64,000 nucleotides of DNA from Methanolobus mangrovi (lineage in GTDB: Archaea; Halobacteriota; Methanosarcinia; Methanosarcinales; Methanosarcinaceae), in the NCBI RefSeq assembly GCF_031312535.1, contig NZ_CP133594.1:2275934-2339933 (forward strand), in the 5' to 3' direction. Position 1 is the first letter of the stretch. Every line of letters begins with the position of its first letter. The position numbers and the translations under genes were made by a program. Under the pieces are notes generated by a model. It made no database searches. It saw only the letters and a program-made list of their open reading frames with translations, and had not been told where the DNA came from. Positions 1 through 64,000 of the stretch are shown piece after piece.

Positions 1-300
1 GGCGAATTATTCGTCAGTTATGATGATCTCACTATTAATGGAAAAGATTCGCCGTATGCTTCAAATAATCCTGATATATTGGATGGCGTCTGGTCTGCAG
101 GGGAGAAAGTTATTTTGAGTGGACACGATAGTCCTGATGGGAGTTCTCCTTCTTCAGTACATGTTGCAGTCAACGGTATGACAAATACTTCTGATAATTA
201 TGGTTTGAAAGAAACTAAAATGGTTTCAATCAAAATATTCGATATGCAGACCCAGTGTATCATCTCTGAATTAGAATGTTTGGTCATTCTGGCAGACTAA
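1..300 (+). CDS. C-terminal fragment of a secreted or pilin-like protein
   Basis: The frame is open from base 1 and ends at TAA 298-300, so about 99 C-terminal residues are visible and the true start lies outside the window. The visible part is Gly/Ser/Asn-rich with a GVWSAGEKVILSG stretch and a short beta-rich tail containing two cysteines. The W-x-x-GE-x-V-x-L pattern near the C-terminus is common in archaeal type IV pilin or archaellin-like proteins, but the diagnostic N-terminal signal is missing. The pilin reading is therefore an inference; an extracellular beta-rich protein is the safe statement. Confidence 0.5.
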   Translation, partial: GELFVSYDDLTINGKDSPYASNNPDILDGVWSAGEKVILSGHDSPDGSSPSSVHVAVNGMTNTSDNYGLKETKMVSIKIFDMQTQCIISELECLVILAD

Positions 301-353
301 CATTTCATTGTATCAAAACCGTTTAAGTAATGTGAGATCATAGGGGTAGTTCG

Positions 354-2531
354 ATGAGCGGCAAAAGTGGATACATGAGATATTTTCCGAAAGAAACCTG
401 TTATCCAAACCAGCAGGATGCAATGGATAAGATCCATTCTTCCCTCATAAACAAAGAGATCATACTTTTTGAAGGAGCATGTGGTACAGGTAAGACTCTC
501 AGTGCCCTGGCACCTTCTCTGAATGTGGCAAAACAGCTCCAGAAAACGGTAATTATAGCTACCAATGTTCACCAGCAGATGGTCCAGTTTATCAATGAGG
601 CACGTGAGATCAGGCAGACTAACGATCTGAAAGTTGCAGTGGTAAAGGGAAAGGCTGCAATGTGTCCGAATGAGACTGATTATGAAGAATGCAGGCTCAG
701 ACGCGAGAACACTTTTGATCTTCTGGAAACCGAAAGGGAAATTGTCCTTAAAAAACAGGAAATGAAGTCTGCATTTGAGACTTATAAACGTTCAAAGGAC
801 CCAGCACTAGTGGCACTGCGTGATGCTCTTTCAAAGGAGCTGGACGTGGCTGAGGAAAAGGCAAAAGAACTTCGTAAACGCTCATGCAATGAACTTTATG
901 AGGTGCTGCGTTACGACGGTGAAACTTTCAGGCAGTGGCTGTTCGATGATGTGCGCACCCCCGAGGAAGTAAATGAATATGCTTCCCAGAAAAGTATGTG
1001 CGGTTATGAATTGCTGAAACGTGAACTTAAACATGCAGAACTGGTTATCTGCAATTTCCATCACGTATTGAATTCGGATATATTCATGACAGTGCTCAAC
1101 TGGCTTGAAAAAGAACCTCAGGATGTTATTGTCATCTTTGACGAGGCACACAATATTGAATCTGCCGCAAGATCACATTCATCTATCACTATCACAGAGC
1201 ATACGCTGGAAAAAGCGATCGCTGAGATCGAGGCTAATATGGACCAAATGCCCGATGGCGGTGCCCACAACCTGTTGAGGATACTTCTCAACATTATGCG
1301 TGAGGTCTATAACTCCCGATTCAAGTTCGGCGAGAGGGAAAGAGTTGGAAGGCACTGGTATGATATGCGTATCAGTGACCCATACGAGCGCAATGACGTG
1401 GTACAGGGTAAATTCCTAAAACTTGCAAGGGAAGCAGGTTTTGGGGATGAGGCTGCGATACAGACAACACTTTCAGAGGCAAGTGCATTCGGTGAGATGC
1501 TTGATGAGAATTATCGTGAACAGTACAAGAAGGGATTGAGCGGAGTTCTTAAGCGTTCTAACATTCGCTACGCTGCAGACTTCCTGTCATCATATCTAGT
1601 ACTCTCAAATAACCTGAATTACTATCCGGTTCTCAATGTCAGGCGTGATCTCAGTGATGAGATATACGGTCGTATCGAACTTTTCACATGCATACCAAAG
1701 AATGTAACGGAACCATTGTTTGATTCTGTTTTCTCGGCTGTACTTATGTCGGCCACCCTGCGTCCATTCGATATGGTAAAATCCACGCTGGGAATTGGAA
1801 GACCTACTTGCGAGATCGCTTATGCAACATCATTCCCTGAAGACAAGCGCCTGACCTTATCAGTCTCAGTTCCGCCTTTGTTTGCAAAGACCAGGGACGA
1901 CCCGCAGACATTACAGGCTCTTGAAGAGGTCATCTTCGATGCTGTAGAGTATAGTAAAGGCAACGTTATCCTCTTTTTCCAGAGTTCATTCGAGGCCAGA
2001 AGGTACTATAATAAACTGGAATCCAGAGTTGATGTGCCTGTTTTCCTTGATGAGGTAGGTGTTTCATCCCAGGAAATAAGGGAGGATTTCTTCAGGATGG
2101 GCGAGTCCGGTGGTAAAGCTGTACTTGTTTCTTATCTATGGGGCACACTCAGCGAAGGTATCGATTATCGTGACGGCAGGGGCAGGACGGTCATTATAGT
2201 AGGTGTGGGATATCCAGCCCTAAACGACAGAATGAACGCTGTGGAGTCGGCTTATGATCATACATTCGGCTATGGCGCAGGATGGGAATATGCAGTTCAG
2301 GTGCCAACTATCCGTAAGATACGCCAGGCAATGGGAAGAGTCGTGCGCTCTCCTGATGACTATGGTGTGAGGATACTTCTGGATGGGCGTTTTACCACAG
2401 ATGCACCGAAAAAGTTTGGTAAATTCTCAGTGTTTGAGATATTCCCGCCTGAGGAAAGGGAAGAATTCATTGATGTGGAGCCACAGAAAGTAAAATATTC
2501 CCTTATGAATTTCTTCCAGGATAACGCATAG
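354..2531 (+). CDS. XPD/Rad3-family ATP-dependent DNA helicase (Fe-S type)
   Basis: This 725-residue superfamily 2 helicase probably unwinds DNA 5' to 3' in repair. Walker A is GACGTGKT near residue 41, and the DEAH box (IFDEAHN) is near 263. Four cysteines lie between them at about 104, 113, 178 and 216, the position of the Fe-S domain of XPD and DinG proteins. The C-terminal half carries SATL (motif IV region), a GTLSEGIDY motif V and a QAMGRVVRS motif VI. The ATG at 354 follows AGGGGTAG. The gene stands alone, with a 145-nt gap downstream. DinG-like is an alternative family label; helicase function is secure. Confidence 0.9.
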   Translation: MSGKSGYMRYFPKETCYPNQQDAMDKIHSSLINKEIILFEGACGTGKTLSALAPSLNVAKQLQKTVIIATNVHQQMVQFINEAREIRQTNDLKVAVVKGKAAMCPNETDYEECRLRRENTFDLLETEREIVLKKQEMKSAFETYKRSKDPALVALRDALSKELDVAEEKAKELRKRSCNELYEVLRYDGETFRQWLFDDVRTPEEVNEYASQKSMCGYELLKRELKHAELVICNFHHVLNSDIFMTVLNWLEKEPQDVIVIFDEAHNIESAARSHSSITITEHTLEKAIAEIEANMDQMPDGGAHNLLRILLNIMREVYNSRFKFGERERVGRHWYDMRISDPYERNDVVQGKFLKLAREAGFGDEAAIQTTLSEASAFGEMLDENYREQYKKGLSGVLKRSNIRYAADFLSSYLVLSNNLNYYPVLNVRRDLSDEIYGRIELFTCIPKNVTEPLFDSVFSAVLMSATLRPFDMVKSTLGIGRPTCEIAYATSFPEDKRLTLSVSVPPLFAKTRDDPQTLQALEEVIFDAVEYSKGNVILFFQSSFEARRYYNKLESRVDVPVFLDEVGVSSQEIREDFFRMGESGGKAVLVSYLWGTLSEGIDYRDGRGRTVIIVGVGYPALNDRMNAVESAYDHTFGYGAGWEYAVQVPTIRKIRQAMGRVVRSPDDYGVRILLDGRFTTDAPKKFGKFSVFEIFPPEEREEFIDVEPQKVKYSLMNFFQDNA

Positions 2532-2676
2532 TGCCAATAATTTGTGCACTACGGTCCCATAGGTGCTACATGTTCCCGTTATATTAGTGGGCTACTTCTT
2601 TATATTCTGGTGACTCTTTTTTTATCAGTAAATAATATTAGTAATAAAAGTCCATTATTCTTAAAGGGGTTTTAGT

Positions 2677-3090
2677 ATGGCACTTGAAGATCTTATGAAG
2701 GAAGTATCCGCAGAACTTGAAAGACTTGTGAGCACCAAGACCGTTGTCGGGGAAGCGATGGTTGTTGGAGATACCACCATTATTCCTGTCACCAAGGTTT
2801 CCTTTGGATTTGGAAGCGGTGGCGGCGAGGGCAAGAAGAAAGGTGAGGAAGAAGGTTTTGGCGGCGGCGGCGGTGCAGGCGCAAAGATAGAGCCTGTGGC
2901 ATTCATAGTGATTTCCCCAGAAGGCACACGCCTGATGTCTGTATCCGGCCAGGCAGATTTCGGAAAATTACTGGAATCGGTTCCGGGACTTATCGACAAG
3001 ATAAGGTCAATGAAGAAATCAAAGAAAGGCAACAGCTGTCAGGATGATTCAGAACCCTGTGAAGGGACAGATGAGTCTTCTGAAGACTGA
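2677..3090 (+). CDS. GerW/YtfJ-family sporulation-type protein
   Basis: The 137-residue protein matches the GerW (YtfJ) family: an N-terminal helix (LEDLMKEVSAELERLV), then TKTVVGEAMVVGDTTIIPVTKVS, a Gly-rich loop of about 30 residues, and a C-terminal part with VAFIVISPEGTRLMSV. In Bacillus the family is linked to spore germination; methanogens do not sporulate, so the archaeal role is unknown. AAGGGG lies 8 nt before the ATG. It is followed at 39 nt by a DUF2953 membrane protein, the same pairing as ytfJ/ytfI in Bacillus. Confidence 0.85.
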   Translation: MALEDLMKEVSAELERLVSTKTVVGEAMVVGDTTIIPVTKVSFGFGSGGGEGKKKGEEEGFGGGGGAGAKIEPVAFIVISPEGTRLMSVSGQADFGKLLESVPGLIDKIRSMKKSKKGNSCQDDSEPCEGTDESSED

Positions 3091-3129
3091 TCCCTTTATT
3101 TTTATTGATGGTCCTGCCGGGGAGCAGCT

Positions 3130-3801
3130 ATGTTATCTGTTTTAGTGGTGATACTGCTTCTTATCATACTTGCTGTACTCTTAGTTCTGTTTGCAGCTAT
3201 TGATATTGTTTTTGAGGCGAAGGGTTCCGGTACGGATATTGAACATGCGGTAACCGTACACTGGCTACTGTTTTCCAGGCTTGTTAGTCCGAAAGAAGAC
3301 GATGATGAAGATATTCCAGAGGAAGTAAAGGATGCAGAGAAGTTTGTAACTGAGCATGTTACAAAACATTTTCAGAAACCAAAAAAGGAAAAAAAGAAAA
3401 AGAAAACAGATATGTCTTTTTCAGAGATGGTTCAGGCTTTCAGGCAACTGAGATCACCTGTGCTCCGGTTACTGAAGGGGATAATCCATTCCATCAGAAT
3501 TCCTCATGCGAAGGTCAATGTAGCGTTTGGCTTTTCTGACCCTGCATATACCGGAATGGCATGTGGCTATGTATATGCGCTGAAAGGCTACCTGGCATGT
3601 CACTCCGAGAACCTGGTAATGCAACTGGAACCTGATTTTGTTGACAGCCGACTGGACCTTGATATGTCCGGAACTGTCAGGGTCCGGTTGTATCGTTTTA
3701 TTTCTGTGATCCTGTTGTTTATTCTGAACTGGGAAGTGTTGCGTTTTTCATGGCACTTTTTGATTAAAAAGGATTCTAAAAAATCAAGTGTTAATCTTTA
3801 A
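3130..3801 (+). CDS. DUF2953 membrane-anchored protein (YtfI-like)
   Basis: This 223-residue protein has one N-terminal transmembrane helix (about residues 3-25), a charged, Lys-rich linker (about 55-95) and a conserved GFSDPAYTGMACGYVYAL stretch typical of DUF2953. A second hydrophobic segment lies near 195-210. The start has GGGGAGCAGCT upstream of the ATG. Its place directly after the GerW-like gene repeats the ytfI-ytfJ linkage of Firmicutes, so the two probably act together at the membrane. The biochemical function is unknown. Confidence 0.75.
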   Translation: MLSVLVVILLLIILAVLLVLFAAIDIVFEAKGSGTDIEHAVTVHWLLFSRLVSPKEDDDEDIPEEVKDAEKFVTEHVTKHFQKPKKEKKKKKTDMSFSEMVQAFRQLRSPVLRLLKGIIHSIRIPHAKVNVAFGFSDPAYTGMACGYVYALKGYLACHSENLVMQLEPDFVDSRLDLDMSGTVRVRLYRFISVILLFILNWEVLRFSWHFLIKKDSKKSSVNL

Positions 3802-3828
3802 TAGTATGTGTCACTGATACTTCATGAC

Positions 3829-4788
3829 ATGATTACTATTAAGTCCCCATCAAGGCTCCATCTCACTCTTATTGATATGAATGCCCAACTTGGCAGAGTG
3901 GATGGTGGCGCCGGTATTTCTCTGGCATCACCCCATGTTTTGATATCTGCAGAGAAGTCAGATACTATTGAAGTGGTGGGTGACTCATTTCTTGCTGAAA
4001 GGATGCTGAATGCTGTTAAGCAGATACTTCCTGAAGGTGAGGGGATAAGTCTTAAGATCGAAGAGGATATGCTGGCTCATGTTGGTTTTGGTTCCGGAAC
4101 ACAGGCGGCTTTATCCGCGGCTGCTGCTGTGAACGAATTATATGATCTTGGCATGAGTGTAAGAGAGCTTGCTATTGCAGTGGGACGCGGCGGCACATCA
4201 GGAATTGGTGTAGCTTCATTTGAAATGGGTGGCTTCATTGTTGACGGTGGCCACAGGTTCATTGATAAAGGTTCATTTTCTCCATCATCTGCAAGCAGGG
4301 CAGACCCGGCTCCTGTGTTGTTCAGGCATGATTTCCCTGATTGGGATATAGTGCTTGCACTTCCTGATACCCTGGGAGCACACGATGCAAAAGAGGTCAA
4401 TATATTCCAGCAGGAATGCCCGATTCCTATTAGTGAGGTGCAGGAATTGTCTCATATCATACTGATGAAGATGATGCCTGCTATTATTGAGAAGGATATC
4501 GAATCTTTTGGTTATTGCATTAATCACATACAGAATATTGGTTTTAAGAAGCGAGAGGTACAGCTTCAGCATCAGGTAGTGAGGGATGTGATGACACTGA
4601 TGCAGGACAATGGTGCTTACGGCGCCGGTATGAGTTCATTTGGGCCGGCTGTTTTTGGTATAGTTGATAATAATGAGGATGCTGCCTATCTTCAGGAGGG
4701 TGTGCAGGAGCTTCTTGATAAAACAATAGGCGGCAGGGTTATAGTTACAAAGGCTAACAACACCGGTGCGGAAATAAGGAGGGTTTGA
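3829..4788 (+). CDS. beta-ribofuranosylaminobenzene 5'-phosphate synthase
   Basis: Beta-RFAP synthase (GHMP-kinase fold) condenses p-hydroxybenzoate or aminobenzoate with PRPP, the first committed step of tetrahydro(sarcina/methano)pterin synthesis. Visible family signatures are the N-terminal SPSRLHLTLIDMN and GRVDGGAGISL, the Gly-rich HVGFGSGTQAALSAAAA motif and a C-terminal GAGMSSFGPAVFG. I chose ATG 3829 because it places MITIKSPSR where the family normally begins; GTG 3808 adds seven residues and has no clear ribosome site. The stop lies 1 nt before the proposed nop5 start, so the genes are probably co-transcribed. Confidence 0.88.
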   Translation: MITIKSPSRLHLTLIDMNAQLGRVDGGAGISLASPHVLISAEKSDTIEVVGDSFLAERMLNAVKQILPEGEGISLKIEEDMLAHVGFGSGTQAALSAAAAVNELYDLGMSVRELAIAVGRGGTSGIGVASFEMGGFIVDGGHRFIDKGSFSPSSASRADPAPVLFRHDFPDWDIVLALPDTLGAHDAKEVNIFQQECPIPISEVQELSHIILMKMMPAIIEKDIESFGYCINHIQNIGFKKREVQLQHQVVRDVMTLMQDNGAYGAGMSSFGPAVFGIVDNNEDAAYLQEGVQELLDKTIGGRVIVTKANNTGAEIRRV

Positions 4789-4789
4789 T

Positions 4790-5830
4790 CTGGAATTCAC
4801 TACTTGGTTTGGAAAGCTCAAGGTAAATGATGCCGGTGAGCTAGAGGATTGCAGTCTGTTTGATAAAGACCCTGAAAAGCTGTCCGGACTTGTTGTTGAG
4901 CTGCAGGAAAACGTGCAGTCTGTTCCGGTTCAAAGGCCGGATATCCGTGAGGTTGCTCTGGAGTCCGGTTTTGTCGAGCTTGACGAGGATTACGATATAC
5001 TCCTGAGGGATGTGTGTATCAGGGCTGCAAAGAGCCAGATATCACAGACTGATACTGATGATTCAAGGATTATCCAGGCTGTTGAGGCGCTGGATGATAT
5101 AGATAAGAATGTGAATGAACTCAGTGAGCGCCTTTTCGAGTGGTACGGAAGGTATTTCCCTGAGCTGGAAATGACAGGTGAGGAGCTTGCAAGATTCATT
5201 TCTGCCTATGGTTCACGGGCAAATGTGCCAGAGGAACATGTTTTGTCCGAAAAGGCATCAACTTCCATGGGTGCTGAACTTTCATTTATCGATGAGGAGC
5301 TTTTGAGAGCTCTTGCCAACAATATCTGCAGTCTGTATGATACCCGCAGGTATATCGAGAATTACATTAATACGAGCATGGGCTCGGTTGCACCGAACCT
5401 TTGCAATATCACAGGAGCATCTCTTGGTGCCCGTCTTATAAGCATGGCAGGAAGCCTGCAGAAACTTGCAGCTTTCCCGTCCAGCACGGTCCAGGTTATT
5501 GGTGCTAACAGGGCGCTTTTCAAGCATCTGCGCTCCCGGGCACCGTCCCCTAAACACGGTATTATTTTCAACAATCCGGCGATCAAGAATGCACCCTGGT
5601 GGCAGAGAGGAAAGCTTGCAAGGGCACTTGCTTCCAAGATAAGCCTGGCTGCAAGAACTGATTTCTATTCCGGTGAACTGGAGCCATCCATCAAGGAGGC
5701 CCTTGAAAAGAAACTGGAACACATAAGGAATGCCAACCCAAATCCACCAAAGAGGGAGCCAAAACCCCAGCCACAGGGCAAGGGCGGTAAAAGAACACAC
5801 AGAGGCAAGAGGAAAGGAGGTAAGCGCTAA
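4790..5830 (+). CDS. nop5: Nop5/Nop56-Nop58 family C/D box sRNP protein
   Basis: Nop5 bridges L7Ae-bound C/D guide RNA and fibrillarin to direct rRNA and tRNA 2'-O-methylation. The NOSIC and Nop domains are clear (GAELSFIDEELLRALANN, then NLCNITGASLGARLISMAGSL), as is the Lys/Arg/Gly-rich tail. Homology runs well upstream of the first conventional start (GTG 4913): the frame reads LEFTTWFGKLKVNDAGE from 4790. No ATG, GTG or TTG lies in frame there; the codon at 4790 is CTG, 7 nt after a strong GGAGG at 4778-4782. A CTG start is therefore the best call (346 residues). flpA overlaps by 1 nt downstream. Confidence 0.9.
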   Translation: MEFTTWFGKLKVNDAGELEDCSLFDKDPEKLSGLVVELQENVQSVPVQRPDIREVALESGFVELDEDYDILLRDVCIRAAKSQISQTDTDDSRIIQAVEALDDIDKNVNELSERLFEWYGRYFPELEMTGEELARFISAYGSRANVPEEHVLSEKASTSMGAELSFIDEELLRALANNICSLYDTRRYIENYINTSMGSVAPNLCNITGASLGARLISMAGSLQKLAAFPSSTVQVIGANRALFKHLRSRAPSPKHGIIFNNPAIKNAPWWQRGKLARALASKISLAARTDFYSGELEPSIKEALEKKLEHIRNANPNPPKREPKPQPQGKGGKRTHRGKRKGGKR

Positions 5831-6525
5831 TGTCAGTTAAAGAGTTATATCGCGGTATCTATGAACTGGATATCGGTGACAGGAAGGTGCTTGCAACTAA
5901 AAATATCATGCCCGGCCTGAGTGTTTACGGTGAGCGTCTCATTGTTGATGATGGTATCGAATACCGCCAGTGGGACCCCAGCAGAAGTAAACTTGGAGCC
6001 ATGGTGCTCAAGAACTTCGAAAATCCGATAGAACCTGATTCCGCAGTCCTCTATCTTGGTGCTGCCTCAGGAACAACAGTAAGCCACGTTTCCGACATAC
6101 TAACGGACGGTCTGGTCTACGCCGTGGAATTCTCCCCACGCACCATGCGTGACCTTATACAGCTCTGCGACCAGCGCCCGAACATAATCCCGATACTGGC
6201 TGACGCCAACAAACCCCAGTCCTATGCACATATCGTGGAAAAAGCGGACGTCATATTCCAGGACGTAGCCCAGCCCAACCAGGCTGAGATAGCAGCCATC
6301 AACTCAAAATACTTCCTAGAAGAACACGGCCACCTGATGCTCTCAATCAAGTCAAGAAGCATCGACACCGTAGCCAGCCCAAAAAAGGTATTCAAGGAAG
6401 AGGTTCGTAAACTTGAAAGCGACTTTGATATCGAGTTCGAGGTACTGCAAAGAAAAGAGCTTGACCCGTTCCACGAGGATCATTTGGGTTTGGTGGCACG
6501 GATGTTTGTGGATGATGAGGAATGA
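5830..6525 (+). CDS. flpA: fibrillarin-like rRNA/tRNA 2'-O-methyltransferase
   Basis: FlpA is the SAM-dependent methyltransferase of the C/D box RNP. The 231 residues have the usual length and motifs: YRQWDPSRSKLGAMVLK, the SAM loop VLYLGAASGTTVSHVSDI, VYAVEFSPR, and the catalytic strand DVIFQDVAQPNQAEI followed by LMLSIKSRSID. The ATG shares one base with the nop5 TAA (TAATG), the usual archaeal arrangement that couples the two partners. Confidence 0.97.
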   Translation: MSVKELYRGIYELDIGDRKVLATKNIMPGLSVYGERLIVDDGIEYRQWDPSRSKLGAMVLKNFENPIEPDSAVLYLGAASGTTVSHVSDILTDGLVYAVEFSPRTMRDLIQLCDQRPNIIPILADANKPQSYAHIVEKADVIFQDVAQPNQAEIAAINSKYFLEEHGHLMLSIKSRSIDTVASPKKVFKEEVRKLESDFDIEFEVLQRKELDPFHEDHLGLVARMFVDDEE

Positions 6526-6544
6526 GTATTCTACTTTAAAAGAC

Positions 6545-8047
6545 TCACTCCATTAATTTTTTAATTTCGTCAATTATTGCTCCAATATTGTGTTTTTTTG
6601 ATTCATCAAGCAATTTGATAAGATTATCTTTTGCTGCCTTTGAGACCTCTCTTTTTCTCTTTTCAATTGCATGAATCTCTATGTTTTTTAATGCAAAAGA
6701 AGTCACAGTAACTCCATAAACACTTTCTTCTCCGGCTTCTTTTATCGTTTTTATTCCTATATTTCCTAATGTAGTTATGACCTCAATCGCGATTTGATAT
6801 TGATGTGATTTTATAGCTATAATTCCTATAAGTTCTAAACTACTCGCGATATCGGCTATTGTTACATTAGCCCACCCTTTGCTTATACTACTGTAACTTA
6901 TTGTTTGTATAGATCTGACAATAGCATCTGCAAAGTATCTCTTATTTTCTAATGCTTGGATTGCAATTTCTGATAGCTCGCCTACTACATATTCTATAAT
7001 TTCAGCATCATATGATGAATTTATGGATTTATCAGCAAGTACTACAAGGGATTGAATAGTTCTTTCCGTAGCTTCATGGAATCCAATTTTAACGACACTA
7101 TTTCCTAAGTTTCCGAGGCTAAATATAGTTTTTATTGCTAAACCATATTCTTCTTTTTCAACAGCTTTTATTCCAATATCAGCGATGTTCTTGATGATTA
7201 AACAAAAAAATTCTTCTTTTTTTATTTCAACAGAAATTTCTGCAATCCGGTTTAAATGTATAAATATTGGTTCTAATTCCCAGATATCACGAAACTCTTT
7301 ATAATCAGGTGAATATGACTTTTCTACTTGCATAACTTCTTCAAAAACAGTTTGAGTTCTTTTTTGTATTACATTAAGCCCATTTTTTACTGTTTCATAA
7401 TCATTTTTACTCAAGGCTGCATTAACAATATCTATAATCGGTTGTATGGGGTCTTTTTCAGCAATATCATTTTCATCTTTTATTACTGCCAACAGTTTTT
7501 CTTTTGTAATATCCATCGCCAACAATTTAATCACAGTCGAAGGCTTCAGCAAATCCAAAGTCTTCAGCATATACGGCACCAGACAAATAAAAGCAAAGAA
7601 CCCCATGAAGTAAGCCACAAAAATGGCGCCCTCTATATAGTTTCCTAAAATGCCAAGTCCAATTATTTTGGTTAATCCAAGCCCGTAGAATATAGTAATA
7701 ATGTAGATGCAGAGAAGTATCCACATATCAGGGTTCCGTTTGTAGACATCAATGACCCTTGCAGAATAGGATTGGGCTGCGAGCTGTACGGCTACAAGGC
7801 TGAGTGTGATAACTAATGCGATGGTGGCTGCAAGACTTTGGACGAGGGCGCTTAGGAGATAGCGTTCGTTGTCGTAGTTGATGGCATTGTTTGGGAAGGT
7901 GAAGTTGGGGAAAATGAGATTGAATATTCCAAAGATAAATGCGAATACAAAGGCTATGATAAGAAATATGCCCACGTAAACTCCAATTCTTTGTAACCAT
8001 ACATGTTTAGCGAGAAACTTTTCTAATTTGTCTGGTAGCATACCCAC
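6545..8047 (-). CDS. DUF2254-like membrane protein with alpha-helical C-terminal repeats
   Basis: The 500-residue protein has about four transmembrane segments in the first 170 residues. A loop reading ATIALVITLSLVAVQLAAQS then SARVIDVYKRNPDMW resembles DUF2254 membrane proteins. The remaining 330 residues are cytosolic and helical, with recurring units of the type AIKTIFSLGNLGNSVVKIG and AIEVITTLGNIGIKTIKEA, suggesting HEAT/TPR-like repeats. The part encoding this soluble domain (about 6545-7550) is clearly more AT-rich than the part encoding the membrane domain. It ends 17 nt from flpA, convergently, and opens an accessory patch. The function is unknown. Confidence 0.65.
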   Translation of the reverse strand: MGMLPDKLEKFLAKHVWLQRIGVYVGIFLIIAFVFAFIFGIFNLIFPNFTFPNNAINYDNERYLLSALVQSLAATIALVITLSLVAVQLAAQSYSARVIDVYKRNPDMWILLCIYIITIFYGLGLTKIIGLGILGNYIEGAIFVAYFMGFFAFICLVPYMLKTLDLLKPSTVIKLLAMDITKEKLLAVIKDENDIAEKDPIQPIIDIVNAALSKNDYETVKNGLNVIQKRTQTVFEEVMQVEKSYSPDYKEFRDIWELEPIFIHLNRIAEISVEIKKEEFFCLIIKNIADIGIKAVEKEEYGLAIKTIFSLGNLGNSVVKIGFHEATERTIQSLVVLADKSINSSYDAEIIEYVVGELSEIAIQALENKRYFADAIVRSIQTISYSSISKGWANVTIADIASSLELIGIIAIKSHQYQIAIEVITTLGNIGIKTIKEAGEESVYGVTVTSFALKNIEIHAIEKRKREVSKAAKDNLIKLLDESKKHNIGAIIDEIKKLME

Positions 8048-8143
8048 ATAAAGTAAACAGTTTCAAGAAATAAAACAGTATTGAAATTAACAGAGAACTT
8101 ATACATATTAAAAATAACATATAACTGAAAAACACTTTTCGAG

Positions 8144-8452
8144 ATGAAAATGCTAGGCAAAAATAATATTGAAACTTATAGGAAAAAGCTCCATGAAATG
8201 CTACCGGAGTTGGAAACAGAATACAATATTAGTTACATAGGATTATTCGGCTCCTATGTACGTGGGGAGCATACTCTGGAAAGTGACCTTGATGTGTTGG
8301 TAGAATTTAGCAAGACACCTACTATTTTCAGATTCGTTCATCTTGAGAACTATCTTTCGGATTCTCTTGGAGTGAAAGTTGATCTGGTTATGAAAGATGC
8401 ACTAAAACCGAATATCGGAAAGTATATACTAAACGAGGTCGAAGCTGTCTGA
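8144..8452 (+). CDS. mntA: MntA-type nucleotidyltransferase antitoxin
   Basis: This 102-residue minimal nucleotidyltransferase carries an exact GSX10DXD active site (GSYVRGEHTLESDLDV). MNT proteins of this type neutralise HepT by AMPylating the tyrosine of its active motif. It sits directly 5' of a HEPN gene, the standard order of the HEPN/MNT module. The ATG at 8144 is followed by a second ATG two codons later, which could also serve. A TATA-like AT-rich stretch lies at about 8100-8125. The pair flanks a decayed hicB, indicating a toxin-antitoxin patch. Confidence 0.9.
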   Translation: MKMLGKNNIETYRKKLHEMLPELETEYNISYIGLFGSYVRGEHTLESDLDVLVEFSKTPTIFRFVHLENYLSDSLGVKVDLVMKDALKPNIGKYILNEVEAV

Positions 8453-8461
8453 GGTGTTAGT

Positions 8462-8806
8462 ATTCGGGACATAAAGGACTATGTGCAGGATATCTATAAT
8501 GCCATGGATGCAGCAGAAGACTTCGTAAGTGACTGCTCATTCGATGATTTTATTGAAGATACCAAGACCCAGTATGCTGTTATCAGGGCACTGGAGATTA
8601 TTGGTGAAGCAGCAAACAACGTTCCTGATGATATCAGACAAAAATATCCTGCTGTTCCATGGAAAGACTTGGCAGGTATCAGAGATAAGTTGATACATGC
8701 TTATTTTGGTGTAAATATTGAAGTTGTATGGCTGAGTGTGAAAGAAGGTATTCCTGAAGCAAAGCCTGTAATTGAGGATTTATTGAGGGAATTGAATTCA
8801 TTGTGA
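8462..8806 (+). CDS. hepT: HepT-family HEPN ribonuclease toxin (DUF86)
   Basis: This is the toxin partner of MntA, an RNase with the RX4HXY motif visible as RDKLIHAYFG near the C-terminus. The fold matches DUF86: AEDF, then VIRALEIIGEAANNVPDDIRQKYP and PWKDLAGIRD. The first conventional start is GTG 8483 (AAGGA just upstream), but the conserved N-terminal helix continues upstream as RDIKDYVQDI. An ATT at 8462, 5 nt after GAGGTG, would restore it, so I list the longer form; the shorter GTG form remains possible. The gap to mntA is 9 nt on the longer call. Confidence 0.85.
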   Translation: MRDIKDYVQDIYNAMDAAEDFVSDCSFDDFIEDTKTQYAVIRALEIIGEAANNVPDDIRQKYPAVPWKDLAGIRDKLIHAYFGVNIEVVWLSVKEGIPEAKPVIEDLLRELNSL

Positions 8807-8828
8807 GAACAGAAAATACTAGATTCTG

Positions 8829-8997
8829 ATGCCTATGAATAAATTCAAAGTTGTAATAGAACATGATGAGAATGGTATTTATGTTGCTTGAGTGCCGGAA
8901 TTGACGGCATGCCATACTCAAGAGCAGACACTATATGAACTTGATAATCACGTAGAGAAGGAATAGATCTCTATCTCGAAGCGATTTCTGCAAAGTG
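8829..8997 (+). pseudogene. Decayed HicB-like antitoxin
   Basis: From ATG 8829 the frame reads MPMNKFKVVIEHDENGIYVA, a TGA stop, then VPELTACHTQEQTLYEL. This is the start of a HicB/UPF0150 antitoxin (consensus IYVAxVPELPGC). About 25 codons later another stop is met, while the +1 frame continues with GIDLYLEAISAK, the expected next block of the family. One nonsense codon and one frameshift are therefore visible. No HicA toxin partner was seen beside it. Confidence 0.7.
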
Positions 8998-9059
8998 AAC
9001 TCATCAAAAGCTGCACTTGACCGAATGCTGTTGATTTTGGAATTTCCCTCCTTGGTCAA

Positions 9060-9098
9060 AAAAGAAAATAAAAAAGTAAACGGTGGTTGAACCCACCA
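9060..9098 (-). terminator. Hairpin plus T-tract terminator of the binding-protein gene
   Basis: On the minus strand GGTGG-GTTCAA-CCACC (9082-9097) is followed by a T-rich run (GTTTACTTTTTTATTTTC), immediately after the stop of the binding-protein gene. It fits a factor-independent archaeal terminator. Confidence 0.55.
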
Positions 9099-9105
9099 TC
9101 ATTCA

Positions 9106-10368
9106 TTAAGCAAAAGTCAGTTCTTCGCCACGCATGATAACCATGTTATTCTTGTATGGCAGGAGTACTTTGCCGTAAAGTTCCCACTGGTAAGTTCCAT
9201 CTCCTTCACTGACGGTCCATATATCATAGTCCCAGTATTTTCGGTCTCCACTCTCGTCTAGAATTGTCCATCCGCTTACACCGTAGTATGTGTCTGTAAG
9301 TGTCTTCATTGCAAGATTTACACTCTCATCATTCTCCGGGATAGAATCGAGATCCACGAATGTAGCTATCCAGAGAGCATCGTATGCAGCCAATGCGTAG
9401 GACTCAGGCATTCTTCCAAGCTGTTCTTCAATTTCAGGTCCAACTGCCTGGTATATGTCATTAGCTCTCACGTATCCGTACATAGCTGCCTTGATGTTGG
9501 TTGTTGCAGCAAATGCGGCTGCATCCTCATTGGTGATCAGCTTGTTGTTGAGTGCTATACCATCGGTAGCATACCAGTCGACCTCTGAAAGACCCGGGTA
9601 ATTCTGAGCTAAAGCAAAGATATCTGTTACCTCTCCGTATGAACAAATAAGTACGGCAATGTTTTCATCTTCATATTCAGAAGTTGCAGCTATTACCTTT
9701 TCATTGAGTGATTCTACTTCTGCAGAAAAGTCTGTTGTTTCCGTATCGTATGTAACTCCCTCTATCATTGTGCCGCCAAGTTCCTCAAAATTCTCACCGA
9801 TCTCATCAACGAGTCCGTTGCCCCATACGTCATTTATGTAGATTGGGACCACAGCACCGTTTCCTTCTTCACTCATGAATGTAGCCAGAACCATTCCCTG
9901 TTTAGTGTCATCGGGTACAAGCCTGAACAGGTTATCTTCAGGAATAGCTAAAGAAGGGGCTGTTGATGCAGTACTCAGAAGAGTTATACCATTCTCATTC
10001 GCATAATCCAGCACTGCTTCTGCTTCATTGCTTGCCTGCGGGCCAATAACGATAGTTATTCCCATCTCATCAAGTTCCTTGAGTTTCTCCAGAGCAGTTT
10101 CAGGATCACTTTCTGTATCCTTTACAATCACTTCTACATTCTTTCCGGAACCAAGTCCTGAGAAATAACCGTTGATATCCTCGGTTGAAACTTCAATCGC
10201 TGCCTGGCTTGCTTCTCCGATAGATGCAAGATTTCCTGAAAGCGGTAAAAGTGCTCCTATGGTTAAATCTTCAGATTCACTGGTGGCTTTTTCAGTTGAT
10301 TCCGCACAACCAGACAATAGAATTGCTATAAGTAAAATTCCTATAAAAATGAATGTTGTTCTCTTCAT
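9106..10368 (-). CDS. Branched-chain amino acid-type ABC substrate-binding lipoprotein
   Basis: This is a type 1 periplasmic-binding-fold protein of the LivJ/LivK class, 420 residues from ATG 10368. The start gives a lipoprotein signal (MKRTTFIFIGILLIAILLSGC) with lipobox LLSGC. Family motifs follow: IGALLPLSGNLASIGEASQAA, VIGPQASNEAEAVLDYA, LFRLVPDDTKQGMVLA and ESYALAAYDALWIA. A longer frame upstream lacks a signal sequence. A TATA-like run at 10399-10412 on the minus strand suits this start. No Liv permease or ATPase genes lie nearby, so it is an orphan receptor here and its ligand cannot be told. Confidence 0.88.
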   Translation of the reverse strand: MKRTTFIFIGILLIAILLSGCAESTEKATSESEDLTIGALLPLSGNLASIGEASQAAIEVSTEDINGYFSGLGSGKNVEVIVKDTESDPETALEKLKELDEMGITIVIGPQASNEAEAVLDYANENGITLLSTASTAPSLAIPEDNLFRLVPDDTKQGMVLATFMSEEGNGAVVPIYINDVWGNGLVDEIGENFEELGGTMIEGVTYDTETTDFSAEVESLNEKVIAATSEYEDENIAVLICSYGEVTDIFALAQNYPGLSEVDWYATDGIALNNKLITNEDAAAFAATTNIKAAMYGYVRANDIYQAVGPEIEEQLGRMPESYALAAYDALWIATFVDLDSIPENDESVNLAMKTLTDTYYGVSGWTILDESGDRKYWDYDIWTVSEGDGTYQWELYGKVLLPYKNNMVIMRGEELTFA

Positions 10369-10490
10369 TTGATCACGGTAGGTCATATGCACAAACACAA
10401 TATATATATTTTGATAGTGTGCCAAATATTGGCATGACATCATCGATTTGCAGTGCTGGTTCATGCATCAAAACATTTATTTACTCTCTT

Positions 10491-10520
10491 CTCATAAATG
10501 AGATACTACTCAAATATGAG
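10491..10520 (+). promoter_or_regulatory. Tandem inverted-repeat operator, candidate RbkR site
   Basis: Two similar palindromes lie 18 bp apart just upstream of rbkR: CTCAT-AA-ATGAG (10491-10502) and CTCA-AATA-TGAG (10509-10520). Because rbkR encodes the archaeal riboflavin regulator, autoregulation through these boxes is a natural inference. The motif itself is seen; the protein-site pairing is not proven. Confidence 0.5.
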
Positions 10521-10537
10521 ATTGGAGTGGTAGGTCA

Positions 10538-11209
10538 ATGTACACAACAAAGTCCCTTAAAAAACTGGCATTGCTCGGTGCGATCGGGAAGCCTTTGAAG
10601 ATATCTTCAACAGAGTTCATGCACCACATATCCGCCAGTTCCAAGACTGCTGCAAGAGTGCTTAAACAGCTTGAAGAGGACGGTTACATTTCCAGAAAGC
10701 TTGTTGCCGGGGGACAGCTTGTCCAGCTTACCAATACCGGTATCGAGCTTCTCAAAAAAGAGTATGTTGATTACCAGCAGATATTCTGCAAAGATTACGC
10801 CGACCTTGAACTCTACGGACATGTCATAACAGGTCTTGGAGAAGGACAGTACTACATTGCAAAGGACGGATACATGTCCCAGTTCAGGGACAAACTCGAC
10901 TTCAAACCATTCCCCGGAACTCTCAATGTGAGACTCACGGACCAGAGTTCTCAGATGCGTGACAATATGGATTTCCTCCAGCCACTCATTATCCATGGTT
11001 TCAGCGATGGTGAGCGTAGTTTTGGCGGAGGGAAGTGCTATCCCATAGAGATAGAAGGCATAAAAGGTGCTGTCATCATACCCGACAGGACGCACTATCC
11101 GGCAGACCTCCTGGAAATAATCGCGCCTGTAAAACTGCGTGAGATGCTCGGGATAAGCGACGATGATGAAGTTAAAATCGTGGTGAAGAACCCTCAAAAA
11201 TGTAAGTGA
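10538..11209 (+). CDS. ribK: Bifunctional riboflavin regulator / CTP-dependent riboflavin kinase
   Basis: The N-terminal 85 residues form a winged helix (SKTAARVLKQLEEDGYISRK), and the C-terminal 135 residues are the archaeal CTP-dependent riboflavin kinase that makes FMN. Kinase signatures are GHVITGLGEGQYYIA, the FKPFPGTLNVRL motif, and the sequence around GERSFGGGKCYPIEI and PADLLEIIAPVKLRE. Fusions of this type are known as RbkR and repress riboflavin genes. ribB follows after 19 nt, supporting a riboflavin operon under self-control through the palindromes at 10491-10520. Confidence 0.92.
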   Translation: MYTTKSLKKLALLGAIGKPLKISSTEFMHHISASSKTAARVLKQLEEDGYISRKLVAGGQLVQLTNTGIELLKKEYVDYQQIFCKDYADLELYGHVITGLGEGQYYIAKDGYMSQFRDKLDFKPFPGTLNVRLTDQSSQMRDNMDFLQPLIIHGFSDGERSFGGGKCYPIEIEGIKGAVIIPDRTHYPADLLEIIAPVKLREMLGISDDDEVKIVVKNPQKCK

Positions 11210-11228
11210 TGATCGAGAACTGATTAGT

Positions 11229-11966
11229 GTGAGTGATAAAATGGATTCAGGTGCAAAAGAATACAGTAAGAATATACAGAAGGCAATCAAGGCTCTTCAG
11301 AACGGTGAGATGATCCTGCTTTTCGATCTTGAGGGACGTGAGGCTGAAACCGACTTCACCATTGCTGCAAATGCTGTTACACCCGCCGATGTAAGGTGGA
11401 TGCGCAAGGATGCAGGTGGACTCATCTGTGTTGCTCTTGACTCAGAAGCATCAGAGGAACTTGGTCTTCCTTTCATGGCTGACATAGTAAGGGAAGCCAA
11501 CCAGTGCAGCACAGCACTTCACAAGATAGTGGAAAAAGGCGGAGACCTCAAATACGATTCACGCTCCTCATTCTCAATATGGGTAAACCACAGGGACACA
11601 CGCACCGGAATTCCTGATAATGACCGTGCACTGACAATCAACAAACTTGGTGAGATTGTCGACAGGACTCTCAAAGGTGAAGAGGTCCATTTCGGCAGTG
11701 AATTCAGAACTCCCGGACATGTTGCAACCCTGCGTGCTGCAAAAGGACTTGTCCATGAGCGTATGGGTCAGACTGAACTTTCCATTGCTCTTGCAAAGAT
11801 AGCAGGTATAACCCCTGTAATGGTAGTTTGCGAGATGCTGGACGACGAAAATGGTAGGGCTCTTGCAAAAGGTGATGCAAAGCAGTATGGTAAAGACTAC
11901 GACCTTGTCTTTGTAGAAGGTGAAGAAGTCGTTGAGGCTTACGATATCTGGCTGAGTTCCCAGTAA
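11229..11966 (+). CDS. ribB: 3,4-dihydroxy-2-butanone 4-phosphate synthase
   Basis: RibB converts ribulose 5-phosphate to the four-carbon unit of riboflavin. The 245-residue protein shows the core motifs LFDLEGREAETDFTIAANAV, MRKDAGGLICVAL, a DTRTGIPDNDRALTI region and the C-terminal RAAKGLVHERMGQTELSIALAKIAG. The glutamates and aspartates of the metal site are present. The start is GTG 11229 after GTGATGATCGAG; ATG 11241 is an alternative four codons later. It is co-oriented with ribK. Confidence 0.95.
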   Translation: MSDKMDSGAKEYSKNIQKAIKALQNGEMILLFDLEGREAETDFTIAANAVTPADVRWMRKDAGGLICVALDSEASEELGLPFMADIVREANQCSTALHKIVEKGGDLKYDSRSSFSIWVNHRDTRTGIPDNDRALTINKLGEIVDRTLKGEEVHFGSEFRTPGHVATLRAAKGLVHERMGQTELSIALAKIAGITPVMVVCEMLDDENGRALAKGDAKQYGKDYDLVFVEGEEVVEAYDIWLSSQ

Positions 11967-12046
11967 CTCCCTTTTCGTTATTATTTTGAACCTTCTGTTC
12001 TCGGAAACACTAAAATACTGTAATGTATATCTAGTTACAATCCTGC

Positions 12047-12124
12047 GGGACTGTAGGGTAGCCTGGTCCATCCTGTTAGGCTGGGGGTCTAGCGACTGGA
12101 GTTCAAATCTCCGCAGTCCCACCA
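12047..12124 (+). tRNA. tRNA-Pro (GGG)
   Basis: The acceptor arms GGGACTG and CAGTCCC pair over 7 bp. The T arm TGGAG-TTCAAAT-CTCCG is intact, and the anticodon stem TTAGG/TCTAG holds the loop CTGGGGG with anticodon GGG at 12083-12085. Discriminator A and the 3' CCA are encoded (12121-12124). There is no intron. A TATA-like TGTATAT lies about 20 nt upstream. Confidence 0.93.
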
Positions 12125-12205
12125 TTTTCTGTTATTGATCTATGAGGTATTACACGTAGTGTTCTACTCCGTCATATATTTCAAAAAAATATTGGTTCGG
12201 AGTTT

Positions 12206-12613
12206 TCACGGCACCAATATCTCATCTATAGCGTGGATGATTCCATTGGTGCACTCAATATCCGCTTCGATTATCTTTGCGGTATCGACCTTTATTCCAT
12301 CCTTGACCGTGATTTTCAGTTTGTTCCCGCTAATGGTTTCAAGCTCTGTAAGTTCTGCAAGGTCTGAGGTGGTATATTTTCCTTCCACGATGTGATAGTT
12401 GATAATACCAAGAAGGTATCCGTGGTCATCAAAGGATTCATCAATGACTTCATCCGGGATTGGTTCAAAAGCCGACTCGACCGGTGCAAAAATAGTGTAT
12501 GGTCCTTCATTGCTGTATTTATTTATGAGTTTGAGTTTCTCTGCGGCTTTCAGGAGGGTTGGAAAAGATCCCTTCTCTTTTGCTGTTGCTATCAGGTTCT
12601 TCAGTTCAGTCAT
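12206..12613 (-). CDS. Fasciclin (FAS1) domain protein
   Basis: This is a single 135-residue FAS1 domain without a signal peptide, so probably cytosolic. H1 and H2 motifs are recognisable: GPYTIFAPVESAFEPIPDE near the middle and CTNGIIHAIDEIL at the C-terminus, with NYHIVEGKYT between. I chose ATG 12613 because GAGG lies 7 nt upstream; ATG 12637 would add eight residues without support. FAS1 proteins of this size are common in Methanosarcina; their role is unknown. Confidence 0.9.
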   Translation of the reverse strand: MTELKNLIATAKEKGSFPTLLKAAEKLKLINKYSNEGPYTIFAPVESAFEPIPDEVIDESFDDHGYLLGIINYHIVEGKYTTSDLAELTELETISGNKLKITVKDGIKVDTAKIIEADIECTNGIIHAIDEILVP

Positions 12614-12749
12614 TTTCAATCCTCTTGTTTCATTCACATATGTTCTTTATTATTCAAAAAAGGTTTGAACACATATATTCTTCCTGTGAATTATCTCAAT
12701 CGAAATAATTAATACTAAACCTTTCTAACTTCCATAAAGGTGGTTATCC

Positions 12750-13658
12750 ATAGCTCCGATAATAGTAGCAAAGAACCTGCAAAAATCATTCAAAGACCTT
12801 GTAGCTGTGAACAATATAAGTTTCAGTATTGATGAAGGTGAGATGTTCGGCTTCCTCGGTCCCAACGGGGCGGGCAAGACCACTACCATGCGGATGATAC
12901 AATGTGTTTCCCCGATAACAGCAGGTAAGCTGGATGTCATGGAAATGGATGTTACAATTCATCAGAGGGAAATAAAATCCTTTATGGGAGTTGTTCCACA
13001 GGAGAACAATCTTGACGGTGATTTTACGGTCTATGAGAACCTGTTGGTCTATTCCAGATACTTTGACATCCCGAAAGTAGAAGCGGAAATACGAATAGAG
13101 GAGTTGCTGGACTTTGTACATCTCCAGGAGAAGAGGGATGTCATGACAGAAAGCCTGTCAGGCGGAATGAAACGCAGGCTTGTTCTGGCAAGAGCACTTA
13201 TAAATCGTCCCCGGCTTTTGATACTCGATGAACCCACCGTCGGACTTGACCCGCAGGCACGCCATCTCATATGGGAAAAGCTACGCAGTCTCCAAAAGCA
13301 GGGAGTAACTATTGTTCTTACTTCTCATTACCTTGATGAGGTGGAAAAGCTCTGTGACAGGCTTGTGGTCATGGATAATGGAAAAATACTGGTTGAAGGC
13401 AGTCCTCGCGGAGTTATTGAGGAATTCATAGGTTCGGATATCATTGAGGCAGAACACAGCCAGCAACTTCTGGACTGTCTCATAAAAAAGGAAGCCAACT
13501 ACGAAATAATTGGTGATATTGTTCAGATTTACCCTGATAATGCCATAGAGCTATCGGAATATCTGCTCATGGAATGTTCTCTTTCAAAGATAAGCGCAAG
13601 GCCGGCAACACTTGAAGATGTGTTCCTGAAACTCACAGGCAGGAGGCTTCGGGAATGA
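12750..13658 (+). CDS. ABC-2 transporter ATP-binding protein
   Basis: The NatA/DrrA-type ATPase has Walker A GPNGAGKTT, Q-loop GVVPQENNL, signature LSGGMKRR, Walker B LLILDEPTVGLDP and the switch histidine in LTSHYLDE. The track start GTG 12807 would delete the first beta strand; the frame upstream reads IAPIIVAKNLQKSFKDLVAV, the normal N-terminus. The frame opens only at 12738 and contains no ATG, GTG or TTG there, but ATA 12750 lies 7 nt after AAGGTG. An ATA start is proposed (302 residues). It overlaps the permease gene by 4 nt (ATGA), so they form one exporter. Confidence 0.9.
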   Translation: MAPIIVAKNLQKSFKDLVAVNNISFSIDEGEMFGFLGPNGAGKTTTMRMIQCVSPITAGKLDVMEMDVTIHQREIKSFMGVVPQENNLDGDFTVYENLLVYSRYFDIPKVEAEIRIEELLDFVHLQEKRDVMTESLSGGMKRRLVLARALINRPRLLILDEPTVGLDPQARHLIWEKLRSLQKQGVTIVLTSHYLDEVEKLCDRLVVMDNGKILVEGSPRGVIEEFIGSDIIEAEHSQQLLDCLIKKEANYEIIGDIVQIYPDNAIELSEYLLMECSLSKISARPATLEDVFLKLTGRRLRE

Positions 13659-14446
13659 AAATGGTTGATTACTTCAGGATTCCGGGTATAAGTTCCAGGT
13701 CATATAAGGTCTGGCAGCGAAACAAGGATGTTTTTATGAAGGATGTGAAATTGAATTTTCTTCCTCCTTTCCTTGAGCCGATAATGTATCTGATTGCATT
13801 GGGTTTTGGTCTGGGAAAATTCATAGAGAGCATCGACGGTGTCCCGTATGCCAGATTCATAGCTCCTGCCCTGATAGCTGTTTCAGTCATGTATGCAGCA
13901 TTTTTTGAGTGCAGTTACAGTTCTTATGTAAGGATGTACTACCAGAAAACATTCGACGCTATCATCGCAACACCTTTGACGATAGAGGATGTGATCGCTG
14001 GTGAACTTCTGTGGGGAGCCACCAGGAGCATGATAAATGCAACAGTGATGATTCCAGTAATTGCTCTTTTCGGCTTGATCGACTTGAGATACTCACTTCT
14101 TATAATCCCGTTCGCATTCCTTGGCGGACTTTTATTTGCAGCCATAGGTATGTGTTTTACTGCGATAACTCCCAATATAATGTCACTCAGCTATCCTATT
14201 CTGTTATTCATAACTCCAATGTTCCTTTTCAGTGGCACATTCTTCCCATTAAGTGCTCTTCCGGTACCAGTGCAATATTTTGCCATTGCTTTTTTACCAC
14301 TGACACACATGGTGAACGTTATAAGGTCACTGGCTTTTGGAACACTTGCAACATCCATGGTGTTTGATATTGTATGGATTCTGCTTGCAAGTATAATTCT
14401 GCTGATACTTTCGATAAATCTCATGAAGAAAAGGCTGGTAATTTGA
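13655..14446 (+). CDS. ABC-2 type transporter permease
   Basis: This 263-residue membrane protein has about six transmembrane helices, the ABC-2 layout. It contains the family stretch YQKTFDAIIATPLTIEDVIAGELLWGA and a late LFSGTFFPLSALP loop, as in NodJ/DrrB permeases. The ATG overlaps the stop of the ATPase gene (ATGA), so the two are translationally coupled. The substrate cannot be told; drug, polysaccharide or lipid export are all possible. Confidence 0.9.
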   Translation: MKMVDYFRIPGISSRSYKVWQRNKDVFMKDVKLNFLPPFLEPIMYLIALGFGLGKFIESIDGVPYARFIAPALIAVSVMYAAFFECSYSSYVRMYYQKTFDAIIATPLTIEDVIAGELLWGATRSMINATVMIPVIALFGLIDLRYSLLIIPFAFLGGLLFAAIGMCFTAITPNIMSLSYPILLFITPMFLFSGTFFPLSALPVPVQYFAIAFLPLTHMVNVIRSLAFGTLATSMVFDIVWILLASIILLILSINLMKKRLVI

Positions 14447-14573
14447 ACAATCTAATGGATGAAAAGAAGGCTTATATCAAGTTTCAGGGTTCTGGGTGTA
14501 TTTATCTTATTATGTTATTATTATGGCATATGTAGCGATAGTTTGATAAAATAAATAATCAATTGGTGTAGCA

Positions 14574-15488
14574 ATGAAAAAACATTTGATTCTGGTATTG
14601 TGTCTTCTCGGGCTTGTCCTCTTTGCAGGTGGCTGCATCGATGAACTTGTGCCTATAGATGAAGAAGATGCTCAGCAGGTGATATCTGCATACGAGTTTG
14701 AGGTTTTCCTTAACGATAGTTATGCTGAAGAGGTTTTAATTCCTACTCATAGTTTCTATCTCTCTAAGAATGGGTCTGCAAAGGTCGTTTCAATAATTGA
14801 GAATGAATCAGTTATTGATATTATTCCTCTGGAAGATCTAAGCACTTCAGACAATGAGGTTGTAAGCAACATTGTTGTACTGGGTGATATCTCTAACAAA
14901 ACCAACGCAACACCGGAACAATTCACTGATTTTTCATTGATGGAAAACGGCTCTGATATCAATTATACTATTACAGAAGATGTCATTCGCGGGCAAAAAC
15001 ATGTGTTCATCACATTTGAAGAACCCATGACAGGTTTTGTAGCTTACACAATGGCAACACCACTCGGTCAGGATTTCATATACATTACAACTCCTCCGTC
15101 TGTAGTTCGTTTTGTTTTACCGGAGGGATATACTACCGGAAATTCACTCATAGGCAAGCCCAAACCTTCACCTGATGAATTTTATGTTGATACGGTAGGT
15201 CGTGAAAACCTTGTATGGCGTAATGAAGTGAAAACGACTGGTTTTCTGGGCATGCTGGGCAGATCTTCTCAGGAAGATACGGCAGATGTGGAGCCAGTAC
15301 CAAAACTCATAAGCGTTAAGTTCTACACGACATCAGCACCAAAAGGTCTGACTGTTGCTGCAACTATTCTTGGTTTAATTGCACTCTTTGTTATCTCCAG
15401 ATATCAACTTCAAAAGAAAAAACTGGAAATGATCCGCAGTAATATCGAGAAACAGGTAGTTGTTCCTAAAAAGAAAGGAAAGGACTAA
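14574..15488 (+). CDS. DUF5803-like lipoprotein with C-terminal membrane anchor
   Basis: The 304-residue protein begins with a lipoprotein signal (lipobox FAGGC, Cys near residue 21), followed by an extracellular beta-rich region of about 240 residues. A single transmembrane helix (GLTVAATILGLIALFVISRY) and a Lys-rich cytosolic tail close it. This layout fits the archaeal DUF5803 lipoproteins; that family name is from memory and moderately sure. GGTGTAGCA precedes the ATG. It ends 2 nt from the convergent metallo-hydrolase gene. Confidence 0.7.
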   Translation: MKKHLILVLCLLGLVLFAGGCIDELVPIDEEDAQQVISAYEFEVFLNDSYAEEVLIPTHSFYLSKNGSAKVVSIIENESVIDIIPLEDLSTSDNEVVSNIVVLGDISNKTNATPEQFTDFSLMENGSDINYTITEDVIRGQKHVFITFEEPMTGFVAYTMATPLGQDFIYITTPPSVVRFVLPEGYTTGNSLIGKPKPSPDEFYVDTVGRENLVWRNEVKTTGFLGMLGRSSQEDTADVEPVPKLISVKFYTTSAPKGLTVAATILGLIALFVISRYQLQKKKLEMIRSNIEKQVVVPKKKGKD

Positions 15489-15490
15489 AC

Positions 15491-16234
15491 TCAAAGGTAT
15501 TCAAAGACCATGCCATCATAGCCCAGGGGATATTCTTTGACCGCCTCATCATGAGGCTTGAAGAAATGGCTAAGGTGTGTGAATACTACTTTTTTAGCTT
15601 TAATTTCACAGGCTAGGTCCATAGCTTCTACGGTGTTCATGTGTTTTTTGACCTGTACTGTAGGCGGGACAATGGCATCGGCAATTAACAGGTCCGGCTC
15701 CATGATGGTCTCGATACTTTTCTCTGGAATGTCCCTCTGGGTATCTCCGGTGATGACCACTTTTGTATTTCCGTCCCGTACCATTACGCCTACCGACCTT
15801 TTCACAGGCGGATGTATGACTTCAAAAAGAGTGAATTCCAGACCAATAAGCTCAAAAGGTTCATACAGATTCCTTTCATTTTTTTTCGGGTGAAGGAACT
15901 GAAGGTAACCGAGAATATATTCGAGTGTTTCAGGCAGTCCGTAAACATCCACATTGTACTGGACCCTGTGGAATTCAGCAAAACCTGCAAAGTGGTCGTA
16001 ATGACCGTGAGTCCATATTACTCCGTCAATGTGTTTCGTATTTTGCCTGAGTAACTGGTATCGAAGATCGGGTCCTGTATCCACCAGCACACTACCTTCT
16101 GGTGACTCCACAAGGATTGCAAATCTGGTTCTCTGACTTTTACCGCCGTTATGAGCATCCTGGCATGTAGGACAATTACATCCAATAACAGGAGTGCCGG
16201 TAGCATCTCCTGTTCCAAGAATTGTTATCTTCAT
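15491..16234 (-). CDS. PhnP-like metallo-beta-lactamase-fold hydrolase
   Basis: The 247-residue protein has the di-zinc motif THGHYDHFAGF and ITGDTQ plus a late FTHLSHFF histidine. Its N-terminus carries TGTPVIGCNCPTCQDA, a cysteine cluster shared with PhnP-type phosphoribosyl cyclic phosphodiesterases. The reaction is probably phosphodiester hydrolysis; the true substrate in an archaeon without a phn operon is open. It is 18 nt downstream of the AAA ATPase gene on the same strand, so the two may be co-transcribed. Confidence 0.85.
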   Translation of the reverse strand: MKITILGTGDATGTPVIGCNCPTCQDAHNGGKSQRTRFAILVESPEGSVLVDTGPDLRYQLLRQNTKHIDGVIWTHGHYDHFAGFAEFHRVQYNVDVYGLPETLEYILGYLQFLHPKKNERNLYEPFELIGLEFTLFEVIHPPVKRSVGVMVRDGNTKVVITGDTQRDIPEKSIETIMEPDLLIADAIVPPTVQVKKHMNTVEAMDLACEIKAKKVVFTHLSHFFKPHDEAVKEYPLGYDGMVFEYL

Positions 16235-16252
16235 GAATTGTCCTGTACGTGC

Positions 16253-17524
16253 CTATTCTTCGTATTCATTGGTTTTGATAACTGCTCTTTCATCGAATGA
16301 TGCTACTGCATTGAGCATATCTTTCTCTGTAAGTTCGGTCCTCTCTGTAAGAAGCGCACTGAGTACAGCTTCACGGATGACCATACGCAGGTCCGAACCA
16401 CTATATCCGTGTGTCAGAGCTGCTATTTCTGCTGTATCAAAGTCACCTTTTATCTCTTTTGTGACAATATCAAGTATCTTTTTGCGCATTTCCGCGTCAG
16501 GCAGGGGGAATTTCATAATGTCATCAAAACGGCGCCATGCAGCAGAATCAAGCATCTTTGGGTGGTTTGTCGCTGCCAGAAGAAGCACTCCGTCTGTTGT
16601 GAGACTGATGTTATCAATGGCTTTGAGCAACGTATTCACAGCTCTCTTAAGTGCTGCATGTTCATCGGATGAACGTGTCTTTGCGACAAAATCAAATTCA
16701 TCAATAAAAAGTATACAAGGGCTTAATTTCTTGGCAAGTGCAAATACCCTGTCTATGTTCTTTGCAGTCTCTCCCAGGTACTGGTCGGTTATCATTGAGA
16801 GCCTGACCTCTACAAAGGGGGTGGAAAGGTGTTCTGACATTGCTTTTGCAAGTGATGTCTTTCCTGTTCCGGGAGGTCCGACCATGAGTATCTTGCCGAC
16901 ATCGTAAAGGCCAATATGTTTAAGGTAATCCCTGTACTTTATCGCCTTGACAATTTTCTTTGTTTCCTCTTCCTGTTCGGGTGTGAGGACAAAGTCTTCC
17001 ATGGTCTGGCGTATATCTTCCGGTGCGCTGATCTGTGCCAGCTTGAGCATCTCGGGGCCGCCATCTTCTTTTTCAATATCTGCGATCAGGGATTCTATCC
17101 ATTCCCTGTCAACTTCTTTTGGCCTTACTCTTGATTTTGCAGTGTTGTAGTCTGCACCTTCGGTCTTCTTTTTCTCAAAAAAGAATGCAAGAACGGGATT
17201 TTTCGATATTCTGTCCCTGTTTTCATCTTTTTTCTGAAACCATTCTGCTCCCACTTCAAGAGCTGTGACCTTTGCAGAAAAATCCATATCATCAATTGTG
17301 ATGAAAGGAAGTGATATTGATCTCTTATTTATTTTCTCAATATCGAATATCTTTTCTATATCAGCAACTGTAACCCTTATAGGCTTTAGAACTGTTTTGT
17401 GATCCCTGCTCCAGTAATATTTACGTATATCCTTGGGCAGATCACTCACATCCATCTCGGGATATTTGTTATATATTTGTGCTGTAAGTAGCAGTTCCAC
17501 AATATCGAGGGTTCTATCGGACAT
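16253..17524 (-). CDS. Single-domain AAA ATPase
   Basis: This is an AAA-family ATPase of about 423 residues with an N-terminal region of some 190 residues unlike known adaptors. The AAA core has Walker [11 protein letters not shown], Walker B CILFIDEFDF, sensor 1 LLAATNHP and an arginine-finger region AAWRRFDD, plus a C-terminal small domain (GYSGSDLRMVIREA). ATG 17524 is preferred because the AGGT box is 6 nt upstream of it; ATG 17530 is too close. Target and partner are unknown; a remodelling or protease-linked role is an inference. Confidence 0.88.
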   Translation of the reverse strand: MSDRTLDIVELLLTAQIYNKYPEMDVSDLPKDIRKYYWSRDHKTVLKPIRVTVADIEKIFDIEKINKRSISLPFITIDDMDFSAKVTALEVGAEWFQKKDENRDRISKNPVLAFFFEKKKTEGADYNTAKSRVRPKEVDREWIESLIADIEKEDGGPEMLKLAQISAPEDIRQTMEDFVLTPEQEEETKKIVKAIKYRDYLKHIGLYDVGKILMVGPPGTGKTSLAKAMSEHLSTPFVEVRLSMITDQYLGETAKNIDRVFALAKKLSPCILFIDEFDFVAKTRSSDEHAALKRAVNTLLKAIDNISLTTDGVLLLAATNHPKMLDSAAWRRFDDIMKFPLPDAEMRKKILDIVTKEIKGDFDTAEIAALTHGYSGSDLRMVIREAVLSALLTERTELTEKDMLNAVASFDERAVIKTNEYEE

Positions 17525-17688
17525 ATTCATACCTGATCAAATAATTTATTAATTGGAAGTTAACTATTCAGACATTACATATTATACATCTTTTTAGATA
17601 TATTTTTTGTATAGCTTCAAGAGTTATATTTTTCCCATCATATAAAAAAATCTGTGCATCTGATTTTGATATTAGCGATTATGGTGGT

Positions 17689-18192
17689 TTACACAAGCCG
17701 GATAATATCCTTTGACGGTGAGTATATTTCTCCTGCCTGTAACATTTTTTTGAGAATATCGTCGAATCTGTCCTCATCAACGTCCAGATCAATGGCCTTT
17801 TTTTTCAGTTCACCATAAAGCATCTGTTTGTCATTGGAACGGAGTACGTTAAGTATCAGTTCATCTGCTTTTTTCTTTCTTTGAGAAACTCTATTGTCAA
17901 TGAAACATCCTGTCTTCTCACCGATATCCAGGCCAAATGCCTGATATTCGGTTCCTGGACCTTTCTCATTGTCAGCCGGAATAGTATATGTTTCATTTTC
18001 CACTATACTGGCCTGTACCTGCGTCCTGAAGGATATTGCTTCGTTAAGTTCCTCTGCTGAAAATAAGATGCGTAACTTCCTTAATGTTAGTGTTGCATCA
18101 CACCTCTGGCAACGGGTGGTCTTTGAGCTTTCCAGCTCTATGATCTGTGCATTCTTCCTGCATTTAGTGCATATAACAACTCCGTATGCCAT
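17689..18192 (-). CDS. Zinc-ribbon plus winged-helix protein (DUF5817-like)
   Basis: From ATG 18192 the protein begins MAYGVVICTKC, with a CxxC...CxxC zinc ribbon (CTKC, CQRC) in the first 35 residues. The last 60 residues resemble a winged helix (LILNVLRSNDKQMLYGELKKKAI, then ILKKMLQAGEIYSP), similar to the C-terminal domain of archaeal MCM or regulators. This suggests nucleic-acid binding. The longer frame from 18234 adds 14 residues that do not look conserved. The gene is divergent from rimI. Confidence 0.75.
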   Translation of the reverse strand: MAYGVVICTKCRKNAQIIELESSKTTRCQRCDATLTLRKLRILFSAEELNEAISFRTQVQASIVENETYTIPADNEKGPGTEYQAFGLDIGEKTGCFIDNRVSQRKKKADELILNVLRSNDKQMLYGELKKKAIDLDVDEDRFDDILKKMLQAGEIYSPSKDIIRLV

Positions 18193-18266
18193 CGGCAACT
18201 TCTTAGTATGTATCCTATAAATAGTAAGCCTCACAGAGAAGAGAACCTAAAAACAAATCAAATGAT

Positions 18267-18692
18267 ATGATGATAAGAAGAGCATTGATCTCAGATATAC
18301 CTGAAATTGTAGAAATAGAGGATTGTTCCTTTAAGGTACCTTGGCCTGATTTTCTTTTCAAGGCACACCTTAGTAATCCCGGGTTTCTTGTTTATGAGGA
18401 TGATCGGGTACTTGGTTATGCAATAGTCAGCGCATCGGATGATAAGAGAAAAGCTCACCTGCAGAGTATTGCTGTTCACAGGGACTACAGGCGGCAGGGA
18501 ATTGCAAGCAAACTGCTTGAATGGTGTATTGACCTTGTGAAGCTTTATGGTTTTAACAAAATGATGCTTGAGGTGAGGGAGAATAACACTGCAGCCCAAC
18601 TTTTCTATTCCAAGAATGGCTTTATAGTAGAGGGGAAGATAGACGGTTATTATCTTGATGATAATGCCATTGTGATGTGCAGGGAGATATGA
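18267..18692 (+). CDS. rimI: RimI-type N-alpha acetyltransferase
   Basis: This is a 141-residue GNAT enzyme. Motif A is LQSIAVHRDYRRQGIASKLLEW and motif B is MMLEVRENNTAAQLFYSKNGF, both closely RimI/ArdI-like. In archaea RimI homologues acetylate protein N-termini broadly. The region 18211-18220 (CTATAAATAG) can act as TATA box for this gene. The downstream gene is convergent, 1 nt away. Confidence 0.93.
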   Translation: MMIRRALISDIPEIVEIEDCSFKVPWPDFLFKAHLSNPGFLVYEDDRVLGYAIVSASDDKRKAHLQSIAVHRDYRRQGIASKLLEWCIDLVKLYGFNKMMLEVRENNTAAQLFYSKNGFIVEGKIDGYYLDDNAIVMCREI

Positions 18693-18693
18693 G

Positions 18694-19353
18694 TTATTTC
18701 CCAAATCTTCTCTGGCGTTTTTGAAAATCCCTTATTATCCTGATTATGTCCATTTTCCTCAGGTCATGCCAGTTGACATCGGTGAAGTAAAATTCAGAAT
18801 ATATTGATTGCCATATCAAAAAATCGGACAGATGCTTTCCTCCGGAACGGATGAAGAGGTCCGGTTCGTATTTCATCACAAGATTGGATTCTATATCTTT
18901 TTCGCTTATTTCCGATGCTTTGATCTTCCCTTCTTTTACCTTTTTAAGTATTGAGATCACTGCATTTGTAACTTCCCTGCGCCCGCCGAAACCAACAGAA
19001 ACGTAGACCTGAACTCCTTTTCCTTCCTTCTTTGAGCTGACATCTCCGTTTTCCTCATATATCTCATATCCTACGTCATTAGGTGTTTTCGAAAGGATCT
19101 CTTTGAGCTTTGAGGTCAATTTGTCTATCATTTCAGATTTGAGTATTTCCTCGGTGTCCAGCACGTCAATGTAGATGCTGGCAATCTTTACTCCGAGCTG
19201 TCTGCACCAGAGGATGTAATCTTTGAGTTTTTTGAAACCGCCTTTTTGCAGCAGGTCGGTTTCAGAGAGTACCAGGGATACGTGCTCGGGGCTGGGATAC
19301 TTCGTGACCTGCTGTAACAGGTGCTTCTCATAGAAGGAAGTTACAAAGCTCAT
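18694..19353 (-). CDS. cis-Prenyltransferase homologue lacking the catalytic DGNRR region
   Basis: The 219-residue protein belongs to the UppS/cis-prenyltransferase fold: LKDYILWCRQLGVKIASIYI, VSVGFGGRREVTNAV and PDLFIRSGGKHLSDFLIWQSIYSEFYF match family blocks. Where active enzymes have the DGNRRWA motif with the catalytic aspartate, it reads VLSETDLLQKGG. It keeps an RxG motif. It resembles NgBR-type partner subunits of heteromeric cis-prenyltransferases, so it probably needs a second, catalytic subunit from elsewhere in the genome. It is 26 nt downstream of the GTPase gene on the same strand. Confidence 0.82.
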   Translation of the reverse strand: MSFVTSFYEKHLLQQVTKYPSPEHVSLVLSETDLLQKGGFKKLKDYILWCRQLGVKIASIYIDVLDTEEILKSEMIDKLTSKLKEILSKTPNDVGYEIYEENGDVSSKKEGKGVQVYVSVGFGGRREVTNAVISILKKVKEGKIKASEISEKDIESNLVMKYEPDLFIRSGGKHLSDFLIWQSIYSEFYFTDVNWHDLRKMDIIRIIRDFQKRQRRFGK

Positions 19354-19379
19354 GATATCCTGATACTTTGCTTTGATCT

Positions 19380-20564
19380 TTATTTTGCAGTGGAGACTAT
19401 CTTCACGACATCTCCGTCGTTGAGTTCGTGCTTTTCCCCAAGTCGCATCTTTGTTTTCCCATCCACTGCATAGAGGAATCTGTCACCGATGTCGGAATGT
19501 ACCCTATATGCGAGGTTGTGTGCATTGGAGCCTTTTTTCATGAGGAATGCATCAGGTAACATTCTTCCGTTCTTGTCGGTCCACTTTCCTTCATCTTCTA
19601 CCGGATAAACGATTATGAGGTCAAGAAGCTCAAAAACAGCTTTGTTGATACAATTTTGTATGCCGGTGCCATCCATTTTCTGTATGAGGGTGCGTACATT
19701 CTCAAGTCCTTTTTTCTGGGCAGCGTTGAGCTCTTCAGACAGGATGGTGAAGTCCTGATCTCCCGGTTCGTATTTTATGGCATGACCCTTGGATGCTGAC
19801 CTGAGCACAAGTTCTGCGGCTGCGCTGGTGGGCACTACCATCTGGTCAAGTGCCTGCAGGTTGGTGATGTTCTCTGGTGGTGCAACATCTGTTTTGTTGG
19901 CGGCGATTATCATTGGCTTGCTCATGATGCGGATCACGTCACAGAAATGAATGATGTCCTCCTCGGTCCATTTTGTAAGATGGTTCCTGTCCAGATTGCA
20001 TTCGTTAAGGGCACGACTGATATGGTGCTCGTCCACACCTGCTCCGACAAGCTGGTCTGCAAGTATGTGCTCTATGGAGAGTCCTTCTGCCTGTATCTTG
20101 CGTGACAGTTTTGTCCAGTTCCTCATGATTATGCTATAGATCCACATGGTGAGTTCACGGTTGAGAAAATCAATGTCACCAAGAGGGTCGTGGTCTCCGA
20201 TATCAACCGGATTTCCTTCTATGTCAGTGCCACCTGAGGCATCTATCACGTGGATGATTGCCTGTGCCTGCCTCAGGTCGTCGAGGAAGGTGTTACCAAG
20301 CCCGCGCCCTTGGTGCGCATCAGGTACCAGGCCTGCAACGTCTATGAGTTCGATAGGAACGTAACGTATTCCATCAGAACAGTTGCCACAGCGCTTGTCA
20401 CGGCTTACGCAGGGGCACTGCGCCCTTACGTATGTTACTCCTTTGTTTGCATGAATTGTTGTGAATGGATAATTTGCTATCTCCACGTCTGCCAGTGTTG
20501 CAGCCTTGAAGAATGTGGATTTCCCTGCATTGGGTTTCCCCGCAAGTCCTATTGTCATCGACAT
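19380..20564 (-). CDS. YchF/Obg-related GTP-binding protein with TGS domain
   Basis: This is a 394-residue P-loop NTPase: G1 GKPNAGKSTF, G3 DVAGLVPDAHQGRG, G4 AANKTD, and a C-terminal TGS domain (YRVHSDIGDRFLYAV). Archaeal proteins of this type form the YchF-related translation-associated group. It carries a cysteine-rich insertion after switch I (CPCVSRDKRCGNC) that could bind zinc. ATG 20564 and 20558 are both possible starts. Binding partners are probably ribosomal. Confidence 0.92.
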   Translation of the reverse strand: MSMTIGLAGKPNAGKSTFFKAATLADVEIANYPFTTIHANKGVTYVRAQCPCVSRDKRCGNCSDGIRYVPIELIDVAGLVPDAHQGRGLGNTFLDDLRQAQAIIHVIDASGGTDIEGNPVDIGDHDPLGDIDFLNRELTMWIYSIIMRNWTKLSRKIQAEGLSIEHILADQLVGAGVDEHHISRALNECNLDRNHLTKWTEEDIIHFCDVIRIMSKPMIIAANKTDVAPPENITNLQALDQMVVPTSAAAELVLRSASKGHAIKYEPGDQDFTILSEELNAAQKKGLENVRTLIQKMDGTGIQNCINKAVFELLDLIIVYPVEDEGKWTDKNGRMLPDAFLMKKGSNAHNLAYRVHSDIGDRFLYAVDGKTKMRLGEKHELNDGDVVKIVSTAK

Positions 20565-20710
20565 GGATAGTAATCAGTCTTGCAGCATTTAACTTTTATT
20601 GATTGTGCACATATCTGTCAATGGGGAGGGAAGCTAGAACTGGCATGAATTGTCACACCCCAACCAATAATCTTTATATGCGAGAAAGACATTAGAGCAT
20701 GAACCTTGTT

Positions 20711-20782
20711 GTCCCGGTAGGGTAATGGATATCCTTGAGGCCTGCGGAGCCTTAGATCCGAGTTCGATCCTCGGTCGGGACG
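20711..20782 (+). tRNA. tRNA-Arg (GCG)
   Basis: The acceptor GTCCCGG pairs with TCGGGAC. The T arm is CCGAG-TTCGATC-CTCGG, and the anticodon stem GAGGC/GCCTT holds the loop CTGCGGA with anticodon GCG at 20744-20746. The discriminator is G and CCA is not encoded. No intron is present. A TATA box, CTTTATATG, lies at about 20671-20679. Confidence 0.93.
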
Positions 20783-20956
20783 TAACTTCTTATTTTTGCT
20801 ATATTTTTTGTTACAAGTTTAATTTCTAATCTCTATTGCTTTTGCTATAAAATTCTACTGTTGCGAGAAAAAAGCATGGTATATCTATTGCGTGGTTCCT
20901 GAAGTCTATCTTAAAATTTTAGATGGTTGCAGGAGACATTTTCAGATATAATTTTA

Positions 20957-21214
20957 TCACAGTTGGTCTGCTAAATCTATTATAACAGCATCTCCAATGG
21001 TTTCAGACTGAATTTTAGCACCGGCTATTATAGAAATCACGCCTGAAATTACTTCATCCTTGTTGCTTTTATATTCTAAAATAGGATTGGCTGTTTCATA
21101 AGAGGTCATAGCCATTATGTATTCTTCACCCTCATATTCAGTAACATATAATTGAATTATTTTATCAACGTTTATGTATGAACCATTCAGTGTTGTAATG
21201 TAGACAGTATACAT
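20957..21214 (-). CDS. Small hypothetical protein (85 residues)
   Basis: I do not recognise this protein. It is acidic and beta-rich (MYTVYITTLNGSYINVDKI; later EYIMAMTSYETANPI) and ends with VIIDLADQL, without membrane segments or cysteines. GGGGAG lies 7 nt before the ATG on the minus strand, which supports translation. Base composition is AT-rich like the surrounding orphan-gene patch. The 174 bases between it and the tRNA hold no other gene. Confidence 0.55.
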   Translation of the reverse strand: MYTVYITTLNGSYINVDKIIQLYVTEYEGEEYIMAMTSYETANPILEYKSNKDEVISGVISIIAGAKIQSETIGDAVIIDLADQL

Positions 21215-21337
21215 TTTAATCTCCCCATTAACTATTATGTTCTATATTAATTCATAAAGTTTGTTCCTGAATCCTTGTACCAAAATGCCTCTGCTTGATT
21301 CGCCTTATTTAAATACGATTTTTTCCATTCTACTACT

Positions 21338-22147
21338 ATGGGTACTCCAGACATTGACACATACATCAAAGAAGCAGAAGTTATCGAAAAGATGTATATG
21401 GAGTTGCTGGAAGGTACCACTCAAAAAAGGATCAAGCGTATCGATGACGGTTCTACGGGGTTACAGAACGTCGAGTACAGGATATGCGTGATCAATTCCA
21501 AGAACGAGATTCTGCAACATGCTCTTTTGGAAAGGTATGGGAATTGGTATGAAAGCTGCCGGAACCTTGTTCAGAAATATACAGGCATGAGCAGGAGTTC
21601 TAAATATGATGATCTTGCAGGGTTGCACGAAACTACATTGAAGCTCATTGATCTGAAAGACCCTGCCAGCAATTCCAATGAGAAAAAACATCTGAGAAAA
21701 GAATTTATCGCTTGTTTTGATGCTCATGTCCGGATTCTTCACTCAATAGGACCTCGGATAGCTTCAGCAAGAAACACCCACATAAGTTTGGTCGCAGCAG
21801 ACAAGATATATTCTGAACTTGACGAAGCCGAAACTCTGTATGATCAAGGGTCCATTCGTAATTCATGTATCATCGCCGGAAATGCTCTTGAAAGATACCT
21901 GAAGATGCGATGTGAAGTTTGTGAGATCGAATTGGAGCCGGAGGATACACTGCTTGCAATGGCCCGGAAACTTCACGAATCGAATAAGGCATATGACTTT
22001 GATTTGGAGATGCATGGGATTATAGAGCATCTTGTGGATTTAAGGGATAAATGTGTCAATGTTGATGAGGGTGAAGAGCTGCAGGAAGATTGGTTAAGAG
22101 AATTGATTGACCGGATCAGGGAACTTACCTTTATGACATTTTGTTAA
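21338..22147 (+). CDS. HEPN-like helical protein of unknown function
   Basis: This is a 269-residue, mostly helical, charged protein. The C-terminal part resembles a HEPN/DUF4145-like bundle: GSIRNSCIIAGNALERYLKMRCE, followed by EHLVDLRDKCVN at the position where HEPN nucleases carry RxxxxH. Here the histidine is replaced by asparagine, so nuclease activity is doubtful. A TATTTAAATA promoter box at about 21305-21314 lies some 25 nt before the ATG, which suggests a leaderless mRNA. It has no obvious partner gene. Confidence 0.65.
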   Translation: MGTPDIDTYIKEAEVIEKMYMELLEGTTQKRIKRIDDGSTGLQNVEYRICVINSKNEILQHALLERYGNWYESCRNLVQKYTGMSRSSKYDDLAGLHETTLKLIDLKDPASNSNEKKHLRKEFIACFDAHVRILHSIGPRIASARNTHISLVAADKIYSELDEAETLYDQGSIRNSCIIAGNALERYLKMRCEVCEIELEPEDTLLAMARKLHESNKAYDFDLEMHGIIEHLVDLRDKCVNVDEGEELQEDWLRELIDRIRELTFMTFC

Positions 22148-22319
22148 ATTTGGTATTTCCCTTTGGTGGCTTAGGGTTCGTGATCAGGATGGATTCATGG
22201 ATTGATTTGTAACCTCTAAATCCATACGGCTTTAATTATATCTCGTGTTTTATTACAAGCAACATTATAAAAATATGTGGAAAAGTTTAACACTTCTGAC
22301 GATATAGATTATTAGTGGG

Positions 22320-22440
22320 GTTTGCCGATAGTGGGGACTATCCGGTATATTCAGACAAAAATGGTTGTCCGATAGCTGTGGGTATCGTTTGCTGGTACAG
22401 ACATCGAAACACATCAACCTCAGGACGAGAGTGAGTTCAT
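22320..22440 (+). ncRNA. Structured leader upstream of the DUF5658-like gene
   Basis: Two hairpins lie in tandem in the 293-nt gap before the small membrane protein gene: GATAGT-GGGG-ACTATC at 22327-22342, and CGATA-GCTGTGGG-TATCG at 22370-22387. The similar CGATAG stems with G-rich loops suggest a repeated RNA element. It could be a 5' UTR element or a short ncRNA. Nothing else is seen in 22148-22320. Confidence 0.35.
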
Positions 22441-22737
22441 ATGTCATTTGTAAGGGATATCATACCTGTATTGATTTTGTACATAATAGGTGATACCATA
22501 ACCACATTCTATGCATTGGGGACGGGTGTGTTCTATGAAGGAAATCCTATTCTGTTCCATCTCTTCAAAATATATGGGTACAGTTTCCTGATACCTCTAA
22601 AATTGGGTTTCATATTCCTGTTATATCATGTCTACAGGAATGCAGACCGCTATTACTGGAACATCACAAGATATTCCGTATCATGTATTGGTCTTCTTGC
22701 GACTGCAAGCAACATGATGGCAGTCCTCTGCCATTAA
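22441..22737 (+). CDS. Small integral membrane protein (DUF5658-like)
   Basis: The 98 residues contain three transmembrane helices. The first loop motif GDTITTFYALGTGVFYEGNPILF is the hallmark of the DUF5658 membrane proteins frequent in archaea. Function is unknown. The ATG follows GAGAGTGAG. It is convergent with the next small membrane protein gene, 14 nt away. Confidence 0.7.
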   Translation: MSFVRDIIPVLILYIIGDTITTFYALGTGVFYEGNPILFHLFKIYGYSFLIPLKLGFIFLLYHVYRNADRYYWNITRYSVSCIGLLATASNMMAVLCH

Positions 22738-22751
22738 AATATAAGCTGGAT

Positions 22752-23048
22752 TTAGACATTGCCGACCATGATCAACAAGGCAATGAATGCGAGGATTCCC
22801 AGCAGGAAAATTCCTCCGAGTGCCAGAAGGATCTTCTTTCTTTGCTTTTCCTCTTCAACTGTCATTGGCAAAGGATGAGGGTTATGCTTTTTCTCCAGGT
22901 ACGTTCCAATTCCCACTCCGATGGCTACACCAATTGCCGGGCCGATGGCAATCATACCTAACAAAAGACCTATCGGAATACCAAGGGGGATGCCTATGAC
23001 CATGCCAATTGCTATAAAATGGCCTTTTGGATACCTTTTCTCCTCCAT
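22752..23048 (-). CDS. Small glycine-rich membrane protein
   Basis: This 98-residue protein is not assigned to a family. It has one long Gly/Ile/Pro-rich hydrophobic region (about residues 10-48), repeating IGIPLGIPIGLLLG and IGPAIGVAIGVGIG. A short charged linker with HNPHPLP follows, and then a second transmembrane helix (ILLALGGIFLLGILAFIALLI). The Gly-zipper pattern suggests helix packing or oligomerisation. The promoter side (23049-23090) is AT-rich with TATAAATAT at 23072-23081. Confidence 0.6.
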   Translation of the reverse strand: MEEKRYPKGHFIAIGMVIGIPLGIPIGLLLGMIAIGPAIGVAIGVGIGTYLEKKHNPHPLPMTVEEEKQRKKILLALGGIFLLGILAFIALLIMVGNV

Positions 23049-23410
23049 GACAATAACTTATCATTTGAGTATATAAATATTGTTTATCTTCAACATCGTG
23101 TGTGATCTCAACAATAATGTCTCATTGATTCCCTGGGTTCTAAATGAAAGCTGATACTTGAAAACCACGTCATGCAACATCATCCATATTTATATCCATA
23201 ATACGATCAGTAAATTTGAACAAGTTTTTAATGAAGTCCTGTGTAAATTTACCATATAATCCTTAGGGGATCATTTTTGATGAAAGATAAATTTTGTTTT
23301 CTATTTTGCTGGTGCTTGGTGATTTTACAGGTAAATCCATAACATCATATTTTTATATAATAAAAAAGATAGTTATTATGTATATGACCGTTTGTAACTT
23401 TGAGGGAACC
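23049..23410. other. Intergenic stretch with divergent promoters and one possible micro-ORF
   Basis: The left end has TATAAATAT (about 23072) serving the minus-strand gene. The stretch also contains a possible 20-codon plus-strand ORF at 23280-23342 (ATG after AGGGGATC) with three cysteines, and TTTTTATATAATA at about 23350, a plausible TATA box for the next gene. No tRNA, repeat or longer gene was found. Confidence 0.4.
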
Positions 23411-23566
23411 ATGAAGGAACAAGATGAACAGAAATTTGATGAGTTCAGGGAAATGTTCTCCCGATATCTGGATACAGATGACCTTTCAGAACAGGAATTC
23501 GAACTCAGATGCAATATGATCAATTTCGTTAAAAGTGCCTGCATCCAGACACTCATCTCATACTAG
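23411..23566 (+). CDS. Small acidic protein (51 residues)
   Basis: I do not recognise it. From ATG 23411, with GAGGGA just upstream, it encodes an acidic helical peptide (MKEQDEQKFDEFREMF, then DLSEQEFELRCNM) ending KSACIQTLISY. The longer frame from 23294 starts with a hydrophobic stretch encoded by the AT-rich promoter region and is less likely. The size and composition fit small regulatory or structural proteins of methanogens. Confidence 0.5.
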   Translation: MKEQDEQKFDEFREMFSRYLDTDDLSEQEFELRCNMINFVKSACIQTLISY

Positions 23567-23725
23567 GCCTGTAAACTGGAGCTTGCTAACATTTAAGCCT
23601 GCTTGCATGTAAAGCGTTGGCTATCTATTTTCCTTGGCTTTTGGCTTTTTTTATCTGAACCTTGAGCAATGTTTATTTGCATAAAAGAACATTTTTAATT
23701 AGGGTTTATTGTCCCGGGTGTGAAA

Positions 23726-24133
23726 ATGCAGGAAATCAACATATATACTGAAAAAATAGGCAAGAACACTTTCAGGTCATCTGACATCCCTCTCGTTTTG
23801 AAAGTCTTGCGGCAGGATGCAAAAACCGGTTTGATCGGGTTAACAAAGGATGATATTCAATTGTTTCAGGTATATACATTTGCTCTGCAGCAGTTGGAAC
23901 TCGCAGGTGGGACTAGCTCTTCGGAAGTTCATGCAGGGGACTGGAGGCAAACAGTAGATGATCTTTCCACCCTCAAGCAGGTAATTGATGAAATGGAGCA
24001 GAAGGAAATTATCTCGAATGTTGCGTGGAATGCCGGTGGCATGGCCATTTTTGATATTCCTGATAAGAAAATGTACAAAACATTTGTATATAGTATAATA
24101 CTTGGTCATCTGGATAAATTATATGGCAGGTGA
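23726..24133 (+). CDS. Hypothetical protein (135 residues)
   Basis: I cannot assign it to a family. It is a soluble, mixed alpha/beta protein with DIPLVLKVLRQDAKTGLIGLTKDDI near the start and WNAGGMAIFDIPDKKMYK before a C-terminal helix. The ATG at 23726 has GGGTG 5 nt upstream and is preferred over GTG 23720. No partner gene lies beside it; the thermosome promoter follows downstream. Confidence 0.55.
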   Translation: MQEINIYTEKIGKNTFRSSDIPLVLKVLRQDAKTGLIGLTKDDIQLFQVYTFALQQLELAGGTSSSEVHAGDWRQTVDDLSTLKQVIDEMEQKEIISNVAWNAGGMAIFDIPDKKMYKTFVYSIILGHLDKLYGR

Positions 24134-24264
24134 TAATGCCTGCTATTAAGGCTTTTTATTTTGATTTTGAAAGGAACCCACTGTTATATAATATAGATTA
24201 TATCTCTTATTTAGATATATGTGGCCTGCATTCTTCTGAAAACCATCTGTTTTTCACTAGTTAT

Positions 24265-24366
24265 CTTTATATAGAACCGCCTGCATTTAGATTGAGCAGT
24301 ACGAGTAAGAGTACTCAATTATGACTAATATTACTCTATTATAGAATTTATTATTATTAGGAGGTT
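24265..24366 (+). promoter_or_regulatory. Thermosome promoter and leader
   Basis: CTTTATATA at 24265-24273 is a good TATA box. About 25 nt downstream is the likely transcript start (near 24298), giving a leader of roughly 70 nt that ends in AGGAGGTT (24359-24366), 5 nt before the TTG start. The stretch from 24134 holds no convincing gene. Confidence 0.6.
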
Positions 24367-24371
24367 AAAAA

Positions 24372-25982
24372 TTGGCAGGACAGCCTACATACGCTTTAGG
24401 GAACAGTGGCCGTGCAAGAGATGCCCAGAGCATTAACATACTTGCAGGCAAAGCAGTTGCACGCGCAGTAAGGACCACCCTTGGTCCAAAAGGTATGGAC
24501 AAGATGCTTGTTGATGGACTTGGAGATATCGTCATCACTAACGATGGTGCCACTATCCTCAGGGAAATGGACATCGAACACCCAGCTGCAAAGATGGTGG
24601 TTGAAGTTTCAAAGGCACAGGATGATGAGGTTGGCGATGGTACAACAACAGCAGCTGTACTTACAGGAGAACTTCTCACAATGGCAGAGGAGCTTATTGC
24701 AAAGGGAGTTCACCCAACAATCATTGCAACTGGTTACAGACATGCCGCAAAGAAGGCTATTGAGATATTGAAGACCATCACTATCGAAGTTTCCAAGGAC
24801 GACAGGGAAACCCTGAAGAAACTGGCAAAGACCTCCCTCACAGGAAAGGCTGCCGGAGAATACAAGGACTTCCTTGCTGAGATCGCTCTTGATGCAGTAC
24901 TTTCAGTTGCAGAAGAAACTGATGAAGGCATCACAGTCGATGTAGGCGATATCACTATCGAGAAACGTGAAGGCGGTAGTATCCTTGACACCGAACTTAT
25001 CACAGGTCTTGTAATTGATAAGGAAAGGGTCAGACCTAACATGCCAAAGAAGATCGAGAACGCAAAGATTCTCCTTGCAAGCTTTGCAATTGAGTTCCAG
25101 AAGATCGAGAAAACTGCAGAGATAAAGATCACCTCACCTGACCAGATGCAGCTCTTCGTTGAACAGGAAGAGAAAATGGTCAAGGAAATGGTAGACAAGA
25201 TCGTTGCAAGTGGCGCAAACGTAGTCTTCTGCCAGAAGGGCATTGATGATCTTGCACAGTACTATCTTGAGAAAGCTGGTATCTATGCCTGCAGAAGGAT
25301 CACAAAGAGCGACCTTCAGAAGCTTGCAAAGGCAACAGGTGCAACACTTTTCCAGGATGTAACTGACATCAGGCCAGAGGACCTTGGTTCAGCTGAGTCT
25401 GTAGAAGAAAAGAACCTCCATGGTTCAAAGATGACATTCTTCCTCGGATGTAAGGAAGAAAAGACTGCATCAGTCATTCTCCACGGTGGTACAACACACA
25501 TAGTTGACAGTCTTAAGCGCGCACTGAACGATGCACTTTGTGTCATTGGTGTAGCACTGGAAGACCGCAGCATTGTTGCTGGTGGCGGTTCCCCGGAGAT
25601 CGAGCTTGCGCTCAGGCTCAGGGAATATGCATCAACACTTAAGGGCAGAGAGCAGCTCGCAGTCGCTAAGTTTGCAGAAGCATTCGAAATCATTCCTCAG
25701 ACCCTCGCAGAAAATGCAGGTCTTGACCCAATAGACAAGCTTGTCGAGCTTCGTTCACAGCACGAGCAGGGTAACAAGAACATGGGTCTCGATGTCTATA
25801 CCGGAAAGGTCATAGACATGTATGAGAACGATGTCCTCGAACCACTCAGAATAAAGACCCAGGCAATCAATGCAGCTACCGAAGCAACAGTCATGATCCT
25901 CAGGATCGATGATGTTGTAGCAGCAAGCGGCAGAGGCGGCGCAATGCCACCAGGTATGCCACAGCCTGATATGGATATGTAA
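24372..25982 (+). CDS. thsA: Thermosome (group II chaperonin) subunit
   Basis: The 536-residue chaperonin subunit folds proteins in an ATP-driven double ring. Signatures are [45 protein letters not shown] (nucleotide site with catalytic aspartates) and, in the C-terminal half, [15 protein letters not shown]. The C-terminal tail is the Gly/Met-rich [15 protein letters not shown]. Translation starts with TTG after a very strong Shine-Dalgarno. Methanosarcinaceae often have several paralogues; which one this is cannot be told. Confidence 0.97.
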
Positions 25983-26077
25983 GTTTTCTTTTCTGTGCAG
26001 GATCTTCCTGCACATCATTATCTTTTATTTCTGTAATTTCTGCTATTTGTTGTATTCTTGCATAAGGATTATATATT

Positions 26078-26110
26078 TTGTAAACCACACAATGAATATA
26101 CGGTTAACAA
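26078..26110 (+). promoter_or_regulatory. BirA-type biotin operator
   Basis: TTGTAAACC (26078-26086), a 15-nt spacer and GGTTAACAA (26102-26110) match the conserved biotin operator (TTGTAAACC-N15/16-GGTTTACAA) with one changed base. It lies immediately upstream of a TATA-like AATATATAAG (26113-26120) that serves bioY. Repression by a BirA with a DNA-binding domain is inferred from this match and from the downstream gene. Confidence 0.75.
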
Positions 26111-26175
26111 TAATATATAAGTAACCGATATTCGATGATAGGATATATGTTCTATATTTTGTGTTTGGTGAATCT

Positions 26176-26718
26176 ATGAATGACAAAGTGTACTCTCATA
26201 ATAGCAACATCAGAAAAATGGTCTTTGCATCCCTGTTTGCTGCCATGATGGCAGTAGGGGCTTATATTAAAATCCCTGTTCCCATAAGTCCTGTACCGAT
26301 TACGTTACAGGTTCTTTTTGTATTGATGGCAGGAGCAATGCTTGGTGCCAGATGGGGAACGATAAGTGTGATAGTCTACCTGTTTCTGGGAATTGCAGGT
26401 CTTCCTGTATTTTCAGGTGGTAGTTCAGGTCTGGGTGTGCTTTTCGGACCAACCGGTGGTTATCTGGTAGGTTTCATGTTTGCTGCACTGATAATCGGGG
26501 TATTATGCGACCGATATGGCAGGGAAAAGGTCCATTTCAATGCACTGTTCATGCTGGCAGGTCTTTTTGTTATCTACCTTTTCGGTATTTTACAACTCAT
26601 GAACGTTGCAAGTCTGACACTTCCTGAAGCTGTAGCTATAGGTCTTCTTTCCTATATTCCGGGAGCTATCCTTAAATTACTTGTCGCTGCAATAATCGCA
26701 TCAAGATATTCTATTTGA
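26176..26718 (+). CDS. bioY: Biotin ECF transporter S component BioY
   Basis: This is a 180-residue integral membrane protein with six helices that captures biotin for the ECF module. Family hallmarks are KIPVPISPVPITLQVLFVLMAGA, LGARWGTISVIVYLFLGIAGLPVF and GPTGGYLVGF. ATG 26176 is preferred, with GGTG 5 nt upstream; GTG 26161 adds five residues. The three following genes encode the two ATPases and the T component, so a full biotin transporter is present. Confidence 0.95.
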   Translation: MNDKVYSHNSNIRKMVFASLFAAMMAVGAYIKIPVPISPVPITLQVLFVLMAGAMLGARWGTISVIVYLFLGIAGLPVFSGGSSGLGVLFGPTGGYLVGFMFAALIIGVLCDRYGREKVHFNALFMLAGLFVIYLFGILQLMNVASLTLPEAVAIGLLSYIPGAILKLLVAAIIASRYSI

Positions 26719-26729
26719 AATGTGGTTAC

Positions 26730-27545
26730 ATGATTTGCATAAACAACCTGAGCTTCCGTTATCCTGATGGCACACTGGCACTGGATTCAGTTGATCTGAA
26801 TATCCGTAAAGGTGAATTCATAGCCATAGTCGGAAAGAATGGTTGTGGTAAATCAACAATTTTGCGTCATATGAATGGCCTCCTCCTGCCCTGTGAAGGT
26901 TCTGTTACCGTAAAGGGAATGGATACATCTGATCCATCATCCCTCCTTAAAATTCGTCATACTGCAGGTATGGTCTTTCAGGACCCGGGTTCACAGTTCA
27001 TCGGAATGACTGTGGAAGAGGATGTTGCATTCGGCCCTGAGAACCTGGGTCTGTCTCCTGAAGAGATACAGTTCTTTGTGAACCGATCCCTCCAGGATGT
27101 AGGTATGCTGGAACACAGGAATCATACTCCTCGTACATTAAGTGGTGGACAGAAACAAAAGGTGGCATTGGCATCTGTTCTTGCCATGGGCCCTGAGATC
27201 ATACTATTTGACGAAGTCACTTCTATGCTGGATGCCAGTTCCGGGAAGGACATCCTTGACCTAATTAAGAAATTACATAAAAACGGAACTACTGTTGTAT
27301 ATGTAACCCATCGCCTGGAAGAACTTGCTTATGCAGATCGTCTTGTTGTGATGGACAAAGGTCGCATAATTCATGACGGAAACCCGCGTACCATATTAAG
27401 TAAGGAAAATCCTGTAAGCTTTGGCTTTGCCCTCCCTCCGGTAATTGAACTGGCCAGAAGGCTTGCAGACGAAAATATCATCGACCCGTCTCTCCTTCCG
27501 TTGTCTAAGGAAGAACTCCGGGAGGTTTTATGTCAATTGATGTGA
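26730..27545 (+). CDS. ecfA1: ECF transporter ATPase (EcfA/BioM-like, first)
   Basis: This ABC ATPase energises the ECF biotin transporter. It has Walker A GKNGCGKST, Q-loop MVFQDPGSQFIGMTVEEDVAFGPENL, signature LSGGQKQKV, Walker B IILFDEVTSMLD and switch H in VTHRLEE. The ATG at 26730 follows GTGGTTAC, 11 nt after the bioY stop. It overlaps the second ATPase by 16 nt. Walker B has ILFDEV rather than the usual LDEP, a common ECF variation. Confidence 0.93.
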   Translation: MICINNLSFRYPDGTLALDSVDLNIRKGEFIAIVGKNGCGKSTILRHMNGLLLPCEGSVTVKGMDTSDPSSLLKIRHTAGMVFQDPGSQFIGMTVEEDVAFGPENLGLSPEEIQFFVNRSLQDVGMLEHRNHTPRTLSGGQKQKVALASVLAMGPEIILFDEVTSMLDASSGKDILDLIKKLHKNGTTVVYVTHRLEELAYADRLVVMDKGRIIHDGNPRTILSKENPVSFGFALPPVIELARRLADENIIDPSLLPLSKEELREVLCQLM

Positions 27546-28351
27546 AAAAAGTGAGTTTCTGCTATAACAGGGGAACATCTCTTCAAAAACTTGCACTGGA
27601 CAACGTAAGTTTCTCAATAAACAAAGGTGAATTTGTTCTCATAGGGGGTGAGGTCGGTTCCGGTAAATCCACTCTGCTCAGGCATTTCAATGGTCTTCTC
27701 AGACCTCACTCCGGTTCTGTAACAGTAAGCGGAATTAACACCCGGGACCGGAAAGTGAGATCAAAAGTGGGTCTGCTGATGCAATATCCTCAAAAGCAAC
27801 TTTTCGGAAAAACCGTTTATGAAGATGTTTCCTTTGGTCCTTCTAACTTCGGATCAAAGGGCGAGGAACTGGACAAGAAGGTAAAGGATGCCTTGAATTT
27901 AGTGGGTCTTTCAGAGAACGTCTCTGGTCTATCACCATTTAGCCTTAGCGGCGGTCAGATGAGACTTGTGGCTTTGGCAGGAGTTTTATCCATGGAACCT
28001 GACTATCTTGTTCTGGATGAACCGACATCAGGGCTTGACCCGGATAATCGTTCTTCCCTTCTATCAATATTGGGCAAGCTTCATAGTTCGGGAATTTCCA
28101 TAATTGTGGTTTCGCATCAAATAGTTGAGCTTCTTCCCTTCGCAGAAAAAGTGATAATTCTTAAAAAAGGGAGCATCGATTTCATCGGTACTCCAAAAGA
28201 ATACTTAAGGTCAGCACCAACTTCACTGCCGGAGATAACATGTCTTATGAAAGAACTCCGGGCAGCAGGTTTCAATGTGCGTGATGATATTTACTCTGTT
28301 GATGATGCTTTTTTGGAAATAACCAATTCATTGGCAGAAATGGGGGATTAG
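27530..28351 (+). CDS. ecfA2: ECF transporter ATPase (second)
   Basis: This is the second ATPase of the module, forming a heterodimer with its neighbour. Motifs are Walker A GGEVGSGKSTLL, Q-loop LLMQYPQKQLFGKTVYEDVSFGP, signature LSGGQMRLVALAG, Walker B YLVLDEPTSGLDP and switch H in VSHQIVE. Its start overlaps the first ATPase gene, with GGAGGTTTT before the ATG, and the T-component gene begins 4 nt after its stop. Confidence 0.93.
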   Translation: MSIDVKKVSFCYNRGTSLQKLALDNVSFSINKGEFVLIGGEVGSGKSTLLRHFNGLLRPHSGSVTVSGINTRDRKVRSKVGLLMQYPQKQLFGKTVYEDVSFGPSNFGSKGEELDKKVKDALNLVGLSENVSGLSPFSLSGGQMRLVALAGVLSMEPDYLVLDEPTSGLDPDNRSSLLSILGKLHSSGISIIVVSHQIVELLPFAEKVIILKKGSIDFIGTPKEYLRSAPTSLPEITCLMKELRAAGFNVRDDIYSVDDAFLEITNSLAEMGD

Positions 28352-28355
28352 CGGT

Positions 28356-29129
28356 ATGGATTATCTATTTTTGTCATTTATCCCCGGTGAATCCCTGCTT
28401 CACAGGCTCGATCCGAGGACAAAGATCCTTGGTCTTATGCTTGCAAGCATATGCATTCTTGAGACTTCATCCTTTGAAGGGATGGCATTGATCACTCTTG
28501 TTTTTACGGTTCTTGTGATAGCATGTAAACTGCCATTGATGCACTTTGCCCGATCAGTAAGGCCAATGATTCTCTTTTTTGTGCTACTCTTCCTGATGCA
28601 ATTATTTTTAACAGAAGGAGCGTCAATTTTTCAATTCAAATGGATAACTGCCAGCTATGAAGGCCTGATACTTGGTACTATTCTCACTCTGCGTTTCATT
28701 TTTCTGTTACTCTTTGCAGCATTGCTCACAGCGACCACATCTCCTTCAAAAATAACAGCAGGGATTGAAAGGCTTCTTCGCCCTCTGCCACTAAAATATA
28801 TCGGGATAACTTCTCATGACCTCGCAATGATGATGTCCCTTTCTATCTATTTTGTACCGATGTTGTATGATAATTTCAGAACCCTCAGGGATGCCCAGCT
28901 TTCCCGTGGACTGGATATTAAAAAAGAGCCTGTAAAAGCCATATTATCCTTTTCTGTCCCTCTTATCAGTATTTCTGTACGTGCAGTGGAAGAAGTGGCT
29001 CTTGCGATGGAAAGTCGTTGTTATGTGGGTATGGGGCGTACATCCATGCATGTAATGGAGCTTAAGGGCAGCGATTATCTGAGTTTGTTTTTATACGGGA
29101 TCCTGTTTGTTTTTTGTATTGTGTTATGA
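28356..29129 (+). CDS. ecfT: ECF transporter transmembrane T component
   Basis: The 257-residue membrane protein opens with GESLLHRLDPRTKILG, the CbiQ/EcfT signature. It carries the coupling motifs that contact the ATPases near residues 180-200 (LRDAQLSRGLDI and EEVALAMESRCY). Five or so transmembrane helices are visible. It completes bioY-ecfA-ecfA-ecfT, all controlled from the operator at 26078-26110 as far as can be inferred. Confidence 0.93.
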   Translation: MDYLFLSFIPGESLLHRLDPRTKILGLMLASICILETSSFEGMALITLVFTVLVIACKLPLMHFARSVRPMILFFVLLFLMQLFLTEGASIFQFKWITASYEGLILGTILTLRFIFLLLFAALLTATTSPSKITAGIERLLRPLPLKYIGITSHDLAMMMSLSIYFVPMLYDNFRTLRDAQLSRGLDIKKEPVKAILSFSVPLISISVRAVEEVALAMESRCYVGMGRTSMHVMELKGSDYLSLFLYGILFVFCIVL

Positions 29130-29147
29130 TCGAGGGGATATATTAAT

Positions 29148-29167
29148 ATATGAACATATGTTCATAT
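29148..29167. promoter_or_regulatory. 20-bp perfect palindrome, candidate ArsR operator
   Basis: ATATGAACATATGTTCATAT is a perfect 20-bp inverted repeat and overlaps the end of a TATA box (TATATTAATAT, about 29139-29149). It covers the predicted transcript start of the arsR-type gene that follows. This is the typical place and form for self-repression by an ArsR/SmtB dimer. Confidence 0.7.
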
Positions 29168-29180
29168 GTTTGTAAGAACT

Positions 29181-29522
29181 ATGGATCATATTTGTGCGGA
29201 TGATAGCTCCATCAATGAAAAAGTCAGAAACTTGCCCTCAGAAGAATCAATTTCTTCCATGTGCCAGATTTTTAATGCTCTCCAGTGTACCACACGCCTG
29301 AAAATACTCTTTCTCCTACTACAAGGAGAAATGTGCGTGAAAGAGATAGAGGATGCACTTGGAATGACCCAGTCTTCGATCTCCCATAGCCTGAAACATC
29401 TCAGGCAACTTGATATTGTGAGGATGAAAAAAGAAGGCAGGTTTGCGGTATACTATCTGGCTGACGGGCATGTTGAACTATTCATGTCTATGTGCAGGGA
29501 ACATGTGGAGGAAACAAAATAA
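29181..29522 (+). CDS. ArsR/SmtB-family transcriptional regulator
   Basis: The winged-helix repressor has LQCTTRLKILFLLLQGEMCVKEIEDALGMTQSSISHSLKHLRQLDIV, with the CVxE (here CVKE) sensor-like cysteine in helix alpha-3 and extra cysteines near both ends, so metal sensing is likely. ATG 29166 lies within the operator palindrome and at or before the expected transcript start; ATG 29181 is therefore preferred and probably near-leaderless. The permease gene overlaps its stop by 1 nt. Confidence 0.88.
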   Translation: MDHICADDSSINEKVRNLPSEESISSMCQIFNALQCTTRLKILFLLLQGEMCVKEIEDALGMTQSSISHSLKHLRQLDIVRMKKEGRFAVYYLADGHVELFMSMCREHVEETK

Positions 29523-30625
29523 TGACATTCTTAAACACTCTATTATCAATCATCTCAGGTGTTCTGGCCGAATCATGGGATTTGTTTGAAGAGGCGGCAC
29601 CTTATCTCATACTGGGATTTGCAGTTGCGGGTATTTTGCACGTAATGGTCCCGGATGAAAAAATTCTGAAGCATCTGGGCAAGTCTGCAGGAAAGTTCAG
29701 GTCAGCCCTGAATGCATCATTGCTTGGAATCCCGTTGCCACTGTGTTCATGCGGTGTGGTTCCGACTGCCCTTTCATTGAAGAACAGAGGGGCTACAAAA
29801 GGTGCAACTCTCTCTTTCCTTATATCTACTCCGGAAACAGGAGTAGATTCCATAGCCATCACATATGCATTGCTGGACCCTATTATGACTGTATTCCGTC
29901 CTCTTGCCAGTATGGTAACTGCATTACTTACAGGGATCGCAGAAAATATAATGGGTGAAAAAAAGGAAGCAACCTCTCAAAAGAAGAACATTCTCATGAT
30001 GCAGCCTATGGCAGCATGCAGTGACTCATCCTGTTCCTGTAACAATAGTTCATTTTCAGTTGAAGATGCTTCACCTCTTCGGAAGTTGCAGGAAGCTTTC
30101 AGGTATTCTTTCGTTGAGCTTCTCGGGGACATTTCCACATGGTTAATAGCAGGTATACTGATTGCTGGAGTCATATCCTATATGGTGCCTGATGAGTTGG
30201 TGGATGTTTATCTTGGAGGTGGCATTTTTTCAATGCTAATTATGCTGGTCATAGGTATACCGCTCTATATATGTGCAACAGCATCAACACCACTTGCAGC
30301 TGCCCTTGTTTCTAAGGGGATGAGTCCGGGAACAGCTTTTGTGTTCCTGCTTGCCGGGCCTGCTACAAATGCAGCAACTATTACAATGGTCGCAAAATTC
30401 CTCGGAAAAAGAAGTGCCACTCTGTATCTTGGAATGATCGCATTGTGTTCGCTGGCATTCGGCCTGTTTCTCGATGCCATCTATTTCAGACTGGGTATTG
30501 AGGCCAGTTCTATTGTCGGTAGTGCAAGCGATGTATTGACTCCCGGAATAAAGACAACGTTCGCACTAATCCTGATACCCTTCATAGTTTATGGCATATA
30601 CAAACAGAATTTTAAAAAAAGATAG
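29522..30625 (+). CDS. Metal permease of the UPF0718/DUF318 (SO_0444-type) family
   Basis: The 367-residue protein has about eight transmembrane helices in two repeats. Each half holds a family motif, IPLPLCSCGVVPTALSL and IPLYICATASTPLAAALVSKG. The central cytosolic loop is cysteine-rich (ACSDSSCSCNNSS), a likely metal-binding site. The family is linked to copper, zinc or arsenical efflux. ATG 29522 shares a base with the arsR stop, so regulator and exporter are one operon. Confidence 0.87.
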   Translation: MTFLNTLLSIISGVLAESWDLFEEAAPYLILGFAVAGILHVMVPDEKILKHLGKSAGKFRSALNASLLGIPLPLCSCGVVPTALSLKNRGATKGATLSFLISTPETGVDSIAITYALLDPIMTVFRPLASMVTALLTGIAENIMGEKKEATSQKKNILMMQPMAACSDSSCSCNNSSFSVEDASPLRKLQEAFRYSFVELLGDISTWLIAGILIAGVISYMVPDELVDVYLGGGIFSMLIMLVIGIPLYICATASTPLAAALVSKGMSPGTAFVFLLAGPATNAATITMVAKFLGKRSATLYLGMIALCSLAFGLFLDAIYFRLGIEASSIVGSASDVLTPGIKTTFALILIPFIVYGIYKQNFKKR

Positions 30626-30631
30626 CTTCTT

Positions 30632-30844
30632 TTACTTCTTATGAAGTTCCCTGGAAAGAACTTCTGCCATCTTTTCTTTGAATTCATCAATGATAATGTC
30701 TGTATTATCCTCAATTCCTGCCTTGGTCTCTTCAGGTATTTCTATATCCGAATCTTCCTGAAGAGGTATGCTGACTATTTTTCCAAGGGTGTTTCCGGTT
30801 GTGATTTTGCCGTTCTTCCAGGAAAAATCATCATTATTCGACAT
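30632..30844 (-). CDS. Small acidic hypothetical protein (70 residues)
   Basis: I do not recognise it. It is soluble and acidic with a predicted C-terminal helix (IIIDEFKEKMAEVLSRELHKK). The ATG at 30844 has GTGTGGGG about 7 nt upstream on the minus strand. It ends 6 nt from the permease gene, convergent with it. Confidence 0.55.
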   Translation of the reverse strand: MSNNDDFSWKNGKITTGNTLGKIVSIPLQEDSDIEIPEETKAGIEDNTDIIIDEFKEKMAEVLSRELHKK

Positions 30845-30955
30845 AATATCCCCACACTGAACGCATGTAAACTAATCCCCATAGTTTATTAAGGTTATAT
30901 AGTGCCTGAAAGTATATACGATTTTTGAATGGCAGATATTTAAAATAAAAGGAGT

Positions 30956-31501
30956 TTAATCCTTATTCATCTCTTTCCCAATAAGGACTTCAGTAGACTT
31001 GATTATTGCAAATACCTTATCTCCTTCTTTAATGTTGAGTCTCTCAACTGCTTCTGAAGTGATAATGGATGTAAGCGCCGAGGGGTCGATCTCCAGCCTG
31101 ATTTTTGATACAAGCCCTTCTGATTCCACACCAATAACTGTTGCAGGGATTTTATTACGTGCAGATATGGCAAGTCCTATGTTCTCCCACGAACCTTCGT
31201 CTTCCATGGTATCATTGATGAATTTCCTGCTCATTTCATATTCACTGATAAGCTTTCGTCCTTCATCAGTGAGGAAGGTTCCCTGGCTCTTCCCGCCTCT
31301 AACAGTGGTAACAACATCTTTCCCAAGCCTTTCACTTATCTTGTTCAGCACGTTCCAGGCATGTTTGTAGGATATGTCCATTTTTTCGCAGGCTTTTCGA
31401 AGTGATCTTTCCTCGTCTATGGCTTTGAGCAGTTTTACTTTACCTGCACCGATGATGGGTTTTCCATCCTCTGCAAGCCATACCTTTGTTTTTGTTTCCA
31501 T
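30956..31501 (-). CDS. ModE-type molybdate-responsive regulator
   Basis: The N-terminal winged helix is of the ModE/LysR-like type (LLKAIDEERSLRKACEKMDISYKHAWNVLN), with GGKSQGTFLTDEGRKLI after it, followed by a single TOBE/Mop domain (SARNKIPATVIGVESEGLVSKIRLEI). It should sense molybdate or tungstate. ATG 31501 has GGAG 7 nt upstream; ATG 31513 adds four residues. No molybdate transporter is adjacent, so its targets are elsewhere. Confidence 0.88.
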   Translation of the reverse strand: METKTKVWLAEDGKPIIGAGKVKLLKAIDEERSLRKACEKMDISYKHAWNVLNKISERLGKDVVTTVRGGKSQGTFLTDEGRKLISEYEMSRKFINDTMEDEGSWENIGLAISARNKIPATVIGVESEGLVSKIRLEIDPSALTSIITSEAVERLNIKEGDKVFAIIKSTEVLIGKEMNKD

Positions 31502-31516
31502 AATTATCTCCATTTA

Positions 31517-31723
31517 TTATTCGAGGTCTGATTCCTCAAAGATGAACAGTTCATCTATAGTTGTTTCCAGGGTCTTTGCTACTTTATATGCAAGTTTTAG
31601 TGAGGGATTGTATTTCCCTTTTTCCAGAAAACCGATAGTTTCCCGCCTGACACCTACTTTGTTTGCAAGGTCTTCCTGGGTCAGGTCGTATCTGGCCCTG
31701 AGTTCCTTGATCCTCGTCTTCAT
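31517..31723 (-). CDS. XRE-family helix-turn-helix regulator (68 residues)
   Basis: This is a minimal Cro/CI-type [48 protein letters not shown], ending in an acidic tail. Regulators of this YozG-like size are often paired with DUF2178 or DUF3796 membrane proteins, as here: the membrane protein gene lies 24 nt upstream on the same strand. It is followed within 16 nt by the ModE-like gene. Confidence 0.88.
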
Positions 31724-31747
31724 TGAATCATCCCTGTGGTTTCCGGT

Positions 31748-32143
31748 TTATTCAACATCCCCTTTTCTGAAGAGGTACCATTGAATACCTTTTGCGGTAA
31801 TTATCATTGTAATCATAAGTATTGCCAATACTTGCTTTACACTTATTTGTGCCAGTTCGAATTCCTCTACCCAGAATAAGAGGGATATCAGGATGAATGT
31901 TATCAGCCATGAGTAAGAAAGCCCATAAGCTCCTATCTTTATTGTTCTTTCATCCTTTACAGGACCACTGCGGTATCTTTTTGCTCTGATGAATGTGACA
32001 AAGAGGATGATAGCTCCTATGTTTATCAGGCTGATACCAATTTGTTGGTAGTCATTGAACATTGCAACCAGTACGATTCCTGCCATGATGAATGCCAAAG
32101 CCAGTGTGTAACTGATCTTGATATATTTTTCCAGTTTTCCCAT
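31748..32143 (-). CDS. DUF2178-like membrane protein
   Basis: The 131 residues have four transmembrane helices. A cytosolic loop between helices 2 and 3 (KRYRSGPVKDERTIKIGAY) carries the DER motif typical of DUF2178 proteins encoded beside XRE regulators. The pair may form a simple membrane-linked regulatory unit; the mechanism is unknown. The promoter side is AT-rich (TATATATCG near 32200). Confidence 0.75.
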   Translation of the reverse strand: MGKLEKYIKISYTLALAFIMAGIVLVAMFNDYQQIGISLINIGAIILFVTFIRAKRYRSGPVKDERTIKIGAYGLSYSWLITFILISLLFWVEEFELAQISVKQVLAILMITMIITAKGIQWYLFRKGDVE

Positions 32144-32330
32144 ATAATTACCTTATTATCTTGTTCTAACATTACATTAGATATAGTTATTATTATGTTA
32201 TATATATCGCACATTTATTACTTAAAGTAATGCTTTATCAGGAACCACTGGGAAAATTATTTATCATGTCATATCACCATATCCTATGCTGCCAATGCCA
32301 TCAACCATGGTCATTCAAACAGGTGGGAAT

Positions 32331-32948
32331 ATGAAAATAAATGTTATTTTTTACAGTCTGTACGGTCACAACTACAAAATGGCTGAAGCCGTTGCAAAAG
32401 GTGCCATGGAGGTAGAAGGTGCTGATGTTGGCCTTTTTCAGGTTTCGGAAACTTTCACACCTGACATACTGGAAAAGATGGGGGCTACAGAATCCAAAAA
32501 GAGTTTTGAGCACATCCCTGTTGCAACCATTGAGAATCTCACCGAGGCAGATGCCATTATTTTCGGAACGCCAACAAGGTTCGGCATGATGACTGCACAG
32601 ATGCGCGCATTTCTTGACAGGACAGGTGGCATCTGGGTGAAAGGTGCTCTCATCGGTAAAGTGGGCAGTGTTTTCACATCCAGCAGCACCCAGCACGGCG
32701 GTCAGGAATCAACAATACTGAGTTTCCACGCAACCCTGCTGCATCACGGTATGATTATAGTCGGAGTTCCATATTCGGAAACCAGGCAGTCAACTCTTTC
32801 TGAGATTACAGGTGGCAGTCCATACGGTGCTTCAACGATTGCTGGTGGCGGTGCTAATACACGACAACCGAGTGATAACGAGCTTGGGATTGCCAGGTTT
32901 CAGGGCAGGCACGTTGCGGAGATCACGAAGAAGCTGGTTGGGGAGTGA
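32331..32948 (+). CDS. wrbA: WrbA-type NAD(P)H:quinone oxidoreductase
   Basis: This flavodoxin-fold enzyme of 205 residues reduces quinones or related acceptors with NAD(P)H. Motifs are the FMN loop [10 protein letters not shown], then [23 protein letters not shown] and [15 protein letters not shown], and a C-terminal [25 protein letters not shown] 32331 is chosen because GGTGGG lies 3 nt upstream and the fold begins there; the frame is open back to 32286. Confidence 0.93.
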
Positions 32949-33068
32949 TATTTTCAACCATCTCTTTTTCCTTTATGTTTTAATAATCAATCACATCAGT
33001 TACTATTTATTCATCATTCATTCACAATAATTTATATTCATTACAGTCATAATTGTGTAAAGAGTTGG

Positions 33069-34031
33069 ATGAATAGAATTACTTGCAGTCTGGTATTATG
33101 CATTCTTTTGTGCAGTACAGCAATAATCTCTGGTTGTATATCGAAAGAAAGTGAAAACACAACAGTAACAACGGTGAATGATATCGATGATCATACTATC
33201 ACCAAAGTTTATGTTTGGAAGGGTTTGAGTGGTGAGTCCTTTAATGTTGATGACAAAGATGCTATAGAAGGACTAATTGAATATCTTGACAAGTACATTC
33301 TGGAAGAAGCGGATCTAGAGTACATGGTAGGTGGCAGTCACTATGATATGGTCTTCTATAGTGATTCTACTAAAATATCCATAGTAAGCATTGTTCGATC
33401 TGATCTGATGTATATTGATGGAACTTACTATGAAGTGAATAATGATCTTATCAATATAACAGAAATTGGAGAACTTATTGATTCTTCTATTGATGTAACG
33501 GAGACAGACGACGATAATTTAGATGCAGAATCCACATCAAATTCCAAAGCTGAAAGTCTGTCAATGGATATTTCCGGAGAAATGGAAGCATTAACCTTCG
33601 AGGACCTGACATCCAGATCAGATGTTGTTTTGATTGGAAAGGTTAAGGAGATACTTCCAGCAAGATGGAACACTCCTGATGGTGAAAGGCCGGATAAGCC
33701 AGTTGAAGAGTTGGACATTGGCATTGATGACATGATCTATACTGATATTGTAATTCAAGTTGAGCAATATCTCAAGAATTCATCAGGCACAGGTGAATTT
33801 ACTGTAAGGGTAGAAGGCGGAACAGTTGGCAATGATTCCATATGGGTTGAAGATAACCCTTCTTTTGAGCCTGGTGAGAAAGTCCTTCTTTACCTGCGTG
33901 GGGATATTTCACCTTTTAGTGTGACTGGTGGTTTTCAGGGTAAATTCACAATAACCGAAGATGGATCAGCTATCAGACTATATGAAAAGCCCATTAATCT
34001 CAGTGAGTTAACAAGCATGATCAATGATTGA
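33069..34031 (+). CDS. Lipoprotein of unknown function
   Basis: The 320-residue protein has a lipoprotein signal with lipobox IISGC (Cys near residue 24). An N-terminal domain of about 130 residues, an acidic linker rich in Asp, Ser and Thr, and a C-terminal beta domain follow (SDVVLIGKVKEI, then IVIQVEQYLKNSSGTGEFTVRV, and FEPGEKVLLYLRG). The C-terminal pattern recurs in secreted archaeal proteins. It lies 168 nt before another lipoprotein gene, the macroglobulin. Confidence 0.7.
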   Translation: MNRITCSLVLCILLCSTAIISGCISKESENTTVTTVNDIDDHTITKVYVWKGLSGESFNVDDKDAIEGLIEYLDKYILEEADLEYMVGGSHYDMVFYSDSTKISIVSIVRSDLMYIDGTYYEVNNDLINITEIGELIDSSIDVTETDDDNLDAESTSNSKAESLSMDISGEMEALTFEDLTSRSDVVLIGKVKEILPARWNTPDGERPDKPVEELDIGIDDMIYTDIVIQVEQYLKNSSGTGEFTVRVEGGTVGNDSIWVEDNPSFEPGEKVLLYLRGDISPFSVTGGFQGKFTITEDGSAIRLYEKPINLSELTSMIND

Positions 34032-34198
34032 TATCTCCAAGATCTGATATTATTCGACCTTATTTTTTCTATTTTTCAAAAACAACCTGCTCCACACCTC
34101 ATAACTTCGAACATCTTTGAAGTTTAAGCAAAGTATATACAGTTCTATTCCTAAATCTGTTATAAGAATCAATTATTTACAAATCCGGAGTGGTAAAG

Positions 34199-37100
34199 AT
34201 GAACTTCACAGGAAAAAAGACAGTTTCGTTCATTGTTCTAGTATCGATATTTGCAATTTTGATGTCAGGTTGTATCGGAAGTGATACGGGGAATTCCGGG
34301 CTTCCGTCCAATATAGCAGGTCCGTGCAGTGGCCAGATAGCTTCATCGGGTGATGAGTTCCTGATACTTGCACCAAAAATGCTCTTCTCAGGCGGGGAAA
34401 GTTCGGTGACAATGGCGGCTTTCTCTGATAACCAGCCGGTGATCCGATGTGTGGAATATACACTAACCGACAAGGACAATAATGAGATAACTCTTATCCA
34501 GGCATCTACTTCAGAGTCTGGAAATGTGGTGGCTTCCTTTGAAGTTCCTGATGTTGAAGAAGGGACCTATGTACTCACTGCAAAGCCTTCAGGATTTGAT
34601 GCCGAGTTCAAGGCAACCGTGGAAGTGGTGAATAACAATCCTCTTTTCATTGAGACCGACAAGCCAATTTACAAACCGGGACAGACAATACACGGCAGGA
34701 TTCTCTCCCTGAACAACAATCTTATTCCTGTGGAAGAGGACATAACCATAGAGATTACAGATGCTAAAGGTATCAAGGTCTTCAAGGAAGAACTGACTTC
34801 CAACGAATATGGTGTTGCTTCATTTGACCTGCCCCTTGCATCCGAGCTGAACCTTGGTACGTGGAAGATAATCGCAACAGCAGGCGATTCAAGTTCCAAT
34901 GTGGACATTCAGGTGGACAAATACGTGCTTCCAAAGTTCGATGTCTCACTTGAAACTCCACAGGAATGGTTCCTTGTATCCGATGAGATAACAGGTACGG
35001 TTTCTGCGAACTACTTCTTTGGCAAGGATGTTGAAGGGGAAGTGCTTGTCGAAGCTTCACGCTATGTGGGTGAATGGGAGCAGTACGCAAGCTTTTCTGG
35101 AACACTTGAAGACGGAACTGTTGAGTTCGAACTTCCTGCTGTAAAGTATGCTGCAGGGACATATGGTGCAGGAGGACAGGCGAGTCTCATGCTTAACGTG
35201 ACGGTTAAAGATACAGGTAATCACAGCGAGACCAGCAACAAGCTGCTTACAATATCCGAATCTCCCCTTGTTATCCAGCTTATACCTGAATCAAGTACCA
35301 TAAAACCTGGAATGCCATTGCAGGTACTTCTGGTTACAAAAGATCCGGGAGGCAATCCGGTGGATGCTGAAGTGACAGTTGAAACCCGTGTAAGGGATGA
35401 TTCATACGATATCACTGAGAACGAGGAAACAGTATCTACAGAAGGCGGTATTGCGATGCTGGAATATGATATTCCAAACAATACTAGTCGCATTTTCATT
35501 GATGCGTATGCTGATGATGCAATGGCTAGTGAATCACTGAATGCAGCCTATTCACCAAGTGCCAGTTTCATACACATCACCCAGACAAGTCAAGGTGTTC
35601 CGGAAGTTGGTGACACAATATCTTTCCGCGTTTATTCTACAAATCCGGGAACGGTGTTCTATGATGTATTTGCAAACGGCAGGACAGTATATTCGGCTAC
35701 CAGTGATGAACCGGATATCAACATACCTGTGATACCACAGATGAGCCCGCAGGCAAAGGTTGTGGCTTACATGATAAACCCCAACAGTGAGTTGTCCGTA
35801 GATGTGCTTCCATTCGATGTGGAATTCTCCACACAGGTTGATCTGGGTAGTTCATTTGACAGTGAAACTGTTGAGCCAGGGGATAATGTAACAGTTGATT
35901 TCGATGTCGGAAGCAGGTCTATGATAGGTTTCTCCATCGTAGATGAGTCAGTCTATGCTCTTAGCGAGGGCAGGCTCAATCTCAAACAGGTGTTCAATGA
36001 ACTGGAAAAGCGTTTCATGGAGCCAATGGCAGAGTCTCATCCTTCCTGGTATGCGGAAGGAGCGTATGACGCGCTGAAAAATGCTGGTATGGTTGTTATG
36101 TCATCTCCCGGTCTTGAAGTTCCTCGTTCCGGATATCAGGAACCTGAATTTGAAGTGAATAATTTTGCAGGTTTTTTCGCAGATGTTGACGAGGCAATGG
36201 ATGATGGAATGGTTAAAGAAGCAATGCCTATGGCTGAAATGCCTGTGGAGGAAATTGCTGAAGAAGAAAAAGCCACTGAAGGAGCGGGCGGAGAACTTGC
36301 AGAGGTTCAGCGTGTACGCCAGTTCTTCCCGGAGACGTGGGTTTGGATGCCTGAACTACTCACTGACAATGCAGGTCTTGCAAGCCTTGACCTGACCGCA
36401 CCGGACAGTATAACCACATGGAGGCTGCATGCAGTCTCATCAGGTCCTGAAGGGATTGGTATTTCCGAATCCAGCCTGATGGTGTTCCAGGACTTCTTCG
36501 TTGACCCGGACCTGCCATACTCTGTAACAAGGGGTGAGGAATTCCCTGTACAGGTGCAGGTCTACAATTATCTTGATACTGAGCAGGACGTTAAACTCAC
36601 ACTTTCAGGTGCAGACTGGTTCGATATCATAGGTGATGATGTGCAGACAGTCACTGTGGATGCCAATGGTGTAGGGTATGCCAGCTTTACAATAAGCCCT
36701 ACAGAAGTTGGTAAGCACATCGTAGAGATAACAGGCCAGACAACTAAGAGGGCGGATGCGGTCAGGAAGGATATGATCGTGGATGCAGAAGGTGCAACCC
36801 GTGAGCTTGTTGATAACGGAGTTCTCAGCAATGGTTCTGTGGAACTCGATACAACACTTCCTGCGGATATAGTACAGGATTCCGAAAAAGTGCTTGTGAG
36901 CTTTACTCCAAGTATAGTTGCACAGAGCATAAGCGGAATGGATGACCTGCTGGGTATGCCTTACGGATGCGGTGAGCAGAACATGATGCTCTTCTCAACT
37001 GATGTTGAGGTATTGCGCTATCTGAAGGCAACAGGGCAGGATAATCCGGAAGTGAGGGCGAAGGCTGAGATGTACATAATCACGGGCTACCAGCGTGAAC

Positions 37101-38431
37101 TGACCTACCGTCACAATGATGGTTCTTTTTCAGCATTCGGTGAGAGCGATGAGAGTGGCAGTCTCTGGCTGACATCTTTCGTGCTGTCCCAGTTCAGTGG
37201 TGCAAGGGATGTGACAACCATCGATGAGAACATTCTTTCCGAGTCTGCAGACTGGATTGAATCCCATCAGCAGGAAGATGGTTCATGGGAGCAGGTCGGC
37301 TTTGTGATACACCAGGACATGATGGGTGGTGTGAGCGGCACCTATGCACTGACTGCATATGTGACCCTTGCACTGGATGAATATGGTGCTGCAAACCCTG
37401 TTGTCATGGCAAATGCGCAGAAATACCTTGAGGACAACCTTGCCAGCCAGGATGATCCGTACGCACTGGCAATCGGTACTCTGGTCCTTCAGAAACTCAA
37501 CAGTCCCTTTGCCGATGAAGCTCTGAACGACCTGCTGGCAATTTCAAAGCAGGATGAGGACGGCACTTACTGGGGCTATGGCGACGGAAATGTGCCAATG
37601 CCATACGAGTACGGTGGATATGGTTTTATAGCTCCTTCAAGCAAGAACGTGGAAACCACCGCCTATGCGACACTTGCTATGATAGAAGCCCGGAACCCCA
37701 CAGCCATCTCATCACTGAAATGGATATCTGCACAGCGTAATTCCAACGGTGGTTTCTCCAGTACCCAGGATACTGTCATGGCCTTCAGGGCACTGGTGAG
37801 CGCAGCGGCATCCGCAGGCAGGGATATCGATGCCACAGTACATGTGATCGCTGACGGCATTGAGATAAGGTCAGTGGATATAAATCAGCAGAACTTCGAT
37901 GTGGTGCAGATAATTGAAATTTCGGGTGGCACATCAGAACTCAAACTTGAAATGGAGGGCACAGGAGACCTGAACTACCAGTTTGTCAGGCGCTTCAATG
38001 TCATCCTGCCTGAAGTCATTGAACAGGACGAGATAGAGCTTGACGTGGACTATGATTCCACGGATGTTGCTGTGAATGATATTGTTACTGTGAATGCCCG
38101 TGTAAAATACAATGGAATCCGTGGCATCGGTGGCAGTATTACTTCCAGTGGAATGATGATAGTGGACCTCGCAGTTCCGACAGGTTTCAGTCCGGTATCT
38201 TCAAGCCTTGAACTTCTCAAGGAGGAAGCCCTGATAACCCGCTACGAGATAGCAGGCAGAAAAGTTATCCTCTACATCGATGACATGCAGCCTGGTGAGG
38301 AACTGAACCTCAGTATGCAGGTAAGGGCACTGTTCCCTGTGAAAGCTATCGTATCGGAGAGTAAGGCTTACTCATACTACAACCCGGAGGTTGTGGCTGA
38401 GGCGAAAGGCATGGATGTGACCGTGGTCTGA
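34199..38431 (+). CDS. Alpha-2-macroglobulin-family lipoprotein with thioester
   Basis: The protein of 1410 residues has a lipobox LMSGC (Cys25), so it is anchored outside the cell. MG domains follow (FIETDKPIYKPGQTIHGRI is the MG2-type motif). A Met/Glu-rich bait-like stretch lies near residues 655-705, then FFPETWVWMPELLTD and APDSITTWRLHAVS. The thioester motif YGCGEQNM has its Cys at about 924, inside an alpha/alpha toroid, and a receptor-binding-like C-terminus closes it. Such proteins trap attacking proteases. ATG 34199 follows GGAG by 8 nt. No PbpC partner, typical of bacterial homologues, is present. Confidence 0.93.
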   Translation: MNFTGKKTVSFIVLVSIFAILMSGCIGSDTGNSGLPSNIAGPCSGQIASSGDEFLILAPKMLFSGGESSVTMAAFSDNQPVIRCVEYTLTDKDNNEITLIQASTSESGNVVASFEVPDVEEGTYVLTAKPSGFDAEFKATVEVVNNNPLFIETDKPIYKPGQTIHGRILSLNNNLIPVEEDITIEITDAKGIKVFKEELTSNEYGVASFDLPLASELNLGTWKIIATAGDSSSNVDIQVDKYVLPKFDVSLETPQEWFLVSDEITGTVSANYFFGKDVEGEVLVEASRYVGEWEQYASFSGTLEDGTVEFELPAVKYAAGTYGAGGQASLMLNVTVKDTGNHSETSNKLLTISESPLVIQLIPESSTIKPGMPLQVLLVTKDPGGNPVDAEVTVETRVRDDSYDITENEETVSTEGGIAMLEYDIPNNTSRIFIDAYADDAMASESLNAAYSPSASFIHITQTSQGVPEVGDTISFRVYSTNPGTVFYDVFANGRTVYSATSDEPDINIPVIPQMSPQAKVVAYMINPNSELSVDVLPFDVEFSTQVDLGSSFDSETVEPGDNVTVDFDVGSRSMIGFSIVDESVYALSEGRLNLKQVFNELEKRFMEPMAESHPSWYAEGAYDALKNAGMVVMSSPGLEVPRSGYQEPEFEVNNFAGFFADVDEAMDDGMVKEAMPMAEMPVEEIAEEEKATEGAGGELAEVQRVRQFFPETWVWMPELLTDNAGLASLDLTAPDSITTWRLHAVSSGPEGIGISESSLMVFQDFFVDPDLPYSVTRGEEFPVQVQVYNYLDTEQDVKLTLSGADWFDIIGDDVQTVTVDANGVGYASFTISPTEVGKHIVEITGQTTKRADAVRKDMIVDAEGATRELVDNGVLSNGSVELDTTLPADIVQDSEKVLVSFTPSIVAQSISGMDDLLGMPYGCGEQNMMLFSTDVEVLRYLKATGQDNPEVRAKAEMYIITGYQRELTYRHNDGSFSAFGESDESGSLWLTSFVLSQFSGARDVTTIDENILSESADWIESHQQEDGSWEQVGFVIHQDMMGGVSGTYALTAYVTLALDEYGAANPVVMANAQKYLEDNLASQDDPYALAIGTLVLQKLNSPFADEALNDLLAISKQDEDGTYWGYGDGNVPMPYEYGGYGFIAPSSKNVETTAYATLAMIEARNPTAISSLKWISAQRNSNGGFSSTQDTVMAFRALVSAAASAGRDIDATVHVIADGIEIRSVDINQQNFDVVQIIEISGGTSELKLEMEGTGDLNYQFVRRFNVILPEVIEQDEIELDVDYDSTDVAVNDIVTVNARVKYNGIRGIGGSITSSGMMIVDLAVPTGFSPVSSSLELLKEEALITRYEIAGRKVILYIDDMQPGEELNLSMQVRALFPVKAIVSESKAYSYYNPEVVAEAKGMDVTVV

Positions 38432-38464
38432 ATGAAAGGAGGGGTATATCCTCTTCTTTTCATT
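38431..38464 (+). terminator. Inverted repeat after the macroglobulin gene
   Basis: AATGAAAGGAGGGG and CCTCTTCTTTTCATT form an imperfect stem around TATAT, followed by TGATTTTAT. It lies directly after the stop codon and suits a terminator. Confidence 0.5.
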
Positions 38465-38544
38465 TGATTTTATATGCGATTAAATATCAAATGTATATTG
38501 AATTCAAAGCCAAATACTGCTCATTGACTCTGGGGTGGTTTCAA

Positions 38545-38931
38545 ATGAACAAATATATGAGGATGGTCCTTTTCGGACTGATCGTGTGGCTGGTGCCTTT
38601 TATCCTATCCTTTGCCTTTGTGGACAGGCAGGGCAATTTCACTATAGATGAGACATTTTTCAAATCCATCATGGTAGTTACCGGCGCTCTTGTGGGTGTT
38701 GTTCTTGCTGTCAGGTATTTCAGGGACGTTGAAACGGGCTACGTTAACGAAGGTATAACTCTTGGAGTTATCTGGTTGGTCGTGAATCTTGCACTGGACC
38801 TTGTTATGGTATCCGGTGGATTCTTCCAGATGACAGTTGTCCAGTACTTCACAGATATTGGCATGAGGTATCTGGTTATGCCAATCTATACTATGGGTAT
38901 GGGCTATGCTCTGATGCAAAGAACAAGCTGA
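38545..38931 (+). CDS. Small integral membrane protein (128 residues)
   Basis: From ATG 38545, with GGGGTGG 7 nt upstream, the protein has four transmembrane helices (LFGLIVWLVPFILSFAF, IMVVTGALVGVVLAVRYF, LGVIWLVVNLALDLVMV, RYLVMPIYTMGMGYAL). Short soluble loops include VDRQGNFTIDETFFKS. It resembles widespread archaeal and bacterial four-helix proteins without known function. The frame is open upstream to 38464 but that region overlaps the preceding terminator. Confidence 0.7.
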   Translation: MNKYMRMVLFGLIVWLVPFILSFAFVDRQGNFTIDETFFKSIMVVTGALVGVVLAVRYFRDVETGYVNEGITLGVIWLVVNLALDLVMVSGGFFQMTVVQYFTDIGMRYLVMPIYTMGMGYALMQRTS

Positions 38932-39002
38932 ATTACAGTTTTTATGGCTATTTATCCTGTAATTACAACACCTTTATCTTTTTCAAAAATAATGAACCTG
39001 CT

Positions 39003-39686
39003 ATGACCATCCAGTACCAGAACATAGTCCCATGGGGTCGCTCGTTTCAGGAATATGTTGACATGTTCAAACTCAGCGACAAAGACCTGAACAGCTCTGT
39101 CCTTGGATGTGGTGATGGTCCTGCAAGTTTTAACTATGAGATGACACGGCAGGGCAGATCGGTGGTTTCCGTCGATCCGATCTATAATCTGGACAGGGAT
39201 TTCATTGAAAAGAGAATTGATGAAACCTATATTGAGGTTCTGGAGCAGACCCGGGAGAATCAGGATAAATTTGTCTGGGAAAATATCTCCTCGGTCGAAG
39301 AACTTGGAAGAATCCGCATGGATTCTATGAAGCTATTTCTTGAGGACTTCGAGGAAGGTAAAAAGCAGGGTCGCTATATTGCTGGAGAACTGCCGGAACT
39401 GCCATTTGAAGATAATTCATTTGACCTGGCACTTGTGTCACATCTATTATTCTTATATTCAGAGCAGCTTTCTCTTGATTTTCACCTTCTTGCGATAGAT
39501 GAGTTGTTGAGAGTCGCAGGAGAAGTAAGGATATTCCCGTTGCTCGACCTGAATTCAAGGAAATCGATACATCTTGATGAGGTGATTGGCTACCTGCTGT
39601 CACAGGGAATCTCTGTTTACGAGGAGAAGGTTAATTATGAATTCCAGAAAGGCGGGAATACGATGCTGAAGATACTAAGAGATTAG
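39003..39686 (+). CDS. Class I SAM methyltransferase-like protein
   Basis: The 227-residue protein has a Rossmann-type core: VLGCGDGPASFNYEM (motif I), VVSVDPIYNL (acidic end of strand 2), LPFEDNSFDLALVSHLLFLY (motif IV region) and RVAGEVRIFPLL. The substrate is unknown. A TATA-like CTTTATC at about 38971 suggests a short or leaderless transcript. The mutS promoter element begins 17 nt after its stop. Confidence 0.75.
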   Translation: MTIQYQNIVPWGRSFQEYVDMFKLSDKDLNSSVLGCGDGPASFNYEMTRQGRSVVSVDPIYNLDRDFIEKRIDETYIEVLEQTRENQDKFVWENISSVEELGRIRMDSMKLFLEDFEEGKKQGRYIAGELPELPFEDNSFDLALVSHLLFLYSEQLSLDFHLLAIDELLRVAGEVRIFPLLDLNSRKSIHLDEVIGYLLSQGISVYEEKVNYEFQKGGNTMLKILRD

Positions 39687-39702
39687 TTTTCATGATTTCT
39701 TC

Positions 39703-39739
39703 CAATGCAAACACAAAAATACTAACAACCAGATAATTT
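39703..39739 (+). promoter_or_regulatory. mutS promoter element shared with mutL
   Basis: The stretch begins CAATGCAAACACAAAAATA and continues CTAACAACCAGATAATTT. It recurs upstream of mutL (43781-43817) with only three substitutions in 37 bases. It ends 26 nt before the mutS ATG, so it probably holds BRE/TATA and upstream activator or repressor bases. Confidence 0.65.
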
Positions 39740-39765
39740 GCAGCACCAATTTTGTGTGAATTATC

Positions 39766-42426
39766 ATGAATAAAGTAACCCCTGCAATGCAGCAGTTCTA
39801 TGCTGCCAAGGAGGAGCATAAGGACGCCCTCATTTTCTTCCGTATGGGAGATTTCTATGAATCCTTTGGAGAGGATGCGAAGACCATCGCAAAGGAGCTT
39901 GAGATAACCCTGACCACTCGCGGGAAGGACAAGGATGGGGATAAAATGCCATTGGCAGGCATTCCTTATCATGCCATTGACACTTATCTTCCCCGGCTTA
40001 TCAAAAAGGGCTACAAGGTTGCCATCTGTGAGCAGCTTGAGGACCCGAAGAAAGCTAAGGGTATAGTGAAAAGGGGAGTTGTACGTGTAGTCACACCGGG
40101 TACTGCAATGGATTCTTCCATGTTCACAGATTCCTCAAATAATTATCTCATGGCGTTGTATGGGGAAAAGGATGAATACGGAATCTCTTTTCTGGATATT
40201 TCTACCGGTGAATTCCTTACCACACAGTTCACAGATATAGCTCCATATAACAGAATTGCAAGCGAAGCCGCACGTATGGGACCATCGGAATGCATCATGC
40301 CACGTTCCTTGCTTGTGGATTCTGATCTCACAGAACGCCTGAAGGAACTGAAGATCATCATTCACGAGTTTGATGGGGATGCTTTTGACTTCGAGAGGGC
40401 CGAAAAAGTACTCAGTGAACACTTCAAAGTATCAACTCTGGAAGGTATGGGTTGCAGCGAACTCCAATGTGCAGTGTCTTCTGCAGGAGCAGCATTGCGT
40501 TATGCAATGGATACCCAAATGAGGGAACTATCACAGGTGCAGTCCCTGAATACATATTTTGATTCCGAGTTCATGGTGCTGGACGCTATCACTTTGAGAA
40601 ACCTTGAGATCGTCAGGAATGTAAGGGGTGAAGGCAACGATTCCTCTCTAATCGGGGTTCTTGATGAGACAAAGACCCCAATGGGGAGAAGGCAACTCCA
40701 GAAATGGCTCCTGAAACCGCTGGTCTCGGCAGATGCTATCAATGATCGTCTGGATGCAGTTGCATGGCTCCATGATAACACGCTGGTTCGGTTTGATATT
40801 CGTGCCCACCTTTCATATGTAAAGGATATGGAGCGGCTTGTTGGGAGGGTAATGTATGGCAATTCAAATGCAAGGGACCTTGTAGCGTTGAAAAAGTCAC
40901 TTGAAGCTGTTCCGCTTTTACTTGAATCTCTCCGGGAATGCAAAGATGTGGATCTGCTGGAGAGCATCATGTCACAACTTTCTTCTTTCGGAGAACTGAA
41001 CGATCTTGCTAAACTGATCGACAGTGCCATTGTGGAAGAACCGCCCCTCAGTGTGAGGGATGGGGGAATGATAAAAGACGGATATAACGAGCAGTTAGAT
41101 GAACTGTTCGACCTGTCAAAGAACGGCAAGCAATGGATTGCCAAGTTCCAGCAGAAGGAAAGGGAAAGGACTGGTATCAAGTCCATGAAGGTCGGTTACA
41201 ACAAGGTTTTCGGATATTATCTTGAGGTAACAAAGGCTAACATCCCCCAGGTCCCTGATGATTATATCAGGAAGCAGACAATGACCAACGCCGAGCGTTT
41301 CTACACTCCTGAACTCAAGGAGCGTGAGAGTGCCATCCTTTCCGCTGATGAGAAAATGACAGCTCTTGAATATGAGTTGCTCTGCGATGTCAATTCAACC
41401 GTTGCATCATACTCAAAACAATTACAGGAAACCGCTGGCTTCATTGGCATGCTGGATGTAATGGCAAACCTTGCTGAAGTGGCTGCTAATAATAATTACG
41501 TAAGGCCTGCGATTACTCCTGATTGCAGACTTCTTATCAGGGATGGCAGACACCCTGTGGTGGAGAACACAGTTCCCGGAGGATTTGTTCCCAATGATAC
41601 GGAAATGGATTGCAGTGAGAACCAGTTCCAGCTTATAACCGGGCCGAACATGGCCGGTAAATCCACTTATATGAGGCAGATCGCCATGATAGTCATAATG
41701 GCGCAGGCCGGTTCCTTCGTGCCTGCTTCTCACGCTTCCATCGGCATTGTGGACAGGGTGTTCACAAGAGTTGGTGCTTTCGATGACCTTGCAAGCGGCC
41801 AGAGTACTTTTATGGTCGAGATGGTGGAACTTGCAAACATCCTGAACAATGCAACCCCGAAAAGCCTGGTGCTGTTGGATGAGATCGGCAGGGGTACGAG
41901 CACGTATGACGGTTACAGTATCGCAAAGGCTGTGGTGGAATATATTCACAACAAGGGCCGTGTGGGTGTGAGGTCACTTTTTGCCACGCACTACCATCAG
42001 CTCACTGACATCGCAGGCAACCTTAAACGTGTAAGGAATTACCATATTGCTGTAAAGGAAGATGGTGACGACCTTGTATTCCTGCGTAAGATCGTTCCGG
42101 GTGCAACGGACCGAAGTTATGGTATCCATGTTGCGAGAATAGCTGGTGTTCCTCATGCTGTCACCACGCGTGCTAAAGAGATCCTTGAGGATATCGAGAA
42201 TGAATGTATGATCAGTGAGGATGACCGCAAAGGCAAGAAGAAGCAGCGCAGCAGTGCCAAATACACTCAGGTTATATTGTTCGATCAGGATGCGTCCTAT
42301 GGTGAAACTGCTCCCCATCCGGTAATAGGGGAGTTGAAGGATATGGATTTGAATTCAATGACACCGCTTGAAGCACTCAACAGGCTCAGTCAGCTAAAAA
42401 CCAGGCTTCTGGAAGAGGGCAGATGA
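39766..42426 (+). CDS. mutS: DNA mismatch repair protein MutS
   Basis: The 886-residue MutS recognises mismatches. Mismatch-binding motif FFRMGDFYESFGEDA (Phe-x-Glu) lies near residue 27-35. The core and clamp follow, then Walker A TGPNMAGKSTYMRQ, Walker B LVLLDEIGRGTSTYDG and the HTH dimer region. This is a bacterial-type MutS1, limited in archaea mostly to mesophilic euryarchaea and thought to have been acquired. mutL lies 1.4 kb downstream, with a convergent MFS gene between them. Confidence 0.97.
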   Translation: MNKVTPAMQQFYAAKEEHKDALIFFRMGDFYESFGEDAKTIAKELEITLTTRGKDKDGDKMPLAGIPYHAIDTYLPRLIKKGYKVAICEQLEDPKKAKGIVKRGVVRVVTPGTAMDSSMFTDSSNNYLMALYGEKDEYGISFLDISTGEFLTTQFTDIAPYNRIASEAARMGPSECIMPRSLLVDSDLTERLKELKIIIHEFDGDAFDFERAEKVLSEHFKVSTLEGMGCSELQCAVSSAGAALRYAMDTQMRELSQVQSLNTYFDSEFMVLDAITLRNLEIVRNVRGEGNDSSLIGVLDETKTPMGRRQLQKWLLKPLVSADAINDRLDAVAWLHDNTLVRFDIRAHLSYVKDMERLVGRVMYGNSNARDLVALKKSLEAVPLLLESLRECKDVDLLESIMSQLSSFGELNDLAKLIDSAIVEEPPLSVRDGGMIKDGYNEQLDELFDLSKNGKQWIAKFQQKERERTGIKSMKVGYNKVFGYYLEVTKANIPQVPDDYIRKQTMTNAERFYTPELKERESAILSADEKMTALEYELLCDVNSTVASYSKQLQETAGFIGMLDVMANLAEVAANNNYVRPAITPDCRLLIRDGRHPVVENTVPGGFVPNDTEMDCSENQFQLITGPNMAGKSTYMRQIAMIVIMAQAGSFVPASHASIGIVDRVFTRVGAFDDLASGQSTFMVEMVELANILNNATPKSLVLLDEIGRGTSTYDGYSIAKAVVEYIHNKGRVGVRSLFATHYHQLTDIAGNLKRVRNYHIAVKEDGDDLVFLRKIVPGATDRSYGIHVARIAGVPHAVTTRAKEILEDIENECMISEDDRKGKKKQRSSAKYTQVILFDQDASYGETAPHPVIGELKDMDLNSMTPLEALNRLSQLKTRLLEEGR

Positions 42427-42427
42427 G

Positions 42428-42446
42428 CGTGAGGGTGCACCCTACG
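42428..42446 (+). terminator. Stem-loop between mutS and the convergent MFS gene
   Basis: CGT-G-AGGGTGCACCCT-ACG forms a GC-rich inverted repeat starting 1-2 nt after the mutS stop, followed by an AT-rich run. It may end transcription from both sides. Confidence 0.5.
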
Positions 42447-42477
42447 CCCATCAATTATTTTGATATTTATTTTTATT

Positions 42478-43662
42478 CTATTGCCCTGCAGCGATGCCTT
42501 TCTTTTGTAATATCATCCAGGCAACCAGGGTCAGAGCACCACAGATCAAAGTGATGCTTCCCAGAATCTGCATACGTTCCATCCATTCCTGAGATACCAG
42601 CCACATTCCCATAGCTCCAAGTGTGAAGTATGTGAATATCAATAAAGATGAAGCAGAGCCTGCATCTTTGTGTACCTGTTCAAGTACAAGGTGGTTACTC
42701 GGAGGTCTGCTGATGCCTATAGAATACGTTATTAGTGCCATGGGGATTGCAAAGCTCCAGGGTCCGCGCTGACCAATGACCAGAATAAGTACTGCTCCTA
42801 TTACTATCCCTGCAAAACCGGTGGTTATCAGATGCCTGGGGTTCATTCTGTCTGTAAGTTTCAGGCATGACATTGACCCTGCCATCAGGGCCAGAGCATT
42901 GAAGGCAAAGAAGTAACTGAAATTTTGCTCGCTCAGTCCGAATCCGTTGATGTAAAGGGCTGAAGAGCCGGCAATGAAACTGTATAACGGTAAAAGGCTT
43001 ACAGACATCACCAGAACCATGATTACATAATTTCTGTTAAGTAACAGATTGCCATAGGAATGCATAACCTTTGAAAGTGGGGTTTGTGAAGCTTCTTTCA
43101 ATGTTTCCGGTGTTCTGAGTACACCCAGAAGGCCTATAGCCCCCATTATTCCCTGGGCAACGAATATCCAGTGCCATGAAAAATATGTTAATAGCCATCC
43201 TCCTACGATTGGAGCAAACATAGGAGCCAGTGCCATGATTATGGCTATATAGGCAAGTATCCTCTGTCTTTCGGCTCCTGAAAAGATATCTTTTGTCATA
43301 GCCATGGAAAGGGCTGCACTGGCAGCAGCTCCCGCAGCTTGTAGTATACGGAATGCTATCAATGTGGCTGCACTGTTTGCCATGGCGCATAATACACTTG
43401 CAAATATGTACAGTGAGATGCCGATTATCAATGGTTTTCGGCGGCCGTATCTATCTGAGATCGGACCGTAGAAAAGCAGGAAGAATCCATAAGTGATGAA
43501 AAAACAAATGAGGATCAAATTGATCACTGCAATTGACTCGTTCCACATCAGAGCAAGTGATGGGATGGCAGGTAGTATCATATCTGTGGAAAAAGCCGGA
43601 AAGGCCGTCAAAAGAGCTAACAAAGGTACAATATTTTTTAGTTTTTCAGAATTGTCCATCAT
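42478..43662 (-). CDS. MFS multidrug exporter, Bcr/CflA type
   Basis: The 394-residue transporter has twelve predicted helices. The family signature is near the start: LPAIPSLALMWN, then FLLFYGPISDRYGRRKPLI, followed by FRILQAAGAAASAALSMAMTKDIF and the loop around APMFAPIVGGWLL. Bcr/CflA proteins export drugs, sulfonamides or sugars. AAGG lies just upstream of the ATG. The gene interrupts the mutS-mutL neighbourhood on the opposite strand. Confidence 0.92.
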   Translation of the reverse strand: MMDNSEKLKNIVPLLALLTAFPAFSTDMILPAIPSLALMWNESIAVINLILICFFITYGFFLLFYGPISDRYGRRKPLIIGISLYIFASVLCAMANSAATLIAFRILQAAGAAASAALSMAMTKDIFSGAERQRILAYIAIIMALAPMFAPIVGGWLLTYFSWHWIFVAQGIMGAIGLLGVLRTPETLKEASQTPLSKVMHSYGNLLLNRNYVIMVLVMSVSLLPLYSFIAGSSALYINGFGLSEQNFSYFFAFNALALMAGSMSCLKLTDRMNPRHLITTGFAGIVIGAVLILVIGQRGPWSFAIPMALITYSIGISRPPSNHLVLEQVHKDAGSASSLLIFTYFTLGAMGMWLVSQEWMERMQILGSITLICGALTLVAWMILQKKGIAAGQ

Positions 43663-43780
43663 GAACCTTCTAATTTTATGTTGCCTCTAACAGCACGAAT
43701 ATTTATAATTGTGTTGGGTATCCGTTGTTCTTTGTTCTCATATGCTTCCCCGGCTGAGGTTATAGTGGCAGGAACGTTCT

Positions 43781-43817
43781 CAATGCAAACACAAAAATAG
43801 TAACAATCAGATAGTTT
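43781..43817 (+). promoter_or_regulatory. mutL promoter element shared with mutS
   Basis: This is the second copy of the mutS element: CAATGCAAACACAAAAATA followed by GTAACAATCAGATAGTTT. It ends 55 nt before the mutL ATG, further away than in mutS, so the conservation is not explained by coding sequence and points to shared control. Confidence 0.65.
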
Positions 43818-43872
43818 TGGGTTAAAGGTTCAAGGGATCATAAATATACTTATTGTGGACAGGAAGTGAAAA

Positions 43873-45786
43873 ATGACGGATAAAGCATGTGATATCGGGA
43901 CTTCAAGAATAAGATTACTGGATGAGTCCACCATCAATAAAATAGCAGCGGGAGAAGTGATTGAGCGCCCTGCATCTGTGGTAAAGGAGCTTATCGAGAA
44001 CTCTGTCGATGCCCATGCTTCCGAAGTTCGAGTGGAAATAGGGGGGTATGGCACGAAAAGTATTCTTGTCGTGGACAATGGTGTCGGAATGAGCCATACG
44101 GATGCTTCACTTGCCTTTAAGAAACATGCCACCAGCAAAATAAACACGATCGAGGACCTCGACCGAATCCTTACGATGGGATTTAGGGGTGAAGCTCTGG
44201 CATCCATTGCTTCGGTTGCAAAGGTTGAACTCGTCACTCGACAGGAAGACAGCATCGGAGGCACCAAAGTCGTTGTTGACGGCAGTGGTATCAGAAACAT
44301 AAGTTCCGCAGGTACGGCTGTGGGAACCAGCATACTTGTCAATGACCTATTCTACAGCACACCTGCCCGCAAGAAGTATCTCAAGAGTGCAAGGACAGAA
44401 CTTTCTCACATTATAGATGTCGTTTCCAGGAATTCACTTGCACATTCAGACGTTTCATTCACTCTTGTGATAGATGGGAAGGTATCACTCAGGTCCCCTT
44501 CATCAGCTAAAATGCTGGACAGCATCGTTCATCTCTATGGTGCTGATGTTGCACGTTCACTTGTTCCACTGGAATATGAGTCGGACCTGCTTACGATATC
44601 CGGTTATATCTCAAAGCCTGAACTTACAAGGAGCGGAAAGGACCTTCAGGTCTTTTTCATAAATGGCAGGTCCATTTTTTCAAATCAGATAAGCAATGCT
44701 GTCAGGCTTGGATACTACACCCTTCTTCCGAAAGGTCGCTATCCTGCAGCTTTTCTTAATTTCATTATCGACCCTGTAAATGTGGATGTAAATGTACATC
44801 CTGCAAAAAGAGAAGTAAGGCTGAGCCATGAAAAAGAGATCGAAGCCATGGTTATCTCTGCTGTTGAGGATGCCCTTGGAAGAGGTTCACTGGTTCCCGA
44901 GGTACAGGTCAGGAAAAAAGATGTGCCTGTCCAGGTCCGTTTATCTGAGCCTGAGGTGAAAGAAGAACAGGAAACTGCAAAAACATCCGCTTCATCAGAT
45001 AAATTGAATGAATACGCCGGTTCAAACGTTTCGTATAAGGCGGATATTTCGGATGCATTGCTTGATGTTCAAACGAAAAGTGATCTTATCAAAGAGAGCA
45101 AAGAACCTTATCATTATCCTGCCAAGGATACCCAGAAGCGGCTGAAGAAAAGTGAGAGGCTGCAGATGAGCGTCACTTCAAATGAGATTGCAGAGCTTAG
45201 CAGCTCATTCAAACCATCTGATGTAAAAGTATACGGACAGTACGCTGACCTTTACATAATCAGTGAGATGGATGGCAAGCTCATACTCATTGACCAGCAT
45301 GCTGCACATGAGCGAATAATGTATGAACAGGTGCTCAGGATGCAGGACATGGCCTGGCAGGAACTTATCACGCCTGTGACACTTGACCTGAGCCAGAAGG
45401 AGAAGGCCATAATTGAGGATTTCATTCCTGATCTGGAGAACATCGGTTTCTCAATCTCAGAATTTGGTCCGAAAAGCTATGTAGTGACCACGGTTCCAAG
45501 CATTTTCGGCAAACTTGAGGACACTGATGTAATACATGATATAATTTCAGATCTCCTGTCCACCGGGAGGGTGAAAGAGGATACTGAAAGATATGATCTC
45601 CTTTGCAGTACTATGGCATGTAGGGCAGCTATCAAGGCAGGAGCGGTGTGCAGCACAGGGCAGATGGAAGAACTTATCCGTCAGCTGATGCGCTGCAACA
45701 ATCCATACACATGTCCTCACGGTCGCCCTACTATGATTTCCTTTACTAAAGATGAATTAGCAAAGCTGTTCAAAAGGACCGGATAG
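43873..45786 (+). CDS. mutL: DNA mismatch repair protein MutL (endonuclease type)
   Basis: The 637-residue protein has the GHKL ATPase motifs ELIENSVDA, DNGVGM, TMGFRGEALASI and GTAVGTSILVNDLF. After a linker of about 100 charged residues, the C-terminal domain has the metal-endonuclease motif DQHAAHERIMYE (about residue 473; DQHA-x2-E-x4-E) and CPHGRPT. It should therefore nick the daughter strand, as in MutH-less organisms. GGAAGTG precedes the ATG. It is the partner of mutS upstream. Confidence 0.97.
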   Translation: MTDKACDIGTSRIRLLDESTINKIAAGEVIERPASVVKELIENSVDAHASEVRVEIGGYGTKSILVVDNGVGMSHTDASLAFKKHATSKINTIEDLDRILTMGFRGEALASIASVAKVELVTRQEDSIGGTKVVVDGSGIRNISSAGTAVGTSILVNDLFYSTPARKKYLKSARTELSHIIDVVSRNSLAHSDVSFTLVIDGKVSLRSPSSAKMLDSIVHLYGADVARSLVPLEYESDLLTISGYISKPELTRSGKDLQVFFINGRSIFSNQISNAVRLGYYTLLPKGRYPAAFLNFIIDPVNVDVNVHPAKREVRLSHEKEIEAMVISAVEDALGRGSLVPEVQVRKKDVPVQVRLSEPEVKEEQETAKTSASSDKLNEYAGSNVSYKADISDALLDVQTKSDLIKESKEPYHYPAKDTQKRLKKSERLQMSVTSNEIAELSSSFKPSDVKVYGQYADLYIISEMDGKLILIDQHAAHERIMYEQVLRMQDMAWQELITPVTLDLSQKEKAIIEDFIPDLENIGFSISEFGPKSYVVTTVPSIFGKLEDTDVIHDIISDLLSTGRVKEDTERYDLLCSTMACRAAIKAGAVCSTGQMEELIRQLMRCNNPYTCPHGRPTMISFTKDELAKLFKRTG

Positions 45787-45827
45787 AGTCGGTAGATTTT
45801 AAAAGTATTAATTACAATTGACCTGAG

Positions 45828-46838
45828 ATGATCGACCCGGTAAATAAATCAAAGATACCAGACGAGTGGCTGGATCGCTCAAAAATGCCACGTGAAGAGC
45901 TGGAAGAAGGTATAAAGAACGGAACTCTTGTAGTTCTAAGTGATGGTTCTGTACTGAAAAGAGGATATACTACCGGGACCACTGCAGCACTGGCTGCAAA
46001 GGCATCAGTTCTCTCGCTGGCAGGTGAAGTGACTCATGTTTCCGTACCAACACCTGTAGGACTTCGCGCAGAGATGGATGTCAAAGGCGACAAAGGACAT
46101 GCTGTGGCAGTAAAAATGAATAACGATCACGAATCTGATATTACCAGGGGTCTTGAGTTCGTTGCCGATGCCAGGGAGGCAGATGGAATTACTGTTTATG
46201 CAGGCGAAGGCATAGGAATTGTCACTCGCAGCGGCCTTGAATCAAGGAAAGGGCACCCTGCTATCAATCCTGGTCCTATGGGCCAGATAAAAGCATCCAT
46301 TCAGGAAGCTGTAGATGAACTCGGGCTGAAAGGCGCCGAGGTTACTGTCTATCTTCCAAGGGGAAAAGAGGTAGCGAAGGAGACTCTGAACAGCCGTATT
46401 GGTATCGTTGACGGGATCTCTATCCTTGGCAGTACGGGATTTGTGGAGCCCTGGAACGATCATCTGGGAGAGATGAAAGGTGATCTCATCAGGCATTCTG
46501 ACAAGGTAGTGCTCACAACCGGAAGGGTAGGTATACGTTACTCGACCATGCTTTTCCCTCATTACACTGTTGTGCTCGCTGGAAGCCGCATATCCGAAGC
46601 CCTGGATTCTGCTCATGGTGATGTGGTTATTTGCGGACTGCCGGGTCTTGTATTGAAATGGGGCAATCCTGACATGCTGAAAGATAGCGGGTTTGCCACA
46701 GTTGTTGAAATGCTTGATCTTGATCCGCAGAACCAGCGCTTGAAAGAGGCTTTTGATATGGCTGTGGAAAAAGGCAATGGTGCCCGCATTGTTGTTGTTG
46801 ACAGGGACGGGACCGTGTTGATGGACAGCGGGGAATAA
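45828..46838 (+). CDS. cbiD: Cobalt-precorrin-5B C1-methyltransferase
   Basis: CbiD methylates C1 in the anaerobic cobalamin pathway. The 336-residue protein has the family motif [41 protein letters not shown] and GILGSTG-like [15 protein letters not shown]. The N-terminal 40 residues are an extra charged segment seen in methanogen CbiD. The gene is followed within 3 nt by cbiE. Confidence 0.96.
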
Positions 46839-46840
46839 AC

Positions 46841-47422
46841 ATGATAATAGTGGGTGTCGGTGTTGGGCCAAAGATGCTTACCCAGGAAGCCATAGAGGTC
46901 ATCAGCAATGCTCCTGTAGTATATGGTTCCAGACGCTCCATCGAACTTGTAGAAGAGTTCATCAAATGTGAATCTCATCTGATCAAGGATTATAAGAATC
47001 TTCATCTTTTACCTGATGATGCTGTTATATTGTCCACCGGTGACCCAATGTTCTCAGGACTCGGCAAATTTGCCACCGAGAATGACCGTGTCGTCACAGG
47101 TGTATCTTCAATACAGGCTGCATGTGCTCGTTTTCATGTTGAGATGTCAAATCTTGCCCTAATAACAGCACATGGTAGGGATCCGGCTCCTGCAAAAGAA
47201 GCTTTTGTCAGGGAAATTAGCCTGGGCAAAAACATCTTTCTGTTGCCAGCCGACAGTTTTGGACCTAAGGAAGTTGCACTAGTTCTTCAGGAAATGGACG
47301 TGGATGCCAGAATCTGTATCTATGAGGATATAGGGTACCCATATGAGCGTGCTGTATGTGGTACTGTGGCTGAGCCTCCTGAGAATCGTTCTGATATGTA
47401 CTGTATTGTGATCGTACGTTAG
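46841..47422 (+). CDS. cbiE: Cobalt-precorrin-7 C5-methyltransferase
   Basis: This is a SAM-dependent tetrapyrrole methyltransferase of 193 residues. The N-terminal IIVGVGVGPKMLTQEA, the VILSTGDPMFSGLG loop and GVSSIQAACARFHVE are the SAM and substrate sites of CbiE/CobL-N. It starts 2 nt after cbiD and ends the short cobalamin pair. The cobalt transporter genes follow after a 298-nt promoter region. Confidence 0.95.
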   Translation: MIIVGVGVGPKMLTQEAIEVISNAPVVYGSRRSIELVEEFIKCESHLIKDYKNLHLLPDDAVILSTGDPMFSGLGKFATENDRVVTGVSSIQAACARFHVEMSNLALITAHGRDPAPAKEAFVREISLGKNIFLLPADSFGPKEVALVLQEMDVDARICIYEDIGYPYERAVCGTVAEPPENRSDMYCIVIVR

Positions 47423-47720
47423 ATGGTTTCAAAAAAGCTTCATTTTTATAATTACACAATTTCTTCTGTTTTAACAGTATCCTTCTCATTTCATAACTAT
47501 ATGTGTGCTATAGCGATAGTAATAACCATTAAAGATTAGTGGCATGTCATAATGTATTTATTTGTATTATTATAGTGACTAACGTTACTAACCACAAACG
47601 TGAATCGTTATGTTTATGTACCATAACATATTACATCCATTATCCAAAACAAATTTAGTTGATTAGGTATGGTACTTTAATTGATTATGTATTGTGATCA
47701 AAAATGGAAGGTGAAAATTA
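47423..47720 (+). promoter_or_regulatory. cbiM upstream control region
   Basis: This 298-nt gene-free stretch is AT-rich. It contains a direct repeat ACTAAC-GTT-ACTAAC (47578-47592), TTTATGTA (about 47613-47620) as a TATA candidate, GTACCATA (47618-47625) and its inverted copy TATGGTAC (47668-47675). TATGGTA boxes recur before cbiQ. A metal- or cobalamin-responsive repressor is a reasonable guess. No cobalamin riboswitch core was recognised. Confidence 0.45.
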
Positions 47721-48413
47721 ATGCATATATTTGAGGGCTTTCTACCCTCTCCCTGGTGGCAGGCATGGTTCGTATTCTCCATCCCTGTGATATTGTATGG
47801 CATGTACAAAATGAACAAACTTGTGAGTGAAAGAAGAGAGGTTGTACCTCTACTGGCAGTCGCCGGAGCATTCATATTCGTTCTTTCATCTCTGAAACTT
47901 CCTTCTGTTACTGGAAGTTCCTCACACCCTACAGGAACCGGAATGGCTGCCATTCTCTTCGGACCGGCAATTACAGCTGTTCTTGGTGTAATAGTTCTTC
48001 TCTATCAGGCAATTTTCCTTGCACACGGTGGTATAACAACCCTTGGTGCAAATTCTGCATCCATGGCAATAATAGGTCCTTTTGTTGCTTATGTATTCTA
48101 TAAAGCAGCATCCAAGGCAGGAATGAACTTCTACCTGAATGTTTTCCTTGCAACAGCGATCGCGGATTGGGTAACTTATGTTGTAACATCTTTACAACTG
48201 GCGTTGGCGTTCCAGTCGGGGGGAAATTTCTTAACGTTGTTTGCAGGGTTTGCAGGTATATTCGCAGCCACCCAGGTTCCTCTTGCAATACTTGAAGGAG
48301 CACTCACTGCACTCATTATGAAATATGTAGTTCAGATTAAAAGTGATGTACTTGTCGATCTTAATGTCCTCACTACTGCAACAGTTGCAAAACTCAAGGA
48401 GGCAATGCAGTGA
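47721..48413 (+). CDS. cbiM: Cobalt ECF transporter S component CbiM
   Basis: CbiM is the metal-binding membrane subunit. The 230-residue protein starts MHIFEGFLP, where Met1-His2 form part of the metal site. It contains VTGSSSHPTGTGMAAILFGP (with the conserved histidine), LLYQAIFLAHGGITTLGAN and FLATAIADWVTYVVTSLQLALAF. Seven helices are expected. Cobalt rather than nickel is preferred because cbiD and cbiE lie next door. cbiN overlaps the stop by 4 nt. Confidence 0.95.
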   Translation: MHIFEGFLPSPWWQAWFVFSIPVILYGMYKMNKLVSERREVVPLLAVAGAFIFVLSSLKLPSVTGSSSHPTGTGMAAILFGPAITAVLGVIVLLYQAIFLAHGGITTLGANSASMAIIGPFVAYVFYKAASKAGMNFYLNVFLATAIADWVTYVVTSLQLALAFQSGGNFLTLFAGFAGIFAATQVPLAILEGALTALIMKYVVQIKSDVLVDLNVLTTATVAKLKEAMQ

Positions 48414-48706
48414 AATTAGAGTATATTGTAGCTATAGTGGTATTGCTCTTTGCTGCTCAGTTCTTCTATGGGGCGATGGCAAACCCGGATTCTGAGTTTG
48501 GCGGTGCTGACGGTGCAGCAGGGGATTATATCTCTGAGGAGGTTAGTCCTGGCTATGAACCTACAGTGCCATGGTTCCAAAAGTACCTATTTGAGCCACC
48601 TGGTGGAGAAACAGAAAGTCTTCTCTTTGCACTTCAGGCCGCATTTGGTGCCATCATCATAGGTTACACAATTGGCTATTATAAGGGAAAAAACGAGGCT
48701 AAGTAG
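48410..48706 (+). CDS. cbiN: Cobalt transport protein CbiN
   Basis: The 98-residue protein has two transmembrane helices flanking an extracellular loop with DSEFGGADGAAGDYI and the conserved PWFQKYLFEPPGGETESLLFALQAA. CbiN helps load metal into CbiM. It starts with GTG inside the cbiM stop (GTGA). A strong hairpin follows directly after the stop. Confidence 0.93.
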   Translation: MKLEYIVAIVVLLFAAQFFYGAMANPDSEFGGADGAAGDYISEEVSPGYEPTVPWFQKYLFEPPGGETESLLFALQAAFGAIIIGYTIGYYKGKNEAK

Positions 48707-48711
48707 TATAT

Positions 48712-48737
48712 TATGTGTGTCCTGCAGGGCACACATA
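48712..48737 (+). terminator. Strong hairpin between cbiMN and cbiQO
   Basis: TATGTGTG-T-CCTGCAGG-G-CACACATA is a near-perfect 26-nt inverted repeat 6 nt after the cbiN stop, followed by AGTTATTATTTACT. It could terminate or attenuate transcription, or stabilise the cbiMN mRNA end. Confidence 0.6.
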
Positions 48738-49019
48738 AGTTATTATTTACTCCTTAAAACCTCCATATTTCTACTTTAATTATTTGTATTGATTTTACTA
48801 AATCAATTAATTCTTCTTTATGTTGTCAACTATAAAATAGGGTATTTATGGTATGGTATGTTAACAAATATTTTTATTAAAACGTGAGCTTCTTATTGGT
48901 TATGGTTTCTAACGATATATTTATGTATAATGCACAGTCTCTTATTTCCTAACAATTGTAATCTAAGTTAAATAAAGTGAAATTTATTTAATGCTGCATT
49001 TTAATAACGTGATTGAAAA
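48738..49019 (+). promoter_or_regulatory. cbiQ upstream control region
   Basis: About 280 AT-rich bases without a gene. TATGGTATGGTATG (48847-48860) resembles the TATGGTA boxes before cbiM, and AACGATATATTTATGTA (about 48911-48927) resembles the CGTTATGTTTATGTA before cbiM. It probably holds a second promoter, so cbiQO can be expressed separately from cbiMN. Confidence 0.45.
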
Positions 49020-49802
49020 ATGACATACATTCTGGATGATTATGCAATATTAAGTCCATTGAGGTCCAGGAACAACTGGCTCAAATTAGCTATCGTAACT
49101 TTCGGAATTTTGGTAGGTATTTCATCTACATCTCCATTTGTTCCCTTTACCATAGCACTATGTATGAGTTTTACAACCATTTATTTTGGGAAGATTCCTC
49201 CAAAGTTCTATTTTCAGATACTTGCAGTGCCGGCAGGTTTTGTATTTGTGAGTGTTGTGATAATTGCATTCTTTTTTGGAGAAGGCACTAAATTCTTTGC
49301 ATTTGATATTTTAGGATACACGCTCGGGGTGAACTCACAGGGCCTGAATATGGCGCTTCTCATCCTTGCAAGAACAATTGGCGGTATGTCATGCTTGTTC
49401 TTCCTGTCACTGACAACTCCTATGATAGAACTGTTTGCAGTCTTAAAGAAAGCAAAGTTTCCGGAGTCCTTTGTGGAGATTTCCATGATGATGTATCGCT
49501 ACATCTTTGTCTTTCTTGACGTTGCAATGGGGATAAAATATGCTCAGGAAGTGCGCCTGGGGTACAGGAACTTTAAGACATCGTTCAGGTCCATGGTAAT
49601 GCTTGGTGCCAATCTTTTCATAAGGTCCTGGGAGCAGGGTGAAAAACTCTACCTGTCTATGAATTCAAGATGTTATGACGGTAAAATGATAATGTATGAC
49701 GAAAAAAGGCCTGTAAAGATGCCTGAATTATTGCTGACCGGGGTCTATTTTGCTATTGTGCTTACGGTCTTCTATTTTACAAAGGGAATGTCGTTTATTT
49801 GA
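49020..49802 (+). CDS. cbiQ: Cobalt ECF transporter T component CbiQ
   Basis: The 260-residue membrane protein has six or so helices and the ATPase-coupling motifs of CbiQ near residues 175-225 (GIKYAQEVRLGYRNF and EKLYLSMNSRCYDG). The N-terminal ILDDYAILSPLRSRNNWLKL is also family-like. It starts without a clear Shine-Dalgarno after an AT-rich leader. cbiO begins 6 nt after its stop. Confidence 0.92.
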   Translation: MTYILDDYAILSPLRSRNNWLKLAIVTFGILVGISSTSPFVPFTIALCMSFTTIYFGKIPPKFYFQILAVPAGFVFVSVVIIAFFFGEGTKFFAFDILGYTLGVNSQGLNMALLILARTIGGMSCLFFLSLTTPMIELFAVLKKAKFPESFVEISMMMYRYIFVFLDVAMGIKYAQEVRLGYRNFKTSFRSMVMLGANLFIRSWEQGEKLYLSMNSRCYDGKMIMYDEKRPVKMPELLLTGVYFAIVLTVFYFTKGMSFI

Positions 49803-49808
49803 GGTGAA

Positions 49809-51143
49809 ATGGTGGTTATTTTAGAAACAAAAGGTCTCAGTTACTCTTATCCTGATGGTACTCTGGCCCTTGATGGTATCAGCATAAAGATCGAAAAGGG
49901 CAAGAAGATAGCCTTTGTCGGTCGTAATGGTTCGGGAAAATCCACCCTTTTCATGACACTTAACGGTACTCACCGTCCTCAGAAAGGCGAGGTGCTTTTC
50001 CATGGGAAGCCCCTGAAATACGACTCAAAATCCCTCAGGGAAGTGAGGAAAAGTGTGGGTATAGTCTTCCAGAATTCCGATGACCAGATATTTGCTCCTA
50101 CTATTTACCAGGATGTGGCTTTTGGCCCCACGAACCTGGATTATCCTAAAGATAAGGTTGCAAAGATCGTCCATGATACACTGGAATATGTAGGTTTGAC
50201 TCATCTAAAGGACAAGCCTCCTCATCATTTAAGCGGCGGACAGAAAAAGAGGGTTGCCATAGCAGGCGTAGTTGCAATGGATCCTGAGGTCATAGTCCTC
50301 GATGAACCTCTTTCCAATCTGGATCCGGTAGGTGCGGATGAGGTAATGGACCTTCTTAATGAATTGAATTACTTCGGCAAGACTATAATCATTTCAACAC
50401 ATGATGTTGATCTGGCATATGGATGGGCTGATTATGTTTTCCTTATGAACAACTGCAATGTCATCAGTGAAGGAACTCCCGAGGAGATATTCAGGCAGAC
50501 TGAGAAGCTCAAGGAGGCCTACCTTAAAAGACCTATAACTCTTGAGATCTACGATGAAATTCGAAAAAGAGGTATTGCTCGTGCTTCAAGACCTCCTCGT
50601 GATATTCCAGACCTTGTACACACCTTAAGGCCACAAAACCTGATGTGGGTTGATGTTCCGCCCGAGGTAAAGGAAGGTGAAACTATCAACATGGGAATTC
50701 TTTACGGGGAATTTGCACAGGATTCCATGTATGAAGCTGCAAATTGTAAAGTCCTCCACATTCATGATGAAGGCCTTGCAATAGTTGAAATGGGCAGAAA
50801 ACCCCTTAGGGCAGGTTCCATTGGTATCTATGATACTTCCTGTTATGACAATGAGGAACTTTTGAAGATCATAAAAAGGGATGGTGTTGAATGTGTCGGT
50901 GCCATGGGCAAGAAAAGCAAAATAGTTGCTGAGAGGGATGAGATCTATCTTGATGTCACCTCCGGAGTCATTGACCGGTCAATCCTCAATGCACTTTCAG
51001 GCCAGCGTTGCCTTATACTTACGCATGGTGGCATGGTGGAGCATGCTCTTGAAAGGATAAACGGGTATATTGAAAAGAGTGGAATAAACCTTCATGTAGG
51101 GGTTGTGAATGGAGATCTGGAAGGAAGTGAAGGTTCGCGCTGA
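49809..51143 (+). CDS. cbiO: Cobalt ECF transporter ATPase CbiO with extra C-terminal domain
   Basis: The first 275 residues are a normal CbiO: Walker [13 protein letters not shown]-loop [45 protein letters not shown] and STHDVDL. About 170 further residues follow that CbiO proteins of 270-280 residues lack. This tail includes [20 protein letters not shown] and [21 protein letters not shown], an alpha/beta pattern I cannot assign. It may sense metal or a corrinoid intermediate. ATG 49809 follows GAGGTG. Confidence 0.9.
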
Positions 51144-51149
51144 ACAAAA

Positions 51150-51171
51150 TGAGAGTTTAGATGCTCTCATA
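51150..51171. terminator. Bidirectional stem-loop between cbiO and the endonuclease gene
   Basis: ATGAGAG and CTCTCAT pair around TTTAGATG, overlapping the last codons of the minus-strand gene and lying 6 nt after the cbiO stop. It suits termination of both convergent transcripts. Confidence 0.45.
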
Positions 51172-51993
51172 TGTCTTTTGTAACAGGAGTGCATCCCCTT
51201 CGTTATCGGGGCTTTCGCATATCAAAAGGCCTTTTACTTTGAAATCCTTCAATGCTCTCATCAGTTCGGCATATTCAAGATCGGAATCGTCCAGATTCAG
51301 ATGATTTCTCTCTCCTTTTTCGCTATATTCGATGCCTGATACATGCATGTGCATTTCATCAAGTCCTTCCCTTCCAAGTTCATTCTCTATCATCCCAAGT
51401 GTGGAAGCGAACTCTTCATAGCTATTTTCTGCTCCGTTGCTTCTGGCATGAAGGTGCGCAAAATCAATGCATGGGAGCACATTATCTATTTCACAGCCAA
51501 GCCTTACATTCTCTTTAAGGCTTCCAAACTGGGTTGCTTTTCCGGTGGTTTCCGGGCGAAGGATCACATCGATACCTTCATCCTCCAGCCGGGAACTGAG
51601 CAGTTTCAGCAGTTCGTAAACACTTTCATAGACATTTTCCGGAGCATCCTTGTGGTAGTATGCAAGGTGGAATACGATGTTCCTTGCACCACAAAGACTT
51701 CCGATCCTTGCAGATGTGTATATCCTTTCGATGCTCGCATCTACTTTTTCCGGTTCGGCTGAGTTGAGATTTATGTAGTAAGGTGCATGTACACTCAGTG
51801 ATATGTCTTCTTTTTCAGACATGTCATGGACTTCTTTTGCAGTGCCTTCTCCCATCTTGACACCACGGACAAATTCAAGTTCCATACAGCCAAGTCCTAG
51901 CTCATGAACTCTTTCAATGCCGGATATGCTGTTTCTTTTTTTCGAGCTTTTTGGTGTTCCGGCAGTTCCAAAAAGCAGTTTTGCAGGCTTCAT
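51157..51993 (-). CDS. Endonuclease IV-like (AP endonuclease family 2) protein
   Basis: This 278-residue TIM-barrel of the xylose isomerase/endonuclease IV superfamily shows ISLSVHAPYYINL, NIVFHLAYYHKDAPENVYE, VILRPETTGK, PCIDFAHLHAR and a C-terminal LLICESPDNEGDALLL, the metal-binding blocks of Nfo. It probably cleaves abasic DNA. It overlaps the upstream small gene by 1 nt, so the two form an operon with coaD possibly in front. Confidence 0.88.
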   Translation of the reverse strand: MKPAKLLFGTAGTPKSSKKRNSISGIERVHELGLGCMELEFVRGVKMGEGTAKEVHDMSEKEDISLSVHAPYYINLNSAEPEKVDASIERIYTSARIGSLCGARNIVFHLAYYHKDAPENVYESVYELLKLLSSRLEDEGIDVILRPETTGKATQFGSLKENVRLGCEIDNVLPCIDFAHLHARSNGAENSYEEFASTLGMIENELGREGLDEMHMHVSGIEYSEKGERNHLNLDDSDLEYAELMRALKDFKVKGLLICESPDNEGDALLLQKTYESI

Positions 51994-52325
51994 TATGCCA
52001 TGCCGAGTTTTGCCTTGAGTTCCTTCAGTTTTTCAGTTGAAAGCTTCTCTTCGACCAGCTCGAGGAAAGTATCAACATCGTCCTCTTCCAGTGACCTGAT
52101 GTCCTCTTTTCCTTCCATAGCAAGCTGGAACAGATACTCCATCTCTTCTTTTTCCAGTTTATTCATCCTGTTTCTGAAGTCTTCGCCATCTTCAGCGATC
52201 TTGTGTGACAGGGGTCTTAGAATAAAAGGATAATTATGCCCTGCTGAAGATACTGTGTTTCCGCTGAGTTCAGGTGCAAGTTTGTTAAAGATCTGATTGT
52301 CCATTTCGTTGAATACTCTGCCCAT
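51993..52325 (-). CDS. Conserved-looking hypothetical protein (110 residues)
   Basis: I do not recognise a family. The protein is soluble, highly charged and helical in the second half (EDFRNRMNKLEKEEMEYLFQLA, then VDTFLELVEEKLSTEKLKELK), with a short ordered N-terminus (NKLAPELSGNTVSSAGHNYPFIL). Its stop overlaps the ATG of the endonuclease IV gene by 1 nt, which suggests that it acts with that enzyme. Confidence 0.6.
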   Translation of the reverse strand: MGRVFNEMDNQIFNKLAPELSGNTVSSAGHNYPFILRPLSHKIAEDGEDFRNRMNKLEKEEMEYLFQLAMEGKEDIRSLEEDDVDTFLELVEEKLSTEKLKELKAKLGMA

Positions 52326-52356
52326 GGACTTAACTTGTAAAAAGTAGTTAATAAAA

Positions 52357-52827
52357 TTATGTTCTGGAACCGGATTGCAGATGTCCGTGAATATCTATCT
52401 CTCCGTGGGCTATCCTTGTGGAAGAAATCGGCTTTTCATCATCAGCAAGGACATATTCTATCCTTACAACCTTAATCTCCTTCATGCCACTCTCGCTCCT
52501 TAGTTTGTTGATCTTCAGGGCAACAGGGTGTGTCTCAGGGGAGACTACAATGTAGTCATAGTTTTCTTTGAGTGTATTCCCATAAGGGTCATTTAGCTCT
52601 ATAATAGTATATTTCCGGTTTTCTGATATCTCATTTATATATTGGAGGATTCTTTCTTTCCGGATACTATATTCAGGAACACTGCGTGGACGCTTGTTTG
52701 CCATCGCATTGGATGTAAGGCCAATATCCACTTCTCCATCTTCAGCAAGTTCAAACGCTTTTCTTAATAGCTCTTTGTGTCCATCATGAAGACATTCGAA
52801 GGTTCCGCCTACAACTACTCTGGCCAT
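52357..52827 (-). CDS. coaD: Archaeal phosphopantetheine adenylyltransferase
   Basis: This 156-residue nucleotidyltransferase has the HIGH-type motif as GGTFECLHDGHKELLRKAF and the ISSTRI motif near the C-terminus, the archaeal PPAT layout. It transfers AMP to phosphopantetheine in coenzyme A synthesis. It is divergent from radA and 31 nt upstream of the small gene on the same strand. Confidence 0.93.
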   Translation of the reverse strand: MARVVVGGTFECLHDGHKELLRKAFELAEDGEVDIGLTSNAMANKRPRSVPEYSIRKERILQYINEISENRKYTIIELNDPYGNTLKENYDYIVVSPETHPVALKINKLRSESGMKEIKVVRIEYVLADDEKPISSTRIAHGEIDIHGHLQSGSRT

Positions 52828-52895
52828 TGCTTCTTAATACGTGCTTCAAATGATAAGTCTTGTGTTATAAATAATACTTTCACCCCGCTCTCTTC

Positions 52896-52907
52896 ATGTA
52901 TATATAC
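52896..52907 (+). promoter_or_regulatory. radA TATA box
   Basis: ATGTATATATAC is a strong TATA element about 70 nt before the radA ATG, with GGAGTTAAG as ribosome site just before the start. The implied leader is about 45 nt. Confidence 0.5.
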
Positions 52908-52975
52908 TCACAGATCAATTAGGTAATCGAATTGTGCACCGGAAGAAAACATGTGCACCCATGGAGTTAAGATAA

Positions 52976-53953
52976 ATGTCAGAAGTGTTATTAGAAGAAC
53001 TGGACCACGTTGGTCCGGCAACCGCGCAAAAATTGAAAGATGCAGGATTTACAACAATTGAGGCAATTGCTGTCTCCTCTCCGGCAGAACTTGCAACCGC
53101 AGCTGAGATCGGTGAATCAACAGCTTCAAAAATTATTCTTGCAGCCCGTCAGTCAGCTGATATTGGGGGTTTTGAGACGGGTGATGTTGTGTTGGAGCGC
53201 AGGAAACTTGTGGGTAAATTATCTACGGGTTGTACTGAATTCAATGAGATGATGGGCGGAGGAATAGACACGCAGGCAATAACTGAACTCTATGGTGAAT
53301 TCGGTTCCGGTAAAACACAGGTTGCACACCAGCTTGCTGTAAATGTACAGCTACCAAAAGAACAGGGTGGACTTAGTGGTTCTGTAATAATCATTGACAC
53401 TGAGAATACCTTCAGGCCTGAGAGAATCAAACAAATGGTGGATGGCCTTTCCGAAATATATGGTCAGGAATACGATCATGAAGAATTCCTCAAACACATA
53501 CATGTAGCACGTGCATACAATTCCAATCACCAGATACTTCTTGTTGATTCAGCAATGGAGCTTGCTAATGAACTAAAAGATACTGATATGCCGGTGAAGC
53601 TTTTTATTGTTGATTCCCTGACTGCTCACTTCAGGGCGGAGTACATAGGAAGGGGAACACTTGCCGACAGGCAACAGAAACTCAACAAACACCTGCATGG
53701 CCTGCAGAAGTGCGGTGATCTCTATAATGCTTGTGTCGTAGTCACAAACCAGGTTATGTCCAAACCTGATGCGTTCTTCGGTGACCCTACAAAACCAATC
53801 GGTGGTCATATTGTGGGACACACAGCAACTTTCAGGCTATACCTGCGTAAGTCCAAAGGGGATAAGAGGATAGTCAAACTAGTGGATTCTCCAAATCTTC
53901 CTGATGGAGAAGCAATAATTTCCGTGACAACTCCAGGTCTTCGTGACCCTTGA
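52976..53953 (+). CDS. radA: DNA repair and recombination protein RadA
   Basis: This is the archaeal Rad51-type recombinase, 325 residues. The N-terminal helix-hairpin-helix domain ([19 protein letters not shown]) binds DNA. Walker A is GEFGSGKT near residues 107-114, Walker B LFIVDSLT, then the L1/L2 loops and [12 protein letters not shown]. It forms filaments on single-stranded DNA. GGAG lies 9 nt before the ATG. Confidence 0.98.
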
Positions 53954-54112
53954 TTGCAAATATTAACGTAGGTGTCTCCTTTATGGAGATTCCGACATCT
54001 TTTTATTTGTTGTTAATTGCATATTTTGTGCTATTTTTTGTAGTTATTTCTGCCAGCCAGATATATGGGGCGCACTGAAAACACTTTTATCCCTGCCTTC
54101 TTATCTATTGCT

Positions 54113-54793
54113 ATGAAATTCAAGGCACTTGTAATTGACATAGATGGTACTATCACCCATATGGATCGCAAACTCAGCCTGGAGGCTGCTGCAAAACTGC
54201 GTTCACTTGATATTCCTGTTGTGATAGCAACCGGAAATGTCCTCTGCTATGCAAAGGCAGCAGCCAAACTGGTGGGAGTATGCTGTAATATCATAGCTGA
54301 GAATGGTGGTGTCATAGTTGATGGATTTGACAAGGAACCTATTATTTCTGATGTGATCCATGAGTGTGAGGAAGCATATGAGTTTCTCTCCGGGACATTT
54401 GATCTGGAAAAGCTTGATTCAGTACACAGAATGACAGAAATTGTGCTTAGAAATAATTTTGATGTTGAAGAGGCCAGGCAATTACTGGGCTCACGTTTTC
54501 CGGGAGTTGAAATAATTGATACTCATTTTGCTATTCATATAAAGAGCAGGAAAATAAACAAAGGTACAGGTCTCCTGAAAATGGCAGAATTAATGGGGCT
54601 TAAAACATCCGACTTCGTTGCCATCGGTGATTCTGTGAATGATCTTGAAATGCTTGAAGAAGCAGGCTTTGCAATTGCAGTGGGCAATGCTGACGATTTC
54701 CTAAAAGATATCGCTGATTACGTAAGCACGGAAACATATGGTGATGGCACTGCCGAGGCCATAGATTTCCTTTTATCCAAAGGTCTTATCTAA
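54113..54793 (+). CDS. HAD-family phosphoglycolate phosphatase (archaeal type)
   Basis: From ATG 54113 the protein begins MKFKALVIDIDGTITH, with the HAD nucleophile DxD. Further motifs are IATGN (motif II), KINKGTGL (motif III lysine) and VAIGDSVNDLEML (motif IV). The Cof-type cap matches the 226-residue archaeal PGPase. The frame extends 16 residues upstream but these overlap a TATA-like CTTTTATCC (about 54081), so a leaderless start is likely. Confidence 0.87.
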   Translation: MKFKALVIDIDGTITHMDRKLSLEAAAKLRSLDIPVVIATGNVLCYAKAAAKLVGVCCNIIAENGGVIVDGFDKEPIISDVIHECEEAYEFLSGTFDLEKLDSVHRMTEIVLRNNFDVEEARQLLGSRFPGVEIIDTHFAIHIKSRKINKGTGLLKMAELMGLKTSDFVAIGDSVNDLEMLEEAGFAIAVGNADDFLKDIADYVSTETYGDGTAEAIDFLLSKGLI

Positions 54794-54823
54794 ACCAACT
54801 CATAAACAAAAAAGATGGCAGAA

Positions 54824-54850
54824 CTGCAAAGGCAAATATGTGCTTTGCAG
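54824..54850. terminator. Stem-loop between convergent HAD and PRC-barrel genes
   Basis: CTGCAAAG and CTTTGCAG form an 8-bp stem with an 11-nt loop in the gap between the two stops. On the minus strand a T-rich CTTTTTTG follows, so it can end the PRC-barrel transcript. Confidence 0.5.
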
Positions 54851-54859
54851 CCTCTAAAA

Positions 54860-55135
54860 TTACATGCTGATACTTTCACTTTTAAGTCCGCGTGCTATAT
54901 TCTTGTCAACAACTATGTAGTCCTTTATTGCTCTTACAGATTCAAAAGGCAATAATATGTACTGTTCGTCAACCTTGTATCTTGATGTATCAAGACTCAT
55001 GTCCGGTTTAACTATCAGGTCTATGATATCTCCTGTTCTGATATCCATTACAATGTTGAACAGAATACCAATTTCTGTTCCATCTGTTGCCATTACCTGT
55101 TTGCTCGAAAGGTTTTTTGCAAAGACATTTGCCAT
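54860..55135 (-). CDS. PRC-barrel domain protein
   Basis: The 91-residue single-domain protein has VMATDGTEIGILFNIVMD, GDIIDLIVKPD and a final YILLPFESVRAIKDYIVVD, the beta-barrel layout of archaeal PRC proteins (often RNA- or complex-binding, near CdvA-type and RimM-type folds). ATG 55135 is 9 nt after AGGGG; ATG 55141 is too close. Its role is unknown. Confidence 0.88.
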   Translation of the reverse strand: MANVFAKNLSSKQVMATDGTEIGILFNIVMDIRTGDIIDLIVKPDMSLDTSRYKVDEQYILLPFESVRAIKDYIVVDKNIARGLKSESISM

Positions 55136-55183
55136 TTTCATTCGCCCCTTTGTATAAATGTCACATCTAAATTTTTCATATAT

Positions 55184-57424
55184 TTATCTGTATCCTATAT
55201 AAGAACTTGCTTCTTCTTTCCTTATGCCGCCCTTGAACTGTGCCTGTATTTTCTCATAATATTCCACCATATTCTCGGATAGTGTTGGCCTGACCTTGTT
55301 AAGAGCTTCCCTGAAGTATTTCATACTAACCTTTTGCACTTCAAAGTTGTCTCTCAGTGCCAGCATGACCGCTTCCCTGCAAACTGCTTCAATGTCTGCT
55401 CCGACGAAGCCTTCCGTGATGGTTGCAAGGTCATCAATTGTGACATCATCATCCATAGGTATGTTCTTGGCGTGTATTTTGAAGATTTCTTTTCTGCCTG
55501 CAAATGTAGATTGCCCTACAAGTACCATTCTGTCAAATCGTCCTGATCTGATGAGTGCCGGGTCTATAATATCTGGGCGGTTAGTTGCAGCAATGACTAC
55601 TATTTCTTTTAACGGCTCAAGACCGTCGAGCTCTGTCAACAGTTGGTTCACAATTCTTTCGGATACTTTAGAGTCCTCAGAGGCTGCACTTCTCATTGGT
55701 GCAATGGAATCTATTTCATCAAAGAATACTATGCATGGGGCCACCTGTCTTGCTTTCTTGAATGTCTCCCTGATGGCTTTTTCGGATTCTCCTACCCATT
55801 TGGAGAGCATTTGCGGTCCTTTCACACTAATGAAATTTGCATTAGACTCATTTGCGACAGCTTGTGCAATAAGTGTTTTTCCGGTACCTGGCGGGCCAAA
55901 CAATAAAACCCCCTTTGGAGGTTTTATTCCCATGTTCACGAATTTTTCAGGGTTGGTAAGCGGCCATTCCACAGCTTCCCTCATTTCCTGTTTAGCCTTG
56001 TCAAGCCCTCCTACGTCATCCCATTTTACGGAGGGGATTTCTACGAGGACTTCTCTCATTGCGGAAGGTTCTATTTCCCTGAGTGCATTCTCAAAGTCGT
56101 CCTTGCATACCATAATGGTCTCAAGTATCTCTGGGGGTATGTCTTCGTCTTCAAGATTGATATCTGGTAAGGCACGTCTCAATGAACGCATTGCAGCTTC
56201 CTGTACAAGGGCCAGGAGATCCGCACCAACAAATGCCTGTGTGTGTTTTGCAATGTAATCTAAAAAATCTTCATCGACATCATCAGCAAGCGGGACGCCT
56301 CTGGTATGGATCTGCATTATTTCCAGACGGTCATCTGTATCAGGAACACCAATCTCTATTTCCCTGTCAAATCTTCCGGGCCTTCGAAGTGCCGGATCAA
56401 TTGCATCCAGGCGATTGGTAGCACCTATTATAACGACCTGTCCTCTTTCCTCAAGGCCGTCCATCATTGTGAGCAACTGGGCTACAACCCTGCGCTCAAC
56501 CTCGCCTGTAACGTTCTCTCTCTTTGGTGCAATGGAGTCGATCTCATCGATAAATACTATGGATGGGGCATCATCCTCAGCTTCTTCGAATATTTTACGG
56601 ATACGCTCTTCACTTTCTCCGTAATATTTGCCCATTATCTCCGGGCCGGCTATGTAAAGGAAATTTGCTCGTGACTCATTTGCAACAGCTTTGGCAATTA
56701 ATGTCTTTCCGGTTCCGGGAGGTCCGTAAAGTATGATACCTTTAGGTGGTTCAATATTAAGCCTCTGGAAGAGTTCAGGGTGCTTTAATGGGAGTTCTAT
56801 CATTTCCCTTACGCGCTGTATCTCTGTGCTAAGACCGCCAATATCTTCGTATGTGGTGCCCCTGGTTGCGCCATCGTAACCACGCACGGGTTTCTGGCGA
56901 AGTTCTATTTCTGTAAATTCTCCAACGATGAGGACCTCATCTTCTTTTGGTTCAGTCTCAACGGCTACAAGCGGTATTGCCTGTCCGCCGCCCATCTGGC
57001 TAGACATGGGCTGTGTCATTGAACTTATAATGGGTACTATGTCTCCTTCTACAAGAGGGCGTTTCATAATATTACGTTTGATTATCTCGCTGATGTGGTC
57101 TCCATACTCCATGGTGACTCCTTCAGGAGGTGCAAGAATTACTTTAGTAGCAGTTACGACCTCGGCTTTCCTTACCGTAATTCTTTCTCCGATCCCGACA
57201 CCTGCGTTCTGCCTGATAAATCCGTCTATTCTGGCGATTCCCTGTCCCCAGTCCTGCCTTTCGGCTCTCCATACCTTGGCTGCAGTCTTTCTCTTTCCTT
57301 CTATCTCAACAATGTCGCCAGGTGAGAGTTGGAGACTTAAGAGTGTAGTAGGGTCCAGACGAATAATTCCCCTTCCAAAATCATTTGGGTGTGCTTTCTC
57401 TACTTTTATCTGTACTTCATCCAT
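55184..57424 (-). CDS. CDC48/VAT-type AAA+ unfoldase
   Basis: The 746-residue protein has the N-terminal double-psi barrel/CDC48_2 domains (about residues 1-185) and two AAA modules. Each has GPPGTGKT Walker A and an IDEIDSIAP Walker B. The C-terminal tail ends YIGYR, close to the hydrophobic-aromatic proteasome-binding end of VAT proteins. It unfolds proteins for the proteasome. ATG 57424 follows AGGGATG by 6 nt. Confidence 0.96.
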
Positions 57425-57687
57425 TATTTTCATCCCTACAATTATTTTAAATCAATAGTGTGATTGTGATTTATATCTACCTATTTTATTCTAAAGAATA
57501 AATAAGATATGGTATCCGGCTTTATTTAGAATGTTATATTTTCTCCCGAACCTTTAAATATCAGGTGTGTATACTTATCGGTGTAAGAATTAATACTATT
57601 CTGGGATTCTGTTAAATTGGATTTTTATCTATTGCGGTTTTCAGTATGGTTTTAGTCTTAGCTTTGAATTAAAGGACGTGCATTATT

Positions 57688-57900
57688 TTGTTTAATAACA
57701 ATGACAGAGAATCAACAGCCCCTGTAGAGGTTGGAGAGACCTACGAAGTAACGATTGAAGATATCGCAAGAGAAGGAGATGGCATTGCCAGAGTAGAAGG
57801 ATTTGTAATCTTTGTACCTCAGACTCAGGTCGGCGATACCGTAAACATCAAGATCACAAGAGTATTGCGTAAATTTGCTTTTGGAGAAAAGGAAGAATAA
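57688..57900 (+). CDS. TRAM domain protein (70 residues)
   Basis: The stand-alone TRAM domain reads VGETYEVTIEDIAREGDGIARVEGFVIFVPQTQVGDTVNIKITRV. In methanogens such proteins act as RNA chaperones and are cold-inducible. The start is TTG 57688, giving MFNNND; ATT 57682 is closer to AAAGGA and cannot be excluded. A perfect hairpin terminator follows the stop. Confidence 0.93.
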   Translation: MFNNNDRESTAPVEVGETYEVTIEDIAREGDGIARVEGFVIFVPQTQVGDTVNIKITRVLRKFAFGEKEE

Positions 57901-57906
57901 TTCTTC

Positions 57907-57930
57907 AAAGAATGGTTTTCACCATTCTTT
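57907..57930 (+). terminator. Terminator of the TRAM gene
   Basis: AAAGAATGGT and ACCATTCTTT form a perfect 10-bp stem with loop TTTC, 6 nt after the stop. It is followed by a T-rich run (CTTTTTTGTTTTTAC). Confidence 0.75.
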
Positions 57931-58021
57931 TACATTCTTTTTTGTTTTTACTTTCGTTTTATTTTCTTTATACTTCTGATTAAGGAAATGTATTTATCCC
58001 TCAATAGCGCATGCTTTTACT

Positions 58022-58672
58022 ATGGGGTTAAAAGCATTATTTCTGAATTGTACGCTGAAACGTTCTCCTGATGTATCAAACACTAGGGCTCTGATCGATA
58101 AAGCTGTCAGGCTTTTTGAAGAGTTAGGCGTTGAAAGTGAAGTTATCAGGGTTGCCGATTATAATGTAAAGTTTGGTGTTACGTCTGATGAAGGGGATGG
58201 TGACGAATGGCCGTTAATACTGGAGAAGGTCAAAGCATGCGATATCCTTGTTATAGGTTCTCCTATATGGTTCGGTGTCCGATCATCTGTGACACAGATG
58301 GTGTTTGAGAGACTTGATGGTACCTATGGGGAAGGTGATCCTGAAACCGGCCAGTTCCCGCTTTACGGTAAAGTAGGTGGTGTGGTTATAACCGGTAATG
58401 AGGATGGAGCACATGATGTTGCTGCCAATACCTTATTCAACCTGACACATCTGGGGTGTACCGTACCACCTAATGTTGACAGTTATTGGGTAGGTGATGC
58501 TGGTCCGGGTCCAAGCTATATTGCTGCTGGTGGGGAGAAACATCTCTACACTAACAAGACAGTGCGATATATGGTGCATAATCTTGCTTTCTTTGCAAAA
58601 TTATTGAAGGACAATCCTATTCCTACAAATATAAATAAATTATATGAGGATGCACTCAGGGAAAGTGAATAG
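58022..58672 (+). CDS. Flavodoxin-fold NAD(P)H/FMN oxidoreductase
   Basis: The 216-residue protein has the N-terminal FMN-phosphate loop LFLNCTLKRSPDVSNT, VLVIGSPIWFGVRSSVTQMVFERLDG-type second FMN loop (ILVIGSPIWFG), and VGGVVITGNEDGAHDVAA. It probably reduces quinones or Fe-S or serves as electron carrier. The ATG follows an AT-rich region without a Shine-Dalgarno, so the mRNA may be leaderless. Confidence 0.88.
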   Translation: MGLKALFLNCTLKRSPDVSNTRALIDKAVRLFEELGVESEVIRVADYNVKFGVTSDEGDGDEWPLILEKVKACDILVIGSPIWFGVRSSVTQMVFERLDGTYGEGDPETGQFPLYGKVGGVVITGNEDGAHDVAANTLFNLTHLGCTVPPNVDSYWVGDAGPGPSYIAAGGEKHLYTNKTVRYMVHNLAFFAKLLKDNPIPTNINKLYEDALRESE

Positions 58673-58726
58673 TTTCCTTAAGTAATCTGATTGTTTTTAA
58701 TTAAAAAAGAAATGAATTGATGATGA

Positions 58727-60874
58727 TTATTCCATCATCAATGTCATGAGGCTGTCCCTTGCTTCTTTGATCTCATCAAGGGTCAGTTGTACCTTTGAAT
58801 CTCCAATCTGGATATTCAATGTGTTTCCGCCAACAGTTCCTATTACTATATGTGGAACGTCTTTTAGCATCTCTGCAACAACATCAGGTTCTGATGTAGC
58901 TACCAGTGCCCTGGCATAGGATTCGGAGAACAGGATATCATCTGCTCTGAGGTCATCTCCTGCGTTGCTCAAATCAATATCAGCACCGTATTTTTCACAC
59001 ATTTCACAAATTGAAGCTGCAATCCCTCCAAGTGATACATCGTGTGATGCTGTGAGCTTTCCGCTTTTTCCAAGGTCTATGAGGGTGTCGATGACCTTTG
59101 TAGTGTTCTCAGGTGGCTGTGGGGCTTTACCGTCCTTTTCCTTTCCAATGATGTTGTAGTATTCAGAACCACCGAGTTCGTCACCTGTTGTTCCTACGAG
59201 GATTATGGTGTCACCTTCTGTTGTGAATACTCCGGCAGGTGCCATGCTCACATCTTCAATGTGACCTACAAGTCCGATGGATGGGGTTGGTGCGATCGCT
59301 GTCTTGAATTCACCACTCTCATTGTAGAGAGATACATTTCCACCAACTACTGGTATTGTAAGATCTCTTGCTGCATCTCCAAGTCCCAGGATAGCCTGCT
59401 TGAACTGCCAGTATATGTCCGGTCTTTCAGGGTTTCCGAAGTTCAGGCAATCCACAATAGCGATTCCACGTGCGCCCTTAACTGCAAGGTTCATGGCATT
59501 TTCGATGACTGTTCCTTTTCCGCCGGCATACGGGTCGAGTAATGTGTGTCTGGGGTTGCAGCCGCATGAAAGTGCTATTCCCTCATTGCCCTCAATGCGC
59601 AGTATTCCAGCGTCATCTCCGGGTTTTGTGACTGTGCGTACCTGTACTTCGTGGTCGTATTGTCTGTATATCCATCTCTTTGATGCTACGTTATGTGAGG
59701 ACATTATATCAAGCACGGTCTGTTTCAGGTCAGCCGGCATTTCCGGTTTTACTCCAATTTCACGGGGTGCCGGAGCTTTTGAAGGACGCTCGAAAGTTGG
59801 TGCTCCCTCTGTCAATTCTTTGATTGGTATATCCGCGACTACCTCTCCCTTGAACTCAACGGTGTAGTTCATAGCTTCGGTAAGTTCGCCTATCATGCTG
59901 GCATTGAGGTCGTACTTCTTTGCGATATCCAGTACTGCATCTACATTTTCAGGTTCGACTTCAAGTAGCATACGTTCCTGTGATTCTGCAATAAGTATCT
60001 CATAAGGTGTCATGCCGGTTTCACGCAGGATCACATTATCTGATATGATTCTCATTCCCAGATTTCCTTTGGATGCCATTTCTGAACTTGCACCTGCAAG
60101 TCCTGCTGCTCCAAGGTCTCTGCATGATTTCACGTATCCTTTTCCAATAGCTTCCAGCGTTGCTTCTATCACAAGTTTCTCAGTGAATGGGTCTCCTATC
60201 TGGATACTTGGCCTGTCTTCTGCTTCGGAATCTTCGGAAAGGTCTCTTGATGCAAAAGATGCTCCTCCAAGTCCATCCCTTCCGGTAGTGGATCCCATCA
60301 GTACAAGCTTGTTACCTGCCTTTTGTGCGCAGGCGGTCACGATATCCTTCTCACGTGCAAGGCCTACTGCAACAACGTTCACCAGGGGGTTTCCACTGTA
60401 TGACTTGTCAAAGAATGCTTCACCACGTACTACCGGCACACCGATACAGTTGCCGTATCCTGCAATTCCCTCGATGATGTGTTCAAAAAGGTAGAGGTTC
60501 TTCGGGTTGTCAAGCGGTCCGAAGTAGAGTGGGTCCATAAGTGCTATTGGCCTTGCCCCCATGGATATTATATCACGGACAATGCCTCCGACACCTGTGG
60601 CTGAACCATTATATGGGTCTACATATGAGGGGTGGTTGTGACTCTCCATTCCAATTGCAAGTACCCATCCGTTTCCAAAACTGATGATGGCTGCATCGTC
60701 GCCGGGACCTATAATGACCTTGTCTCCGGTAGTTGTAAATGTCTTAAGCAGTGGTGCACTTGAGCGATATGAGCAGTGCTCGCTCCACAGGTTCAGAAAA
60801 CAACCCTGTTCTACGAGGTTTGGTTCCCTTCCCATCTTCTCTGTTATGATCTTTAAGTCATCTTCAGGTAACAT
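58727..60874 (-). CDS. purL: Phosphoribosylformylglycinamidine synthase subunit PurL
   Basis: The 715-residue small-type PurL carries out the ATP-dependent amidation in purine synthesis and needs PurQ and PurS from elsewhere. It shows [12 protein letters not shown] near the N-terminus, GPGDDAAI, then [44 protein letters not shown] and the second AIR-synthase half with [13 protein letters not shown]. The length and order match the family. Confidence 0.97.
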
Positions 60875-61011
60875 TCATGTGCCTCTGGTTTAATATGGTG
60901 ATTTATATAGTGAATTATCAGGGCTTTAAAGAACCCTTAATGTAATAAACATTTCTTTGAACAGGTTTTAAGGCTGATTTCAATAATGTAGCTTATGTAA
61001 TGGTTAATAAC

Positions 61012-61371
61012 TTACTGACATTGATTCTCAAATTCAAATTTGTCCCCGATATCTATTCCCATTCTATCTGATTTGCCGTGGGAGGTTTCTATTATATATT
61101 TTACTTTTGCCTTACAGGAACATGTGCCTATCCATGGCCGCAGGCTGTCCTTCTTTATTACTCTTTTCTGTTCGTCAAGAAAAATAGCATCAATGGGGTA
61201 ATTGACAAAAAGCATGTGTAATGACACTTTCTGTGCTTTCTTCATAACAAATATGAGGGCATAATTATCAGGTATCCTCTTGCTGAACATGAGCCCTTTT
61301 GTTTGCTTAAACAGGCTACATGCAAAAACAACGTCTGTTGCGACTTCTTTACCATTAGATATTAATATCAT
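61012..61371 (-). CDS. DUF192 family protein
   Basis: The 119-residue protein has the DUF192 core: TKGLMFSKRIPDNYALIFVMKK, then SLHMLFVNYPIDAIFLDEQKRVI. It also has a C-terminal cysteine pair CSCKAKVKYIIE. The family is secreted or cytosolic with unknown role. No signal peptide is visible. The gene lies alone between purL and the eIF1-like gene. Confidence 0.88.
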   Translation of the reverse strand: MILISNGKEVATDVVFACSLFKQTKGLMFSKRIPDNYALIFVMKKAQKVSLHMLFVNYPIDAIFLDEQKRVIKKDSLRPWIGTCSCKAKVKYIIETSHGKSDRMGIDIGDKFEFENQCQ

Positions 61372-61455
61372 CGAAGTTCTACTCTAATCATCTATTTTGA
61401 TTGAATCATATGGAGTGTTTAAAATAGATAATAATGTCGGAGGAAATACCAGAAG

Positions 61456-61764
61456 ATGAGTTCTGAAATGTGTTCAGTATGTGGATTACCAAAAGAGCTT
61501 TGCATATGCGAAGAAGTGGCAAAAGAGCAGCAAAGAATAACTGTCAAAGTAAACAGGCGAAGATATGGTAAAGAAGTAACGGTAGTAGATGGTCTTGATG
61601 CCCATGAAATTGATCTTCATGAACTTTCAACTTACCTCAAGTCCAAATTTGCATGTGGTGGGACAGTAAAAGGAAATTCGGTAGAATTGCAGGGTAATCA
61701 CCTGAGCCGTATGAAGGCCGTTCTTATCGAAAGAGGATTTTCCCCCGATCAGATAAAAAACTAA
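61456..61764 (+). CDS. eIF1/SUI1-family protein (YciH-like)
   Basis: This 102-residue archaeal aIF1 helps start-codon selection. It has an N-terminal cysteine cluster [13 protein letters not shown] that could bind zinc, then the SUI1 domain: [36 protein letters not shown] and the C-terminal [26 protein letters not shown] precedes the ATG. A perfect hairpin lies 14 nt after the stop. Confidence 0.94.
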
Positions 61765-61778
61765 TTTTATTCTCTCTT

Positions 61779-61799
61779 ATGTGTGGAATGTCCACACAT
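61779..61799 (+). terminator. Terminator of the eIF1-like gene
   Basis: ATGTGTGGA-ATG-TCCACACAT is a perfect 9-bp stem with a 3-nt loop, followed by TTTTC. Confidence 0.65.
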
Positions 61800-61888
61800 T
61801 TTCTTGCAGGATGTTTTCTGCCTGATTCTAACCATTCAGCATGCTTTGCTGAAGGATATTTATTTATTGTACATCTTCTCTACTAATT

Positions 61889-63052
61889 ATGGATATTATG
61901 AAGCGGATCTATATGGACCACAGTGCGACCACTCGTGTGGACTCTCTGGTGGTTGATGCCATGTTACCTTATTTTAGTGAGATGTTTGGAAACTCGTCAA
62001 GTTTGCATTCATTTGGCATGGAGGCTGCAGAAGCTCTCTCCATGGCGCGTAAACAGGTCGCAGAAGCAATTGGTGCTCTGCCTGAAGAAATTATATTCAC
62101 ATCAGGAGGAACAGAATCGGATAATCTTGCAATAAGGGGTGTAATCCCTCATAACTCCGGAAAAAAACACATCATTACATCAGTTGTCGAGCATCCTGCA
62201 GTGCTTAATACATGTGCTTATCTTGAAAGCCTGGGCCATGAGGTATCATATATCCAGGTTGATGGCGATGGTGTGGTGGATCTTGGAAAGCTAGAGGCTT
62301 CGATTCGTGAGAACACTGTTCTCATAAGTGTAATGCATGCTAATAATGAAGTAGGAACCATCCAGCCCATAAAAGAGATTGGACAAATTGCAAAGAAAAA
62401 CAATATTTACTTCCATACTGATGCAGTACAGAGTGTTGGAAAGATCCCTGTTAATGTGGATGACCTCGGAGTTGATATGCTTTCGATATCCTCTCACAAG
62501 ATACACGGACCAAAAGGTGTCGGGGTATTGTATGTTCGAAAGGGAACAACCATTGAGCCGATAGTCTTTGGTGGCAATCATGAAAATGGCATGCGTTCGG
62601 GAACTGAGAATATCCCTGGTATTGTAGGTATCGGTAAAGCAATGATCCTTGCAAAGGAACGTCTAGATGCCGATTCAAAACATATGCAGCAAATGCGTGA
62701 TTCTTTAATAAGCAGGATATTTGAGTCAGTTACGGATGTTCGCCTAAATGGGCATCCTGCACAACGTCTTCCAAACAATGTAAATTTAAGTTTCAAATAC
62801 GCGGAAGGTGAATCCATGCTCATGCTCCTGGATATGAAGGGCATTGCAGTGTCGACAGGTTCAGCATGCTCATCCAAATCCCTGAAGGCATCCCACGTAC
62901 TCAGTTCTCTTAATATAGAGGACGATTACATACATGGTTCCCTGCGGATAAGTCTTGGAAGGGAAAATACTATGGAAGACATAGATTATGTTGTTGAGAG
63001 CCTGAAGGAAACAGTTTTGAAGCTCAGGGAAATGTCTGCGATTTCCAGTTAA
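61889..63052 (+). CDS. nifS: Cysteine desulfurase NifS/IscS type
   Basis: This PLP enzyme of 387 residues provides sulfur for Fe-S clusters. Visible are YMDHSATTRVDS, SGGTESDNLAIRG, HTDAVQSVGKI, the PLP lysine in SISSHKIHGPKGVG and the active cysteine in STGSACSSKSLKASHVL. A TATA-like TATTTATT at about 61859 fits a leaderless start at 61889; ATG 61898 would begin with MKRIYMDHS. nifU follows after 19 nt. Confidence 0.96.
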   Translation: MDIMKRIYMDHSATTRVDSLVVDAMLPYFSEMFGNSSSLHSFGMEAAEALSMARKQVAEAIGALPEEIIFTSGGTESDNLAIRGVIPHNSGKKHIITSVVEHPAVLNTCAYLESLGHEVSYIQVDGDGVVDLGKLEASIRENTVLISVMHANNEVGTIQPIKEIGQIAKKNNIYFHTDAVQSVGKIPVNVDDLGVDMLSISSHKIHGPKGVGVLYVRKGTTIEPIVFGGNHENGMRSGTENIPGIVGIGKAMILAKERLDADSKHMQQMRDSLISRIFESVTDVRLNGHPAQRLPNNVNLSFKYAEGESMLMLLDMKGIAVSTGSACSSKSLKASHVLSSLNIEDDYIHGSLRISLGRENTMEDIDYVVESLKETVLKLREMSAISS

Positions 63053-63071
63053 AATACAGTGGGAGGTATTC

Positions 63072-63440
63072 ATGTATTCAAAAAAGGTTATTGAGGAATT
63101 TAGCAATCCCAAAAACGTAGGTAGTATAGAGGATGCTGATGGTGTGGGTGAAATCGGAAGCACCATTGATGGTGATATAATAAATATATCTATCAAGGTG
63201 AAGGACAACGTGATCGAAGATGTCAAGTTCAAGACATTCGGTTGTGTTGTTGCAATTTCCACATCAAGCATGGTTACGAATCTGGCAAAGGGAAAGACTA
63301 TCGATGAAGCTCTTGCACTAGACAATGAAGATGTTATCAATGCCCTTGAAGGCCTTCCTGAAGGGAAGGACAGGTGCTCTGGTTTTGCCCTTGATGCTCT
63401 TAAACTGGCAATTGAAGATTACAGGCAAAAGAACAAATGA
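63072..63440 (+). CDS. nifU: NifU/IscU-type scaffold protein with one ligand changed
   Basis: The 122-residue protein aligns over its whole length with IscU/NifU-N: EEFSNPKNVGSIEDADGVGE, then KVKDNVIEDVKFKTFGC. The usual first scaffold cysteine (GxPxCGD) is aspartate here (STIDGD, residue 33). The second (C58, in FGCVVAIST) and third (C102, in RCSGFAL) remain, and the His before the third is Arg. GGGAGG precedes the ATG. It is co-transcribed with nifS and probably with the regulator after it. Confidence 0.92.
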   Translation: MYSKKVIEEFSNPKNVGSIEDADGVGEIGSTIDGDIINISIKVKDNVIEDVKFKTFGCVVAISTSSMVTNLAKGKTIDEALALDNEDVINALEGLPEGKDRCSGFALDALKLAIEDYRQKNK

Positions 63441-63462
63441 CAATTAAAAAAGGTGACTTCTT

Positions 63463-63825
63463 ATGAAAACAACATGTGAGATCATGGTTCAGCGGGTACT
63501 GCCTGCTATACGTGCAGAGCTTGCGAGATGTATGATCTGTGAGCATGGAAAAAACCAGCAGGAAGTTGCAGAGGTACTGGAGCTATCACGGGCAGCCGTG
63601 TCTCAGTATGTCAATGATAAACGTGGTGCAGAGGTTGATTTTTCAGAGGAGGCCCAGCAGGAGATAAAGAGATTTGCTGCCAGTCTTCTTGAGGGGATGA
63701 AGTCAAGGGAGCAGGTTGCTGGAATGTGCAATGTCTGCAAGTTCGTCCAGCGTTCCGGCTGGCTCAACAAAAATGAACCGTATGCCGGTTATTGTGTTCT
63801 TTGCGGAGATGGCGAGGTTCATTGA
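63463..63825 (+). CDS. Cysteine-rich helix-turn-helix regulator
   Basis: This 120-residue protein has an HTH (KNQQEVAEVLELSRAAVSQYV) and seven cysteines: residues 5, 23 and 26 before the HTH and CxxC pairs at 89/92 and 111/114 after it. It fits the archaeal COG2522-type predicted regulators. The pairs could hold zinc or a Fe-S cluster. Being right after nifS-nifU, it is a candidate Fe-S sensor of that operon. Its stop overlaps the next gene. Confidence 0.82.
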   Translation: MKTTCEIMVQRVLPAIRAELARCMICEHGKNQQEVAEVLELSRAAVSQYVNDKRGAEVDFSEEAQQEIKRFAASLLEGMKSREQVAGMCNVCKFVQRSGWLNKNEPYAGYCVLCGDGEVH

Positions 63826-64000
63826 CGCAAAATCTTTGCATAAAATGTAAGGGCAAAGGTCTTTGTGGACGACCAAGGTGTCCTATCCTGGAGAAATTCA
63901 AGTCCATAGAGTCCGTAATTCCGAAATCCTCCGGTGAGACTTCTATTTTTGGCGCATCTCCTCCATCTGTCTTTGTGGGGCGGTACAATTATCCTGAGGT
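63822..64000 (+). CDS. Nre-family DNA repair protein, N-terminal fragment
   Basis: The frame runs off the window edge after 59 codons. It starts with TTG 63822, which overlaps the previous stop by 4 nt, after GAGGT. The N-terminus shows the Nre zinc motif CIKCKGKGLCGRPRCPIL and the family phrase SPPSVFVGRYNYPEV. Nre proteins work with PCNA in archaeal DNA repair. No ORF of this kind was listed because the gene is cut by the end. Confidence 0.85.
   Translation, partial: MTQNLCIKCKGKGLCGRPRCPILEKFKSIESVIPKSSGETSIFGASPPSVFVGRYNYPE

Follow-up and report, generated by a model that had tools for sequence, protein, structure and literature searches.

The window, a 64,000-nucleotide stretch of the Methanolobus mangrovi genome, carries the mismatch repair genes mutS and mutL on the plus strand, with an efflux gene lying between them on the minus strand. 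Each of the two repair genes is preceded by a copy of the same 37-nt element. The locus contains the following features.

39703-39739, plus strand: element copy at mutS, interpreted as the mutS core promoter and, ancestrally, as that of a mutS-mutL operon
39766-42426, plus strand: mutS (NCBIfam TIGR01070 mutS1, 1011 bits)
42478-43662, minus strand: Bcr/CflA family MFS efflux gene, antisense between mutS and mutL (NCBIfam TIGR00710, 212 bits, cut-off 200.9)
43781-43817, plus strand: mutL copy of the element, read as a duplicated promoter and present in 14 of 14 split genomes of clade A (defined below)
43873-45786, plus strand: mutL (NCBIfam TIGR00585 mutl, 544 bits)

The pairwise comparison of the two copies showed a gapless match at 34 of the 37 positions. 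The mutS copy ends 26 nt before the ATG of mutS at 39766, the mutL copy 55 nt before the ATG of mutL at 43873, and the sequences flanking the two copies are unrelated. The original prediction, which described one 37-nt box with three differences at these distances from the start codons and an intervening gene on the other strand, was confirmed in all these points.

The element is confined to mutS and mutL

The number of element matches expected by chance in the window is zero. When the whole genome, a single contig of 2,623,311 bp, was searched with up to 3 mismatches allowed in 33 nt, the two copies were the only ones found. Weaker matches of 19 nt occurred seven times elsewhere in the genome and were not commoner than those of a reversed control pattern, which gave 12. 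It had been suggested that recA/radA, uvr or other repair genes might carry the element as well. The genome holds no further copy, which rules out a wider repair regulon.

The similarity of the two copies was then set against that of other upstream regions of this genome. Among 35,778 sampled pairs of upstream regions, the best chance match was 28 of 37, compared to the 34 of 37 seen for mutS and mutL; these promoter statistics were drawn from stretches that make up about 18% of the genome. One further pair exceeded 28 of 37. It matched at 36 of 37 positions and belongs to two tandem archaellin-like paralogs that have an upstream stretch in common (16074-16270 and 19657-19860 of L248). mutS and mutL are non-homologous, and near-identical sequence before two such genes of one genome is the pattern of promoter reuse, provided that the element is a promoter.

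Close matches to the element were observed in 25 of 112 genomes of the family, 33 in total, every one of them immediately before mutS or mutL. A comparison with the corresponding upstream regions of relatives, proposed together with the first description of the box, thus found it conserved. On a looser reading, 25 of the 26 mutS loci of Methanolobus have the element. It is also recognisable at mutS in most Methanococcoides, in the genera coded g2, g3 and g11 and in two genomes of g10 (Methanohalophilus). It was not seen at mutS in g13 (probably Methanosarcina), g9 and g12. In the other Methanohalophilus genomes the element is gone and mutS follows closely behind an ABC-transporter-like permease gene; a candidate identification of this gene with the efflux gene was rejected. 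As the element is found at mutS in nearly all Methanolobus and is recognisable in sister genera, the mutS copy is, judged by this distribution, the older one and ancestral at mutS. In one genome (G057, locus L183) the mutS element has decayed except for AAAAATAC and CCAGATA, and the mutL copy is intact.

Two near-identical copies 4 kb apart could also be a small repeat or mobile element that came to lie before both genes by accident. Such an element would be expected at several unrelated genes, but the genome has no other copy, no inverted ends were seen in the element, every family match lies at mutS or mutL, and the mutS copy is conserved across genera. Outside the family, about 85,000 species genomes were scanned, and a handful of stray matches turned up in unrelated organisms. 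The genome and family searches rule out a repeat or mobile family, and we give the accidental placement hardly any credence.

The element resembles an archaeal core promoter in layout

The element was then examined for promoter signals. The parts that stay constant across genera are AT(G)CAAA.AC, AAAATA, YAACA and GATA, and the two copies can be dissected as follows.

39706-39714, plus strand: BRE-like A-rich stretch of the mutS copy, directly preceding the TATA-like box
39715-39721, plus strand: AAAAATA, putative TATA-like box of the mutS copy; AAAATA is invariant in 12 mutS loci of 6 genera and persists in the otherwise decayed element of G057
39741-39745, plus strand: predicted transcription start region of mutS, placed by published spacing where the conservation between the copies stops; leader of 21-25 nt
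43793-43799, plus strand: AAAAATA, putative TATA-like box of the mutL copy, at the same place within the element as in the mutS copy
43819-43823, plus strand: predicted transcription start region of mutL, placed by the same spacing rule where conservation falls; leader of 50-54 nt

The AAAAATA box with AAACAC upstream of it is kept across genera. In the promoter map of M. psychrophilus, some 19-22 nt separate BRE/TATA from the start site (PMC5378194), and an AT-rich promoter-proximal element near -10 has been described in other archaea (PMC5316973). With this spacing the starts are predicted at 39741-39745 and 43819-43823, just past the stretch that both copies have in common. In an archaeal core promoter, an A/T-rich box is expected some 20-27 nt ahead of the start site, with an A-rich BRE upstream of it. 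A BRE-like beginning, AAAAATA and GATA at about -10, followed by a loss of conservation at the predicted start, make up a layout that fits the core promoters of archaea. The element resembles the published promoters in having the A-rich stretch, the A/T box, the AT-rich -10 stretch and the predicted start in the same order and spacing (PMC5378194, PMC5316973). It differs from the Thermococcus box, which is TTWTAW, in having AAAAATA, and the start sites here are predicted ones. De novo motif searches in 42 and in about 240 upstream regions did not recover a genome-wide TATA consensus, and the strand asymmetry of CAAAAAT in 133 upstream regions was weak (11 forward against 3 reverse). We therefore derived the box assignment from conservation and from the published spacing. 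In one genome (G053, locus L162) the mutL element has an internal tandem duplication with ACTAACAATCAGA present twice, which increases the distance between the TATA-like box and GATA.

Behind the element, mutS and mutL have unrelated leaders, each partly conserved among its own orthologs. This bears on the possibility that the element, being close to the start codons, is a transcribed 5'-leader RNA that controls the translation or mRNA stability of both genes. The unrelated leaders speak against it, as does the variable distance from the aligned 37-nt core to the ATG, which is 24 nt at most mutS loci, reaches up to 92 nt at mutL of G061 and is shorter still in g11. In g11 so little sequence separates the element from the mutS ATG that a transcript beginning at the predicted start would be almost leaderless. 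Folding was no better than that of shuffled sequences (z of -1.4 and +0.9) and no Rfam match was obtained. With neither significant structure nor an Rfam match, the RNA element was rejected, and we hold this reading to be very improbable.

The mutL copy accompanies a split between mutS and mutL

To place the two copies in context, we compared the arrangement of both genes among relatives. The two genes adjoin in Methanococcoides and in many other relatives, where mutL has no element. Five Methanolobus genomes (G041, G048, G052, G054 and G056) have the same arrangement, with a gap of 14-42 nt between the genes and one element, at mutS. In twenty Methanolobus genomes, the antisense efflux gene lies between mutS and mutL, and the gap is about 1.4 kb. 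A gap of 432 nt was found in G043. No ortholog of the efflux gene was detected in G043 or in the five genomes with the short gap. At locus L161 (G061), the interval between mutS and the efflux gene is about 1 kb longer and contains transposase-like ORFs; this gap has received an insertion twice.

The split genomes fall into two groups. Clade A consists of 14 split genomes including this one, each of which has a copy of the element before mutL. Clade B comprises seven genomes, counting G043, in which the split mutL has no element and a different conserved stretch (AAGGAAAAGTATGTGTATTTCC...) instead. A copy at mutL was found only where the efflux gene separates mutL from mutS. The genes are adjacent in relatives, the insertion belongs to the derived state and the element lies at the cut-off mutL, as in a split operon with a restored promoter, with ancestral cotranscription presumed. 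In clade B (L154-L160), the conserved stretch at the place of the clade A element has inverted-repeat character, AAGGAAAAGTATGTGTATTTCCTGATAC, and is possibly the mutL promoter of that clade. Since mutL of clade B is split and lacks the element, having the same promoter at both genes is not essential.

The history of the insertion was followed in the flanks and in gene trees. The side of the efflux-mutL intergenic region next to the efflux gene is alignable, and homologous, between clades A and B, and G043 has retained a remnant of the start of the efflux gene. Both observations favour a single insertion before the two clades parted, with later losses. In the tree of the efflux protein, clades A and B each form one group and the g11 copies sit between them without resolution, so that the efflux gene has probably moved between genera to some extent. 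The MutS tree did not reject a single clade of the 14 element-bearing genomes (AU p 0.25). In the MutL tree, G048 and G054, which are of the operon type, lie inside the element clade on long branches, and their position requires loss or recombination with an operon-type relative. We tentatively regard one of these two events as the simplest reading of the trees.

The original prediction held that the box ties the two repair genes together despite the intervening gene. This interpretation is supported in part. The position of that gene on the other strand stood, and a tie in expression would be plausible. A correction concerns the origin of the arrangement: the antisense efflux gene appears to have been inserted into an ancestral mutSL operon and to have split it, and only one Methanolobus clade has the copy at mutL.

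Both copies are old and evolve slowly

The age of the duplication was judged from element identities, with G057 left out. These averaged 0.883 for the mutS copies and 0.882 for the mutL copies of clade A. The mutS copy and the mutL copy were 0.832 identical within a genome and 0.817 between genomes, whereas the fourfold-degenerate sites of mutS had a mean identity of 0.511. These values show that the duplication is old and both copies are constrained, and they give little indication of exchange between the two. Purifying selection on both copies is accordingly well supported by these identities. The two ways in which the similarity had been explained at first fared differently. That of a shared promoter under selection has good support: the element is specific to mutS and mutL, conserved across species and slow to change in both copies. 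Recent duplication or gene conversion was ruled out, since the similarity between genomes is about equal to that within a genome (0.82 and 0.83).

For a control, we also measured other intergenic promoters of the window in ten relatives. Several of them reached 0.95-1.0 over 37 nt, compared to 0.90 for mutS and 0.88 for mutL, and others were lower. Strong conservation over about 37 nt is therefore ordinary for promoters of Methanolobus, and the sole unusual point is that one promoter sequence is common to two genes. Two of the control regions have features of their own. The region 52900-52975, upstream of a plus-strand gene at 52976-53950 which we take to be radA from the start of its protein, contains two GTGCACC copies (GTGCACCGGAAGAAAACATGTGCACC), is 0.95 conserved in 10 Methanolobus genomes and looks like a regulator site. 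Between the divergent ORFs at 54863-55141 (minus strand) and from 55365 (plus strand), the region 55142-55364 has a 37-nt segment that is identical in ten of ten relatives, which exceeds the mutS promoter; this segment may overlap the start of a longer minus-strand ORF.

The control also bears on whether the element could be an operator, with a dedicated regulator bound to the conserved sequence that surrounds the TATA box and continues behind it, and controlling mutS and mutL together as a two-gene mismatch-repair regulon. The conservation does run past the TATA-like box (YAACA....GATA) across genera, and the element was retained at both genes after the split and is found at no other gene of the genome. 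But other promoters of the window match or beat its conservation, no palindrome was seen in it, and mutL of clade B manages without it. As promoters in the same window are equally conserved over 37 nt, no dedicated regulator is needed, and we consider an operator unlikely. Slightly more doubtful still is the extended proposal that an archaeal mismatch-repair regulator binds the element and adjusts mutS and mutL jointly, for instance in a growth- or stress-dependent mutator control, and that the element was copied because the loss of joint control was harmful.

Taken together, the 37-nt element is probably the core promoter of mutS(L), duplicated at or after the split of the operon and retained since. 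In the ancestor, this promoter would have driven a mutS-mutL operon. An antisense efflux gene of the Bcr/CflA type would then have entered between the two genes and severed mutL, and a copy of the mutS core promoter would have reached the interval between the efflux gene and mutL in a single Methanolobus clade. Transcription of mutS and of mutL would now begin at near-identical promoters, each followed by a leader unrelated to the other, and purifying selection has held both copies. We infer the promoter function and the start sites from sequence conservation and published spacing, and a shared control or like expression of mutS and mutL would be plausible.

Relation to known systems and significance

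The nearest precedents appear to be promoter reuse in prokaryotes and the rescue of mutL in Streptococcus pyogenes. Promoter reuse and putative mobile promoters have been reported in prokaryotes (Matus-Garcia et al. 2012; van Passel et al. 2014). As these are summarised in PMC8049555 and PMC9208149, one promoter sequence is copied before a second, non-homologous gene, like here. The copy described here differs in being a single one within one split operon, old and vertically kept, and shows neither spread nor traces of a mobile element. In S. pyogenes, insertion of the SpyCI island at mutL severs the gene from its promoter, and mutL can be rescued by a new one (PMC3430984). Both cases share an insertion at mutL and a new promoter for mutL, but the streptococcal insertion is a phage-like island, with a cryptic promoter inside the integrase gene. 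In Methanolobus the insertion would consist of one efflux gene, and the promoter would be copied from the operon itself. The remodelling of haloarchaeal operons likewise includes gene insertion, wider gaps and internal promoters that arise (PMC7760734). That survey counts predicted promoters, whereas the new promoter of the present locus can be traced to its source.

For the regulation of mismatch repair in methanogens, no account was found in the literature searched, and the element offers a testable promoter for this system. The locus has built-in comparisons in a sister clade with another solution and in relatives with adjacent mutS and mutL. The process itself is ordinary, and the locus is a clear and well-resolved natural example of it, in which a split operon would have survived by copying its own promoter to the cut-off gene and keeping both copies.
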